A DNA stretch of 48,198 bases from assembly GCA_035516965.1 (NCBI GenBank), contig DATIZR010000037.1:1-48198 (forward strand), written 5' to 3'. Below are positions 1-48,198 of this stretch, in pieces. The position numbers were made by a program, and so were the translations under genes. This stretch comes from Nitrospirota bacterium. Its GTDB lineage: Bacteria > Nitrospirota > UBA9217. The notes beneath the pieces are model-generated. The model saw nothing but the letters and a program-made list of their open reading frames with translations. It had not been told where the DNA came from and did no database searches. How positions within the stretch are numbered: position 1 is the stretch's first letter; each line of letters begins with the position of its first letter.

Positions 1-1
1 A

Positions 2-76
2 TGGTGGGCGCTGCTGGGATTGAACCAGCGGCCCCTGCCGTGTGAAGGCAGTGCTCTCCCGCTGAGCTAAGCGCCC
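2..76 (-). tRNA. tRNA-Val (anticodon CAC)
   Basis: Reading the minus strand from 76, the sequence folds as a full cloverleaf. The 7-bp acceptor stem starts GGGCGCT and pairs with AGCGCCC. The D arm contains AGCTCAG, and a CTGCC/GGCAG anticodon stem encloses the loop TTCACAC, giving anticodon CAC (valine, codon GUG). The T arm contains GGTTCAATCC. An A discriminator is followed by an encoded CCA at 4-2. The mature body is 76-5. Confidence 0.95.
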
Positions 77-87
77 GAACGGATACT

Positions 88-116
88 TTTTAACACAGGA
101 AACGCTTGTTCGTCAA
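88..116 (-). promoter_or_regulatory. sigma70-type promoter of tRNA-Val
   Basis: On the minus strand, TTGACG (116-111) lies 17 bp from a TTAAAA -10-like element (93-88). The mature tRNA begins about 11 bases further on. The -35 box is near-consensus and the -10 is weak. The rest of 77-260 shows no gene. Confidence 0.5.
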
Positions 117-260
117 GACAAATCTCAAACACTGTGCCCGGTGTGGACATGCTGTGCGTGAAAGGTTTGGACCAAGCGCGAAATGCGTGGGGTTGTGAGA
201 CAATCTCAGGACAGGTTATGGTTTCCTTTGCGCAGGTTGTGACCTCGCGGTACATGACGT

Positions 261-1424
261 CTAATCAACGATCACGATCGCGCATTTGAGGTACTGCGTC
301 TCCCTTGCCGCAAGCAGCATCGGATGGTCTCGGGCCTGGGAGCGCATCTCCAGGAGGCGCGCCTGTCTTCCCGCGGAATGCGCCGCATCGATCAGCATCT
401 CCCTGAACAGGTCCTCGTCGACATGATGGGAACAGGAGCAGGTCACCAGGATGCCGCCGGGTTCGAGCAGCCGCATACCGCGAAGATTGAGTTCCTTGTA
501 TCCCTTGAGCCCTTCCCGCACCTTGGCCCTGCTCTTCACGAACGCGGGCGGGTCCAGGATGATGCAGCCGAACTGTTCACGCTGCCGTTCACGCTCCCGC
601 AGCTCCTCGAACACATCGGCGGTCCTGAACGAAGCTGCCAGACCATTGAGCTCCGCATTGCCGATGGCGAGATCCACGGCCTTCCGGGACGAATCGATTC
701 CCGTCACCTCCGACGCGCCGAAGCTTGCAGCCGAAAGCGACCAGGCCCCGACATAGCAGAAGCAGTCCAATGTCCGTCTGCCTGTTACGATCCGGCTGAG
801 CGCCTGCCGGTTCTCGCGTTGATCGAAGAAAAAGCCTGTTTTCTGCCCTTCGAGCACGTCGACCTGATACTTGAGGCCCGATTCCTCGATAGTGACCGGG
901 CCCGTACAGGTACCGAGGACGACACGTTTTTCCTGCGGCAACCCTTCAAGTTCGCGGGTCGTCGTGTCGTTGCGCAGCACGATGGTTCGGGGCCGGTATT
1001 CATCGCTCAAGGCGGCGAGAATGGTGTCGAGCTGCCGGTCGATGCCCGCGGTCAGGGACTGGACCACGAGCGCATCTGCATATTTGTCAACGATCAGGCC
1101 AGGAATCCCATCTCCTTCACTGAAGACCGCGCGGAAGGAGTCCCCGAAGCCCAGAGCAGACCTGAGCCGGTGCGCAGCGGCGATCTTCCCGCGAAAGAAG
1201 GCCTGGTCTATCTCCTCGCGGCTTCTCGTCAGGATCCTCACCGCGATCAGCGAGTGCGGGTTGATATAGCCGCGGGCAACGAACCTGCCAGAACTGTCCA
1301 GGACATCGACGATATCGCCGGGCGAAGGGACATCCTTCATCCGGTCGAGTTCGTTGCTGAAGATCCAGGGATGACCCCGAAGGATGCGGCGGGCCTCTTT
1401 TTTCTTGAGTTTGACAGTTTTCAT
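261..1424 (-). CDS. rlmI: RlmI-like class I SAM-dependent rRNA (cytosine-C5) methyltransferase
   Basis: This 387-residue protein resembles the RlmI/YccW family, which methylates a cytosine in 23S rRNA. Its N-terminal ~80 residues are PUA-like (LKKKEARRILRGHPWIFSNE). A central RNA-binding region leads into a Rossmann methyltransferase domain with LDCFCYVGAWSLSAASFGA and VTGIDSS for SAM binding. The catalytic motifs are DPPAFVKS and TCSCSHHV, the latter carrying the cysteine expected of m5C enzymes. The ATG at 1424 is chosen over an in-frame TTG at 1439 because it gives the usual MKTVKLKK start; neither has a good ribosome site. It lies 101 bp downstream of the surA-like gene on the same strand and may be cotranscribed with it. 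Substrate position is inferred from family membership. Confidence 0.85.
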   Translation of the reverse strand: MKTVKLKKKEARRILRGHPWIFSNELDRMKDVPSPGDIVDVLDSSGRFVARGYINPHSLIAVRILTRSREEIDQAFFRGKIAAAHRLRSALGFGDSFRAVFSEGDGIPGLIVDKYADALVVQSLTAGIDRQLDTILAALSDEYRPRTIVLRNDTTTRELEGLPQEKRVVLGTCTGPVTIEESGLKYQVDVLEGQKTGFFFDQRENRQALSRIVTGRRTLDCFCYVGAWSLSAASFGASEVTGIDSSRKAVDLAIGNAELNGLAASFRTADVFEELRERERQREQFGCIILDPPAFVKSRAKVREGLKGYKELNLRGMRLLEPGGILVTCSCSHHVDEDLFREMLIDAAHSAGRQARLLEMRSQARDHPMLLAARETQYLKCAIVIVD

Positions 1425-1525
1425 GCAGAGGGAGGTCAAAAAACAGAGGCCGGCCAGGGACAGTCAGCAGGCCTGGCGGAATTCGCATTGCCCGTCTTCC
1501 GGCGTCTGTCTTCTGCCCTCTGCAT

Positions 1526-2464
1526 TTAGAGGCGGTTCTCGATGGTCGAATCGCTCCGCAGGGTCTGGAGCCAGCTTCGGTAGGTGTTCTCCAGCCGCTG
1601 GTCGTAGAGCATCTTGGTGATCTCGTCCTTGACCTTCTCGTAGGGCGTGATCGCCGTGCGCACCTCTTCGAGACGGATGATATGCAGGCCGCCTGCGCAC
1701 CGGATGGGCCCGCGGATCTCGCCCGGCTTCAGCCCTCGCGTGGCCTCCGCGATCTCGGGGATGGCCTGGTCTCGCTGCAGAAAGCCAAGGTCTCCGCCGA
1801 TTGCGGCGCTCTCGCTTTCCGAAAGCTCCCTGGCCAGGCGGGGGAAATCCTCACCCTTCTTAGCACGCGCCAGCGCCGCTTCCGCCCTCTCGCGGACTGC
1901 GGCAACCTCGGCGGAAGTGGCGTCATCGGCCAGCCGGAAGAATATCTGACGCACACGTATTTCCTCCGGGAGGGAGTACTGACTGACATTGCGGTCGTAG
2001 TAGGCGCGCACCTCGGCCTCGTCCACGGCAAGGCCGGACCGCACGAACTTGTTGAACATGCGGGAAAGGGTCATTTGCTCCCGGAGCTCGTTCCGGTACT
2101 GCTCCAGGGTGATCCCCTCCTTCGCCAGCGCGGCATCGAACTGCTTCGCGTCCATCGAGTTCCGCTTCATGATGTCCGCCACGGCGTCGGCAAGCTCCTT
2201 GTCCGTGACGTCCATGCCTGCCTTCCTGGCGGCAGCCATCTGGAGCTTTCGGTCGATCATGTCCTCCAGCAGCAGGCGCTCGCTCTGCTTTCCCTCGGTT
2301 TTCTTCAGCGCTTCCTCCCGCTGCAGATCGCTCATGGTAATGATCTCGCCGTTCACGACGGCAACGACGCGGTCCACGACCACGGATGCGCTGGCCCCCA
2401 AGGGCATCGCGGAGAAGAAGAGTATGGACAGCATGGCAGCGCATGCCAGGAGGTTTTTTTTCAT
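1526..2464 (-). CDS. surA: SurA-like periplasmic peptidylprolyl isomerase/chaperone
   Basis: This 312-residue exported protein has a signal peptide (MKKNLLACAAMLSILFFSA, cleaved near ASA). A SurA N-terminal chaperone domain follows (VVDRVVAVVNGEIITMSDL, then the helical segment to about residue 165). One parvulin PPIC domain runs from about 170 to 265 (IRVRQIFFRLADD, GGDLGFLQRD, GGLHIIRLEE), and a C-terminal helix returns to the chaperone core. E. coli SurA has two parvulin domains; this has one, the common form outside gammaproteobacteria. It probably escorts outer-membrane proteins through the periplasm. The ATG at 2464 is preferred to one at 2494 because it places the signal peptide at the N-terminus. 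Confidence 0.9.
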   Translation of the reverse strand: MKKNLLACAAMLSILFFSAMPLGASASVVVDRVVAVVNGEIITMSDLQREEALKKTEGKQSERLLLEDMIDRKLQMAAARKAGMDVTDKELADAVADIMKRNSMDAKQFDAALAKEGITLEQYRNELREQMTLSRMFNKFVRSGLAVDEAEVRAYYDRNVSQYSLPEEIRVRQIFFRLADDATSAEVAAVRERAEAALARAKKGEDFPRLARELSESESAAIGGDLGFLQRDQAIPEIAEATRGLKPGEIRGPIRCAGGLHIIRLEEVRTAITPYEKVKDEITKMLYDQRLENTYRSWLQTLRSDSTIENRL

Positions 2465-2587
2465 CGTTCCGATTCCCTGCACTTCATGAGGCACCCTTTT
2501 TTATTGCCTTTTGGCAATGAGTTTATTATTATCCAATACAAAAATCGATGGAAGGACGGTCTGACAACCCGTCCCTGCGGTGAATCC

Positions 2588-3781
2588 ATGAAAACGATCG
2601 TTATTCTGCTCTCCCTTTTCCTCGCCCCGGCATGTTCGGCGTCGGCCGCAGAACAGCAGCTGCTGCCCGTGGAGGAAATCACGATTGCCGCCGTCGGCGA
2701 CCTGATGCTCGGCGGCAGGGCCGAACCGTTTCTGGAACAGTTCGGACCCGACTATCCCTATCGCAATGTGCTGCCTGCTTTGAGGCGGGCCGACCTGATT
2801 GCCGGCAATCTTGAATCGCCCATCTCGGCCCGGGGCACGGCCGTGGAAAACAAGAAGTTCACCCTTCGCGCCGGGCCCCTTGCCGCTCGCTCCCTCGCCA
2901 GCGCCGGTATCCGCGTCGTATCGCTCGCCAACAACCACTCAATGGACTTCGGACCGCTTGCCCTCCAGGACACGATGGCCGCATTGAACGAGAGCAATAT
3001 CCTCTTCACGGGAGCCGGCATGGATCTGAACGATGCGCGGGCGCCGGCTATCGTTAAAATCAAAGGGAGGACGCTCGCCTTCCTCTCCTACTCCCTCACG
3101 TTCCCCCTCGAATTCTTCGCTTCCGCCGGCAGGCCGGGTACGGCCCCGGGCTATGCCGATTTCGTCAAAGCGGATATCGAGAAAGTGCGCCCCTCGGCAG
3201 ACATCGTCGTCGTGTCTTTTCACTGGGGGGCCGAGCTGATGACCGCAGCAAAGGATTACCAGATCGAGCTTGGCCGCCAGGCGATCGACTGGGGGGCCGA
3301 TCTCGTACTCGGCCATCATCCGCACGTGTTGCAGGACATCGAACTTTACAAGGGGCGCCTGATCGTCTACAGCCTCGGCAACTTCGTGTTCGGCTCGGAG
3401 AGCGACCGCACAAACTGGAGTATGATACTCCTTTTGACCTTCCGAGGCAACACCCTGTCCCGCGTCGAGGCCGTGCCCATCGACGTGAACAACTACCGGG
3501 TGAAATACCAGCCCCGCATCCTGCGGGGAAAACTGGCCCGGGACGTCCTGGCAGGGATCAATGCCGTTTCAGCACGGTTCACGACCTCGCTGGACATCGT
3601 TGACGACCGCGGAATCCTGAACGTGTCCGGACCGGTGTCAGTGCAAAAGAACGACACGCCCCGCGCATCTGCCACCGCACCTGATCCGACACGGCCCGTG
3701 GATAGGCAGTCCGCTATTGCCTCCGGCACGGTCACTTCCCCGACGGTTCCGGAGTTTCCCCGGCCAGCGCCTGGTAATTGA
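2588..3781 (+). CDS. CapA-family (PGA_cap) metallophosphoesterase-like exported protein
   Basis: The 397-residue product has an N-terminal signal (MKTIVILLSLFLAPACSASA; the cysteine could make it a lipoprotein). A full PGA_cap domain follows, related to CapA/PgsA of poly-gamma-glutamate synthesis and to calcineurin-like phosphoesterases. Visible motifs in order are AAVGDLMLGG, AGNLESPIS, SLANNHSMDFG, VVSFHWGAEL, GHHPHVLQDIE and YSLGNFVFGS, covering the metal ligands and the catalytic histidines. The last ~60 residues are a low-complexity Thr/Pro/Ala tail. No capB or capC homologue is nearby, so a capsule role is not supported here; these stand-alone proteins are common and poorly characterised. 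The 3' end overlaps the convergent surA-like gene by 50 bp. The open frame extends 302 codons upstream antisense to surA, but ATG 2588 is the natural start. Confidence 0.85.
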   Translation: MKTIVILLSLFLAPACSASAAEQQLLPVEEITIAAVGDLMLGGRAEPFLEQFGPDYPYRNVLPALRRADLIAGNLESPISARGTAVENKKFTLRAGPLAARSLASAGIRVVSLANNHSMDFGPLALQDTMAALNESNILFTGAGMDLNDARAPAIVKIKGRTLAFLSYSLTFPLEFFASAGRPGTAPGYADFVKADIEKVRPSADIVVVSFHWGAELMTAAKDYQIELGRQAIDWGADLVLGHHPHVLQDIELYKGRLIVYSLGNFVFGSESDRTNWSMILLLTFRGNTLSRVEAVPIDVNNYRVKYQPRILRGKLARDVLAGINAVSARFTTSLDIVDDRGILNVSGPVSVQKNDTPRASATAPDPTRPVDRQSAIASGTVTSPTVPEFPRPAPGN

Positions 3782-4712
3782 CCTCGAATTTCGTCCGTGA
3801 CCGGAGCTCCGTGATCCACGCCTTGTAGCGGTGGTCTTCTTTATCCTTGCGCAACCGTTCAGCGATATCCCGGTATGCCTCGTCCAGGCCGATCCGGCCC
3901 GCCTTGCGCCGGTCCTCGAGCTTGAATATGTGATATCCGTAAGGGCTCTTTACGATCCCGCTGTGCGCCCCCTTCTGCAGGCCGAAGACCACGTTGAACT
4001 CGCCGGGCATGTCCCCCATGGCAAAGTAGCCGAGGTCGCCGCCTTTTTCGGCCTCGGGTGCCGTGGACCTTTGCCTCGCCACCGCGGCGAAGTCCGCCCC
4101 ACCCTGGAGCTGGTCGAGCACACCTTGCGCCTCAGCCTCGGTCGCCACCACGATCTGGCGAACACGCACCTGTTCCGGCCGCTCGAACTCGTAGGGATTC
4201 GCCTGGTAGTAGCGCCGCACCTCAGCGCCGGACACTGCCACGCGCTTGTTCACGTCGCGGGCCAACAGCCGCTCGATCATCATGTCCTCCCAGACATCGG
4301 ACTTCCACTTCTCGAAATCGATGCCCAAGGCCGCGAGCGTCTCCCTGATGTCCTTGTTGCTATCCGTGCGCAGCGACTCGATACGCCTGGTGATCTCCGG
4401 CAGGCTGATCTTGATCCGCTTCCGCTGCGCCTCGCGCAGCATCATCTTCCGCTCGATCAGGCGGTTCAGAAAGTCCTGCTTGACCTGAAACTCCACATCG
4501 TGCTCGGGCTTGTACCCCGCCCGTGAAAAGCGCTCAAGGAACTCGGCAAGCGTGATCGGGTCCCCGTTCACGGTCGCCACGATCCTCACTTCTGCCGAGA
4601 CCGCGGGGGCAGGAGCCGCGGGGCGGGGCTCCTGTTTTTTCGTGCACGAAAAAAACAGAAGCCCCAGCAGGAACGCCGGGGCCGTATAGAGTATGAATCG
4701 GGATCTCTTCAT
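3732..4712 (-). CDS. SurA-like lipoprotein with parvulin PPIase domain
   Basis: This 326-residue protein begins with a lipoprotein signal (FLLGLLFFSC, lipobox cysteine about residue 23) and a Pro/Ala linker. A SurA_N-type chaperone domain follows (VRIVATVNGDPITLAEFLERF onward). One parvulin domain spans about 185-280 (VRVRQIVVATEAEAQ, KGGDLGYFAMGDMP, SPYGYHIFKLED). It likely assists folding of exported proteins at the membrane. It lies 20 bp after the stop of the next SurA-like gene and is probably in the same mfd operon. There is no Shine-Dalgarno sequence before ATG 4712, which fits translational coupling. It overlaps capA tail to tail. Confidence 0.87.
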   Translation of the reverse strand: MKRSRFILYTAPAFLLGLLFFSCTKKQEPRPAAPAPAVSAEVRIVATVNGDPITLAEFLERFSRAGYKPEHDVEFQVKQDFLNRLIERKMMLREAQRKRIKISLPEITRRIESLRTDSNKDIRETLAALGIDFEKWKSDVWEDMMIERLLARDVNKRVAVSGAEVRRYYQANPYEFERPEQVRVRQIVVATEAEAQGVLDQLQGGADFAAVARQRSTAPEAEKGGDLGYFAMGDMPGEFNVVFGLQKGAHSGIVKSPYGYHIFKLEDRRKAGRIGLDEAYRDIAERLRKDKEDHRYKAWITELRSRTKFEVNYQALAGETPEPSGK

Positions 4713-4732
4713 GGGGACGTCGGGGGGCGCGT

Positions 4733-5437
4733 TTATTTTTGCTTGCTTTCTTCCTTTGCGGGGCCGGCCTTCTGCTGCTCCAGGCCACCGGTCGCCGCGG
4801 GGCGCTGCAGGGAGGCAGCCGCTTCGTCCAAGGCCTTTTCGTCCACCGTTATGGTGGCCTTTGCCCTGAGCGCCTTGGCATATTCAAGATACAGGTCGCG
4901 CTGCTTCTCGGCGAGCAGCCTGCGCTTCAGCTGCGGCTCCACGTCCTTGAAGGCGAGCTTCTTGCCGTCCGGCGTCCGCATCTTATCGGCGTTCTTGTTG
5001 TAGTAGTCCTTCACCTCATCGTCCGTGGGCTGCGCCACCTTGTTCAGCTTGTCCGAAAGCTCCTTCTTGAGAAGGCTGTTGAACAGTTCGTTCCGGTAGT
5101 CGTCCTGGACCCTGCGCTCCATCTCCTTCTTGAGCATCTCCTGCCGCTTCTTGAAGTCGGGGTCCTTGTCCAGCCCCTGCCGCCTGGCCTCCTGCAGCAC
5201 GACCTCGATGCCGATCAGGTCGTCCAGGAACTCCTTCCGGGACTTCGGATCGCTGGCAACGGACTGCTCCATCTGGAAGTTATCGAGCCCCTCGATCTGC
5301 CGTTTGAAGTCAGCTGCCGTGATCTTCGCCCGGTTCACCCGGGCGATCACGGCGCTGTCCGGCCCTTTGCTGCATCCCGTGCCTGCCAGCAGGAATGCAA
5401 GCAGGGTCACGACCATGATGCCTTTACGCGTGTTCAT
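4733..5437 (-). CDS. SurA_N-type chaperone lipoprotein lacking a PPIase domain
   Basis: The 234-residue product has a lipoprotein signal (MVVTLLAFLLAGTGC, Cys about residue 22). A SurA N-domain signature follows (AVIARVNRAKITAADFKRQIEGL), then a charged helical region and a segment like the SurA C-helix (DEVKDYYNKNADKMRT, LKRRLLAEKQRDLYLEYAKAL). No parvulin motif (GGDLG, YGYHI) is present where one would lie between the helices. It is therefore a chaperone-only relative. The tail is Ala/Gln/Lys-rich. A GGAGG precedes ATG 5437 by ten bases. It sits 87 bp downstream of mfd and 20 bp upstream of a full PPIase paralogue. Confidence 0.8.
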   Translation of the reverse strand: MNTRKGIMVVTLLAFLLAGTGCSKGPDSAVIARVNRAKITAADFKRQIEGLDNFQMEQSVASDPKSRKEFLDDLIGIEVVLQEARRQGLDKDPDFKKRQEMLKKEMERRVQDDYRNELFNSLLKKELSDKLNKVAQPTDDEVKDYYNKNADKMRTPDGKKLAFKDVEPQLKRRLLAEKQRDLYLEYAKALRAKATITVDEKALDEAAASLQRPAATGGLEQQKAGPAKEESKQK

Positions 5438-5524
5438 GAAATGATTTCCTCCGAGGTTTTATTTAGTCATTAGGATAAGGAAAGGCGGATGATTGATGAA
5501 TACGTGTGGTGATTTTATAACACA

Positions 5525-8500
5525 CTACCGTAGTTCCTGCAAGCATTTTTTCACCGCATCTGACGCGGTCCGGAGCGACCCGTCGGCCAGGGAGACCTGC
5601 AGCGTGTATTCCGGGATCAGCCTGATCCTCCCCTTGTTCTTCTTGAGCAGGGCCATGACCCGGTCCGGCGGGATGTTCGCGCCCTCGGCAAAGGTGACGC
5701 TGACCGTGTCCTTCCCCCCGTCGATCCGGGCCACCCCGGCCTTCTTCGCGATGAGCTTGATGCTCATGATCTCGATCAGGTTCGCCGCCGGCTCGGGCAG
5801 CTCGCCGTAGCGGTCCCGGAGCTCGTCGGTCAAATCCCGGAGCTGCGTCTCATCGCCGGCGCTGGAGACCTCCTTGTACGCCGCGAGCCGCAGGCTAACA
5901 TCATAGATATACTCTTCGGGAATGAAGGCGGAAGCCCGCAGGTTGATCTGAGTATCCGGCTCGTGCGCGATCTCCTCGCCGCGCAGCTCGGCCATGGCCT
6001 CTTCCATCATCTGGGTGTAGAGGTCGATTCCCACGGCGGCAATGTGTCCCGACTGCTGTTTGCCGAGCAGGTTGCCGGCACCGCGGGTCTCAAGGTCCTG
6101 GGCCGCGATGCGGAACCCTGCACCGAGTTCGGACAGCTCCTGGATCGCCCGGAGCCGCTTGCGCGCCACGTCGGAGAGCGCCTCATCAGCGGGTGCGAGC
6201 AGGTAAGCATAGGCCTTCTCTCGGCTCCTTCCGACGCGCCCCTTGATCTGGTACAGGTCGGCCAGGCCGAACCGGTCAGCCCGGTTGATGATGATCGTGT
6301 TCGCCGTAGGGATGTCGATGCCGGACTCGATGATCGTCGTCGTCACGAGCACGTTCAACGCCCCGGAAAGGAATTGGGACATGACGCCCTCGATCTCCCG
6401 TTCGTGCAGCTGCCCGTGGGCGACGCCGACCCTGCCCTCCGGCACGAGGCCCTGAATAAAGGCTGCCATGCGCTCGATGCCCTGGACCCGGTTGTGCACG
6501 AAAAAGACCTGCCCCCCGCGCCCGAGCTCGTGCATGATCGCCTCGCGGATCACGCGCTTCCCGTAGCGCGCGAGCACGACCTGGATCGCCTGGCGGTCCA
6601 GCGGGGGCGTCTGGATGATCGAGAGGTCTCGAATTCCCGAGAGCGACATGTGGAGGGTACGAGGGATCGGCGTTGCCGTGAGCGTCAGTACGTCCACGAG
6701 CTTCTTGAACTCCTTGATGCGCTCCTTGTGCTTCACGCCGAACTTGTGCTCCTCGTCCACCACCAGGAGGCCGAGGGTCTTGAAGGAGATGTCCTTCTGG
6801 AGGAGCCGGTGCGTGCCGATCACGACGTCCACGACGCCGCTCTTCATGCCTTTGAGCGTCTCTTGCTGTTCGGCTCTGGTCCTGAAGCGCGAGAGCAGGT
6901 CAACGCGGATCGAGAACTGCTTCAGCCGCTCCGAGAACGTCCGAAAATGCTGGTCGGCGAGCAGCGTGGTTGGCACGAGCACGGCGGCCTGCATCCCGTC
7001 CTCGACCGCCTTGAAGGTGGCCCGAAGGGCGACCTCGGTCTTTCCGTATCCCACGTCCCCGCACACGAGCCGGTCCATGGGCCTCGGCCGCTGCATGTCC
7101 GTGAGCACTTCCTCGATGGCCTTCTGCTGATCCGGCGTCTCCTCGTAGGGGAACGCGGCTTCGAACTCGCGGTAAAGATTGTCCGGCGGCGTAAAGGACC
7201 TGCGCTGCATGGCTTCCCGGGCGGCATACAGGGCGACGAGCTGCTGCGCCATCTCCAGGATGTCCTTCCTGACCTTCTCCTTGGTCCGGGCCCACTGGAG
7301 CGCCCCGAGCCGGTCGAGTTTCGGGGCGCCGCCGTCCGCGCCGATGTACTTCTGCACCTTGTCAAGGCTGTAGAGCGGCACGTAGAGCTTCGCGTCAGGC
7401 TCGTAGCGGAGCACCAGGAAATCCGTCTCGAACCCGTCGACGGTGATGCGCGTCAGCCCTTGGTACTCGCCCACACCGTAATCCGTGTGGACCACGAAAT
7501 CCCCGGGCTTCAGCTCCTTGAACGTGGAGAGAAAGGGCGTGGTCTTCGTTCGGGCGGTTGAAGGACGATGCACCTTCCTGCCGAAGATCTCTTCCTCGGT
7601 TATCACGGTGAGGCCGAGCTCCTGCCACGCAAACCCCTCCGACAGCCGGCCGACCAGCGCCGTCACCGGGAAGGGGCCCGACTGCTGCTCCTCCAGCCGT
7701 GTACCGGCCGCGAGCCCGAGTCCGTACTCCACGAACAGTTTCTTGAGCCTGCCCGCCGCCTCTTCGGTTCCGCACACGATCGCCACCCGGTTGAAGTCCC
7801 GCAGCCGCTTCAGCTTCTCCACAAGGCTGGACATGGTTCCATCGCCCCCGGGCCCCCTTTCGTCCACGCTGACCGGTTTTGTCAGGCGGACCCCGAGCCA
7901 GGCGGCTGACTTCGTGTCCATGCGAAGGCCCCTGCCCGTGCCGAGCAGGCCGATGGTGACCGTCGGAACGTTCAGGAGCGAAGCCTCGATGTCCTTCTGA
8001 TCAAGATACAGGTCCGAAACCGCCGGCAGCGTTCTTCCCTCTGCGCTCTCCTCCCCTCTCCCCTCGTCGGCCTTGAGACCGAACGCCTCCATTTCCTTCT
8101 TGAGGTCATCGGGTTCCATGAGGGCGAAGAGACTGTCCCCGGGGGCGTACCGGAATAGGCTGTCCATGTGATAGAAGAAGGGAGCAAGGAACTCGCCGCC
8201 CGGGGGAAGGATGCCTTCGCGGACCTGGTCAAGAAACTCCTTCATCTTGAAGCCGCGTTCATCCGTCGTCATTGTGTTGTTCAGATGTTCGATCCCCTGC
8301 TCGTTGATGATCAGCTCCCGGACCGGCAGCAGCACGGCCTCCGCAATCTCTCCGGTCGAGCGCTGTGTTTCGGGATCGAAACGTCGCAGCGATTCGATCC
8401 GGTCGCCGAAGAGCTCCATGCGGATGGGATATTCCTGCAGGGGAGAGAAAAAATCGATGATCCCGCCCCGCCTGCTGAACTCGCCAACACGAGTGACGAG

Positions 8501-9007
8501 CGAGGCGGATTCATAGCCGGCTGCGGTCAGCCCGGCAATGAACTGGTCAGCGTCGATGGCCGTTGTCATTGTGATGGTCCTGACCGAATCAACAAAGAGC
8601 TCCCAGGGGGGAAGCTTCTGCATGAGCGACGGGATCGGGACGATGTACACGCCCGGATTCCCGGCGATGAGGCCATACAGGAAGCGCATGCGCTCCCCCA
8701 CGGTGCGGCTGTCGGGAGAATCTGCTTCGAAGGGAAGCAGTCCCCACGTCGGGAAGGTTCGGATCTCAACCGGTTCCCCGCCCTCCGGATGGAGCAGCTT
8801 CTGCGTGAAGAACCGCAGATCCTCGGCAAGCGTTTCCGCCGCGTCCTCGGACGCGGTGACAACGATGATCGGCCTCCGGGCCTCCTGTCTCAGGCCGAAT
8901 AAAAAGAGGGCCTTTGAGGCCCCCCAGAGTTCGCTCACATCTATGGTATTGCGCCCTGCCCGGAGGTCGTTGACGACAGGCAGGACCATGTCTCTCAGGC
9001 TTTTCAT
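5525..9007 (-). CDS. mfd: Mfd transcription-repair coupling factor
   Basis: At 1160 residues this is a full-length Mfd, the ATP-driven translocase that removes stalled RNA polymerase and recruits UvrA to lesions. The N-terminal UvrB-like module (to about 330) is followed by a species-variable region. The RNA polymerase-interacting CarD-like domain comes next (LKPGDFVVHTDYGVGEYQGL). The helicase motor has Walker A VCGDVGYGKTEVALRATFKA, DEEHKFGVKHKERIKE and TLTATPIPRTLHMSLSGIRD. The TRG region (VGRSREKAYAYLL) and a C-terminal TRCF domain complete it. The start at 9007 is preferred to an ATG at 9061 because a promoter lies at 9017-9045, between the two. There is no ribosome site, so the transcript may be nearly leaderless. 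Confidence 0.97.
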   Translation of the reverse strand: MKSLRDMVLPVVNDLRAGRNTIDVSELWGASKALFLFGLRQEARRPIIVVTASEDAAETLAEDLRFFTQKLLHPEGGEPVEIRTFPTWGLLPFEADSPDSRTVGERMRFLYGLIAGNPGVYIVPIPSLMQKLPPWELFVDSVRTITMTTAIDADQFIAGLTAAGYESASLVTRVGEFSRRGGIIDFFSPLQEYPIRMELFGDRIESLRRFDPETQRSTGEIAEAVLLPVRELIINEQGIEHLNNTMTTDERGFKMKEFLDQVREGILPPGGEFLAPFFYHMDSLFRYAPGDSLFALMEPDDLKKEMEAFGLKADEGRGEESAEGRTLPAVSDLYLDQKDIEASLLNVPTVTIGLLGTGRGLRMDTKSAAWLGVRLTKPVSVDERGPGGDGTMSSLVEKLKRLRDFNRVAIVCGTEEAAGRLKKLFVEYGLGLAAGTRLEEQQSGPFPVTALVGRLSEGFAWQELGLTVITEEEIFGRKVHRPSTARTKTTPFLSTFKELKPGDFVVHTDYGVGEYQGLTRITVDGFETDFLVLRYEPDAKLYVPLYSLDKVQKYIGADGGAPKLDRLGALQWARTKEKVRKDILEMAQQLVALYAAREAMQRRSFTPPDNLYREFEAAFPYEETPDQQKAIEEVLTDMQRPRPMDRLVCGDVGYGKTEVALRATFKAVEDGMQAAVLVPTTLLADQHFRTFSERLKQFSIRVDLLSRFRTRAEQQETLKGMKSGVVDVVIGTHRLLQKDISFKTLGLLVVDEEHKFGVKHKERIKEFKKLVDVLTLTATPIPRTLHMSLSGIRDLSIIQTPPLDRQAIQVVLARYGKRVIREAIMHELGRGGQVFFVHNRVQGIERMAAFIQGLVPEGRVGVAHGQLHEREIEGVMSQFLSGALNVLVTTTIIESGIDIPTANTIIINRADRFGLADLYQIKGRVGRSREKAYAYLLAPADEALSDVARKRLRAIQELSELGAGFRIAAQDLETRGAGNLLGKQQSGHIAAVGIDLYTQMMEEAMAELRGEEIAHEPDTQINLRASAFIPEEYIYDVSLRLAAYKEVSSAGDETQLRDLTDELRDRYGELPEPAANLIEIMSIKLIAKKAGVARIDGGKDTVSVTFAEGANIPPDRVMALLKKNKGRIRLIPEYTLQVSLADGSLRTASDAVKKCLQELR

Positions 9008-9016
9008 GGACGGGGC

Positions 9017-9045
9017 ACTATAACACAGGACCAGGGTGAATTCAA
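9017..9045 (-). promoter_or_regulatory. sigma70-type promoter of mfd
   Basis: On the minus strand, TTGAAT (9045-9040), a 17-bp spacer and TATAGT (9022-9017) lie directly upstream of the mfd ATG at 9007. Initiation 6-7 bases after the -10 would leave a leader of only a few bases. This is consistent with the absence of a Shine-Dalgarno sequence. Confidence 0.5.
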
Positions 9046-9228
9046 TACGAGGAGGACGCATCCGTGGTGGAATGCGGAAGTTCAGGAACCACTGACAATA
9101 TCACCTACGCTTCCCGGTCACCGCGCAGACTTATTAAACCTGCTGCTTCCGAGACACTTTGACTGATCGGAGCAGCGTAGCCTGCAAGAGGGTTGTCTGT
9201 CCGATGCTCCTGGGAAGGCAGGACTCGT

Positions 9229-9909
9229 TCACGCGCTTCCCCGCTCCCAGGAGCTTGCACGTGCATAATCCTTGAATAGCTGTTCCTGTTTTCTAAACTC
9301 TCTCGGATGGACGCTTCGTCTTTCTCCCTTTTTGGATGTCCCCATGGCGGCATGCAGCATTTCATGGTACACGACGAAGGAGAGATAATAGCGGGGAACC
9401 GTCTTCTTGTCGAGCACGGGATTGATCCGGATCGTATTTGATCGCTCACTGTAGCTCCCGAGAGTTCTTTTTCTGGCGGCAGAACGCGGACTTTTCGATC
9501 CCCAGGTGATCCCGGCTCTGATCGTTCCCCCAAAATACTCCTGGTTGATCTCATCGTACAGGGATCGCAGGTCGAAATATCTCCCCGCTGTCCTCTCTCC
9601 GATCTTCTCAGGCGGCTTTGTGCAGAGCTGTTCTCTATTCTGTTTGACGTAATTCCGGAAGTGAGGCATCGCGCCTCTCTTGTTCTTGAGGAAGGAGGCG
9701 ATCTCCTCGATCACCGAGGAGCCCGCGTTCAGAAACATCCGGTGAAGCCGGACCCGCAGCATTCCCTCAAGCCTTCTTACGGACAACATGGTCGTCCTGT
9801 TCCCGGTCAGGACCAGCGAGACGCTCTTTCCCAGGCGTTCTTCCAGATCCGCCTTGAGAGAGCTTTCGGTGTGTCCGAAGAGAAGGTCCAGCTGTCCCCG
9901 TTCCATCAT
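9229..9909 (-). CDS. SprT-like zinc metalloprotease-domain protein
   Basis: This 226-residue protein has a C-terminal SprT-like domain. The zinc-binding HExxH is HEMLH at about residues 182-186, preceded by SLYDEINQEYFGG and RTLGSYSERSNTIRINPVLD, which are typical of the SprT/DUF45-type fold. The N-terminal half (QLDLLFGHTESSLKADLEERLG, RLHRMFLNAGSSVIEEIASF) is a helical region seen in related proteins and not otherwise recognised. There is no signal peptide, so it is cytoplasmic. Tandem ATGs occur at 9909 and 9906 after an AAAGGG; an upstream GTG frame to 9984 lies across the promoter and is discounted. The substrate is unknown. It is divergent from the URO-D gene. Confidence 0.75.
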   Translation of the reverse strand: MMERGQLDLLFGHTESSLKADLEERLGKSVSLVLTGNRTTMLSVRRLEGMLRVRLHRMFLNAGSSVIEEIASFLKNKRGAMPHFRNYVKQNREQLCTKPPEKIGERTAGRYFDLRSLYDEINQEYFGGTIRAGITWGSKSPRSAARKRTLGSYSERSNTIRINPVLDKKTVPRYYLSFVVYHEMLHAAMGTSKKGERRSVHPREFRKQEQLFKDYARASSWERGSA

Positions 9910-9935
9910 TCTTTTGCCCTTTCTATTGCACCCGA

Positions 9936-9964
9936 ATTCTACTATACTTTTGAGGGTTGAGCAA
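9936..9964 (-). promoter_or_regulatory. candidate sigma70-type promoter of the SprT-like gene
   Basis: On the minus strand, TTGCTC (9964-9959), 17 bp and TAGAAT (9941-9936) give a start site about 20 bases before ATG 9909. The -10 matches five of six positions; the -35 is weak. Confidence 0.4.
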
Positions 9965-10002
9965 TTCTTCTTCCTGTGAACCAAAACGGCATGATAGCAA
10001 TC

Positions 10003-11028
10003 ATGAATAAACGGGAATTCATAAAGCGGGTTATTGCCGGCGGCCGCTCCGACCGTATACCTAAGTCCTTATTCGGGTCCGGCCGTTGGGCGTACTACCA
10101 GACAGGCCTCAAGATCGAGAGCCTGGACAAAGATTCCCGCTCCTTTGCAGAGTCGCTCGCCCGGTTATATAACAATCTCGATACGGATATCATCTTCGCG
10201 GGCTCCGGCCTGAACACCTTTCCCGCAGAGGCGATCGGCGGCGAGCTGTCTTTCAAGAGAGGGCAGACACCGCTGCTTGCGGCTCCCCTTATCCAAACGA
10301 CTGAAGATGCACGCTTTCTCCGGAACCTTGACATTACTCACTCACCTCACTCACTTGCTCTGGTAGAGATGATCGATCATCTGCGGAAACTGCTTCCTGA
10401 CCGATATCTTGCTGCCACATCCTGGGGACCCTTCACCTGGGCCATGATCCTGTGCGACTGGAATCTGCTCCAGGACAAAACCACGTCGGACAAGGAGTTC
10501 GTGAGCGAGGTCTGCGGACTCGGCGCGCAGCTTTCCGTCGCGTTCTTCGACAGGCTCGTGGAACAGGACGTCATCGACGCGATCGCTATTTCCGACGGTG
10601 CGGCAACCTTGATCCCGCTGGACCTGTATCAAGACGTGGTCCTGCCTGCAGAAAGGGCGTTACTGGAGCGGTACAGGGACAGGGGCATTGCCCGCTTCTT
10701 GCATCAATGCGGAAAAATAGAGCCTCAGGTCGCTCTGTATCCGGAGAGCGCGGCTGATTGCATCACCCTTGATGCGGGAGTGGATCTCGGGCAGGTGTAT
10801 AAGCTCTATCAGGGGCGGGCCGTCCTGGCCGGCAATATTGACGTGATCAAAACCGTGTTCGGCGGGAAGCCTTCAGAGATCTGCCAGGCGGTGACGGAAT
10901 GCACTTCAGCAATTCCCGATCCCTTTCGAAATTTCATTCTTATGCCTTCCTGCGACCTGCCACCCGATACGCCGCTGGAGAACGTAGTGGCGTTCCTCGC
11001 TTGCGCAGACGAGGCGGTCAAGGCATGA
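10003..11028 (+). CDS. uroporphyrinogen decarboxylase (URO-D) superfamily protein, MtaA/CmuA-like
   Basis: The 341-residue protein belongs to the URO-D superfamily but looks like the corrinoid methyltransferase branch rather than HemE. It starts MNKREFIKRVIAGGRSDRIP. It carries FLHQCGKIEP, which supplies a His/Cys pair as possible zinc ligands, then LDAGVDLGQVYKLYQGRAVLAGNID, and near the end MPSCDLPPDTPLENVVAF, a tail typical of MtaA/CmuA-type proteins with another Cys. The Arg-rich uroporphyrin-binding signature of HemE is not evident. The exact methyl donor is unknown, and no corrinoid protein gene is adjacent. ATG 10003 is chosen; an in-frame GTG (9976) and ATG (9991) are alternatives. 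Its stop overlaps the start of the GIY-YIG gene (ATGA). Confidence 0.75.
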   Translation: MNKREFIKRVIAGGRSDRIPKSLFGSGRWAYYQTGLKIESLDKDSRSFAESLARLYNNLDTDIIFAGSGLNTFPAEAIGGELSFKRGQTPLLAAPLIQTTEDARFLRNLDITHSPHSLALVEMIDHLRKLLPDRYLAATSWGPFTWAMILCDWNLLQDKTTSDKEFVSEVCGLGAQLSVAFFDRLVEQDVIDAIAISDGAATLIPLDLYQDVVLPAERALLERYRDRGIARFLHQCGKIEPQVALYPESAADCITLDAGVDLGQVYKLYQGRAVLAGNIDVIKTVFGGKPSEICQAVTECTSAIPDPFRNFILMPSCDLPPDTPLENVVAFLACADEAVKA

Positions 11029-11324
11029 GCTCTGTTATGAAGAAGAAACCTTCCCGTAAATGGCTGCTCTATATATTGAAGTGCAGGGACGGGACGTTCT
11101 ATACCGGCATAACCTGTGATCTCGAACGGAGGCTGGAACAGCATGGCTGCGGCAGGGCGTCACGGTATACGCGATCACGCCTGCCGGTCTCGCTCATCCA
11201 CGCGGAAGGCTGCCGGAGCAAATCGAGTGCGCTGAAAAAGGAGTTCGCGATGAAATCGCTTTCGCGGATGGACAAGGAAGAGTATATAAAAGGGAAGAAA
11301 GGGCGGGCGCAGCGTTCCCGTTGA
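11025..11324 (+). CDS. GIY-YIG nuclease domain protein (YhbQ-like)
   Basis: This 99-residue protein consists of a single GIY-YIG domain: WLLYILKCRDGTFYTGIT holds the two motif strands, DLERRLEQH carries the catalytic-type arginine, and GRASRYTRSR and ALKKEFAMKSLSR complete the fold. Such small stand-alone proteins (YhbQ/UPF0213 group) are presumed DNA-acting nucleases with largely unknown roles. Its ATG overlaps the stop of the URO-D gene by four bases, indicating coupled translation. A second ATG at 11037 is possible. The Lys/Arg-rich tail fits nucleic-acid binding. Confidence 0.85.
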   Translation: MSSVMKKKPSRKWLLYILKCRDGTFYTGITCDLERRLEQHGCGRASRYTRSRLPVSLIHAEGCRSKSSALKKEFAMKSLSRMDKEEYIKGKKGRAQRSR

Positions 11325-11357
11325 CGGCGTGCAGGATGAATTGTGGGAGGTAATTTT

Positions 11358-12491
11358 ATGGACCATGCCTTCTATGAGTCCTATCGCAGGGAATTTCCGG
11401 TTACGAAACACTGCATTTACCTGGACCATGCCGGTGTCGCGCCGGTTTCACTCAGGGTCAAGCAGGCGATCGAAAGCTTTCTCTCAGAGTCTGTCGAGGG
11501 AGGGGCTTTTCACTACCCGAAATGGGCGCCGCAGATCGTGGACGTGCGCAGGGCGTGCGCGGGGCTGATAGGCTCCGGGCCTGATGAAATAGCTTTTGTA
11601 AAGAGCACCTCCCACGGCCTCTCGATCGTCGCCCAGGGGCTGGACTGGAAGCCGGGCGACAATGTCCTGTTCCCGGAAATGGAATTTCCCTCCAATATCT
11701 ATCCCTGGCTGAACCTTGCGAGTAAGGGAGTTGAAGCAAGGGTCATCCCCTCTCGCGACAACAGGGTCCAAATTGAAGATATTGAACGGTTCATCGACTC
11801 CCGCACCCGGCTGCTGACCATCAGTTCGGTACAGTTTGCTGGCGGGTTCCGAATAGATCTGCAGCGGGTGGGAGAGCTCTGCAGGCGGAAAGGCGTTCTC
11901 CTCTGCGTTGACGCGATCCAGAGCCTGGGCGTTCTTCCCATGGATGTGAACAAATGCAACATCGATTTTCTTGCTGCGGACGCCCACAAGTGGCTGCTTG
12001 GACCTGAAGGGATCGGGATCTTTTACTGCAGGCGGGAGCTGGCCGAGAAGCTCAGCCCGCCCCTTGTGGGATGGAAATCGGTCCAGAATGAGTTCGCCTT
12101 TGACGAGCCGGTTTTCAAGCTCAAGAAGGACGCATTAAAATTCGAGGAAGGCTCGCTGAACGTCATGGGCATCATCGGGCTCGGCGCTGCTGTTGAGCTT
12201 CTTTTAGAGATCGGCATCGAGAATATCCAGGAACGGGTGCTCGGCCTCGGTGATCTGATCATCAACGAAGCTGAAGCGAAGGGTTTCACGGTCCTAACGC
12301 CGAAACAAAAACAGGCCCGCGGCGGCATCGTTACGTTCCGCTGCGGCGATGCGGTTCGCGCGACAGCCCGCTTGCGGGAACGAGGCATCATGGCGAATGT
12401 GCGCGGCGGCGCCCTTCGTTTTTCTCCGCATTTTTATAATACCGCTGACGAAGTCGCCGCTGTTTTTGCCGAAACCGGGGACCTGGATTGA
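11358..12491 (+). CDS. class V aminotransferase (cysteine desulfurase-like PLP enzyme)
   Basis: A 377-residue PLP fold-type I enzyme of the class V aminotransferase group. It opens YLDHAGVAPVSLRVKQAIESF, has the cofactor region FVKSTSHGLSIVAQGLDW, the active-site strand LCVDAIQSLGVLPMDV and the PLP lysine in AADAHKWLLGPEGIGI. The C-terminal small domain ends RGGALRFSPHFYNTADEV. GGGAGG eight bases upstream fixes ATG 11358 over the in-frame GTG at 11343. No catalytic-loop cysteine typical of IscS/SufS is obvious, so desulfurase activity is not assured; isopenicillin-N-epimerase-like and kynureninase-like relatives are possible. No Fe-S assembly genes are adjacent. Confidence 0.85.
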   Translation: MDHAFYESYRREFPVTKHCIYLDHAGVAPVSLRVKQAIESFLSESVEGGAFHYPKWAPQIVDVRRACAGLIGSGPDEIAFVKSTSHGLSIVAQGLDWKPGDNVLFPEMEFPSNIYPWLNLASKGVEARVIPSRDNRVQIEDIERFIDSRTRLLTISSVQFAGGFRIDLQRVGELCRRKGVLLCVDAIQSLGVLPMDVNKCNIDFLAADAHKWLLGPEGIGIFYCRRELAEKLSPPLVGWKSVQNEFAFDEPVFKLKKDALKFEEGSLNVMGIIGLGAAVELLLEIGIENIQERVLGLGDLIINEAEAKGFTVLTPKQKQARGGIVTFRCGDAVRATARLRERGIMANVRGGALRFSPHFYNTADEVAAVFAETGDLD

Positions 12492-12520
12492 GTTTCGTCC
12501 TTGCTTTTTTCCGCGGCGGG

Positions 12521-12547
12521 TAAAGAACCAGCGTTTTTTCCCGATAA
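12521..12547 (+). promoter_or_regulatory. FliA (sigma28) promoter of the first chemoreceptor gene
   Basis: TAAAGAAC (12521-12528), an 11-base spacer and CCCGATAA (12540-12547) match the flagellar sigma28 consensus TAAAGTTT-N11-GCCGATAA in 13 of 16 specified bases with the exact spacer. The chemoreceptor start is about 100 bases downstream, and a second such promoter precedes the second receptor block. Confidence 0.7.
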
Positions 12548-12649
12548 GATAAGTAATATATTAAGCCTTCGTTTGAATCCTTTGGTTTGCATTTCTTTAA
12601 AAAGTCGGGTAAAGTGTAAAACTATTAATCAATACTTTGGGAGCCTTGC

Positions 12650-14779
12650 GTGATCCTACAAAGCATAAAAATATCGCACAAAGTGCAATTCGTCGTCGGA
12701 CTGGCGCTCCTCGCATTCATTACGTTTGCCCTGGTGACCATATCCATGGGTAACAGCCAGCTCAAGACGCTCGATGAGATTTACGCCGGGAAGGTCGTAC
12801 CCCTTGACAATCTCAGAAAGATACAGCTCCTGCTCAGGGAGATCGAGTACCGCATGGCCGCGGTCGTAGCTGACATGGTTGCCCCGATCGGCTCAGGCGA
12901 GCACCTCAAAACGTCTGCGGTGCAGATCGACAGCCTGTGGACCGATGTAAAAGGTCGCATTGACGACGATTCTCTCAAGAAGGAAATAGCCGATTTCGAA
13001 AAGGGGTACCGCGGGTTCAAAGAGATCGTCCCCAAGCTGCAGGAGGCGTACTTCAACGCCGAGACCAAGAAGGTTGCCAGTCTGACGAACGATTTTTACG
13101 ATTATAAGCCCCTGCTGTACAAATCCATCGATAAGATCGCAGCGACCCAGGAGGAAGCCGTCAAGATCTACAATGTCGAGCGAACGAAGACTGTCTCGAT
13201 CATTAACAAAGTGGTGATCGCGCTTTCTACGGTCCTGATCGCCGTGTTTCTCTTCTTCGGGATCATCATCAATCGCTCCATTTCGAGACCCGTGAACACC
13301 ACTGTCGATACGATCAAGGATATTGCGAGGGGGAACGGCGACCTGACCAAACGGCTCCCGGTCGAATCGAAAGACGAGATGGGGAGCCTGGCGGGATGGT
13401 TCAATGTTTTTATCGAAGGTCTGCACACCATGGTAAAAGACGTTCTCGCCGTCACGAAGAACGTTTCCACCACGTCCTCTCAGATCAATGAGGCTTCGCG
13501 GCTGGTCCACGATTCGGCCAGGATCCAGATGCAGGCCGTCGAGACCACGTCGTCGTCCATCGAGGAAATGTCGTCTTCGATCAAGACGGTGGCAACCGAC
13601 CTTGTCGAGCTGCAGAAGTTCACCGAGGATGCATCGGCATCGTCGCAGGAGATGTCGGCTGCCGTCATGGAGATCGCGGACCACGCCGGAGAACTGAATA
13701 ATCTCGCAGACAGCACGGGTTCGTCCATTGACCAGATCGCAGCGTCCATCAAGCAGGTAGCATCCAGCGTGGAAACGCTTTTCCGGGAAACGGAAGACGT
13801 TTCCGCGACAATGACGGAAATGAGCAGGACAATCCAGGAAATCGCCTCCTACTCCAGGGAGCAGGCGGTCATGTCCGAGACGGTGAAGGTACACGCTTCG
13901 GAACTGGGCTTGACCGCGGTGAAAAAAACGAGGGACGGCATCTCCAGGATACGGGAGGACGTCTTTTCCATTTCCGAGGGAGTCTCGAATCTCGGGGGCA
14001 TGTCAAAGGAAATCGGCAAGATCGTCGAGGTGATCAATGAAATCGCAGATACGACCGCTCTGCTCTCCCTGAACGCGTCGATCCTTGCCGCTCAGGCGGG
14101 GGAGCACGGCAGGGGGTTTGCCGTCGTGGCGGACGAAGTAAGGGGCCTTGCCGACAGGACCGCGCATTCGACCAGGGAAATTGAGGCTCTCATCAAGCAG
14201 GTGCAGCAGCAGGTTGTGGACGCGGAGCGTTCTACGAAGCTCGGCCTGGAACGCGTGGAAGAGGGTGTTCAGCTCTCGGCGGAGGCCGAGGGGGCATTGA
14301 GCAAGATCATCGGAAGCTCGACGGCGTCTCTTGACATGGCACAGAAAGTGGAACGCGCGATCGAGGAACAGACAACGGGCGTGCGGCAGATGATGGACAG
14401 CATCCAGCGTGTCAACTCCATGGTCCATGAGATAAAAAAAGCGTCCGATGAACAAAGCCAGGCATCGGACCACATCCTGCAGTCAACGGAACGGGAGCTT
14501 GAATATACGCATTTGATCAAAAAATCCGTTTCGCAGCAGTCCAGCGAAATTACCCTGCTCTCCAAGGAAATTGCCGAGGCGTCGCAGCGGATGAAGGCCA
14601 TATCGGGCGCCATGCAGGAGCAGAGAAAGACGATCGAGCAGATCGTCAACGCGGTCCAGACGATCATGGATCAATCGGGAAAAAATGTGAGTCATGCAGT
14701 GGAGCTTGATGGGATCGTCCGGAACCTGGAGACGCAGGGTGATGCCTTGAACAAGCAGGTTGGGTCTTTCAAGGTTTAG
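12650..14779 (+). CDS. methyl-accepting chemotaxis protein (4HB sensor, divergent signalling tip)
   Basis: The 709-residue receptor starts with a GTG preceded by GGGAG. TM1 lies about residues 12-32. A four-helix-bundle periplasmic sensor follows to about 180 ([20 protein letters not shown]), then TM2 (about 190-210), a HAMP domain ([29 protein letters not shown]) and a long coiled-coil signalling domain. The hairpin tip reads [20 protein letters not shown], where most receptors have [20 protein letters not shown]. Several EE/QQ pairs are candidate methylation sites. There is no CheR-tethering pentapeptide at the C-terminus. Its sensor is clearly paralogous to that of the receptor at 15617. 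It probably signals through CheA/CheW encoded elsewhere. Confidence 0.95.
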
Positions 14780-15097
14780 AAGACAGCTAGCCGGCCGGCG
14801 GTAACCTTTGCCGGGGCCGAAAATGCTCCGGGGACTCAGCCGCCTCTTCTCTTGCTCGATCATGGACAAGGAAAGGTTCCTGCAGGCAACCCGTTGAATG
14901 AAAAAACGGATTTCCTCTGAACGAAGGCGTACCCTTCACTGGTATCTGAGCTCGGGGGGTTACGGATAGTTCGGCAAATTATTTTAATTCTAAATTAAAG
15001 TTCCACCGCGTAGAGCCGATAGGTATATTAAGCAAGTTTCCTTTTTCCATCACGAGATGGATGCTTCAGAATATCTTGTTTCTATAGGGAGGATGTC
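14780..15097. other. intergenic region between chemoreceptor and rhodanese genes
   Basis: No gene is seen in these 318 bases. A CCGGC/GCCGG hairpin at the 5' end could terminate the upstream receptor gene, but has no T run. The 3' half is AT-rich and contains the sigma28 promoter listed separately; the rhodanese ribosome site (GGGAGGATGTC) follows. Confidence 0.6.
14996..15022 (+). promoter_or_regulatory. FliA (sigma28) promoter of the rhodanese-chemoreceptor block
   Basis: TAAAGTTC (14996-15003), exactly 11 bases, and GCCGATAG (15015-15022) match TAAAGTTT-N11-GCCGATAA in 14 of 16 specified positions. It sits about 75 bases upstream of the rhodanese ATG, with no other gene between, and should also feed the second chemoreceptor. 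Confidence 0.85.
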
Positions 15098-15550
15098 ATG
15101 AAGAAGCTGGTTGTGATAATCGCTGCAGTTTTGTTTGTGGTGGCCGCGGGCTCGCCCGCACTGGCGGAAAAGCCGCTGACCCCTGATTCCTTAAAGGGTG
15201 CGACCGTCGTCGATGACGGTTTTGTCAAGGCGAATCACGGCAAAATGAAGGTCTTTGACGTAAGAATGAAGGCGGAATACGTGGAGTCGCACATCGCAGG
15301 CGCGATTTCGGTTCCCTATGAGGAAAAGAGCGAGCTGGCAGTGAACTTTGACGCCTCGAAAGACCATCTGGATCTGAGCAAATTCCCCTCGGACAAGAAC
15401 GAGCCCGTCATCGTGTACTGCAACGGACCGCGCTGCTGGAAGTCCTACAAGGCGGCTGTTCTTCTCATCAAGAACGGGCACAAGCAGGTCAACTGGTATC
15501 GCAATGAGGGCTTCCCCGGATGGAAAGCCAAGGGCTATCCGGTCGAGTAG
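15098..15550 (+). CDS. periplasmic rhodanese-like protein
   Basis: This 150-residue exported single-domain rhodanese has a Sec signal peptide ending SPALA-EKP. A rhodanese fold follows: VFDVRMKAEYVESHIAGAIS, then the active-site loop beginning at Cys108 in VIVYCNGPRCW with a second Cys at 113, and WYRNEGFPGWKAKGYPVE. Rhodaneses transfer sulfane sulfur; the periplasmic CNGPRCW type is often linked to respiratory or sulfur metabolism. GGGAGG lies seven bases before the ATG. It sits between two paralogous chemoreceptors behind a flagellar promoter, which is unusual. A role in sensing sulfur or redox state is a possibility only. Confidence 0.9.
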   Translation: MKKLVVIIAAVLFVVAAGSPALAEKPLTPDSLKGATVVDDGFVKANHGKMKVFDVRMKAEYVESHIAGAISVPYEEKSELAVNFDASKDHLDLSKFPSDKNEPVIVYCNGPRCWKSYKAAVLLIKNGHKQVNWYRNEGFPGWKAKGYPVE

Positions 15551-15561
15551 AAGTTCCCCCA

Positions 15562-15590
15562 GGGGCATGCGGCGCGGCGCTGCATGCCCC
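15562..15590 (+). terminator. strong hairpin after the rhodanese gene
   Basis: GGGGCATGC (15562-15570) pairs perfectly with GCATGCCCC (15582-15590) across an 11-base GC-rich loop, eleven bases after the rhodanese stop. Only a short mixed T/C stretch follows, so it may attenuate rather than stop transcription into the receptor gene at 15617. Confidence 0.5.
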
Positions 15591-15616
15591 CTGTTCTCCG
15601 TTGACGGGTGCCTTTC

Positions 15617-17308
15617 ATGCGATTTTCCTCGATCAAAATAGCACATAAAATACTGATGCTCGCCCTCGCCGGGATCATTGCGGGAATCGTTTATTCGACG
15701 ATCACGATCATGGTTGCCAGGGACGAGGTGCGAACGCTGGAAGACATCTACCATGCCAAGGTCGTCCCTCTGGACGATCTGAGGAGCATTCAGCTCATTC
15801 TGCGGGAGATAGAATTCCGCATGGCCGGCGTCAAGGCGAACATGGTTGCGTCGATCGGGTCGGGGGAGCACCTGAAGAGCTCCATGGCCGCGATGGAGAA
15901 AGTGTGGAATGAGGCGGACGCGCTCATCCAGGACGAGGCCCTGCAGGAGCAGAAGGCGAAGTTCAAGAAGGGCTTTGACGCCTTGAAGCCGCTTACCGCC
16001 GATCTGCAGGCGATCTACTTCAATGAGGACACCAAAAAGATACAGCCAACGATAGATCGGTATCTGGATATCAAAGGGCTCCTCTTCAAGCCGCTCGATG
16101 CCATGGCAGAAGCGCAGGAAAAGGCCGTCCAATCCTATTATCTGGAGAAACAGAAAAGCGCCCACCGGCTCATCATCATCGTCGTTACCGTCTCAATTCT
16201 CACACTCATCGGTTTTTCCCTCTTCGCGTTCATCATGAACCGGTCCATCAATCAGCCCATTTCCATCGTCCTGAAAGCGGCAGAAAAGGTCGCCGGCGGC
16301 GACCTCGGCTCCACGATCGCGCTGAACAGCCGCGATGAGATGGGCGTCATGGCTGTCGGCCTGAATCAGATGTTGAGCCGTCTCCGGGAGACTTTCGGGA
16401 CGATCGGCCGCGACGTGGAAACCCTGTCGTCGAATGCGGACGGACTCGCGCGCTCATCGAATGACCTGCTCCGGGGGACATCGCGGCAGACTTCACAGGT
16501 GGAGCAGATATCCACCGCGGCCACCGAAATGTCCCAGACGGTTCTGGATGTGGCCAAGAACGCTGCGGAGGCATCGGACCGCACAAAAGAGTCGCTGGAC
16601 CAGGCCAGAGAGGGTGCCGCCGTCGTCCAACAGGCCGTTGAGAGCATCCTGAAGCTGGCGCAGAACGTGGAGCACGCCTCCACGGCGATTGAGACACTGG
16701 ACAAGAGCACGGAGCAGATAAGCAGCATTCTCACGGTGATCAGGGAGATCGCCGACCAGACGAACCTGCTCGCGCTGAATGCGGCAATCGAGGCGGCGCG
16801 CGCCGGCGAGCAGGGACGGGGGTTTGCGGTCGTTGCCGATGAAGTGAGAAAGCTCGCGGAGAAAACCGCGAGCGCCACGGAGCAGATCGCGGAAAGGATC
16901 AGATCGGTCCAGGCGGAAACACAGAATTCCGTATCGATCATGCGTTCGGGTAAGGCGGTCGCAGAGGGGGCGGTTTCGTCGGCAAAACAGGCGGAAGACG
17001 CGCTCAGGAAAATCGTGGGCAGCAGCGGGCGGGTCTCGGATACGGTGCAGCGAATAGCCGCAGCGACCGAAGAGCAGTCATCGGCCGCCGAAGAAGTCAG
17101 CCAGAGCATGGTCCACATTGCGGATGTGGTTAAGGACATCGCCCGTCTCTCGGAAAACGTCCAGAGGGCTTCAAAAGACCTTTCGGACGTCGCTCAGCGG
17201 ACCAGGCAGCAGATAGGCCAGTTCAAGACACAGGCGCCAGCGCCTGGGGAGGACGTTCTCTCGGGAACGAAGCAGGCGCTCCTGGGTGCGTCCCTGGCGC
17301 ACGCGTAG
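15617..17308 (+). CDS. methyl-accepting chemotaxis protein (4HB sensor, canonical tip)
   Basis: The 563-residue receptor has TM1 (about 9-33), a four-helix-bundle periplasmic domain ([20 protein letters not shown]), TM2 (about 185-210) and HAMP ([22 protein letters not shown]). Its signalling domain has the canonical tip [20 protein letters not shown]. The sensor aligns well with that of the receptor at 12650, including [21 protein letters not shown] and [10 protein letters not shown], so the two arose by duplication while the cytoplasmic halves differ. ATG 15617 is used; an in-frame GTG at 15608 is possible, and neither has a clear ribosome site. It is probably cotranscribed with the rhodanese gene from the sigma28 promoter. 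Confidence 0.95.
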
Positions 17309-17482
17309 CACGTCCTTCAGTTAACGTCGTTCGGCCCTGAAGTGGGCATGAAAGACAGTCTGATTAGTCAACAGCAGAACACCGAGTATAAGTCCATTCC
17401 TGGCTGAGGCCACAACTGGAGATGCTCGTCGGGTGTGTACTTCCTTCGTTGTATTCATCCCCGTCCGGCCTTGTATTGCACA

Positions 17483-18166
17483 ATGATATCACGCTTGATC
17501 CCGCTCATTTTGCTGCTGCTCCTCCCCTTCCCTGCCGGCAGTACCGCTGCCTACAGCGAGCAGCCGCTCTTTGACCGGACCGAATATCAGATCGGAAGCA
17601 TGCCGGAGGGGAAGATCCACGTGTTCAGGTTCGTTCTGAAGAACGCGACCCCCAATCCTCTCTCAGTACTCTCGGTGAATCCGACCTGTGTTTATATCGA
17701 TGCCGAGGCGGACCGCGTCGATCTCGCACCGCAGGAAGGCACGGTAATGACCATTCACGTTGATGCGAGGGGAAATCTCGGCAGGATCGCAAAAACAATC
17801 GAGATCATGACCACCGCCTCTCCCCAGCCGCACGTCCTGACTCTGCGGGGAACCATAGTTCATACAGACTATGATCGATCCAATCCGCAGGCCCTCTTCG
17901 GGCAGCCATGCAGCACCTGCCACGTGGGCGGCAATGTCCAGGCAAAGAGCGGCGAGTCGCTCTATGATGCCCTCTGTTTTTCGTGTCACAAGGACGGTAA
18001 GAACTTCGTGAGCAGGAAGCGGCAAGCGATGGAATCAGCCATTTCCTTAGGCGTTCCGGGTACCGCGATGCCGGCCTTTTCAGTTCCGTCCGGAGGCCCC
18101 CTCTCGGCGGCTCAGATCCGCTCCCTCGTCGACCTTCTCTCGCAGAATACAGCAGGCAGACCGTGA
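17483..18166 (+). CDS. DUF1573-cytochrome c fusion protein
   Basis: This 227-residue exported protein has a signal peptide (LIPLILLLLLPFPAG). A DUF1573-like immunoglobulin-type domain spans about 25-125 (FDRTEYQIGSMPEGKIHVFRFVL, ending TLRGTIV). A cytochrome c segment carries two heme-binding CxxCH motifs, CSTCH (143-147) and CFSCH (165-169). GTAMPAF near residue 196 could supply a distal methionine to the second heme. It is therefore likely a periplasmic electron carrier. ATG 17483 is chosen because the longer frame puts charged residues before the signal. No partner oxidoreductase is adjacent. The preceding 174 bases show nothing recognisable. Confidence 0.8.
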   Translation: MISRLIPLILLLLLPFPAGSTAAYSEQPLFDRTEYQIGSMPEGKIHVFRFVLKNATPNPLSVLSVNPTCVYIDAEADRVDLAPQEGTVMTIHVDARGNLGRIAKTIEIMTTASPQPHVLTLRGTIVHTDYDRSNPQALFGQPCSTCHVGGNVQAKSGESLYDALCFSCHKDGKNFVSRKRQAMESAISLGVPGTAMPAFSVPSGGPLSAAQIRSLVDLLSQNTAGRP

Positions 18167-18178
18167 ATATTCTTGCCT

Positions 18179-19768
18179 CTATTCCGCCCGATAGCGGGCA
18201 TCGAAGCTGCGGGGGGCAGGGGTTTTTTTCACTCGATGATCGGGATTTGCGGCCGCGTGCTCCAGGATTTTAAAGACCGCTTCAACACGATCCTCGGCAT
18301 GAATGGCTTTGGCGATCTCTTCCGCAAGAAAGTCCTTATTCCGGTTCTTTCGCAGATAGGCCAGCACTTCGTTCTGAAGCGTGATGACCGTACTCGCCAT
18401 CTTCTTCCCCGCCTCCACTCCGGGCTGGTGATAGGCATTGATGTTCACGAGCGAGGCATAGAAGCCGACAGCCCTTTCGTAGAGTGCGATCAGCACGCCG
18501 ATCGACCGGGCGTCAAGCCTGTCGATCGTTATCGTGAGGGATTCGCGGCCATTCTCGTACAACGCGTCCCTGGTCCCCTGGAGATAGGCATTCAGGTAGT
18601 CCCCGCTCGTGACGCCGGGCTCCACCTCTCCTGATTTCTGACCGCGATCATGAAGCACTTCAATGAAGGTTGCAAAAAAGTTGTTCACGCCCTCCCGGAG
18701 CTGCTGCACATAGGCATGCTGGTCGGTGGATCCCTTGTTCCCGTACACGGCGATGCCCTGGTTCACGACCTTGCCGCGCGCATTCTTTTCTTTGCCGAGC
18801 GATTCCATCACCAGCTGCTGGAGATATTTCGAGAAGAGCGCCAGCCGGTCCTTATAGGGAAGAATGACCATATCCTTTTTCCCGACGCCTCCTGTTGCGT
18901 GATGCCAGGACAGGGCGAGCATTGCTGCCGGGTTGGAGGCGGTCTCTTTCCTGCGGGTAGCCTCATCGCACGAGGCAGCTCCTTCTAGTAAGCCTTCTAT
19001 GCTTATACCCTGCAGAGCGGCCGGAAGCAATCCAACTGCTGACATTACGGATGTCCTCCCACCCACCCAGTCCCACATGGGGAATATTGATAACCAGCCA
19101 TCATTTTTTGCCGTATTATAAAGTTTACTCCCCACTCCAGTGACTGCAACAGCTTGACGTTCAAATGGCAGCCCTGCTCTCCTATGCGCTGCAGCTACCT
19201 CGAGCATCCCATTCCTTGTTTCAACGGTCCCGCCGCTTTTCGATATGACGATGACCAGGGTGTCCTGCAGGTCTTTCCCTATCTCGGCCAGCACCCGGTC
19301 CATGCCGTCAGGGTCCGTGTTGTCGAGAAAAAAGGGCTTCATAGCGTCGGCCTGCGAGCCGAGCGCATCCGCGATGAACTGCGGCCCCAGGGCCGAGCCG
19401 CCGATGCCGATGCTGAGAATCTTTGTGAAGCGGGCTCCCGCCCGGGGCGCGATCTTTCCTGAATGAACGGAAGAAACAAAATTTCTGATCGCCTTACGCG
19501 TATCTTCAATCTCCCGCTTAATGTCCGTTGTTGGCGCAAGCCCGGGAGCGCGGAGCCAGTAGTGGCCGACCATGCGGTTCTCGTCCGGATTGGCTATGGC
19601 TCCGGCTTCGAGCGCATCCATTGCCTCATAGGCCTTCTGCATCTCGGGCTCCATACGGTCAAAGAAATCAGCGGCAAAATTCATCCTGCTGACATCCAGC
19701 GTCAGGCCGATGGAAGGAGCCTCACAAATATTTTTTTTATATCGTTCCCAGCGTGATGGATCATTCAT
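18179..19768 (-). CDS. pgi: glucose-6-phosphate isomerase
   Basis: The 529-residue enzyme interconverts glucose-6-phosphate and fructose-6-phosphate in the cytoplasm. It shows the phosphate-binding [17 protein letters not shown], the SIS-fold segments [18 protein letters not shown] and [20 protein letters not shown], and the family signature [18 protein letters not shown]. The terminal helix carrying the catalytic lysine is less obvious but length is normal. AAAGGA lies eight bases before the ATG. It converges with the cytochrome gene 12 bp away and ends without a clear terminator. Confidence 0.96.
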
Positions 19769-19825
19769 TTGTTTTGTCCTTTACCTGCCTGTTCACCCGC
19801 TAACTGTCTTCAATGGATCCTGTCC

Positions 19826-20080
19826 CTATTCATGCGTTTCTTCAGTTCCATACACCTTCCTGATCCTGCGGCCAAGCTCTCTGAGCGCCTCGGAGAATGT
19901 CCTCCCCTCATCCATCAGCTCACGCACCACTTCTGCCTTGCTCAACGCGGCGATCACCTCGTCGGCCTCGTCAACGACGTTGCATTCGTTCGCTCCCTTT
20001 GAGACCTGTTGAAGGATGCAGGACTCTATCTGTTGAGCGGTGTATCGTTCAGCCAGTTTTTTTAATTCCTTGGTTTCCAT
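19826..20080 (-). CDS. small conserved-looking protein of unknown function
   Basis: An 84-residue acidic protein, not assigned to a family. It is predicted all-helical: ELKKLAERYTAQQIESCILQQVSKG, EADEVIAALSKAEVVRELMDEG and FSEALRELGRRIRKVYG. The lone cysteines at ESC and ECN could matter for redox or metal binding, but there is no clear motif. ATG 20080 is favoured although an ATG at 20110 is in frame; neither has a ribosome site. It lies 57 bp upstream of pgi on the same strand and is divergent from mnmE. Confidence 0.55.
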   Translation of the reverse strand: METKELKKLAERYTAQQIESCILQQVSKGANECNVVDEADEVIAALSKAEVVRELMDEGRTFSEALRELGRRIRKVYGTEETHE

Positions 20081-20211
20081 AAACGGTTGGTAATGGAACC
20101 ATTTTATCATAGAAGATATGGTCTGGAAAGCTCTCCCTGTTTCAGGCCGGAGCGCCCCTTCCCACTAAAAAGGGCTTCTTAGCCATTCTGCATTATGGTA
20201 ATATACGCTCC

Positions 20212-21582
20212 ATGCAGGAAACAGATACCATCTGCGCTGTTTCGACCGCTCCCGGAGAGGGAGGCATCGGCATCATCCGCATCAGCGGCACTGATGCGAT
20301 CCCGATCGCATCGGCCGTGTTCAGGCCGAGAAACGGCGCCCGGCAATTCGGCGAGCTATCGCACACCATTCATTACGGCCTGATCGCGGCCCCCGGCGGC
20401 GAGGTGGTCGATGAGGCGCTGGTCAGCGTCATGCACGCCCCGGCAACCTATACCCGGGAGGACGTGGTAGAAATCAACTGCCACGGCGGCATGGTTCCGC
20501 TCTCGCGGACGCTGACTCTGCTGATCGCCGCTGGAGCGCGGCAGGCGGAGCCCGGCGAATTCACGAAGCGTGCCTTTCTGAACGGCAGGATCGACCTAAG
20601 CCAGGCTGAAGCGGTGATGGACGTCATCAGGGCAAAGACCGACTTGGCCCATAGGGCGGCAAAGGAGCTGCTGCTGGGCGGCCTGTCGAGAGAAATCAGC
20701 GCGATCCGGAACAGGCTGATCTCGATAACGGCGATCGTCGAGGCGGCGGTTGACTTTCCCGAGGAGGACATCGAAACGGATGCCGGCCAGCCAATTGCCG
20801 AGGATGTTGCAGGAGTTATCGGGGACATTGACAGGATGCTGGCGACCGTTACCAACGGAAGGGTTCTTCGTGAAGGCTTCGCAACGGCGATCGTTGGCAG
20901 GCCGAATGTCGGAAAGTCATCTCTGTTGAACGCGCTGCTCAGGCAAGACCGGGCCATCGTGACCGAAGTTCCCGGGACCACGCGGGATATTCTCGAAGAG
21001 TATCTGAACATAGCAGGGGTGCCGCTCAGGATCCTGGACACGGCGGGAATCCGGCATTCCCGGGACGTAGTCGAACAGGAGGGCGTCCGCCGAAGCCTCG
21101 CGGCCATCGAGTACGCTGACATGGTTTTGGTCGTCCTCGACGGTTCTCAGGCTATGACCGATGAGGATCGGCGGGTGCTCAAAAGCGTGCAGGGCAAGGC
21201 TGGCCTGGCAGTGATCAACAAGGCCGATCTGCCCAGGAAGCTCGAACCGCTGGAGCGTTCGGACCATGAGGTCCTGGTATCGTGCCACACCGGGGCAGGG
21301 CTTGACGAGCTTCGAAACGCCATCTCGCAGATCGTTCGCTCCGGGACCATAGCGATCCGGGGTGAACACGCATGGGCAGTGAACCAGCGGCACAAGACGG
21401 CCCTTGAGCAATCGCGGGAGAGCCTGCAGAAGGTTCAGGAGTCGATTGCGGCCGGTCTTTCGCCCGAATTCCTCGCCCTGGACCTCCGCGCGGCGCTCGA
21501 CCAGCTGGAGATTGTCATCGGCGCAGTCTATACCGAGGACATTCTGCAGCGGATATTCAATGATTTCTGCATCGGGAAGTAA
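20212..21582 (+). CDS. mnmE: tRNA uridine-5-carboxymethylaminomethyl GTPase MnmE
   Basis: A 456-residue MnmE, the GTPase partner of MnmG in modifying wobble U34 of several tRNAs. The N-terminal formyl-THF-binding domain opens TICAVSTAPGEGGIGIIRIS and contains NCHGG and RAFLNGRIDLSQAEAVMD. The inserted G domain has GRPNVGKSSLLNAL (G1), DTAGI (G3) and INKAD (G4). The protein ends with the invariant CIGK, whose cysteine is needed for modification. There is no Shine-Dalgarno sequence and an AT-rich -10-like stretch lies seven bases before the ATG. It starts the mnmE-mnmG-rsmG-par cluster. Confidence 0.98.
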   Translation: MQETDTICAVSTAPGEGGIGIIRISGTDAIPIASAVFRPRNGARQFGELSHTIHYGLIAAPGGEVVDEALVSVMHAPATYTREDVVEINCHGGMVPLSRTLTLLIAAGARQAEPGEFTKRAFLNGRIDLSQAEAVMDVIRAKTDLAHRAAKELLLGGLSREISAIRNRLISITAIVEAAVDFPEEDIETDAGQPIAEDVAGVIGDIDRMLATVTNGRVLREGFATAIVGRPNVGKSSLLNALLRQDRAIVTEVPGTTRDILEEYLNIAGVPLRILDTAGIRHSRDVVEQEGVRRSLAAIEYADMVLVVLDGSQAMTDEDRRVLKSVQGKAGLAVINKADLPRKLEPLERSDHEVLVSCHTGAGLDELRNAISQIVRSGTIAIRGEHAWAVNQRHKTALEQSRESLQKVQESIAAGLSPEFLALDLRAALDQLEIVIGAVYTEDILQRIFNDFCIGK

Positions 21583-21779
21583 TAATGTTAATACGAATAG
21601 TTTCCCGTAAAGGCGCAGGGGACGAAAGGAGAGCGGTGAAAGCATGATCGAGGAGCAGATATCAGGATCAGAAGCAGTCACGAGACACCGCTGCAAGGCC
21701 TTTCCTGTTGGTGTTTCTCTTATTCATTCGGCCCTCCTCCGCGCCACCGCCCTGCGGTGAATACGTTTGGGGTCTCGTA

Positions 21780-23657
21780 ATGTCCTTTAACCAGAGATAC
21801 GACGTCATCGTAGTCGGCGCCGGCCATGCCGGATGCGAGGCCGCTCTCGTTTCGGCGCGCATGGGCTGTTCCACGCTCATGCTCACCATGAACCTGGACA
21901 GCATCGCGCTCATGTCCTGCAACCCGGCCATCGGCGGTCTGGCCAAGGGTCATCTCGTAAAGGAGATCGATGCCCTCGGCGGCGAGATGGCGAAGGTCAT
22001 CGACCGCACCGGCATCCAGTTCAGGATACTGAACCGGAGCAAAGGTCCTGCGGTGCGGGGGACGCGCGCCCAGGCCGACAAGCAGCGATACCGCCTCGCT
22101 CTGAAGGAGGTCGTGGAGAAACAGCCTCTTCTGGATGTGAAGCAGGGACTGGTTGAACGGGTGCTTGTCGAGGGAAAGAAGGTAATCGGCGTGGAAACGA
22201 ACATCGGCATGCAATATGCGTCCTCCGCCGTGATCATCACGACCGGTACGTTCCTGAAAGGTCTCATCCATATCGGGCTCGTGAACTATCCCTCAGGCAG
22301 GGCAGGGGAGTTTCCTTCTGTGGGCCTGTCGGACAGCCTCAGGGAGCTCGGCTTTGAGATCGGCAGGCTCAAGACGGGCACGCCTGCGAGACTGAACGGG
22401 AGAACCATCGATTTTTCGCGGATGAAACCTCAATATGGGGATGATCCGGCGCCTTTCTTTTCCATTTCTGAAAATGTGCATACTCTCCCACAATTGCCCT
22501 GTTATCTAACATATACAAACACTTTAACGCATGAAATCATCAAGAATAATCTTGATCGCTCCCCACTTTATGCCGGCGTCATAAAAGGCACCGGGCCTAG
22601 ATATTGTCCTTCCATTGAGGACAAGGTCATGAGGTTTTCCGATAGGGAGCGGCACCAGGTATTCCTCGAGCCGGAAGGGTTGGATACTGAAGAATACTAT
22701 GCCAACGGAGTATCCACGAGCCTTCCCTATGATGTGCAGATCCAGATTTACCGCTCCATTCCGGGCCTCGAAGAAGTGGAGATCATGCGGCCTGCCTATG
22801 CCATTGAATACGACTTTGCACCGCCGACTCAGATCACGCACACTCTGGAGACGAAGCGAATAGCGGGGTTGTACTTTGCCGGCCAGATCAACGGGACCTC
22901 GGGCTACGAAGAGGCGGCGGCCCAGGGCCTGATGGCGGGCATCAACGCAGCACTCAAGCTCGGGAAGCGTAAGCCCCTCGTGCTCGCGCGCTCGGAAGCA
23001 TACGTCGGCGTCCTGATCGATGACCTGGTGACCCGCGGCACCCTCGAGCCATACCGGATGTTCACCTCCCGCGCCGAGTACCGGCTCATACTCCGCGAGG
23101 ACAACGCGGACATGCGGCTCCGGCAGAAGGGGCATGATCTCGGCCTGGTCTCGCAGGAGCAACTCCGGCTTTTTCAGGACAAGCGGGATGCCGTTGAACG
23201 CGAGATTTCGAGGCTCAAAAAGACCTGGGTCAAGGCAGCGCCTGGAATCAACGCGATTCTGGGGAAAAAGGGGACGCCGGAAATCGCAGGCGAGGCGTCT
23301 CTCGACCAGCTCTTGAAACGGCCTGAGCTGTCGTATCGGGACATCGTAGCGATCAACCCTGCTCCCGATCCTCTTCCAACCGGCGCGTCGGAGCAGGTCG
23401 AGATCCAGGTGAAGTACGAGGGCTACATCCAGCGCCAGCTCCAGCAGGTGGAACGCTTCTCCTCGCTGGAACAGAAGTTCATTCCCGATGACCTGGAATA
23501 CGATGCCGTGACCGGGCTCGGCGCCGAGGTGAGGCAGAAGCTGAAGCAGGTCCGGCCCGTGTCGCTCGGCCAGGCCTCGCGCATCTCCGGCGTCACGCCC
23601 GCTGCCATCTCGCTGCTCATGGTTGCGCTTGAAAAACGGAAACGGGGAAGGGTGTAA
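21780..23657 (+). CDS. mnmG: tRNA uridine-5-carboxymethylaminomethyl modification enzyme MnmG
   Basis: The 625-residue flavoprotein acts with MnmE at tRNA U34. The N-terminal FAD-binding motif is VIVVGAGHAGCEAALVSARMG, followed by SCNPAIGGLAKGHLVKEIDALGG. The GidA signatures RGTRAQADKQRYR and LYFAGQINGTSGYEEAAAQG are intact, and a C-terminal helical tRNA/MnmE-binding domain ends EKRKRGRV. The start ATG 21780 gives MSFNQRYDVIVVGAG, the normal N-terminus; the upstream frame to 21708 is non-coding-like. It lies 197 bp after mnmE; that gap holds no gene. Confidence 0.98.
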   Translation: MSFNQRYDVIVVGAGHAGCEAALVSARMGCSTLMLTMNLDSIALMSCNPAIGGLAKGHLVKEIDALGGEMAKVIDRTGIQFRILNRSKGPAVRGTRAQADKQRYRLALKEVVEKQPLLDVKQGLVERVLVEGKKVIGVETNIGMQYASSAVIITTGTFLKGLIHIGLVNYPSGRAGEFPSVGLSDSLRELGFEIGRLKTGTPARLNGRTIDFSRMKPQYGDDPAPFFSISENVHTLPQLPCYLTYTNTLTHEIIKNNLDRSPLYAGVIKGTGPRYCPSIEDKVMRFSDRERHQVFLEPEGLDTEEYYANGVSTSLPYDVQIQIYRSIPGLEEVEIMRPAYAIEYDFAPPTQITHTLETKRIAGLYFAGQINGTSGYEEAAAQGLMAGINAALKLGKRKPLVLARSEAYVGVLIDDLVTRGTLEPYRMFTSRAEYRLILREDNADMRLRQKGHDLGLVSQEQLRLFQDKRDAVEREISRLKKTWVKAAPGINAILGKKGTPEIAGEASLDQLLKRPELSYRDIVAINPAPDPLPTGASEQVEIQVKYEGYIQRQLQQVERFSSLEQKFIPDDLEYDAVTGLGAEVRQKLKQVRPVSLGQASRISGVTPAAISLLMVALEKRKRGRV

Positions 23658-23717
23658 CTACCGCGCGTCGTCCGGCATGATACGGCTTACTGCCGGTACC
23701 TGAATCCTGGAGACAGA

Positions 23718-24362
23718 GTGACACCACGGGAATTATTGAACAGCGGGACAGCAGAACTCGGCATCCCCTTGAGCATTGAGCAGGTGAACACCCTCTTCGT
23801 GTATCTTGCCGAGCTGAAAAAATGGAACCGGAAGATCAACCTCACCTCCATCACCTCGGAGCGGGGCGTGGTGATCAAGCATCTTCTTGATTCGCTGGCC
23901 TACCTCAGGGGGTTCTTGCCGGCATCGGGGCTAAACCTTCTGGACATGGGGTCGGGCGCAGGGTTCCCTGCGGTTCCGATCAAGGTCGCCTGCCCGGAGA
24001 TCTCGATAACGCTCGTGGAGTCGGTGAAGAAAAAAGCCGCGTTCCTCAGGCATATCCTGCGGACGCTGCCCCTGGACGGGGCGGAGGTCCTGGACGTGAG
24101 GATAGGGGAAGTGCCGGCGGACTATGAAAATACGTGTGACCTGGTCACGGCCAGGGCCTTTGCGGACATGGGCTCGGCCCTTGCTGCGGGCGTCCGGTTC
24201 CTGAAGACCGGCGGCCTCATGGTACTGAGCAGGGGGCCCGGCGAGACCATCGGCGAGCAGGACCTGGTCAGGGCCGGTGTCTTTCTGGAGAACAGGATCA
24301 GCCTGAGGCTTCCGCACTCGGATTATGACCGCGCGATCTGGGTGTTTAAGAAATCGGCATAG
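23718..24362 (+). CDS. rsmG: 16S rRNA (guanine-N7) methyltransferase RsmG
   Basis: The 214-residue RsmG/GidB methylates G527 (E. coli numbering) of 16S rRNA; its loss gives low-level streptomycin resistance in other bacteria. Visible motifs are KKWNRKINLTSI, KHLLDSLAYL, the SAM loop LLDMGSGAGFPAVPIKVACP, LVESVKKKAAFLRHIL, TARAFADM and the late SRGPG. It starts with GTG at 23718 preceded by GGAG at good spacing. It follows mnmG by 60 bp in what appears to be one operon. Confidence 0.96.
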   Translation: MTPRELLNSGTAELGIPLSIEQVNTLFVYLAELKKWNRKINLTSITSERGVVIKHLLDSLAYLRGFLPASGLNLLDMGSGAGFPAVPIKVACPEISITLVESVKKKAAFLRHILRTLPLDGAEVLDVRIGEVPADYENTCDLVTARAFADMGSALAAGVRFLKTGGLMVLSRGPGETIGEQDLVRAGVFLENRISLRLPHSDYDRAIWVFKKSA

Positions 24363-24494
24363 CTTTCGTCACGGTCAGACAAACCACCAGAATTCTTCGG
24401 GAGAAGCGAATGCGGTTTATGATTCCTTGTCCCTGTTCATTCTCTTTTTTTATGAATAATTCGCTTGCAGGTGCTACTTAATTAGGGTTGGATT

Positions 24495-25559
24495 TTGACG
24501 ACTTCACCCAAGATACCGATTGAATGGCGGGCGGCGGCAGAAGAGATCGTCGCACAGGGCGGACCTGTTATGGTCATCGGGGCTCCCGGCTCCGGTAAAA
24601 CGACCTTCTGCCAGTACCTCGCGAGTCTTTCCTGCCGCAGCAGCAAAAGCGTGTCCTGGATCGATGCGGATCCCGGCCAGCCTTACGTCGGACCGCCGGC
24701 TGCCCTGTCCCTGACGTCCTTTTCCGCGGCAGCTGATCTGGTCAAGCGAAGGAGCCCCCAATACCTGAGCTTCGTAGGGAACACTTCGCCTATTGGCCAT
24801 CTGCTCGAGATGATCTCCGGCCTCCAGAAACTGCACACGCTCGCCCAGACCGTGCATCCCGGCCTTGTCCTGATAAACACCTGCGGCCTGGTGAACGGCG
24901 GAGCTGCACGGGAGCTCAAGTTCCACGAGATCGAGATGATTTCGCCTCACTATGTCGTTGCTCTCCAGAACAGTAACGAGGTCGAACACCTGCTGGCCCC
25001 CCATGCGCACCGTGCGGGCCTCCTGATCCAGCGACTCCCCGTCTCGCCGGAGGCCAAGGTATCCACCCGGGAGTCCCGGCTTGCCATGCGGGAGCAGCGC
25101 TTCAAGGAATACTTCCGAGGGGCCGATTACCAGGATATAACACTGCCTGATGTCGGCATCCATGGTCCCGGGCTCGGAACCGGCGAGCGACTCGGATTCC
25201 GGGACGTGAACCGGCTGTCGAACATCCTCCAGGGGATCGTGGTACATGCCGAGCTGTCCGCCGACCGGCTCTTTCTTATCATGGAAGGGGACTATGCCGG
25301 CGACGAGCTCTACACGGCGAAAGAGCAGTATCATGTGAGGGAGGTCATGATCCTGAAGCGCTCGGAGATCGACCACCTGCTCATCGGTCTGAATAATGAC
25401 CGGAACCTCTGCCTGGCGCTCGGCATCATCCGGGAACTTGACCTGAAAGAGCTGACCATGCGGGTCATCACGCCGCTCCGGGATATCGCAGCCGTCCGTT
25501 CGATCTCGCTCGGGTCCCTCAGGGTCAGCCCGGCCGGCGGTGAGTTGGGGCAATGGTAA
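24495..25559 (+). CDS. Clp1/Grc3-type polynucleotide 5'-kinase-like P-loop protein
   Basis: The 354-residue protein carries the nucleotide-binding core of the Clp1/Grc3/NOL9 family, which phosphorylates 5'-hydroxyl RNA or DNA ends in eukaryotes and archaea. Walker A is GAPGSGKTT (residues 29-37). The Clp1-type Walker B region is SWIDADPGQPYVGPPAALSL, followed by YLSFVGNTSPIGHLLEMISG and VLINTCGLVNGGAARELKFHEIEMI. A C-terminal beta-rich domain (residues ~225-350) ends LGSLRVSPAGGELGQW. The start is a TTG. Bacterial substrates are not established, and kinase activity is inferred from family only. It sits between rsmG and the parS-parA region. Confidence 0.8.
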   Translation: MTTSPKIPIEWRAAAEEIVAQGGPVMVIGAPGSGKTTFCQYLASLSCRSSKSVSWIDADPGQPYVGPPAALSLTSFSAAADLVKRRSPQYLSFVGNTSPIGHLLEMISGLQKLHTLAQTVHPGLVLINTCGLVNGGAARELKFHEIEMISPHYVVALQNSNEVEHLLAPHAHRAGLLIQRLPVSPEAKVSTRESRLAMREQRFKEYFRGADYQDITLPDVGIHGPGLGTGERLGFRDVNRLSNILQGIVVHAELSADRLFLIMEGDYAGDELYTAKEQYHVREVMILKRSEIDHLLIGLNNDRNLCLALGIIRELDLKELTMRVITPLRDIAAVRSISLGSLRVSPAGGELGQW

Positions 25560-25565
25560 GAGAGA

Positions 25566-25581
25566 TGTTCCACGTGGAACA
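25566..25581. promoter_or_regulatory. parS centromere site 1
   Basis: TGTTCCACGTGGAACA is a perfect 16-bp palindrome matching the bacterial chromosomal parS consensus (TGTTNCACGTGNAACA). It is the ParB nucleation site and lies about 0.6 kb upstream of parA. Confidence 0.95.
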
Positions 25582-25825
25582 CCAGCCCGAAGGGCGTCTT
25601 CTTGTCTGCCCTGGACGCGTTACACCCCGCAGCCTCGTTGCTGCTATCGACTAGGAGGGCCGAGGCGGCAGAGTCGCTCTCTATAGGTGTGTCTTCACGA
25701 GTGCGATCCTGGCATCACACCCCTGATCCACCCCCCCCCCCCGGGAAGCCAGCCATCCGTCACGGCCTCTTCAGAAGCGCCCCCGAAGGGCAAATGAGCA
25801 ACGGAGTCGCAGCTCGTCCGGGGAC

Positions 25826-25841
25826 TGTTCCACGTGGAACA
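25826..25841. promoter_or_regulatory. parS centromere site 2
   Basis: A second exact copy of TGTTCCACGTGGAACA lies 260 bp from the first, about 305 bp upstream of the parA start. Clustered sites close to parAB are usual for ParABS chromosome segregation loci. Confidence 0.95.
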
Positions 25842-25903
25842 TCGGGCACCCGGAACAGGCGCTTCCTTCCCTGAGCAGTCTGCTGATAAGCGAATGCAAA
25901 GCC

Positions 25904-25974
25904 GACATCCAGAGCGAGGTGAAGGATCTCACGTCGTTGGACGGGATCGATTCTTCATTGCGCTCAGAATGACA
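25904..25974. repeat. REP-like imperfect inverted repeat
   Basis: The left arm GACATCCAGAGCGAGGTGAA (continuing to 25930) and the right arm ending CGCTCAGAATGACA (25961-25974) form an imperfect inverted repeat of about 27 bases per arm. The right arm contains the widespread TGTCATTCTGAGCG-type repeat core on the minus strand. Such elements are dispersed in intergenic regions of many bacteria. Confidence 0.65.
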
Positions 25975-26146
25975 GGTACCTGGTTCTGGACGAGTTCACC
26001 GAACTGCGGGTAGAAGATCGACCCGACACAGATTCCCGGAGCTTCATGAGACGGTCTGTTCCCTGCAATAAGCTAAGTTTTTTCTTCCTTTTATTACTAT
26101 CCTATGGTAAAGTTACAGGGTTTTTGATCAGACGCTGGAGGCGGGT

Positions 26147-26923
26147 ATGGGCAGGGTCATCGCGATTGCCAATCAGAAGGGCGGCGTGGGCAAGACAACG
26201 ACCACGGTGAACATCGCCGCGTCCCTTGCCGCAGCGGAAAAGAAGGTTCTGCTGGTCGACTCCGACCCCCAGGGCAACTCGACGAGCGGCATGGGGATCG
26301 ACCGGAACGAAATAACCGGCAGCACCTATGACCTGTTCACTGGGAAAAAGCCCCTTCCGGAGATCAAAAAATCAACGCATTTCCCCTGGCTCGACGTGGT
26401 CCCGGCGAAGATCGACCTGGTCGGCGTCGAGGTAGAGCTCATCCAGATGATCTCTCGGGAGCGGGTGCTCAAGAGGGCGCTCGCGCCGATCAGAAACGAC
26501 TACGACTATATCCTCATCGACTGCCCGCCCTCGCTGGGACTGCTCACGATCAACGCGCTGACCGCAGCCGACAGCGTTCTCATCCCGGTCCAGACGGAGT
26601 ACTATGCGCTCGAGGGCCTGTCGGCGCTCATGAATACGATCAAACTGATCAGGCATGACCTGAATCCCGACCTTGCCATCGAGGGCGTGCTGCTTACCAT
26701 GTACGACAGCAGGAATAATCTGGCCGAACAGGTTGCCCAGGAGGTCAGGAAGCATTTCGGCAACAAGGTGTTCAGCACGGTCATCCACCGGAACGTGGCC
26801 CTGAGCGAGGCTCCCAGCCACGGCAAACCGGTGCTGCTGTACGATATCCGTTCCCGCGGAGCCCAGAGCTACCTGGAGCTGGCCAAGGAGGTTTTGACCA
26901 ATGCAAAAGCAGGCGCTCGGTAA
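26147..26923 (+). CDS. parA: ParA chromosome-partitioning ATPase
   Basis: The 258-residue ParA/Soj ATPase forms nucleoid gradients that move ParB-parS complexes. It begins [20 protein letters not shown], a deviant Walker A with the signature first lysine. [14 protein letters not shown] and [16 protein letters not shown] (Walker B) follow, then [19 protein letters not shown]. The length is that of the short chromosomal ParA without an N-terminal DNA-binding extension. GGAGG precedes the ATG by five bases. It overlaps parB by 23 bases. Confidence 0.97.
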
Positions 26924-27749
26924 AGGGCTCGGCGCGCTCATCCCGGACCTTTCCTCGCTCGACGACAAGGAGCGGAAGGCCCTCGGCATTTCCGAGATCG
27001 CGCTCGACAAGATCATTCCGAACGAGTACCAGCCGAGGAAGACCTTCGACGACGGGAAGCTGAATGAGCTCGCTGCGTCCATCAGGGAGCAGGGCGTGAT
27101 CCAGCCCGTCATCGTCCACCGGACCGCGGGCGGCAGCTACCAGCTGATTGCGGGCGAGCGGCGGTGGCGAGCGGCGCGCCTGGCGGGGCTCAAAACCGTT
27201 CCGGCGCTCGTGAAGGAAGCGACCAAGCGCGAGCTGCTCGAGATGGCGCTGATCGAGAACATCCAGCGCGAGGACCTGAACGCTCTCGAGGCCGCCGAGG
27301 CGTACAAACGTCTCCAGGACGAATTCAAGCTGACGCAGGAAGACCTGGCGAAGCGCGTCGGCAAGGAGCGATCAACAATCACGAATTTCCTCCGCCTCCT
27401 CGGCCTGCCCAGGGAAGTGAAACAGGATCTGGCAACGGGTGCACTCAGCATGGGCCATGCGAAGGCCATCCTGTCCCTCGAGCGGGTCCGCGACCAGGTG
27501 CTGGCGGCCCAGATGATCACCAAGAAGGGGTTGTCCGTCCGCGAGGCCGAGGCGCTCGCCTCGCGGCTCAAGAGCCCCCCGAAGGAAAAAAAGGCGCGCC
27601 AGAGCCATGAGCTGAAGTCAGTCGAGGAAAAGCTCAGGAAGTCGCTCGGCACCAAGGTGACCATCGCGGCGAAAGCAAAAGGCGGCAGGATCGTGATCGA
27701 ATACTATTCCAATGACGAGCTGGAGAGGATCGTGGAAAAGATCGGGTAA
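26901..27749 (+). CDS. parB: ParB parS-binding CTPase
   Basis: A 282-residue chromosomal ParB/Spo0J. It has the N-terminal ParA-interacting segment ([15 protein letters not shown]), the ParB/sulfiredoxin-like CTPase domain with the CTP-binding box [20 protein letters not shown] and [17 protein letters not shown], an HTH parS-binding domain ([23 protein letters not shown], then [10 protein letters not shown]), and a C-terminal dimerisation helix. GGAGG inside the parA tail gives good spacing to ATG 26901. Its cognate sites are the two parS copies upstream of parA. Confidence 0.97.
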
Positions 27750-27875
27750 CGGTGAGGGGGATTCCACCGCAGGGGACGCAGAGATCGCGGAGCTCGGAGC
27801 CGGCCATCGTCTGTCACATCATCCCAGTTGACCCTGTGGCAAAGCTTCTTAAATCGGTTTGAGGAGGATTCTTTC

Positions 27876-28274
27876 ATGTTGAAGAAGGGTTCAGGTTCAC
27901 CGGAGCAGGCGGAGATCACCGCGTTCCTCGGAAAGGGAACGGAGTTCAAGGGCGTGCTCAGCTTCGAGGGCACCATCCGGGTCGACGGCAAGGTCGATGG
28001 AGAAGTAGTGTCCAAGGACACGCTGATCGCCGGCGACGGCGCGTTTCTCCAGGGCGAGATCTCGGTGGGAACAATCATTACGAGCGGGACGGTCGTCGGC
28101 AACATCACCGCTAGCCAGAAAGTGCATGTCATTGCCCCAGGCAACATCCAAGGCAACATCAAAACGCCAAAGCTCATCATCGAAGAAGGCGTGACCTTCG
28201 ACGGCAAGTGCGAGATGGCCGGTGAGAAGAAGGCCACTGACCAGAAGGTCGTGTCGCTGGTCGAACGGTCGTAA
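27876..28274 (+). CDS. bactofilin (polymer-forming cytoskeletal protein)
   Basis: The 132-residue protein is almost entirely the bactofilin beta-helix domain: EITAFLGKGTEFKGVLSFEG, IRVDGKVDGEVVSKDTLIAG, TSGTVVGNITASQKVHVIAP and GNIQGNIKTPKLIIEEGV are successive rungs. Short charged tails flank it. Bactofilins polymerise without nucleotide. In Myxococcus they scaffold ParABS components at the cell poles, so adjacency to parAB here suggests a comparable role. GAGGAGG lies seven bases before ATG 27876; the open frame upstream is non-coding. Confidence 0.95.
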   Translation: MLKKGSGSPEQAEITAFLGKGTEFKGVLSFEGTIRVDGKVDGEVVSKDTLIAGDGAFLQGEISVGTIITSGTVVGNITASQKVHVIAPGNIQGNIKTPKLIIEEGVTFDGKCEMAGEKKATDQKVVSLVERS

Positions 28275-28368
28275 AGCCTGATACTGTACGGACGCCTGCT
28301 TTCGATTCGAACAGGCGACCCATATTCCTTCGTGTCTTCGTGGCAAGCCCGAACAGAACGAGCTGATT

Positions 28369-31300
28369 ATGATCCTCTTTCATCGATACCGCACGCCGGC
28401 GCTCTCCGTCTACCAGACCGCCGGCCTGCTCACCTCGGCCCGACAGGCAGTGTCCCCGGCGATCCACGGCATCGCGACGGAGTACTGCTTCAACATCGCC
28501 TCGGACGGCCCGTTGGGCGCCGATGAAATGCTCCTGCTCCGCTGGCTCCTCGCAGAGACCTTCGAACCCCGGCAGTTCTCCGACAAATCGTTCCTCTCGG
28601 CCGATGCGTCACCCCTCAAGCCTCACGTCGTTTTAGAGGTCGGCCCCCGCATGAACTTTACCACGGCCTGGTCCACGAATGCGGTCTCGGTCTGCCACGC
28701 CTGCGGCCTGAGGAAGATCTCCCGCGTCGAACGGTCGCGCCGGTACCGGCTGGAGCTCGCGCCCCAGGCCGCCCTGTCGCGAGGCCAGGAAACAGAGTTT
28801 CTCTCCCTCGTGCATGACCGGATGACGGAGTGTCCCTATCCGGAACCGCTCAGGACCTTCGAGACCGGCGTCAAACCCGAACCCGTGCGGATCATTCCCT
28901 TGATGGAGGAGGGGAGGGCGGCGCTCGAAAAGATCAACCGCGAGATGGGCCTCGGGCTGGACGAATGGGACCTCGATTACTATACCGGCCTCTTCGTGAA
29001 GGACATCGGGCGCAATCCCACGAACGTCGAGTGCTTCGACCTCTCCCAGTCGAACAGCGAACACTCGCGCCACTGGTTCTTCCGCGGCAAGCTGATCGTG
29101 GACGGCAGGGAGGCTCCCGACACGCTGATGAAGGTGGTGAGGGCCACCTGGGAGGCGAACAGGAACAACAGCGTCATCGCCTTCAGCGACAACTCGAGCG
29201 CGATCACCGGGTACGACGTCACCACGCTCATCCCGGGCGTCGTCGGCAAGCCGTCCGCCTTCCAGGCGGCGCGCAGAAAATACCACATTATCTTCACGGC
29301 CGAGACGCACAACTTCCCCTCGGGCGTGGCCCCCTTCCCCGGAGCCGAAACCGGCACGGGCGGCCGCATCCGCGACGTACAGGCGACCGGCACGGGCGGC
29401 CTCGTCGTGGCAGGCACCGCGGCCTACTGCGTGGGCAACCTCAGGATCCCCGGGTACGACCTTCCCTGGGAAGACGCCTCATATACATATCCGAATAATC
29501 TTGCCTCTCCGCTCCGGATCGAGATCGAGGCCAGCAACGGTGCGTCCGATTACGGCAACAAGTTCGGCGAGCCGGTGATCCAGGGCTTTACCCGTTCCTT
29601 CGGCCTCAGGACGCCCGATGGCGAGCGCCGGGAGTGGATCAAGCCCATCATGTTCTCCGGCGGCATCGGGCAGATGGACGCCCGCCACACGGAAAAGACC
29701 GCGGCGAAGAGGGGCATGCTCGTGATCAAGGTGGGCGGACCGGCATACCGCATCGGTATGGGCGGCGGCGCCGCCTCGTCCATGATCCAGGGCGAGAACA
29801 TCGCCGAGCTCGACTTCAACGCCGTGCAGCGCGGCGACGCCGAGATGGAGCAGAAGCTGAACCGCGTGATCCGCGCCTGCGTGGAGCTGGGGGATCAGAA
29901 CCCGATCCAAAGCATTCACGACCAGGGCGCGGGAGGCAACTGCAACGTCGTGAAGGAGATCGTGCATCCCGCCGGCGCAAAGATAGAGATCCGGAAGATC
30001 CAGGTGGGGGACGCCACCCTCTCGGTCCTCGAGATCTGGGGCGCCGAGTACCAGGAGCAGAACGCACTCCTGCTCAAGCCGGAACAGGAGGCGCTTTTCC
30101 GCTCGCTCTGTGAGCGTGAAAAAGTGCCCGTCGCGGTCATCGGCACGATCACCGGCGACGGCTTCATCGTGCTGTATGACTCGCTGGACGGTTCAACGCC
30201 CGAGGAGCTCGAGCTCGCCAAGGTGCTCGGCGACATGCCTCAGAAGGTATTCACGCTCGACCGGAAGAAAACAACGCTCATGCCGCTCGACCTGCCAAAG
30301 GATCTGACCGTCCGGAAGGCTATCGACCGCGTGCTCCGCCTCCTCTCTGTCGGCTCCAAGCGCTTTCTCACGAACAAGGTCGACCGCTCGGTCACGGGGC
30401 TGATCGCACGCCAGCAGTGCGCCGGGCCGCTCCAGCTGACCGTATCCGACGTTGCCGTGATCGCCCAGTCCCACTTCGGCCTGACCGGCGCAGCCATCTC
30501 GATCGGTGAACAGCCGGTGAAGGAACTGATCGATCCGGCCGCCATGGCGCGCATGAGCGTGGGCGAAGCGCTGACGAACATCGTCTGGGCGCAGGTCTCC
30601 GGCCTCGGAGACATCCGCTGCTCGGGCAACTGGATGTGGGCCCCGAAGCTCCCGGGCGAAGGGTCCCGTCTGTATGACGCCGCCGTTGCCATGCGGGACG
30701 TGATGATCGAGTTCGGCATGGCAGTGGACGGAGGCAAGGACAGCCTTTCCATGGCCGCCAAGGTCGCCCGTCCCGACGGGACCAGCGAGACCGTGAAATC
30801 GCCCGGCACGCTCGTGATTTCCGCATACGTAACCTGCCCCGACATCACCAAGACGGTGACCCCGGACCTGAAGTCACCCGGCAGGAGCAAGCTTCTCTTC
30901 ATAGACCTCGGGAACGGGCAGAACCGTCTCGGCGGCTCGGCCCTGGCCCAGGTCTTCGGCCAGGTGGGGGACACATCGCCCGACCTCGACGATCCCGCTC
31001 TGCTGACCAGAACCTTCAATGCCGTCCAGAAGCTGGTTGATGAGCGGCTCATCCTCGCCGGCCATGACCGGTCCGACGGCGGACTTGCGACGACCCTGCT
31101 CGAGATGGCCTTCGCCGGGAACTGCGGCATCAGTGTCGATCTCGGCAATCAAAAAGACTCGATCGCCGCCCTCTTTGCCGAAGAGCTCGGCCTCGTCATG
31201 GAGTATTTACCATCCGATGAGTCGCGGATATTCGCGATCCTCGATGCCGCGGCAGCGCCGTACCGGGCGATCGGGACGACATCGGCCGACAAAACGATCA

Positions 31301-32310
31301 CGGTGATTGCAAGCGGTTCGCCAATCCTCTCCGAGGACATGCGCACACTCCGCGATGTCTGGGAGGAGACGAGCCACCAGCTCGACTTGATGCAGAGAAA
31401 CCCCGACAGCATCCGCGAAGAGCGGAAGAACATATACGACCGCAAGGGTCCGTCCTTTGTGATCCCCTTCACCCCCTTTCCCACGGCCGACGACCTCCTG
31501 TGCAGCATCACCAAACCGAAGGTCGCGGTCATCCGCGAAGAGGGGAGCAACGGCGACCGCGAGATGGTCTCGGCCTTTTCCATGGCCGGCTTCGAGCCCT
31601 GGGACGTGACCGTGACCGACCTGCTCGCAGGCCGCGTTACGCTAGACCAGTTCCGCGGGGTCGTTTTCGTCGGCGGGTTCAGCTATGCCGATGTGATCGA
31701 CTCGGCAAAGGGTTGGGCGGCCTCGATCCGGTTCAACAAGACGGTCTGGGACCAGTTCGAGCGGTTCTACCACCGTCCCGACACCTTCAGCCTCGGCGTG
31801 TGCAACGGGTGCCAGCTCATGGCTTTGCTCGGATGGGTGCCGTGGAGAGGGATTGCAGACGAGCTCCAGCCCCGGTTCATCCACAACCGGTCAGGCAGGT
31901 TCGAATCGCGGTTCTCGACCGTGAAGATCCTGAAGGGCCCTTCGATCATGCTGAGGGGTATGGAGAACTCCGTGCTCGGCATCTGGGTGGCCCACGGAGA
32001 GGGACATGCCTTTTTCCCTGACCAGAAGATGCTCAGGGACTTCGACGCCCGTCTCGCGCCGGTACGCTACGTCGATGACAATTCGAACATAACCGAGGAA
32101 TACCCCTTCAACCCGAACGGCTCGCCCGCGGGCATCGCGGGCCTCTGCTCGCCCGACGGCCGCCATCTGGCCATGATGCCTCATCCCGAGCGCTCGGTGC
32201 TGACCTGGCAATGGGGCTGGATGCCGGAGCACCTTAAGAAGGCCCTTACCGCTTCACCCTGGCTCCGGATGTTCCAGAACGCGCGGGAGTGGTGCGAGAC
32301 AAACAGGTAA
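28369..32310 (+). CDS. purL: phosphoribosylformylglycinamidine synthase, single-chain
   Basis: At 1313 residues this is the large, single-polypeptide FGAM synthase, which uses glutamine and ATP in the fourth step of purine synthesis. The N-terminal PurS-like region and helical linker are followed by two AIR-synthase-like halves. Motifs include HSRHWFFRGKLIVDG, FTAETHNFPSGVAPFPGAET, GTGGRIRDVQATG and HDQGAGGNCNVVKEIVHP. The second half holds ISIGEQPVKELIDPAAMAR and GHDRSDGGLATTLLEMAFAG. The C-terminal glutaminase (about 1045-1313) has its nucleophile in LGVCNGCQLMALLGW and catalytic MMPHPERS. It replaces the separate PurS, PurQ and small PurL found in many bacteria. No ribosome site is obvious. 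Confidence 0.97.
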   Translation: MILFHRYRTPALSVYQTAGLLTSARQAVSPAIHGIATEYCFNIASDGPLGADEMLLLRWLLAETFEPRQFSDKSFLSADASPLKPHVVLEVGPRMNFTTAWSTNAVSVCHACGLRKISRVERSRRYRLELAPQAALSRGQETEFLSLVHDRMTECPYPEPLRTFETGVKPEPVRIIPLMEEGRAALEKINREMGLGLDEWDLDYYTGLFVKDIGRNPTNVECFDLSQSNSEHSRHWFFRGKLIVDGREAPDTLMKVVRATWEANRNNSVIAFSDNSSAITGYDVTTLIPGVVGKPSAFQAARRKYHIIFTAETHNFPSGVAPFPGAETGTGGRIRDVQATGTGGLVVAGTAAYCVGNLRIPGYDLPWEDASYTYPNNLASPLRIEIEASNGASDYGNKFGEPVIQGFTRSFGLRTPDGERREWIKPIMFSGGIGQMDARHTEKTAAKRGMLVIKVGGPAYRIGMGGGAASSMIQGENIAELDFNAVQRGDAEMEQKLNRVIRACVELGDQNPIQSIHDQGAGGNCNVVKEIVHPAGAKIEIRKIQVGDATLSVLEIWGAEYQEQNALLLKPEQEALFRSLCEREKVPVAVIGTITGDGFIVLYDSLDGSTPEELELAKVLGDMPQKVFTLDRKKTTLMPLDLPKDLTVRKAIDRVLRLLSVGSKRFLTNKVDRSVTGLIARQQCAGPLQLTVSDVAVIAQSHFGLTGAAISIGEQPVKELIDPAAMARMSVGEALTNIVWAQVSGLGDIRCSGNWMWAPKLPGEGSRLYDAAVAMRDVMIEFGMAVDGGKDSLSMAAKVARPDGTSETVKSPGTLVISAYVTCPDITKTVTPDLKSPGRSKLLFIDLGNGQNRLGGSALAQVFGQVGDTSPDLDDPALLTRTFNAVQKLVDERLILAGHDRSDGGLATTLLEMAFAGNCGISVDLGNQKDSIAALFAEELGLVMEYLPSDESRIFAILDAAAAPYRAIGTTSADKTITVIASGSPILSEDMRTLRDVWEETSHQLDLMQRNPDSIREERKNIYDRKGPSFVIPFTPFPTADDLLCSITKPKVAVIREEGSNGDREMVSAFSMAGFEPWDVTVTDLLAGRVTLDQFRGVVFVGGFSYADVIDSAKGWAASIRFNKTVWDQFERFYHRPDTFSLGVCNGCQLMALLGWVPWRGIADELQPRFIHNRSGRFESRFSTVKILKGPSIMLRGMENSVLGIWVAHGEGHAFFPDQKMLRDFDARLAPVRYVDDNSNITEEYPFNPNGSPAGIAGLCSPDGRHLAMMPHPERSVLTWQWGWMPEHLKKALTASPWLRMFQNAREWCETNR

Positions 32311-32577
32311 AAACAGCAGCGCGGCAGACCCCGTCACGAGCTCAGTCGAGCAATGAACGCGGATGATCGCAGACAAGAGTCCCCAACCCGGAGAAGCCGG
32401 AACGAAAACCTTTTTCCGGCCTAGAATCAAGCTTTGTTTGCGGGTATGACTTGCCGATACGTTATTCGCACATGAAAACCCCATCTGCCGCTATCCTCCC
32501 TCCCGATAATTACCTTGTAAAACCATCACCTATTTGATACCCTGTTCGTCGTGGAAAACACCGCGAGCGAGGTGACC

Positions 32578-33792
32578 ATGCGAACCAGCCCGATTGACAC
32601 CGGTAAAAAGAGCACCGGGCCGCTTCCGGACGAAGAAGCGCGAAGGAAACTGCTGGTCGGGACCGGGGCAATGCTGGCCCTGTTCCTCACGCTCCTGTAC
32701 ACGGCCTTCTATTCATCCCAGCGATGGTGGAGCCCCTTGCTGTTCAACATCCCCGTGTGCGTCGCGCTGGCTGCTGTTGTCATTCTTATCAGCAGAAAGA
32801 CCACGAACGCTTCGATCGTGCTGTTCTTTTTCATCCTCATTGCGCAGCTCTTTCTCGTCACGAACCTCTTCCTGGGCAAGGAATCGGGCATTCACTATTA
32901 CCTGTTCTGCATCATGCCTTTTCTCATCATAGCCTTCCCCCGGAAAGAAGACCTTGCCTTCATCATCCCCATAGGCACGGCGGACCTGCTCGCGTTCGTT
33001 TTCACGGAATACGCACCTTTTAATTCTCCCTTTGCCGTGAAGCCGTCCTGGGAAACGCTCACGTTCATTCACATGGCATCCACAACGGGAACGCTGCTGC
33101 TGATATCCGCGCTCGTGCTGATCCTCTACTGGGACATACGCAGGGCGAAGAACGCACTCGAGCGCGAACACAGCCGCTCCGAATCGCTTCTTCTGAATAT
33201 CCTTCCGGCGCCGATCGCGCTCCGCCTGAAGGCCTCACCGGATGCGATCGCCGAGACGTACCGGGAAGCCTCGGTGCTCTTTGCCGATATAGCCGGATTC
33301 ACCGCTCTTGCGGCCAGGTTCCGGCCGAACGAACTCGTCGCTATCCTGAACAGGTATTTTTCATGCTACGATGAGCTCGCGGAGAAATATTGCGTGGAAA
33401 AGATCAAGACCATCGGCGACGCTTACATGGCGGCCGCTGGGATCCCGCAGGTTCGGGACGATCACGCAGCGGCGCTCATCCGCATGGCGTCCGAGATGCT
33501 TGAGATGACCGGCAGGATAAGCCGGGAATGCGGGCTCGAGCTCGCGATACGGATCGGGATAAACTCGGGAGAGGTCACTGCCGGAGTGATCGGTAAAAAG
33601 AAGTTCATCTACGACCTCTGGGGGGACACGGTCAATATCGCCTCGAGGATGGAGTCCCACGGGCTGCCCGGAAGGATCCAGGTCTCTCAGCGGACCTATC
33701 AACTGCTCAAGGACGAATTCTCCTTCGAACACCGGGGCAGGATTGAAATAAAGGGGAGGGGTGAACTGGATACATATCTGCTGATAAAATGA
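32578..33792 (+). CDS. membrane-bound class III adenylate cyclase
   Basis: The 404-residue protein has an N-terminal membrane module of about five to six helices (residues ~30-195) and a short coiled linker (REHSRSESLLLNILPAPIALRL). A class III cyclase domain follows. Metal-binding aspartates lie in VLFADIAGFTAL and KTIGDAYMAAAG. The base-specifying positions are Lys in VEKIKTIGD and Asp in IYDLWGDTVNIASR, the pair expected for ATP rather than GTP, so it should make cAMP. The transition-state Asn and Arg are in VNIASRME. GAGGTGA three bases upstream selects ATG 32578 over GTG 32551. No cAMP receptor gene is nearby. Confidence 0.9.
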   Translation: MRTSPIDTGKKSTGPLPDEEARRKLLVGTGAMLALFLTLLYTAFYSSQRWWSPLLFNIPVCVALAAVVILISRKTTNASIVLFFFILIAQLFLVTNLFLGKESGIHYYLFCIMPFLIIAFPRKEDLAFIIPIGTADLLAFVFTEYAPFNSPFAVKPSWETLTFIHMASTTGTLLLISALVLILYWDIRRAKNALEREHSRSESLLLNILPAPIALRLKASPDAIAETYREASVLFADIAGFTALAARFRPNELVAILNRYFSCYDELAEKYCVEKIKTIGDAYMAAAGIPQVRDDHAAALIRMASEMLEMTGRISRECGLELAIRIGINSGEVTAGVIGKKKFIYDLWGDTVNIASRMESHGLPGRIQVSQRTYQLLKDEFSFEHRGRIEIKGRGELDTYLLIK

Positions 33793-33910
33793 CGCCGATA
33801 GCATGGTTGCCGGGTTTCACTTCGTTCTCCCTGACTGACAATCTCGCGTGACCAATCTCTTTCTACCCTGCCAAAGCAGGCGCGTCAGCCGCAGCTTCCC
33901 TCCTTTTATA

Positions 33911-33939
33911 TTGACATCCCAAAACATTCTGTATATATT
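33911..33939 (+). promoter_or_regulatory. sigma70-type promoter of the J-domain gene (predicted leaderless)
   Basis: A perfect TTGACA (33911-33916), a 17-base spacer and TATATT (33934-33939) end only eight bases before the ATG at 33948. The expected start site is 33946-33947, so the transcript would be essentially leaderless; no Shine-Dalgarno sequence is present. Confidence 0.7.
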
Positions 33940-33947
33940 TCGTTTCA

Positions 33948-34757
33948 ATGAACGTGATCACCGAGACCGAGGTCGTCCAGGCCTGCCAGACGCTCTTCGG
34001 AGACCATGTCAATATCAGCAGGGACTTCCTGTCCTACCTCCAGCCCAGCGGGGTCAAGTCAGCCTACCGCAAAAAGGTCAAGGAAAACCACCCTGATTTT
34101 TTTACCTCCGATCCGCTCCCCATCCAGCAAAAACAGACCGCGCTGTTCCGCGACATTCTCCAGGCCTACGATGTCCTGACCCTGTTCTTCCAGCAGCGGG
34201 AAAAAGACGCGTACAAGCCTGCTCCTGCCGCAGCGCGGCAGCATCAGCCGCGACCCCGGAAACAGGATGCCGCACACAGCACTGCAGCATCCGACGCGCC
34301 TCCGCGCGCCAAGGGCGACGACGCTCGTTACCGGGGAAGCATGCCCCACTGCACGCTGCAGACCGGCCAATACCTCTATTACCGGGGAAAGATAACCTTC
34401 GAAACTCTGATCAATGCGCTGATCTGGCAGCGGAAGCAGCGGCCTTCCTTCGGCGATATTGCCGTCCGGTGGGGTCTTCTCGACTCGGACGGCTTGAACA
34501 GGATCTTCAGCCAATGCGGGAAACCGCGGCTCTTCGGCGAAAAGGCGGTCGAACTCGGCCTGCTCACGGTGTTCCAGGTGAACACGATCCTCCTGTATCA
34601 GCGCTCGCAGCAGAAACTGCTGGGCGGCTATTTCGTCCAGAAGAATCTCCTTGCGAAGGACGAGCTCGAGCGCCTTGTCCGCGAACTCAAACAGCACAAC
34701 TCAGCAATGCGTTCGGCTGCTCTGAAGCGAAGACAACACGAAGAAGCATACGCCTGA
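33948..34757 (+). CDS. J-domain protein with C-terminal MshEN-like repeats
   Basis: The 269-residue protein starts with a J-like domain; the DnaK-stimulating HPD lies at residues 48-50 (KSAYRKKVKENHPDFF), followed by a helix (ALFRDILQAYDVLTLFF). A basic, Pro/Ala-rich linker runs from about 88 to 130. The C-terminal half has three related segments at about 168-189, 196-218 and 225-248. Each has a Gly followed by G/N-L-L and a leucine pattern, for example FGEKAVELGLLTVFQVNTIL. This resembles the MshEN c-di-GMP-binding motif found in GspE/PilB-type ATPases, but the motif is degenerate. It may link a nucleotide signal to DnaK-dependent remodelling; this is an inference. Confidence 0.75.
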   Translation: MNVITETEVVQACQTLFGDHVNISRDFLSYLQPSGVKSAYRKKVKENHPDFFTSDPLPIQQKQTALFRDILQAYDVLTLFFQQREKDAYKPAPAAARQHQPRPRKQDAAHSTAASDAPPRAKGDDARYRGSMPHCTLQTGQYLYYRGKITFETLINALIWQRKQRPSFGDIAVRWGLLDSDGLNRIFSQCGKPRLFGEKAVELGLLTVFQVNTILLYQRSQQKLLGGYFVQKNLLAKDELERLVRELKQHNSAMRSAALKRRQHEEAYA

Positions 34758-34873
34758 TCCTGCTGCCCCGGCCTCTCCCTCTCCTTCCCGCCTTTCTTCG
34801 CCCCACACGGAACAACCTTCTCCTGATATACTAATACAAGCTATTTCAAAAACTCAGTGGAGGAGGGACGATC

Positions 34874-35275
34874 ATGGCAATGGCGAAAAAGATCAAACAA
34901 CTTTTTTTCATGGTTCCTGACAAGGCCGGACAGCTCGCAGCAATCACTGCCGCGCTGGGAAAGGCAAAGGTGAATATCACTAATATCTGCGCTTACGGCA
35001 TGCAGGGAGAGGCGACCTTCATGCTGACAGCGGACAGCCACGCCAGGGCGAAAAAAGCCCTTGCTCCCCTTGGCGCAGAGATCAAGGAGTATGAAATCAT
35101 TGAGGCGGAGATCTCAAACAAGCCCGGGGAGTTGCAGAAAGTAGCTAAAAAACTGGGCGACGCGGACATCAGCATCATGTATATCTATGGAACAACGTCT
35201 AAGAGCAGAACGGCTAACGTCGTCTTCACCACCACGGACGATGCTAAGGCAATCAAGCTTATCAACAAAAAGTAG
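34874..35275 (+). CDS. tandem ACT-domain protein
   Basis: A 133-residue protein made of two ACT modules: KIKQLFFMVPDKAGQLAAITAALG to about residue 65, and EIIEAEISNKPGELQKVAKKLG to the end, each starting with the usual strand then DKAGQL or NKPGEL turn. ACT domains bind amino acids or similar small ligands at their interfaces. No enzymatic domain is attached, so it is a free-standing regulator of unknown ligand. A GGAGGAGGG ribosome site precedes the ATG at 34874. Confidence 0.9.
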   Translation: MAMAKKIKQLFFMVPDKAGQLAAITAALGKAKVNITNICAYGMQGEATFMLTADSHARAKKALAPLGAEIKEYEIIEAEISNKPGELQKVAKKLGDADISIMYIYGTTSKSRTANVVFTTTDDAKAIKLINKK

Positions 35276-35355
35276 AACGCTCATACTTTTGAATGGGCTG
35301 TGAAACACCTCTTGCCCTAAGGATGCATTAAACACCGGGGAAGGGGGGTCACGGT

Positions 35356-36498
35356 ATGATTATCAAACAAAGTGATCATTACGGGCTTCTCCGATACGGC
35401 CGTTATGCCCTTCTCCTCTTGCTTCTCCTTCAGGTTTCCTGCTTTTACAACGACGATGATAATGAGTGCATCCTGCTTCCGTTTTTGCCATTGACGGCCG
35501 GCGTGCCCTTTACTGATGTAGTTTACTTCGGCGGTTTTAATACCTATGGTGTTTCCGTCATCCCCGGGTCGCTCTACAAGATCAGCATCACCGGCCTGAC
35601 CGATGACTCCGACCTTGTCTTTTTCGGGACCGACGGGACCTTCACCTTTCAAGCACGATGCCCGGTCGATAATACGGCGTTCATCGGCCTGTCATCAGAG
35701 GACTGTGTGATAGCGGCCCCCGGGAACACGCTCTATTTCGCCGTTGACGGGTCCTTCCTTTTCACTTCGGCCGGCCTCTACACCATCGACGTGGAGCCGT
35801 TGACCATAACGGACCTCACGGTTTCCCTGCCTGCTTCTGATACAGCAGCGGTGAGAGGCGCGGGCGTGTACTCGCTTCCGGTCACCACAGGCACTGTCTA
35901 CACGGTCGGCATGACCGCGCTCACCAATGACGCGGATATGTATGTCTTCAACGACGCCTTGTTAACCTCGAAAGCGATCTGCGCTATCAACAACACGCAA
36001 TTCACGGGAACCACACCGGAGGACTGTACGCTGACCGCGTCCGGCTCGACGCTGAATTTCATCATTGACGGGATATTCAGCACGTCACCGAGCGTTTCTT
36101 ATACCGCCCTCGGAACGCCGGCCCCGGCCATTCCCGTTCCGGTCAATGAGGGCACGCCGGCCGCGCCCGTGGCCCTGGCCATAGACGCTCAGGTGATCGG
36201 ACAGGTTGCTTCAGGCCCGACAGGATCAAGCTATTATGTCGTTCATGGTCTTACCCCAAACTCGCGGTATACGGTAAGTATCAACGGACTGACAAACAAC
36301 GCCGATCTCTCGGTCTATGACAACGATGCGACATTCACGACTTTGGCGGTATGCTCGATCGACAATACTTCCTTTGCCGGCACAACACCGGAAGACTGCA
36401 CCCTGACCGCTGCAGGGGCCTCGCTGTACTTCAAGGTCACTTCAAACACCACTAGTGGCGGTCTTTCTTTTATCAGTCTCGTGGAATCAGGGCCGTAG
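35356..36498 (+). CDS. lipoprotein with three PPC-like Cys-pair repeats
   Basis: A 380-residue exported protein with a lipoprotein-type signal (LLLLLLLQVSC) and an acidic linker. It then has three tandem repeats of roughly 110-120 residues. Each contains a strand pair (YKISITGLTDDSDLVFFGTD or equivalent) and two cysteines about 15 apart: ARCPVDNTAFIGLSSEDC, AICAINNTQFTGTTPEDC and AVCSIDNTSFAGTTPEDC. The overall pattern resembles bacterial pre-peptidase C-terminal (PPC) beta-sandwich domains, but no protease or other catalytic domain is attached. The cysteine pairs would form one disulfide per repeat outside the cytoplasm. It is probably a surface or binding protein; function unknown. Confidence 0.7.
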   Translation: MIIKQSDHYGLLRYGRYALLLLLLLQVSCFYNDDDNECILLPFLPLTAGVPFTDVVYFGGFNTYGVSVIPGSLYKISITGLTDDSDLVFFGTDGTFTFQARCPVDNTAFIGLSSEDCVIAAPGNTLYFAVDGSFLFTSAGLYTIDVEPLTITDLTVSLPASDTAAVRGAGVYSLPVTTGTVYTVGMTALTNDADMYVFNDALLTSKAICAINNTQFTGTTPEDCTLTASGSTLNFIIDGIFSTSPSVSYTALGTPAPAIPVPVNEGTPAAPVALAIDAQVIGQVASGPTGSSYYVVHGLTPNSRYTVSINGLTNNADLSVYDNDATFTTLAVCSIDNTSFAGTTPEDCTLTAAGASLYFKVTSNTTSGGLSFISLVESGP

Positions 36499-36518
36499 CA
36501 TGGAAGACACGAAAAAGA

Positions 36519-36541
36519 GCGCTCTCAGATCACGAGAGCGC
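36519..36541 (-). terminator. rlpA terminator, possibly bidirectional
   Basis: GCGCTCTC (36519-36526) and GAGAGCGC (36534-36541) form a perfect 8-bp stem with a 7-base loop. Read on the minus strand it is followed by TCTTTTTC, a proper intrinsic terminator for rlpA. On the plus strand the following tract is weak, so it may only partly stop the lipoprotein transcript. Confidence 0.8.
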
Positions 36542-36572
36542 CCTTGCTCTTGCCGCACGATTCACGCCGATA

Positions 36573-37295
36573 TCAATCGAGAGATACCACAAAGCTCCCC
36601 GCATACCCGTGTTCCGTGAAGTTCTTTTCCGCTGCCTCCGCGGCCTTCAGCGACGGGTACTTGCCCGCATAGACGCGATAGAACAGCTCGCCATACACGT
36701 TCGTCAGGTGAACATCGGTAAATCCGGAGCGGTTCTTCATATCATCAGCCAGCCTGCGTGCATTCGTGAACTCCTTGAACGAGCCGATCTGGACCGTGTA
36801 ATTTCCCGTATCATAGCTTGGCGCTTCCCGGTAGCCCGTCTTGCCTTCCAGCCGGTAGCCGAGCGCCTCGATCCGCACCGGTGCGGTACCCGCGATGTCA
36901 ATGCCCAGCGTTTTTGCCGCGGCATAGGACAGGTCGATGATCCTGCCCTTGACGAACGGGCCCCGGTCGTTCACGCGCACCACGGCTTCCTTCCCGGTGT
37001 CCTGGTTCCGCACCTTCACGTACACCCCGAGCGGAAGCGTCTTGTGCGCCGCTGTCATGGCGTGCATGTCGTATTTTTCGCCGCTGCTCGTGTTCTTGCC
37101 GTGAAAATCGGCGCCGTACCAGCTCGCCACGCCCGTCTGAACGAACCCCTCGTGGGTCTGCAGCGGCTCATACCGCTGGCCGTACACGGTATAGGGCCTT
37201 TGCGACGCTTTCGACGGAGCAACAGCAGGCTTTTTCGGCGCGCAGGCTTGAATGAGCAGCAGGCAGAGGACCAGCAGAAATAGTCGTTTCACCAT
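36573..37295 (-). CDS. rlpA: RlpA-family septal lytic transglycosylase with SPOR domain
   Basis: A 240-residue lipoprotein (signal LFLLVLCLLLIQAC). The double-psi beta-barrel lytic transglycosylase domain spans about 55-145: VASWYGADFHGKNTSSGEKYD, AAHKTLPLGVYVKVRN and VRVNDRGPFVKGRIIDLSYAAA, with the His and Asp expected for catalysis. A C-terminal SPOR domain (YTVQIGSFKEFTNARRLADDM to the end) binds denuded glycan at division sites. It likely trims peptidoglycan during cell separation. ATG 37295 is preferred to the preceding TTG. Followed by a strong terminator. Confidence 0.95.
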   Translation of the reverse strand: MVKRLFLLVLCLLLIQACAPKKPAVAPSKASQRPYTVYGQRYEPLQTHEGFVQTGVASWYGADFHGKNTSSGEKYDMHAMTAAHKTLPLGVYVKVRNQDTGKEAVVRVNDRGPFVKGRIIDLSYAAAKTLGIDIAGTAPVRIEALGYRLEGKTGYREAPSYDTGNYTVQIGSFKEFTNARRLADDMKNRSGFTDVHLTNVYGELFYRVYAGKYPSLKAAEAAEKNFTEHGYAGSFVVSLD

Positions 37296-37432
37296 CAAAA
37301 GCGCTCACCAAGGTGTAATCAGGGTGTAACCAGCAGGACCGGGATTCGGGCTACCCGGCCGCGCTGCGTGGTGCTATAATACCGTCAAACGCCCGGCGGG
37401 GCAACTGCAAAATACCATGCCGAGAGGCAACA

Positions 37433-37741
37433 ATGATCAAGCACATTGTATTGTGGAAACTGAAACCTGAGGCTGAAGGCGCGACAAAGGATCAGAACGC
37501 GGCATTCATGAAGCGCGAACTCGAGGCGCTGAAGGCAAAGATCCCGCAGATCAAACACATCGAGGTAGGACTGAATCTCATCCCCTCCGACGCGGCCCAC
37601 GACGTTGCGCTGTATTCCGAGTTCGCGACCGAACAGGACCTTGACATCTACCAGAAGCATCCCGACCACCTGAGGATCGCCGCTTTCGTCGCAAAGGTCA
37701 GGGAGAGCCGCGCTGTCGTGGATTACAAATCGGGCGGTTGA
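37433..37741 (+). CDS. Dabb-family (stress-responsive A/B barrel) protein
   Basis: The 102-residue product is a single ferredoxin-like Dabb domain: MIKHIVLWKLKPEAEGATKDQ, IPQIKHIEVGLNL, DVALYSEFATEQDLDIYQKHPDHLRIAAFV and the terminal VVDYKSGG are typical strands and helices. Such proteins dimerise to barrels; biochemical roles are mostly unknown. GAGAGGCAACA precedes the ATG. A TATAAT lies at 37375-37380 without a good -35. It is 13 bp before a rhodanese gene, probably cotranscribed. Confidence 0.9.
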   Translation: MIKHIVLWKLKPEAEGATKDQNAAFMKRELEALKAKIPQIKHIEVGLNLIPSDAAHDVALYSEFATEQDLDIYQKHPDHLRIAAFVAKVRESRAVVDYKSGG

Positions 37742-37754
37742 TCGGGAGGCCGGC

Positions 37755-38084
37755 ATGGACAGGACCATCAGCGCCCAGGAGCTTAAGGAACTGCTCGACA
37801 CGGAGAAGGATCTTGTTCTCCTCGACGTGAGAAGGAAAACAGACCGCGACGCGGACCCGGCCGCACTTCCCGGCGCCCTGTGGCGGGACCCTGATAACGC
37901 GGCCTCCTGGAGCAGCGAGCTGCCTCCCGGCAGGGACGTCGTCATCTACTGCGCCCGCGGAGGTTCGGTGAGCAACAAGGTCCTGGACCAGCTGCTCGAG
38001 AAAAAGATTCCTGCACGATTCATTGAGGGCGGCATCGCCGCCTGGAAAGAATCAGGGGGCAGGACCGTCGAGAAAAAGACTTGA
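37755..38084 (+). CDS. cytoplasmic single-domain rhodanese
   Basis: A 109-residue rhodanese: SAQELKELLDTEKDLVLLDVRRK, the active-site loop starting at Cys66 in VVIYCARGGSVSNKVLDQLL, and IEGGIAAWKESGG. There is no signal peptide, so it is cytoplasmic. It probably carries or transfers sulfane sulfur; the acceptor is unknown. GGGAGG lies six bases before ATG 37755, and the Dabb gene ends 13 bp upstream. Confidence 0.92.
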   Translation: MDRTISAQELKELLDTEKDLVLLDVRRKTDRDADPAALPGALWRDPDNAASWSSELPPGRDVVIYCARGGSVSNKVLDQLLEKKIPARFIEGGIAAWKESGGRTVEKKT

Positions 38085-38171
38085 CCGGCCCCAGCCTCAA
38101 CCGGGCCTCGCACACTCCAGTGCCGCTTCATCACAAGAGAAAGGATTATCGCGGCTTCAGCAAATTCGACC

Positions 38172-38209
38172 TTGATCGTAAAGCATAGGACGCACAGCTT
38201 TACAATCAA
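38172..38209. repeat. 13-bp inverted repeat between convergent genes
   Basis: TTGATCGTAAAGC (38172-38184) is the reverse complement of GCTTTACAATCAA (38197-38209) with one mismatch, separated by 12 bases. Neither strand has a T run after it, so it is not a typical intrinsic terminator, though it may form an RNA hairpin between the rhodanese and substrate-binding-like genes. Confidence 0.6.
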
Positions 38210-38275
38210 TATTGAATCGGTCCTCTTCGCGACCTAGGGCTATAGCCGTTGCGTTTTCCGGAAAATTGTCCTTCA

Positions 38276-39214
38276 TCACAACCTGATTCCCTCCCCATAA
38301 TGGTCCTTTCCCGGATGGATTCTGTCTATCATCCCGCGATCAAAGATCCTGTCCTCTGCGATCTCCGACCTGATGTATCCCAGCCTGCGAAGGACGGGCA
38401 CGAACTTCATCGTTGACGCGATATAAGCTTCCGTCAGCTGCGCGCAGTATCGCGGTGAGATGCCGATCGCATCCAGGACAAGCTCTTGGTCGACGATCCC
38501 AACGAAGTCCGCAATGGCTCGCGCAGCTTCCGAGGGCTGATTCCTGATAAAGGCCGTTGCCTCTTCATGCAGCCCGAGAATTCGCTCCACCACGCCAGGA
38601 TATTTCTCTAGGAAGTTCCTGTCCACTGCGATGCCGTAGCTGGGATTGTCCGGCCAGAGCTTCGACGGCGGGATGAGCACCCTGCCGTCAGCGAACCTCC
38701 TGATTGCCGCGGCCAGCGCCGGCGTGCCGACGGCGGCACTGACCTCATCCTTTACCACGGCCTCCGTCACCAGGTCAGCCCAGGCAAAATTCCTGACCTC
38801 GATCTCGCGCTCCAGGCCCTGCTTTTCGATGCAGTCTTTCAGGATCACGTCATGGATCGAGCCCCTGCCCGGCACGCCGATCACGCGGCCCCGGAACTGG
38901 CTCAGGACCGAACCCAAGTCCCCCTCTTCGGGAAGTCCCCGCCATTGACGCTTTCCGGCCATGGCCGTGCCTTCCATATGACCGCCGGCCACGCACACGA
39001 TGTTGACTCCCTGATCGATGCCGATGATCGCCGGGGGAAGGCCGATGTACGCGAGATCGAGCTCACCCTGCCGGAAGGCCTGCACGATTGCGGGACCGGT
39101 GCCCATGAGCCGCCACTCTATCCGGGCGTCGAGCCGCTTCTCGGTCCCGCCATCGGCCATCAGAAGGATAGCCGTGTGGTAGAACGTGGAAAGATGTCCA
39201 ATCCTGACCTTCAT
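38276..39214 (-). CDS. NMT1/SsuA-type substrate-binding-like protein without signal peptide
   Basis: A 312-residue type II periplasmic-binding-protein fold related to ABC transporter subunits of the NMT1/SsuA group: KVRIGHLSTFYHTAILLMADGG, GPAIVQAFRQGELDLAYIGLPPAIIGIDQG, VCVAGGHMEGTAM and GVPGRGSIHDVILKDCIEKQG. The AGGAGG at 39229-39224 is nine bases before ATG 39214, and that start leaves no signal peptide or lipobox. No permease or ATPase gene is adjacent. It is therefore either cytoplasmic (ligand sensor or enzyme) or not a transporter component; the ligand is unknown. Confidence 0.75.
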   Translation of the reverse strand: MKVRIGHLSTFYHTAILLMADGGTEKRLDARIEWRLMGTGPAIVQAFRQGELDLAYIGLPPAIIGIDQGVNIVCVAGGHMEGTAMAGKRQWRGLPEEGDLGSVLSQFRGRVIGVPGRGSIHDVILKDCIEKQGLEREIEVRNFAWADLVTEAVVKDEVSAAVGTPALAAAIRRFADGRVLIPPSKLWPDNPSYGIAVDRNFLEKYPGVVERILGLHEEATAFIRNQPSEAARAIADFVGIVDQELVLDAIGISPRYCAQLTEAYIASTMKFVPVLRRLGYIRSEIAEDRIFDRGMIDRIHPGKDHYGEGIRL

Positions 39215-39393
39215 TGTCATCCCCCTCCTGCCCCCGAATCCGCGCCTGGTTCCATAATAGTCTGCACTGCCATCGGAGTCAACTCCGAGCATCACCGCCG
39301 GTTTCAAGTTGCAGCTAGAGACAACCGGGCAGAAGAGCCAGATTCATCCTTTCCCTGTTGCCGATAGGGTGCGCGGTGTGATAGTATTCCGGC

Positions 39394-41403
39394 ATGAAGA
39401 TCACCATCGACAGGGAAAGCTCCGAACTGCTCAGAACTCTCGATGTCCTGGGCATGCCCGCCTTCCTCGTCGACCGGCACTGGACCATCCTTTCGTGCAA
39501 TGACGCGGTCCCGGGTTTCTTTGAATGCGAACGGTCAGCCGTCATCGGACAGTCCCTCGACCGGTTCGTGTCCATTGACCAGCTTCCCCTCAATCTTTTA
39601 GTAGTATCTCCCGGGGAGTCTGACCCCGGCGACGGCTCCTCCGCATCGGTGCGCTCATTCTGCTTCCGGAAGAACAGCGGGCCGCTCGCCTGCCGCGTCG
39701 CGATCGTTCCGAAGAGCAATAATCGTCCGGACAGGATGACTGTCATTGTCCGGGACGGGGCGGGTCATCGGGCAGGGCAGATTGACGCTCCCCCCGCGCG
39801 GCAGGACACGGGAACACAGGGCGACCTGATCAACGAGTTGAGCAGCATCATCAATTCGAGCCTCAGCATCGGGACGATCTTCCGCATGGTCGTTTCCGAG
39901 CTCAGGAAAATCATCCACTACAGCAGGGCGAGCCTCCTGCTCTATGATGAAAAGACCGACAACCTGCTGATCTTCGCCCTGGACACGGGCATGAAGACGG
40001 CGATGAAGAAGGGCGTCAGGGCGCCGATCGAGGGAACGAGCGCGGGATGGGTCGTTCGGAACAACAAGCCCTGGATCAGCTACGACCTGGGCGAGACCGC
40101 GTTTCCCCTGGACCGGAAGCTGGCGCGCGAAGGCATCCGCTCGACGATCAGCATTCCCCTGTTCCACGACCGCATGCTCGGCGTGTTCAATTTCGACAGC
40201 GAGCTGCCGTCACAGTACTCCGAGAAGGACCTGGAGATCCTGCTGCCTGTTGCCAAGCACATCGCCGTCGCTCTGGAGAACGCGCTCCTGTTCGAGGAGA
40301 TCTCGAAGGAAAAAAAGGAGTGGGAGAGCACCTTCGACGCGATCACGGACATGGTCTGGATCGAGGACGGCCGCCAGAAGGTGATCCGCGCGAACAAGAC
40401 CCTGCTCACGCGGACGGGCTTTTCTAAGGCCGAGATCACGCAGAAGCTCTGCACGGGACTGCTTGAAAAGATCGGCATCGTAGCGACCGACTGCTGCCTC
40501 TGCAAGGACACCCTTTCCTCGAAGCGTCCGGCCTTCCAGGAGCTGAAAAGCTTCGGTGGCAGCATTTTCCATTTCTGGGCCTATCCGCTGGTCGACGAAG
40601 AGGGCAGGCTCTATGCGATCGTCCACTATCTGAAGGACATGACCGCCCAGAAGCGGCTCGAACAGCAGCTCATCCGTTCCGACAAGCTCGCCTCCCTCGG
40701 CACGCTCGTCGCCGGCATTGCCCACGAGATCAACAATCCGCTCGGCATCATTGCGGGCTATTCCGAGGCGCTCCTCGACCGGTCGCAGGACGCGGCGCTC
40801 ACCGGCCTCAGGGAGTTCGAAGATTTTCCCGATTATCTCAAAACGATCCATAACGAGATCTTCCGCTGCAAGACGATCCTGAAAAGCCTGCTGGAGTTCG
40901 CCCGGCCGTCGGGCGGAACGTACCGCGAGATCGACATCAACGAGCTCATCAAGGAGGTGCTCCTGCTGCTGAAACACCGCACAGCTCGGCTCAAGCACTC
41001 ACTCGAGCTCGACCTGAACCGGGACCTCCCGAAGATCCTTGCCGACGCCGGGAGTCTGAGGCAGCTCCTGATGAACCTTCTGCTGAACGCCATTTACTTT
41101 ACACCCGAGGGCGGCAGCATCTTCATCAGGACCGGCGCGGACGATCCCCGGCAGGACCGCCCCTTCGATACCGGGCCCGGCAGAATAACGCTCTCCGTCA
41201 GCGACACGGGAGACGGCATCCCCCCGGACCTCATCGACAAGATCTTCGACCCCTTCTTCACGACGAAACCCGTGGGCGAGGGCACCGGCCTGGGCCTCAC
41301 CATCTGCCACCGCATCGTGGAAGAGCATGGCGGCACGATCGATGTCAAGAGCGAGCCTGGCAGGGGAACGACGTTCATCATTACGCTGCCGGCGATCGCG
41401 TGA
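39394..41403 (+). CDS. soluble sensor histidine kinase (PAS-GAF-PAS-HisKA-HATPase)
   Basis: The 669-residue kinase has no membrane segment. An N-terminal PAS domain (about 10-110, LDVLGMPAFLVDRHWTILSCND) and a GAF domain (about 145-300, SLSIGTIFRMVVSELRKIIHYS) are followed by a second PAS-like domain with a Cys-rich stretch (VATDCCLCKDTLSSKRP). The kinase core has the phosphoacceptor His444 in VAGIAHEINNPLGIIAGYSE. The ATPase boxes are MNLLLNAIYFTPEGG, SDTGDGIPPDLIDKIFDPFF and GEGTGLGLTICHRIVEEHGG. It most likely phosphorylates the NtrC-type regulator 158 bp downstream. There is no ribosome site; TAGTAT lies just before the ATG. Confidence 0.95.
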   Translation: MKITIDRESSELLRTLDVLGMPAFLVDRHWTILSCNDAVPGFFECERSAVIGQSLDRFVSIDQLPLNLLVVSPGESDPGDGSSASVRSFCFRKNSGPLACRVAIVPKSNNRPDRMTVIVRDGAGHRAGQIDAPPARQDTGTQGDLINELSSIINSSLSIGTIFRMVVSELRKIIHYSRASLLLYDEKTDNLLIFALDTGMKTAMKKGVRAPIEGTSAGWVVRNNKPWISYDLGETAFPLDRKLAREGIRSTISIPLFHDRMLGVFNFDSELPSQYSEKDLEILLPVAKHIAVALENALLFEEISKEKKEWESTFDAITDMVWIEDGRQKVIRANKTLLTRTGFSKAEITQKLCTGLLEKIGIVATDCCLCKDTLSSKRPAFQELKSFGGSIFHFWAYPLVDEEGRLYAIVHYLKDMTAQKRLEQQLIRSDKLASLGTLVAGIAHEINNPLGIIAGYSEALLDRSQDAALTGLREFEDFPDYLKTIHNEIFRCKTILKSLLEFARPSGGTYREIDINELIKEVLLLLKHRTARLKHSLELDLNRDLPKILADAGSLRQLLMNLLLNAIYFTPEGGSIFIRTGADDPRQDRPFDTGPGRITLSVSDTGDGIPPDLIDKIFDPFFTTKPVGEGTGLGLTICHRIVEEHGGTIDVKSEPGRGTTFIITLPAIA

Positions 41404-41561
41404 TACGGGCGGGGGCATCCAGCACCCTGAAAAGGGTAACTACAAGGGTTGCCCCTACGGTCTCTAGAAGACCATGATACTGGTTTAAGGTTTTTACCAA
41501 GGACGGTATGCTGTCAACTCTTTCTCCGCGTCTCCGCGTGAGACTTGTTGAATAAAACGCT

Positions 41562-42902
41562 ATGATCAATATCCTCGTTGTTGACGATGAAGAGCCGTTC
41601 AGACGGCTCCTGAAAAAAGAACTTACCCGCAAGGGGTACAACGTGGAGACCGCGCCCGACGGCGGCGAGGCCCAGCAGCTCCTGCGCGACCAGGTCTTCG
41701 ACGTGATCCTGCTCGACGTGGTGATGCCCGGCGTGGACGGGATCTCGCTCATGAAAAAGCTGAAAGAGGACCCCTCCTCGCCCCCCATCATCGTCCTCAC
41801 CGGCAAGGCGACGGTGGAGACGGCCGTGGAAGCCATGAAGAACGGCGCCTACGACTACCTCACCAAGCCCTACAAGTTCGATGAGCTCGTGATCGTGGTC
41901 GACCGCGCCTGCGAGTACAGCAGGCTCTCCGTCAAGAGCAAACTGCTGGAACAGGAGCTCGTCAGGCAGGAATCGGCGTTCGATTTCATCGGCAGGAGCA
42001 GGCAGCTCCAGGAGGTCCGCGCGCTCATCCAGAAGGTGGCGCCCACGGATTCGCCGGTCTTCATCCAGGGCGAGAGCGGTACCGGCAAGGAGCTGGTCGC
42101 GAACACGGTCTGGCATTCCAGCAAACGCAGGGACTCCCCGTTCATCGCGCTGAACTGCGCGGCCCTGTCCGAGAACCTGATCGAGTCGGAGATCTTCGGC
42201 CACGAGAAGGGCGCCTTCACGAGCGCCTACCAGATGAAGCACGGCCTCGTCGAGGTCGCGGACAAGGGCACCCTGTTCCTGGACGAGATCGGCGAAATGC
42301 CGATCGGGCTCCAGGCGAAGCTCCTCCGTTTCCTCGACTCCGGCGAGTTCCGGCGCGTGGGCGGGAACAAGGCGCTCCATGTAGATGTGCGCGTGATCGC
42401 CGCGACGAACAAGGACCTGCTGGCAGGCATCAAGTCAGGCGCTTTCCGCGAGGACCTGTTCTACCGCCTGAACGTCATCAACATCAAGATCCCGCCGCTG
42501 CGCGAACGGAAAGAGGATATCGACGTCCTGGCCCGCCATTTTTTGGAGAAATTTGCGAAAAAGCTTGCGAAGCCGGTCCGGGAGTTCACCCCGGAAGCGC
42601 TGGAGCTGCTCACCCTGTACCGCTGGCCCGGCAACGTGCGCGAGCTCGAGAACGTGGTGGAGCGCGCCGTGATCGTCTGCGACAACGGCACGATCGGGGC
42701 ACAGGACCTTTCGATCTCCTCCTACTCCCCGGCCGCCGACTTGTCCGTAAGCCCCTCGCTCGAACAGATGGAAAAAGAGTACATCCTCCGGGTGCTGAAG
42801 GAAAGCAACGGCAACCAGTCCAAGGCGAGCCAGCTCCTCGGCATCGACCGGAAGACGCTCTACCTCAAACTCAAGAAATACGGCATCAATGAAAACGGAT
42901 GA
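41562..42902 (+). CDS. NtrC-family sigma54-dependent response regulator
   Basis: The 446-residue activator has a receiver domain with phosphoacceptor Asp52 (VILLDVVMPGVDG). The AAA+ sigma54-interaction domain contains Walker A GESGTGKE (170-177), the loop GAFTSA (217-222), Walker B GTLFLDEIGEMP and the arginine-finger region REDLFYRLNVINIKIPPLRER. A Fis-type HTH closes it (NQSKASQLLGIDRKTLYLKLKKYGI). The sigma54-contacting loop is normally GAFTGA; here Gly is replaced by Ser at 221. It pairs with the upstream histidine kinase. Target promoters are unknown. Confidence 0.95.
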   Translation: MINILVVDDEEPFRRLLKKELTRKGYNVETAPDGGEAQQLLRDQVFDVILLDVVMPGVDGISLMKKLKEDPSSPPIIVLTGKATVETAVEAMKNGAYDYLTKPYKFDELVIVVDRACEYSRLSVKSKLLEQELVRQESAFDFIGRSRQLQEVRALIQKVAPTDSPVFIQGESGTGKELVANTVWHSSKRRDSPFIALNCAALSENLIESEIFGHEKGAFTSAYQMKHGLVEVADKGTLFLDEIGEMPIGLQAKLLRFLDSGEFRRVGGNKALHVDVRVIAATNKDLLAGIKSGAFREDLFYRLNVINIKIPPLRERKEDIDVLARHFLEKFAKKLAKPVREFTPEALELLTLYRWPGNVRELENVVERAVIVCDNGTIGAQDLSISSYSPAADLSVSPSLEQMEKEYILRVLKESNGNQSKASQLLGIDRKTLYLKLKKYGINENG

Positions 42903-42947
42903 TGCCTCTTCGAACCGGCGACCCATCGTTATATATGGAGGAGAATA

Positions 42948-43304
42948 ATGAATAGAACAGCAGTGACGACCTTTGCTTTTCTCATTTTTGGCCTGCAGCT
43001 GATGTCGGTACATCAATCCGCACAGGCATGCCAAGTCGACGAGTTTTACCTTACGAAAGAAGGTCCCCTGGCCGCTTCTACCCCGCAGATCTTGAATGAA
43101 GCTACAAAATATGAAGAAGGCGGAGACAATGATAAACTTGCCGGTCTTCTGGATAAGGGGAGCGTACTGAGGTTGAAAGGGGATATCAAGGTCCAGGTTT
43201 TGGAAAGATCTTTTGAATTCAAGACGCTGAAAATAAAATTCTCAGACCGAACAGACCCTTATTGGGTCAAGGACGGTTCTCTGAAACAAATCATTTGTAA
43301 TTAG
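42948..43304 (+). CDS. small exported protein of unknown function
   Basis: The 118-residue product has a signal peptide (TFAFLIFGLQLMSVHQSAQA-C; the cysteine after QA may be an ordinary residue rather than a lipobox). The mature part is mixed alpha/beta, ending YWVKDGSLKQIICN with a second cysteine that could pair with the first. GGAGGAG lies a few bases before ATG 42948. Codon usage is less GC-rich than in neighbouring genes. I do not recognise the family. The stretch VLRLKGDIKVQVLERSFEF and SDRTDPYWVKDG suggests a small beta-barrel or SH3-like fold, but this is a guess. Confidence 0.7.
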   Translation: MNRTAVTTFAFLIFGLQLMSVHQSAQACQVDEFYLTKEGPLAASTPQILNEATKYEEGGDNDKLAGLLDKGSVLRLKGDIKVQVLERSFEFKTLKIKFSDRTDPYWVKDGSLKQIICN

Positions 43305-43855
43305 GCAATTAACCATCTATTTTGCTGGCCTCAATAATGGAAGAAATAAAATGCACACACATTTCGAATAAAAAAAGATGATACTTTGCCTATCTTTCTG
43401 TATAAAAATTTCACATCATCCGCGGATGCAGTAAATTTTAAGCAAGGCAATATTCTCATTAGAAGAATTGAATACCATCAAAAATGGGAAAAAGAAATCA
43501 TCGGCGAGATATAACTGGGAATCAAGCAGGTTATATTTACAAAACTGGGGGCATGACAATTAACGGCGGACTTACTTATGCAAATCAAGTTTACATTTTA
43601 TCGACTTCAGGATCGAATTCTGACAGATGTAAAGGTTGAATATTCAAGAGGAGGTTTATATTGTCCTGTAGAATGAATCCGGACATTGAATATCCACGCC
43701 GGGCCGCTACGCGTCGTGTCAAATCATCGTTCCGCTTATCTTCTCACAAACTCCCCGCAACGTATTCTCAATCGCCCGATTATCCAGCCCCTCGATAATG
43801 ACCACCAGCCTGCCTTGCTTGCGAATATCTTTTCCCGTTTGCTTCTCGTCCTCAA
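43305..43855. other. AT-rich gene-poor region, with possible remnant
   Basis: These 551 bases are markedly AT-rich up to about 43680. One short open frame (43484-43639, plus, 51 codons, MGKRNHRRDITGNQAGYIYK...) has a reasonable amino-acid content but no ribosome site, so I list it only here. The end (43719-43855) appears to be coding on the minus strand as the lost 3' part of the glycine-zipper gene (see findings). Confidence 0.5.
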
Positions 43856-44422
43856 CTACTGTGCCGGAGGGGGAGGCGGAGGTGGTGCAAGATACGGCGA
43901 TGAGACATCGGGCTGCGACGATTCCATGCCCGTCGGGGGCGGAGGTGGCGGCAGCGTCCTCTGAACGCCGTAATAAGATCGTCTCATTCCCGGGATTATA
44001 TTCCCGTTGGCGTACATGCACTGCACATAGGCAATATCATACCGGCGCTGCGCCTCATATCCATGATACCGGCCCGCGTCGGCGCCAGTGGCCGTGCCGA
44101 TGAGAAGCCCGGTTGCCGCGCCGAACGCCGCACCGGAGCCTGCGTTACCTGAAGCCGCTCCAAGGGTCGCTCCGATGCCTGCTCCCACAGCGGTTCCGAT
44201 CGCGGCCCCTGTGGCCGTGCTTTTATTGACCGCCTCCTGGGGAGACAGCCCGATCTGCTGACGCGCCCATTGCCTGCACATGACGTCCTCCGACTGAAAC
44301 AGATCAAAAGGCTTGCCGTAGGGCGGCATCACCATTACGCTGGGGCCGGCCGGAACGGTGGCGCATCCCGCCACTGCCAGCAGGACGAAAGACATCAGGA
44401 TATTTCGTTTGCCTGTCGTCAC
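43856..44422 (-). CDS. glycine-zipper lipoprotein, probably frameshifted at its 3' end
   Basis: A 188-residue product with a lipoprotein signal (LMSFVLLAVAGC). It then has a Cys-containing segment (DVMCRQWARQQIGLSPQEAV), a glycine-zipper pair (GAAIGTAVGAGIGATLGAASG, GAAFGAATGLLIGTATGADAG) that could insert in or bind a membrane, and a mixed region (RYDIAYVQCMYANGN). It ends in proline runs. The frame ends at TAG 43858-43856, but coding potential continues in the -1 frame to 43719 (see findings). The GTG start at 44422 gives a normal lipoprotein signal and lies after AAGGAGTGAAGGAG; the longer frame does not. It is immediately downstream of the HGGG-YY gene. Confidence 0.75.
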   Translation of the reverse strand: MTTGKRNILMSFVLLAVAGCATVPAGPSVMVMPPYGKPFDLFQSEDVMCRQWARQQIGLSPQEAVNKSTATGAAIGTAVGAGIGATLGAASGNAGSGAAFGAATGLLIGTATGADAGRYHGYEAQRRYDIAYVQCMYANGNIIPGMRRSYYGVQRTLPPPPPPTGMESSQPDVSSPYLAPPPPPPPAQ

Positions 44423-44429
44423 GGCTCCT

Positions 44430-44834
44430 TCACTCCTTGCCCTTAGGCGGATTTGAAGGCGGAACAACCTTCAGCCAGCCGCCGGGACATTGTTTCACGT
44501 AGGGATAATAGGTCTTGGTATCCGGACAGAAATACCAGTAATACGGTTGCTGCTGTACCTGGGGCGCCTCTTGTTCATATGCGGGATATTGCTGCTGCAT
44601 GACAACGGGAGGATCCGAGTAGTAATAATTCGGATAAGGATAATAATATGGATAATAGTACGGATAGGGACCCCACCACGGACCTCCGATCCAGATTCCA
44701 CCGCTTACATGGCCATGGCCTCCTCCATGATAATAGCCTCCCCCGTAGTAGCCCCCTCCATGTGCATACACAGGCAGGACACCTGCAAGCAGGATTAAAG
44801 TGATGGCCACGAAAAGATAAATTATCTTTTTCAT
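44430..44834 (-). CDS. exported His/Gly/Tyr-rich protein with C-terminal YYPYV-CPGGW motif
   Basis: A 134-residue protein with a signal peptide (IYLFVAITLILLAGVLPVYA). A His/Gly/Tyr-rich region (HGGGYYGGGYYHGGGHGH) could bind metal. A Tyr/Pro region follows, and the end YFCPDTKTYYPYVKQCPGGWLKVVP carries two cysteines flanking YYPYV. This ending recurs in many proteobacterial exported proteins of unknown function. AAGGAG precedes ATG 44834 by eight bases. It is seven bases upstream of the glycine-zipper lipoprotein start and likely cotranscribed. Confidence 0.8.
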   Translation of the reverse strand: MKKIIYLFVAITLILLAGVLPVYAHGGGYYGGGYYHGGGHGHVSGGIWIGGPWWGPYPYYYPYYYPYPNYYYSDPPVVMQQQYPAYEQEAPQVQQQPYYWYFCPDTKTYYPYVKQCPGGWLKVVPPSNPPKGKE

Positions 44835-45011
44835 GTTCGATTCTCCTTCGTGATCGCCGGCAGAATAGCTCTCCCTTATATTATAAGACATCGCTGATGA
44901 TAAATGGTTTAAGGGAGCAATACTTTAGGCCGACAAATCAGACTCACACCCGGCACTACTTTGCCCGTTAGCCTTCGTTTTAATTTGAAAGTCTACAGAT
45001 AGCAGGCGACG

Positions 45012-45953
45012 CTACTGGTGTTCTCTTCTCTGCCCAGACGAAGTTTTATTGCCTCCCTGGGAATGATGGCCCTCCTTACTTCCACGTGAATGCGACGGAG
45101 GCATTTTCCTTCCCTCTGTCATTGCCCGTTCATGGGAACCTCTAAATATTGTTTCAGCCCCTCCTCGACGACCGGGTGAGATAAAACGTTTATCATCGTG
45201 CGGCGCGCCTATGCCTGCAAAGGTCCGTCCATTGTATCTCCTCACGGGGTCAATTCGAACGATCCTGTTCGTGCGGTGATCAACGAAGTGATTGGATATA
45301 ACTTCCACCCTGCCATGGACATGGACGACCCTGTGGAAATCAGACAAGATGTAGAACCCGGGAAACCATATATTCCACCCCCAGAAGGGGTACGGGACCC
45401 AGGTGTATAAGTAAAAATAATCAGGAGGAGGGGGGTAGTAGGTCACAGCCGGCGGGCCCTGGTCGTAGTAATAGTTGTTTATCACGGTATTATCAGGAGC
45501 AGCGATATTACCTGGACCTTGCTGGGCCGTCTGTCCGGGAGTACCTCCCCTGACAGCTAAGTTAGCCCCGGCCGTAACATTCTGGAGTGCCAGCAAGGCT
45601 TCACCTTTCCCCATTTTCAAATTGTTAAACTCAGCCGCGACGCTTATTGACTGCGTCAACTCTCCGATAATATCAGGCGTAACCGGGTAATCGGCAATCC
45701 ACCCGTTCCGTGGCGTGATGCCGGCATTCCCGAGCAGGCTTTCTGCTTCAGCCTCGCTGGTAGCCGTTCCCAGTTTAAGCGCATCAGCAAGCTTGACTGC
45801 CAAGTCTCCTTCCCTGACCAAAGGCTGAGCAATCGGAGCTTGTTCTCCTGCCGCTTGCCCGGATTGCGCATGGATACCTGCAGGCATTGAAACAAAGACG
45901 CTCAATGCCAAAGGCGCCATAAGGAACAATCTTCTCATGGTTTTTTGCCCCAT
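45012..45953 (-). CDS. exported aromatic/Pro-rich protein of unknown function
   Basis: The 313-residue protein has a signal peptide (MRRLFLMAPLALSVFVSMPAGIHA). The N-terminal mature part (VREGDLAVKLADALKLGTATSEAEAESLL through ITPRNGWIADYPVTPDIIGELTQSI) looks like a small helical domain. A central aromatic segment (NNYYYDQGPPAVTYYPPPPD, then YLYTWVPYPFWGWNIWFPGFY) is followed by a His/Arg-rich C-terminal tail. The middle helical segment resembles SurA- or FMN-independent domains only superficially; I do not recognise the family. It is on the same strand as, but 177 bp upstream of, the two preceding exported-protein genes. The ATG at 45953 is used; 45938 is an alternative. Confidence 0.7.
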   Translation of the reverse strand: MGQKTMRRLFLMAPLALSVFVSMPAGIHAQSGQAAGEQAPIAQPLVREGDLAVKLADALKLGTATSEAEAESLLGNAGITPRNGWIADYPVTPDIIGELTQSISVAAEFNNLKMGKGEALLALQNVTAGANLAVRGGTPGQTAQQGPGNIAAPDNTVINNYYYDQGPPAVTYYPPPPDYFYLYTWVPYPFWGWNIWFPGFYILSDFHRVVHVHGRVEVISNHFVDHRTNRIVRIDPVRRYNGRTFAGIGAPHDDKRFISPGRRGGAETIFRGSHERAMTEGRKMPPSHSRGSKEGHHSQGGNKTSSGQRREHQ

Positions 45954-46065
45954 TCATTTTTCGCCAAAGACCAGATCTCTCTCCTAATGTATATGTTAAC
46001 CTAAATCCGGCCTAAATTCTATAATGTGATACGGAATGTCCTAGTTAACGGTAGTTAGATTTGTC

Positions 46066-46093
46066 TTGACATCCTCGTATGACCTGCTATAAT
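46066..46093 (+). promoter_or_regulatory. consensus sigma70 promoter of the IS1595-type transposase
   Basis: A perfect TTGACA (46066-46071), a 16-base spacer and a perfect TATAAT (46088-46093) lie about 35 bases upstream of ATG 46129. Both hexamers are consensus, which is unusually strong for a transposase gene. Confidence 0.8.
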
Positions 46094-46128
46094 TGTCCTC
46101 AGTAAAGGTAGTTGACTTTGGAGGACAT

Positions 46129-47010
46129 ATGAATATCATCGAAGTTTACCGCAAGTTTCCTACTCCCGAATCCTGCCTTAAACATCTTGAAAAAGCCCGT
46201 TGGAATAGTACACCTGTTTGCCCTTATTGCGCAAGCACTAGAACAACCGCAATGCCAAAAGAACTTCGGCATCATTGTAATAACTGTAAAACCTCTTTCA
46301 GTGTTACAGTCGGGACGATTTTCCAAAAAACTAAGGTCGATCTTCAAAAGTGGTTTCTTGCAATCTCTATCATCTTAAACGCTAAAAAGGGGCTTTCCTC
46401 TCGCCAACTCGCTCGTGACTTAGAAGTTAATCGAAATACTGCTTGGTATATGGCCATGCGGATTCGCAAAGCTATGACTCAATTTCAAGATCAAACTCTG
46501 TTACAGGGCATTGTCGAAATGGATGAAACATATATCGGTGGCAAACCTCGCAAGGGTAACAATGACGATGGTGCTCCAAACAAACGTGGACGCGGGACAA
46601 AGAAGATCCCAGTTGTTGGTATGGCTGAGCGCGGTGGCAAAGTAAGAGCTAGTGTTTCGAAAAAACACGATCTTAATGCCACTAAGCTTTCTGCTCTTGT
46701 TCGGAGAAATGTCAACGTAACAAACACCATTCTTATGACTGACGAATATAAAGGCTATCTTCGCATGTCAAGCTTCATTGACCATAGAACTATTAATCAT
46801 CAGCAATGGTATGTTGATGGCGATATTCACACAAACACCATTGAAAGCTTCTGGGCGCTCTTGAAACGTGGAATCGTAGGACAATATCATAAAGTCAGTT
46901 TACACCATCTTCCAAAATATATTGATGAGTTCTGCTATCGCTATAACAATCGAAAAAATGAAAACGTCTTTGACATGACCTTGAATAGAGCGTTGGAGGT
47001 GAGGATATGA
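46129..47010 (+). CDS. IS1595-family (ISXO2-type) transposase
   Basis: A 293-residue transposase. An N-terminal zinc ribbon has Cys31-x2-Cys34 (CPYC) and Cys50-x2-Cys53 (CNNC). An HTH-like region (SSRQLARDLEVNRNTAWYMAMR) precedes an ISXO2-type catalytic domain with DETYIGGK (Asp132), TDEYKGY (Asp205) and NTIESFWALLKRG (Asn236/Glu239). GGAGG lies a few bases before the ATG. Base composition is clearly more AT-rich than the chromosome around it. Its stop overlaps the start of the P63C gene by four bases, so the two are translated together. Terminal inverted repeats were not identified with confidence. Confidence 0.92.
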   Translation: MNIIEVYRKFPTPESCLKHLEKARWNSTPVCPYCASTRTTAMPKELRHHCNNCKTSFSVTVGTIFQKTKVDLQKWFLAISIILNAKKGLSSRQLARDLEVNRNTAWYMAMRIRKAMTQFQDQTLLQGIVEMDETYIGGKPRKGNNDDGAPNKRGRGTKKIPVVGMAERGGKVRASVSKKHDLNATKLSALVRRNVNVTNTILMTDEYKGYLRMSSFIDHRTINHQQWYVDGDIHTNTIESFWALLKRGIVGQYHKVSLHHLPKYIDEFCYRYNNRKNENVFDMTLNRALEVRI

Positions 47011-47891
47011 CAGAAAAAACCCTCAGAGCCGTTTGGGGATCGCCTGATAGGCCCCTGAAAATTGTAGGGCTTGAAATACCATGTTATGTGCTTGAAGATG
47101 GGACAAGAGTTCTATCTGGACGGGGCATGCAAGAGGCTCTTGAATTAGGTCAAGGCCATGGTGCATTATTGAAGCGTTTTTTAGGAAGTAACAACCTAAA
47201 GCCATATATTAATAATGAGTTAGCCATGGCGCTATCTAATCCGATTAGATTTATAAGACCAGGCAGGGGTGGAAAGCTTGCTACAGGATATGAAGCTACG
47301 ATACTGGCAGATATTTGCAATGCAATATTGGAAGCAAGGGATAATGGGCTGTTATCAAAAACTCAAGAGCTAGTAGCAAGACAATGTGAAATACTCACGA
47401 GAGCATTTGCCAAAGTAGGAATAATTGCTCTCGTAGACGAAGCAACGGGTTATCAAGAAATTCGAGATCGAGAAGCTTTACAGAAAATCCTCGATAAATA
47501 TCTTCTTAAAGAATTTGCAGCTTGGGCAAAGAGATTCCCTGATGAGTTTTATATGTTGATATTCAAATTAAAAGGATGGGAGTGGAAAGGCATGAAAGTA
47601 AATAGGCCCAGCGTTGTTGGTACATATACAAATGATTTAGTTTATGAAAGATTAGCGCCGGGACTTTTAAAGGAACTAAAAAGGCTAAATCCTAAAGACG
47701 ATAAGGGCAATAGACCAACAAAACATCAGCAATGGTTGACAGAAGATATAGGGCATCCAGCACTCGCGCAACATCTACATGCTGTAATGGGATTTATGAG
47801 GGCCGCAGCTACATGGGATCAATTTTATAGAATGATACAGAGGGCGTTCCCTAAAAAAGAAGAAACCTTACCGTTGTTATTAGAAGATTAA
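47007..47891 (+). CDS. P63C-domain protein, coupled to the transposase
   Basis: A 294-residue protein resembling P63C-domain proteins, found on plasmids, phages and mobile elements with unknown function. It opens LRAVWGSPDRPLKIVGLEIPCYVLEDGTRVLSGRGMQEALEL, which recalls KilA-N/antirepressor-type N-termini. The C-terminal part (KEFAAWAKRFPDEFYMLIFKLKGW, LVYERLAPGLLKELKRLNP, QWLTEDIGHPALAQHLHAVMGFMRAA) matches the P63C pattern. It overlaps the transposase stop (ATGA), shares its AT-rich composition and is therefore likely a passenger gene of the same element. No catalytic motif is evident. Confidence 0.75.
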   Translation: MTEKTLRAVWGSPDRPLKIVGLEIPCYVLEDGTRVLSGRGMQEALELGQGHGALLKRFLGSNNLKPYINNELAMALSNPIRFIRPGRGGKLATGYEATILADICNAILEARDNGLLSKTQELVARQCEILTRAFAKVGIIALVDEATGYQEIRDREALQKILDKYLLKEFAAWAKRFPDEFYMLIFKLKGWEWKGMKVNRPSVVGTYTNDLVYERLAPGLLKELKRLNPKDDKGNRPTKHQQWLTEDIGHPALAQHLHAVMGFMRAAATWDQFYRMIQRAFPKKEETLPLLLED

Positions 47892-47895
47892 CAAT

Positions 47896-48058
47896 TTACC
47901 TTTTTCTCTCTAAGTAAGATTTAAGACCGTAACCCCCACCAAATGCTCCAGCTAAAGCAACGAGGGTATTAATGATGTTAAAAAGAATGTCTTTAGTGTC
48001 TTTTAAAAAAACAATAAGAAATATTAAAAATACAAATGCAAGTATTGTATACCCAAAA
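47896..48058 (-). pseudogene. small membrane-protein gene truncated by an IS3-family insertion
   Basis: On the minus strand, 53 codons encode FGYTILAFVFLIFLIVFLKD, then a second hydrophobic segment (LFNIINTLVALAGAFGGGYG) and the end LKSYLERKR. Two membrane helices are visible. The 5' end is lost where the IS3-type inverted repeat begins at 48059; the residues read beyond it come from the insertion. Its stop is four bases from the P63C stop, convergent. It may belong to the same mobile element as the transposase. Confidence 0.7.
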
Positions 48059-48083
48059 TGAACTGACCCCCACCGTTTGGACA
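48059..48083. repeat. terminal inverted repeat of an IS3-family element (left end)
   Basis: The 25 bases beginning TGAACTGACCCCCACC and ending TTTGGACA match the common IS3-family end pattern (TGnACTGnnCCC...TTGGACA). The transposase orfA starts 59 bases inside it. The other end lies beyond the window. Confidence 0.8.
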
Positions 48084-48141
48084 AATATGGTAGAGTACCG
48101 GACAGGATCCATGGCCTGGAACGGGCAGAAAGGATCTTGTC

Positions 48142-48198
48142 ATGAAGAAACAGAGGTCGTTCAGTTCCGAGTTCAAGCGTCAAGTTGTTGAAGAATAC
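48142..48198 (+). CDS. IS3-family transposase OrfA, partial
   Basis: The first 19 codons, MKKQRSFSSEFKRQVVEEY, are the typical start of the HTH-bearing OrfA of IS3-family elements (cf. the KRrrFSpEFKaeVV pattern). The gene runs off the right end of the window. It lies just inside the terminal inverted repeat. Confidence 0.8.
   Translation, partial: MKKQRSFSSEFKRQVVEEY

Follow-up and report, generated by a model that had tools for sequence, protein, structure and literature searches.

The window analysed here is the whole stretch of 48,198 nucleotides from a Nitrospirota bacterium (contig C37). Near its right end, an intact gene for an IS1595-family DDE transposase (46129-47010, plus strand) is followed on the same strand by a gene for a 294-aa P63C protein (47007-47891). 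The transposase matches DDE_Tnp_IS1595 (PF12762, ISXO2-like DDE domain; E 3e-38) and Zn_ribbon_IS1595 (PF12760; E 2.8e-9) in Pfam and the IS1595 family in NCBIfam (NF033547; E 4.8e-62), and its motifs DETYIGG, TDEY and HTN-IESFW are intact together with both CxxC pairs. Its ORF covers 46093-47010 when counted from TTG; the likely start is the ATG at 46129, which is preceded by GGAGG. The second protein matches P63C (PF10546) at E 4.6e-33, with 114 bits against a curated cut-off of 26, and phrog_2384 at E 1.8e-102 across almost its entire length. The name P63C reportedly goes back to Iyer and co-workers (2002), and no function is known to have been assigned to it in the more than 20 years since. 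When searched in the same genome, the transposase and P63C were each found in a single copy.

Upstream of both genes stands a promoter TTGACA-N16-TATAAT (46066-46093, plus strand; TTGACA at 46066-46071, TATAAT at 46088-46093), which matches the consensus at 12 of 12 positions; none of 200 shuffles matched equally well. The start codon of P63C overlaps the stop codon of the transposase (ATGA), and the GC content of the element is 0.40, compared to 0.58 in the remaining window. The initial annotation, made from the sequence alone, had described the overlap, the perfect promoter and the AT-rich genes on a GC-rich background exactly. The element is adjoined on its left by two neighbouring minus-strand ORFs with signal-like starts (44430-45953), one of which is Gly/Tyr-rich and neither of which matches Pfam. 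A further AT-rich patch (GC 0.37-0.39) without a recognised gene lies in GC-rich surroundings at 43000-43750.

The left end of the element was located at a terminal inverted repeat, CGGAATGTCCTAGTTAACGGTAG (46032-46054, plus strand), which matches the ends of sister elements and is preceded by one copy of an 8-bp target duplication, ATGTGATA (46024-46031). The genome contains one further repeat of this kind, on contig C61 (G000:C61:21937), about 20/23 identical to the left repeat. The 8 bp beyond it, read in the orientation of the element, are again ATGTGATA. A complete 1271-bp insertion, which appears to be IS3-like from our reading of its two ORFs, is found 0.8 kb from this right repeat. The left end of the same insertion occupies 48059-48198 of the window (plus strand; 140/140 bases identical to the C61 copy), and contig C37 stops inside it at 48198. 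The insertion is preceded by its own 7-bp duplication, CCCAAAA (48052-48058), of which a second copy was found on C61, while its other flank on C61 does not match CCCAAAA. Identical copies are present on C37 (48059-48198), C57 (1-141) and C61 (L141:8776-10046). Since two independent duplications match, the 8 bp of the element and the 7 bp of the insertion, C37 was joined to C61. The right end is absent from the window because the IS3-like insertion at 48059 and the end of the contig conceal it; the split between the two contigs reflects either recombination between copies of the insertion or wrong flanks joined in the assembly. Without the 1271-bp insertion, the element measures 2027 + 836 bp, about 2.86 kb. 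We regard this anatomy as nearly certain. The span of 46066-48058 given in the initial annotation was thus too short, as the element starts earlier, at 46032, and ends outside the window. An empty insertion site was not found in relatives, and the gene flanking the element on C61 had distant matches only.

A third gene lies on the minus strand of the element. Its 3' part (47896-48058), with two predicted membrane helices, had been described as a two-helix gene converging four bases past P63C; the stop is indeed four bases beyond, but this is only part of a longer gene that the IS3-like insertion split at 48059, leaving the 5' part on contig C61 (L141:8420-8775). A further ORF (L141:8092-8439) lies between this 5' part and the right end. 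The two pieces, searched separately, gave nothing above the Pfam cut-offs, and neither ORF of the split gene matched a family with a recognisable toxin or antitoxin domain. The ORFs of this region on C61 had no match in PHROGs, and the 5' part had none in PADLOC, plasmids or phages. Among 118 genomes searched, the N-terminal piece had one weak relative. An assignment of the gene to DUF2335 was dropped, as neither piece matches any family. The inverted repeats and duplications enclose both P63C and the third gene, so that these are non-transposase passengers inside the ends, in line with the initial description of an IS1595-type element bearing P63C and a membrane-protein gene.

Passenger-carrying members of the IS1595 family are called "transporter IS" (tIS; Siguier 2009, as cited in PMC11891212). 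They share with the element in the window the transposase domains, the inverted repeats, the 8-bp duplication and the placement of a passenger 3' of the transposase; the window differs from them in that the passenger is P63C. The element in the window is such a passenger-carrying IS1595 transporter IS, which was later interrupted by an IS3-like insertion.

The bacterial genome scan with a P63C alignment yielded 80 loci, and 124 P63C neighbourhoods were clustered after the viral, plasmid and whole-genome loci had been added to those of the scan. This sample was gathered by similarity to the P63C of the window and is not random. An IS1595 transposase stood directly upstream of P63C, in the same direction and within 160 bp, at 33 of the 124 loci. 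At 21 of them an IS1-like transposase was nearby, mostly divergent, and no other transposase family recurred. The initial annotation had proposed searching for a trio of transposase, P63C and membrane-protein gene elsewhere. The transposase-P63C pair recurs across many phyla, but the trio is not fixed, with a third gene that varies or is absent. Inverted repeats with a perfect 8-bp duplication enclose P63C in 17 of 23 tested IS1595 elements and in none of 184 mismatched left/right pairings used as controls. The TTGACA box is also placed just inside the left end of most sister elements. Ten IS1-like elements showed the same arrangement around P63C, with a different repeat, GGTAGTGGGTCAGTTTGAAT. 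The ends and target duplications that the initial annotation wished to see defined were thus obtained for the window and for these sisters, and neither of the outcomes it had named as counter-evidence, P63C not recurring beside IS1595 transposases or ends that exclude it, was found.

In the P63C tree, a quick version with SH-aLRT support only in which the IS1595-linked L068 is labelled "other", IS1595 and IS1-like labels are interleaved, and at least six changes are forced by well-supported branches. This indicates that P63C moved between the two transposon families. It also occurs apart from such a transposase, in phages and plasmids. Among Nitrospirota transposases, each of the six examined that share at least 52% identity with that of the window adjoins P63C, and none of the 24 less similar transposases does (Fisher p 1.7e-6). 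P63C was found in 10 of 13 viral contigs chosen by the transposase alone, and with full-length sequence beside 10 of 30 IS1-like transposases; no added sample was gained from Planctomycetota. In a subgroup of IS1595, P63C is therefore the usual partner without being obligatory, and in the IS1-like family it is optional. One pair of elements gave a dN/dS of 0.05 in P63C and 0.15 in the transposase. In other pairs dS was saturated, and only 7-13% of the non-synonymous sites differed. P63C is under strong purifying selection and is not decaying cargo.

Such a tight association could mean that P63C is an accessory transposition factor, a DNA-binding or bridging protein that would pair the ends, protect or circularise the excised DNA, or limit copy number. 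The overlap of its start with the transposase stop, its presence beside all close Nitrospirota transposases and none of the distant ones, its frequency in the viral contigs and its recurrence with the IS1/IS1595 group only would all fit this reading. On the other hand, P63C shifts between elements whose inverted repeats are unrelated, accompanies only a third of the IS1-like transposases, and is carried by many phages and plasmids that have no such transposase. We consider an accessory factor rather unlikely.

The genes that take the place of P63C argue in the same direction. Sister IS1595 elements with inverted repeats identical at 20/20 positions carry other genes directly 3' of the transposase. 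This slot holds a C5 DNA methylase together with another gene in L316:2915-5594 (duplication 8/8), an N6/N4 DNA methylase whose Mrr-like part stays below threshold in L304 (7/8), a PIN gene and an IrrE peptidase in L327:2901-5316 (8/8), and a short gene without an assigned family in L313 (8/8) and L310 (5/8). The methylase gene of L304 even overlaps the transposase by ATGA. Elements with perfect ends and duplications thus move without P63C, bearing methyltransferase or PIN genes. In this exchange of a selfish or defence-type gene beside transposition genes, they resemble the toxin-antitoxin passengers of the Tn3 family (PMC7157771), although the transposase family and the passenger differ from those in the window.

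The third genes of P63C elements are mutually unrelated. They include a Panacea antitoxin (L020, L059), IrrE with an HTH gene (L083), IrrE (L122) and, in L108, which has matching repeats but showed no duplication, a HindVP restriction enzyme; some are small two-helix proteins. Membrane toxins are known among the partners of Panacea (PMC8832971). An addiction system, with P63C as one half of a toxin-antitoxin pair and the convergent third gene as the other, would agree with the antitoxin-like and IrrE-type genes and with the small two-helix proteins, but six P63C elements (L021, L060, L065, L080, L123, L126) lack a third gene altogether, those present elsewhere share no relationship, and the pieces of the third gene in the window match no family. 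We judge an addiction role very unlikely.

The AlphaFold2 model of P63C was confident (pLDDT 92.3, pTM 0.70). Against a viral library it matched p63 of Myxococcus phage Mx8 best (E 1.7e-14); Bro-N and antirepressor models came next, with weak matches. Among solved structures DdrC of Deinococcus radiodurans came first (Z 6.6 over 186 residues, rmsd 13.3), chiefly through the N-terminal domain (Z 5.9 over 90 residues, rmsd 4.1), with Ski/Dachshund and Mbp1 domains behind it; Z values below 8 call for caution and may reflect a shared general arrangement. DdrC differs from P63C in genomic setting and no sequence relation between them was detected. No relative of P63C was found in the PDB by sequence, and Foldseek of the model against the PDB returned nothing below E 0.001. 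DdrC is a DNA-binding protein that condenses DNA and helps linear molecules to circularise (PMC5436757), and as the closest solved fold it is a point in favour of an accessory factor. The phage proteins Mx8 p63, ST104 ORF23 and phrog_2384 resemble the P63C of the window in full-length sequence and predicted fold, while the protein in the window is transposon-borne, stands in an operon with a transposase and has no N-terminal KGG-ARW extension like that of ST104 ORF23. P63C had been introduced as a family of no known function. This is literally true, but its domain belongs to the phage antirepressor-like DNA-binding proteins.

The C-terminal part of P63C (residues 175-255) is similar to a section of phrog_2899, "anti-repressor Ant" (E 1.7e-12), and weakly to Rha. 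KilA-N and P63C match neighbouring parts of phrog_1136, and a KilA-N gene stands beside P63C in one IS1595 element. These similarities would suit an antirepressor-type transcription regulator that sets the expression of the element or interferes with the repressors of resident prophages. ISNha5, an IS1595-family element, is moreover reported to bear a "transcription regulator" as passenger (PMC11891212, citing Siguier 2009), and its passenger may belong to the P63C family too. A regulator seems unlikely to us, since sister transposons have methyltransferase or PIN genes in exchange for P63C, and in view of the position of the gene in phages. In the two lambdoid phages examined, ST104 and Midgardsormr38, P63C lies directly 3' of cI and is co-directional with it, on the lysogeny side and not in the lytic operon.

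In prophage BTP1 the place after cI is occupied by bstA, and rexAB is likewise found there (PMC8585504). BstA is a prophage abortive-infection protein with a KilA-N-like domain that gathers where invading phage DNA replicates (PMC8585504). It is similar to P63C in length and possibly in its predicted N-terminal DNA-binding domain; both occur outside prophages as well, and bstA follows cI as P63C does in the two phages above. The BstA model (pLDDT 83.9) also had DdrC as best solved match (Z 6.4), and both models match Bro-N/antirepressor models. The profile score of P63C 22-153 against BstA 26-153 was 33.4, compared to 22.5 for the top of 40 shuffled decoys, with a low hhalign probability of 12-25%. 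The N-terminal domain of P63C is predicted to be Bro-N/KilA-N/DdrC-like, possibly as in BstA. There is no significant match of the whole lengths, and the two belong to separate PHROG families: BstA matches only phrog_6287, which P63C proteins do not match in the PHROGs search. The likeness to BstA is weak and confined to the N-terminal domain.

Taken together, these results suggest that P63C is a DNA-binding passenger of an exclusion or defence type, a reading that we hold tentatively and at slightly less than even confidence. In its favour are the exchange of P63C for methyltransferase or PIN and IrrE genes in sister elements, the Panacea antitoxins, IrrE and the HindVP restriction enzyme among the third genes, the phage position shared with bstA and rexAB, the DdrC/Bro-N likeness and N-terminal profile score in common with BstA, and the strong selection on P63C. 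Against it we counted the lack of a PADLOC match for P63C, its place outside phrog_6287, the match to the anti-repressor phrog_2899 and the weakness of the BstA likeness, as well as the tight coupling to the transposase in Nitrospirota and viral contigs, which fits a helper also. The initial annotation had suggested a role in transposition, immunity or addiction. An immunity-type role would fit best, and an accessory one is weakened by the exchange in the slot and by the transposase-free P63C of phages and plasmids.

In the mechanism that we propose, a single promoter just inside the left end would drive the transposase and then, via the stop/start overlap, P63C, with a convergent and variable cargo segment downstream of this operon. 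P63C would be a selected passenger that aids the persistence of the element through an effect on incoming or competing DNA. Its Bro-N/KilA-N/DdrC-like domain may bind DNA, and the helical P63C domain could block the replication or expression of the invading DNA in the manner of BstA. The host would thereby gain defence or exclusion from the element, much as it may from the restriction-modification and PIN/IrrE genes of sister elements, and phages, plasmids and transposons would all benefit from carrying P63C, as with restriction-modification and toxin-type genes. It is possible, rather than probable, that P63C proteins form a previously undescribed family that binds DNA and excludes phages or other elements, with a BstA-like layout, and that is carried by and exchanged among temperate phages, plasmids, and IS1595 and IS1-like transposons, in a standard passenger slot that otherwise holds restriction-modification or toxin-type genes.

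Our literature search found no paper linking P63C with a transposon. As far as the searched literature shows, three points are new: P63C pairs repeatedly with two transposase families, it is exchanged with methyltransferase and PIN/IrrE genes, and it has a BstA-like layout. One transposon subgroup has P63C as its main passenger and a second family carries it frequently, which leads to a concrete prediction on its function; if this is true, very small transposons have defence genes as standard equipment.

Several further elements were observed in the course of the comparison. One viral contig bears a 4.36-kb IS1595 element (L048:1551-5906) that has perfect 20-bp ends and the duplication AAAATAAA, and in which a KilA-N gene adjoins P63C; this KilA-N protein did not match the P63C profile. 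An exact-ended IS1595 element (L317:2896-4997; also L325) carries a very distant relative of P63C, with about 25% identity and PF10546 below the cut-off. In L084 and L105 a large recombinase gene, which looks like a serine recombinase, lies directly 3' of P63C and represents a third kind of mobile-element partner. Furthermore, IS1-like P63C elements (L022:6788-7063, L110:5903-6220, L128:5912-6148 and others) contain a convergent gene of 80-105 aa with the motif ALGRLGGLKGGKARAxxLSxxxRxxIAxKAAxARW, which is also present in IS1-like elements without P63C. The same motif opens the phage P63C protein ST104 ORF23, which suggests a functional link.
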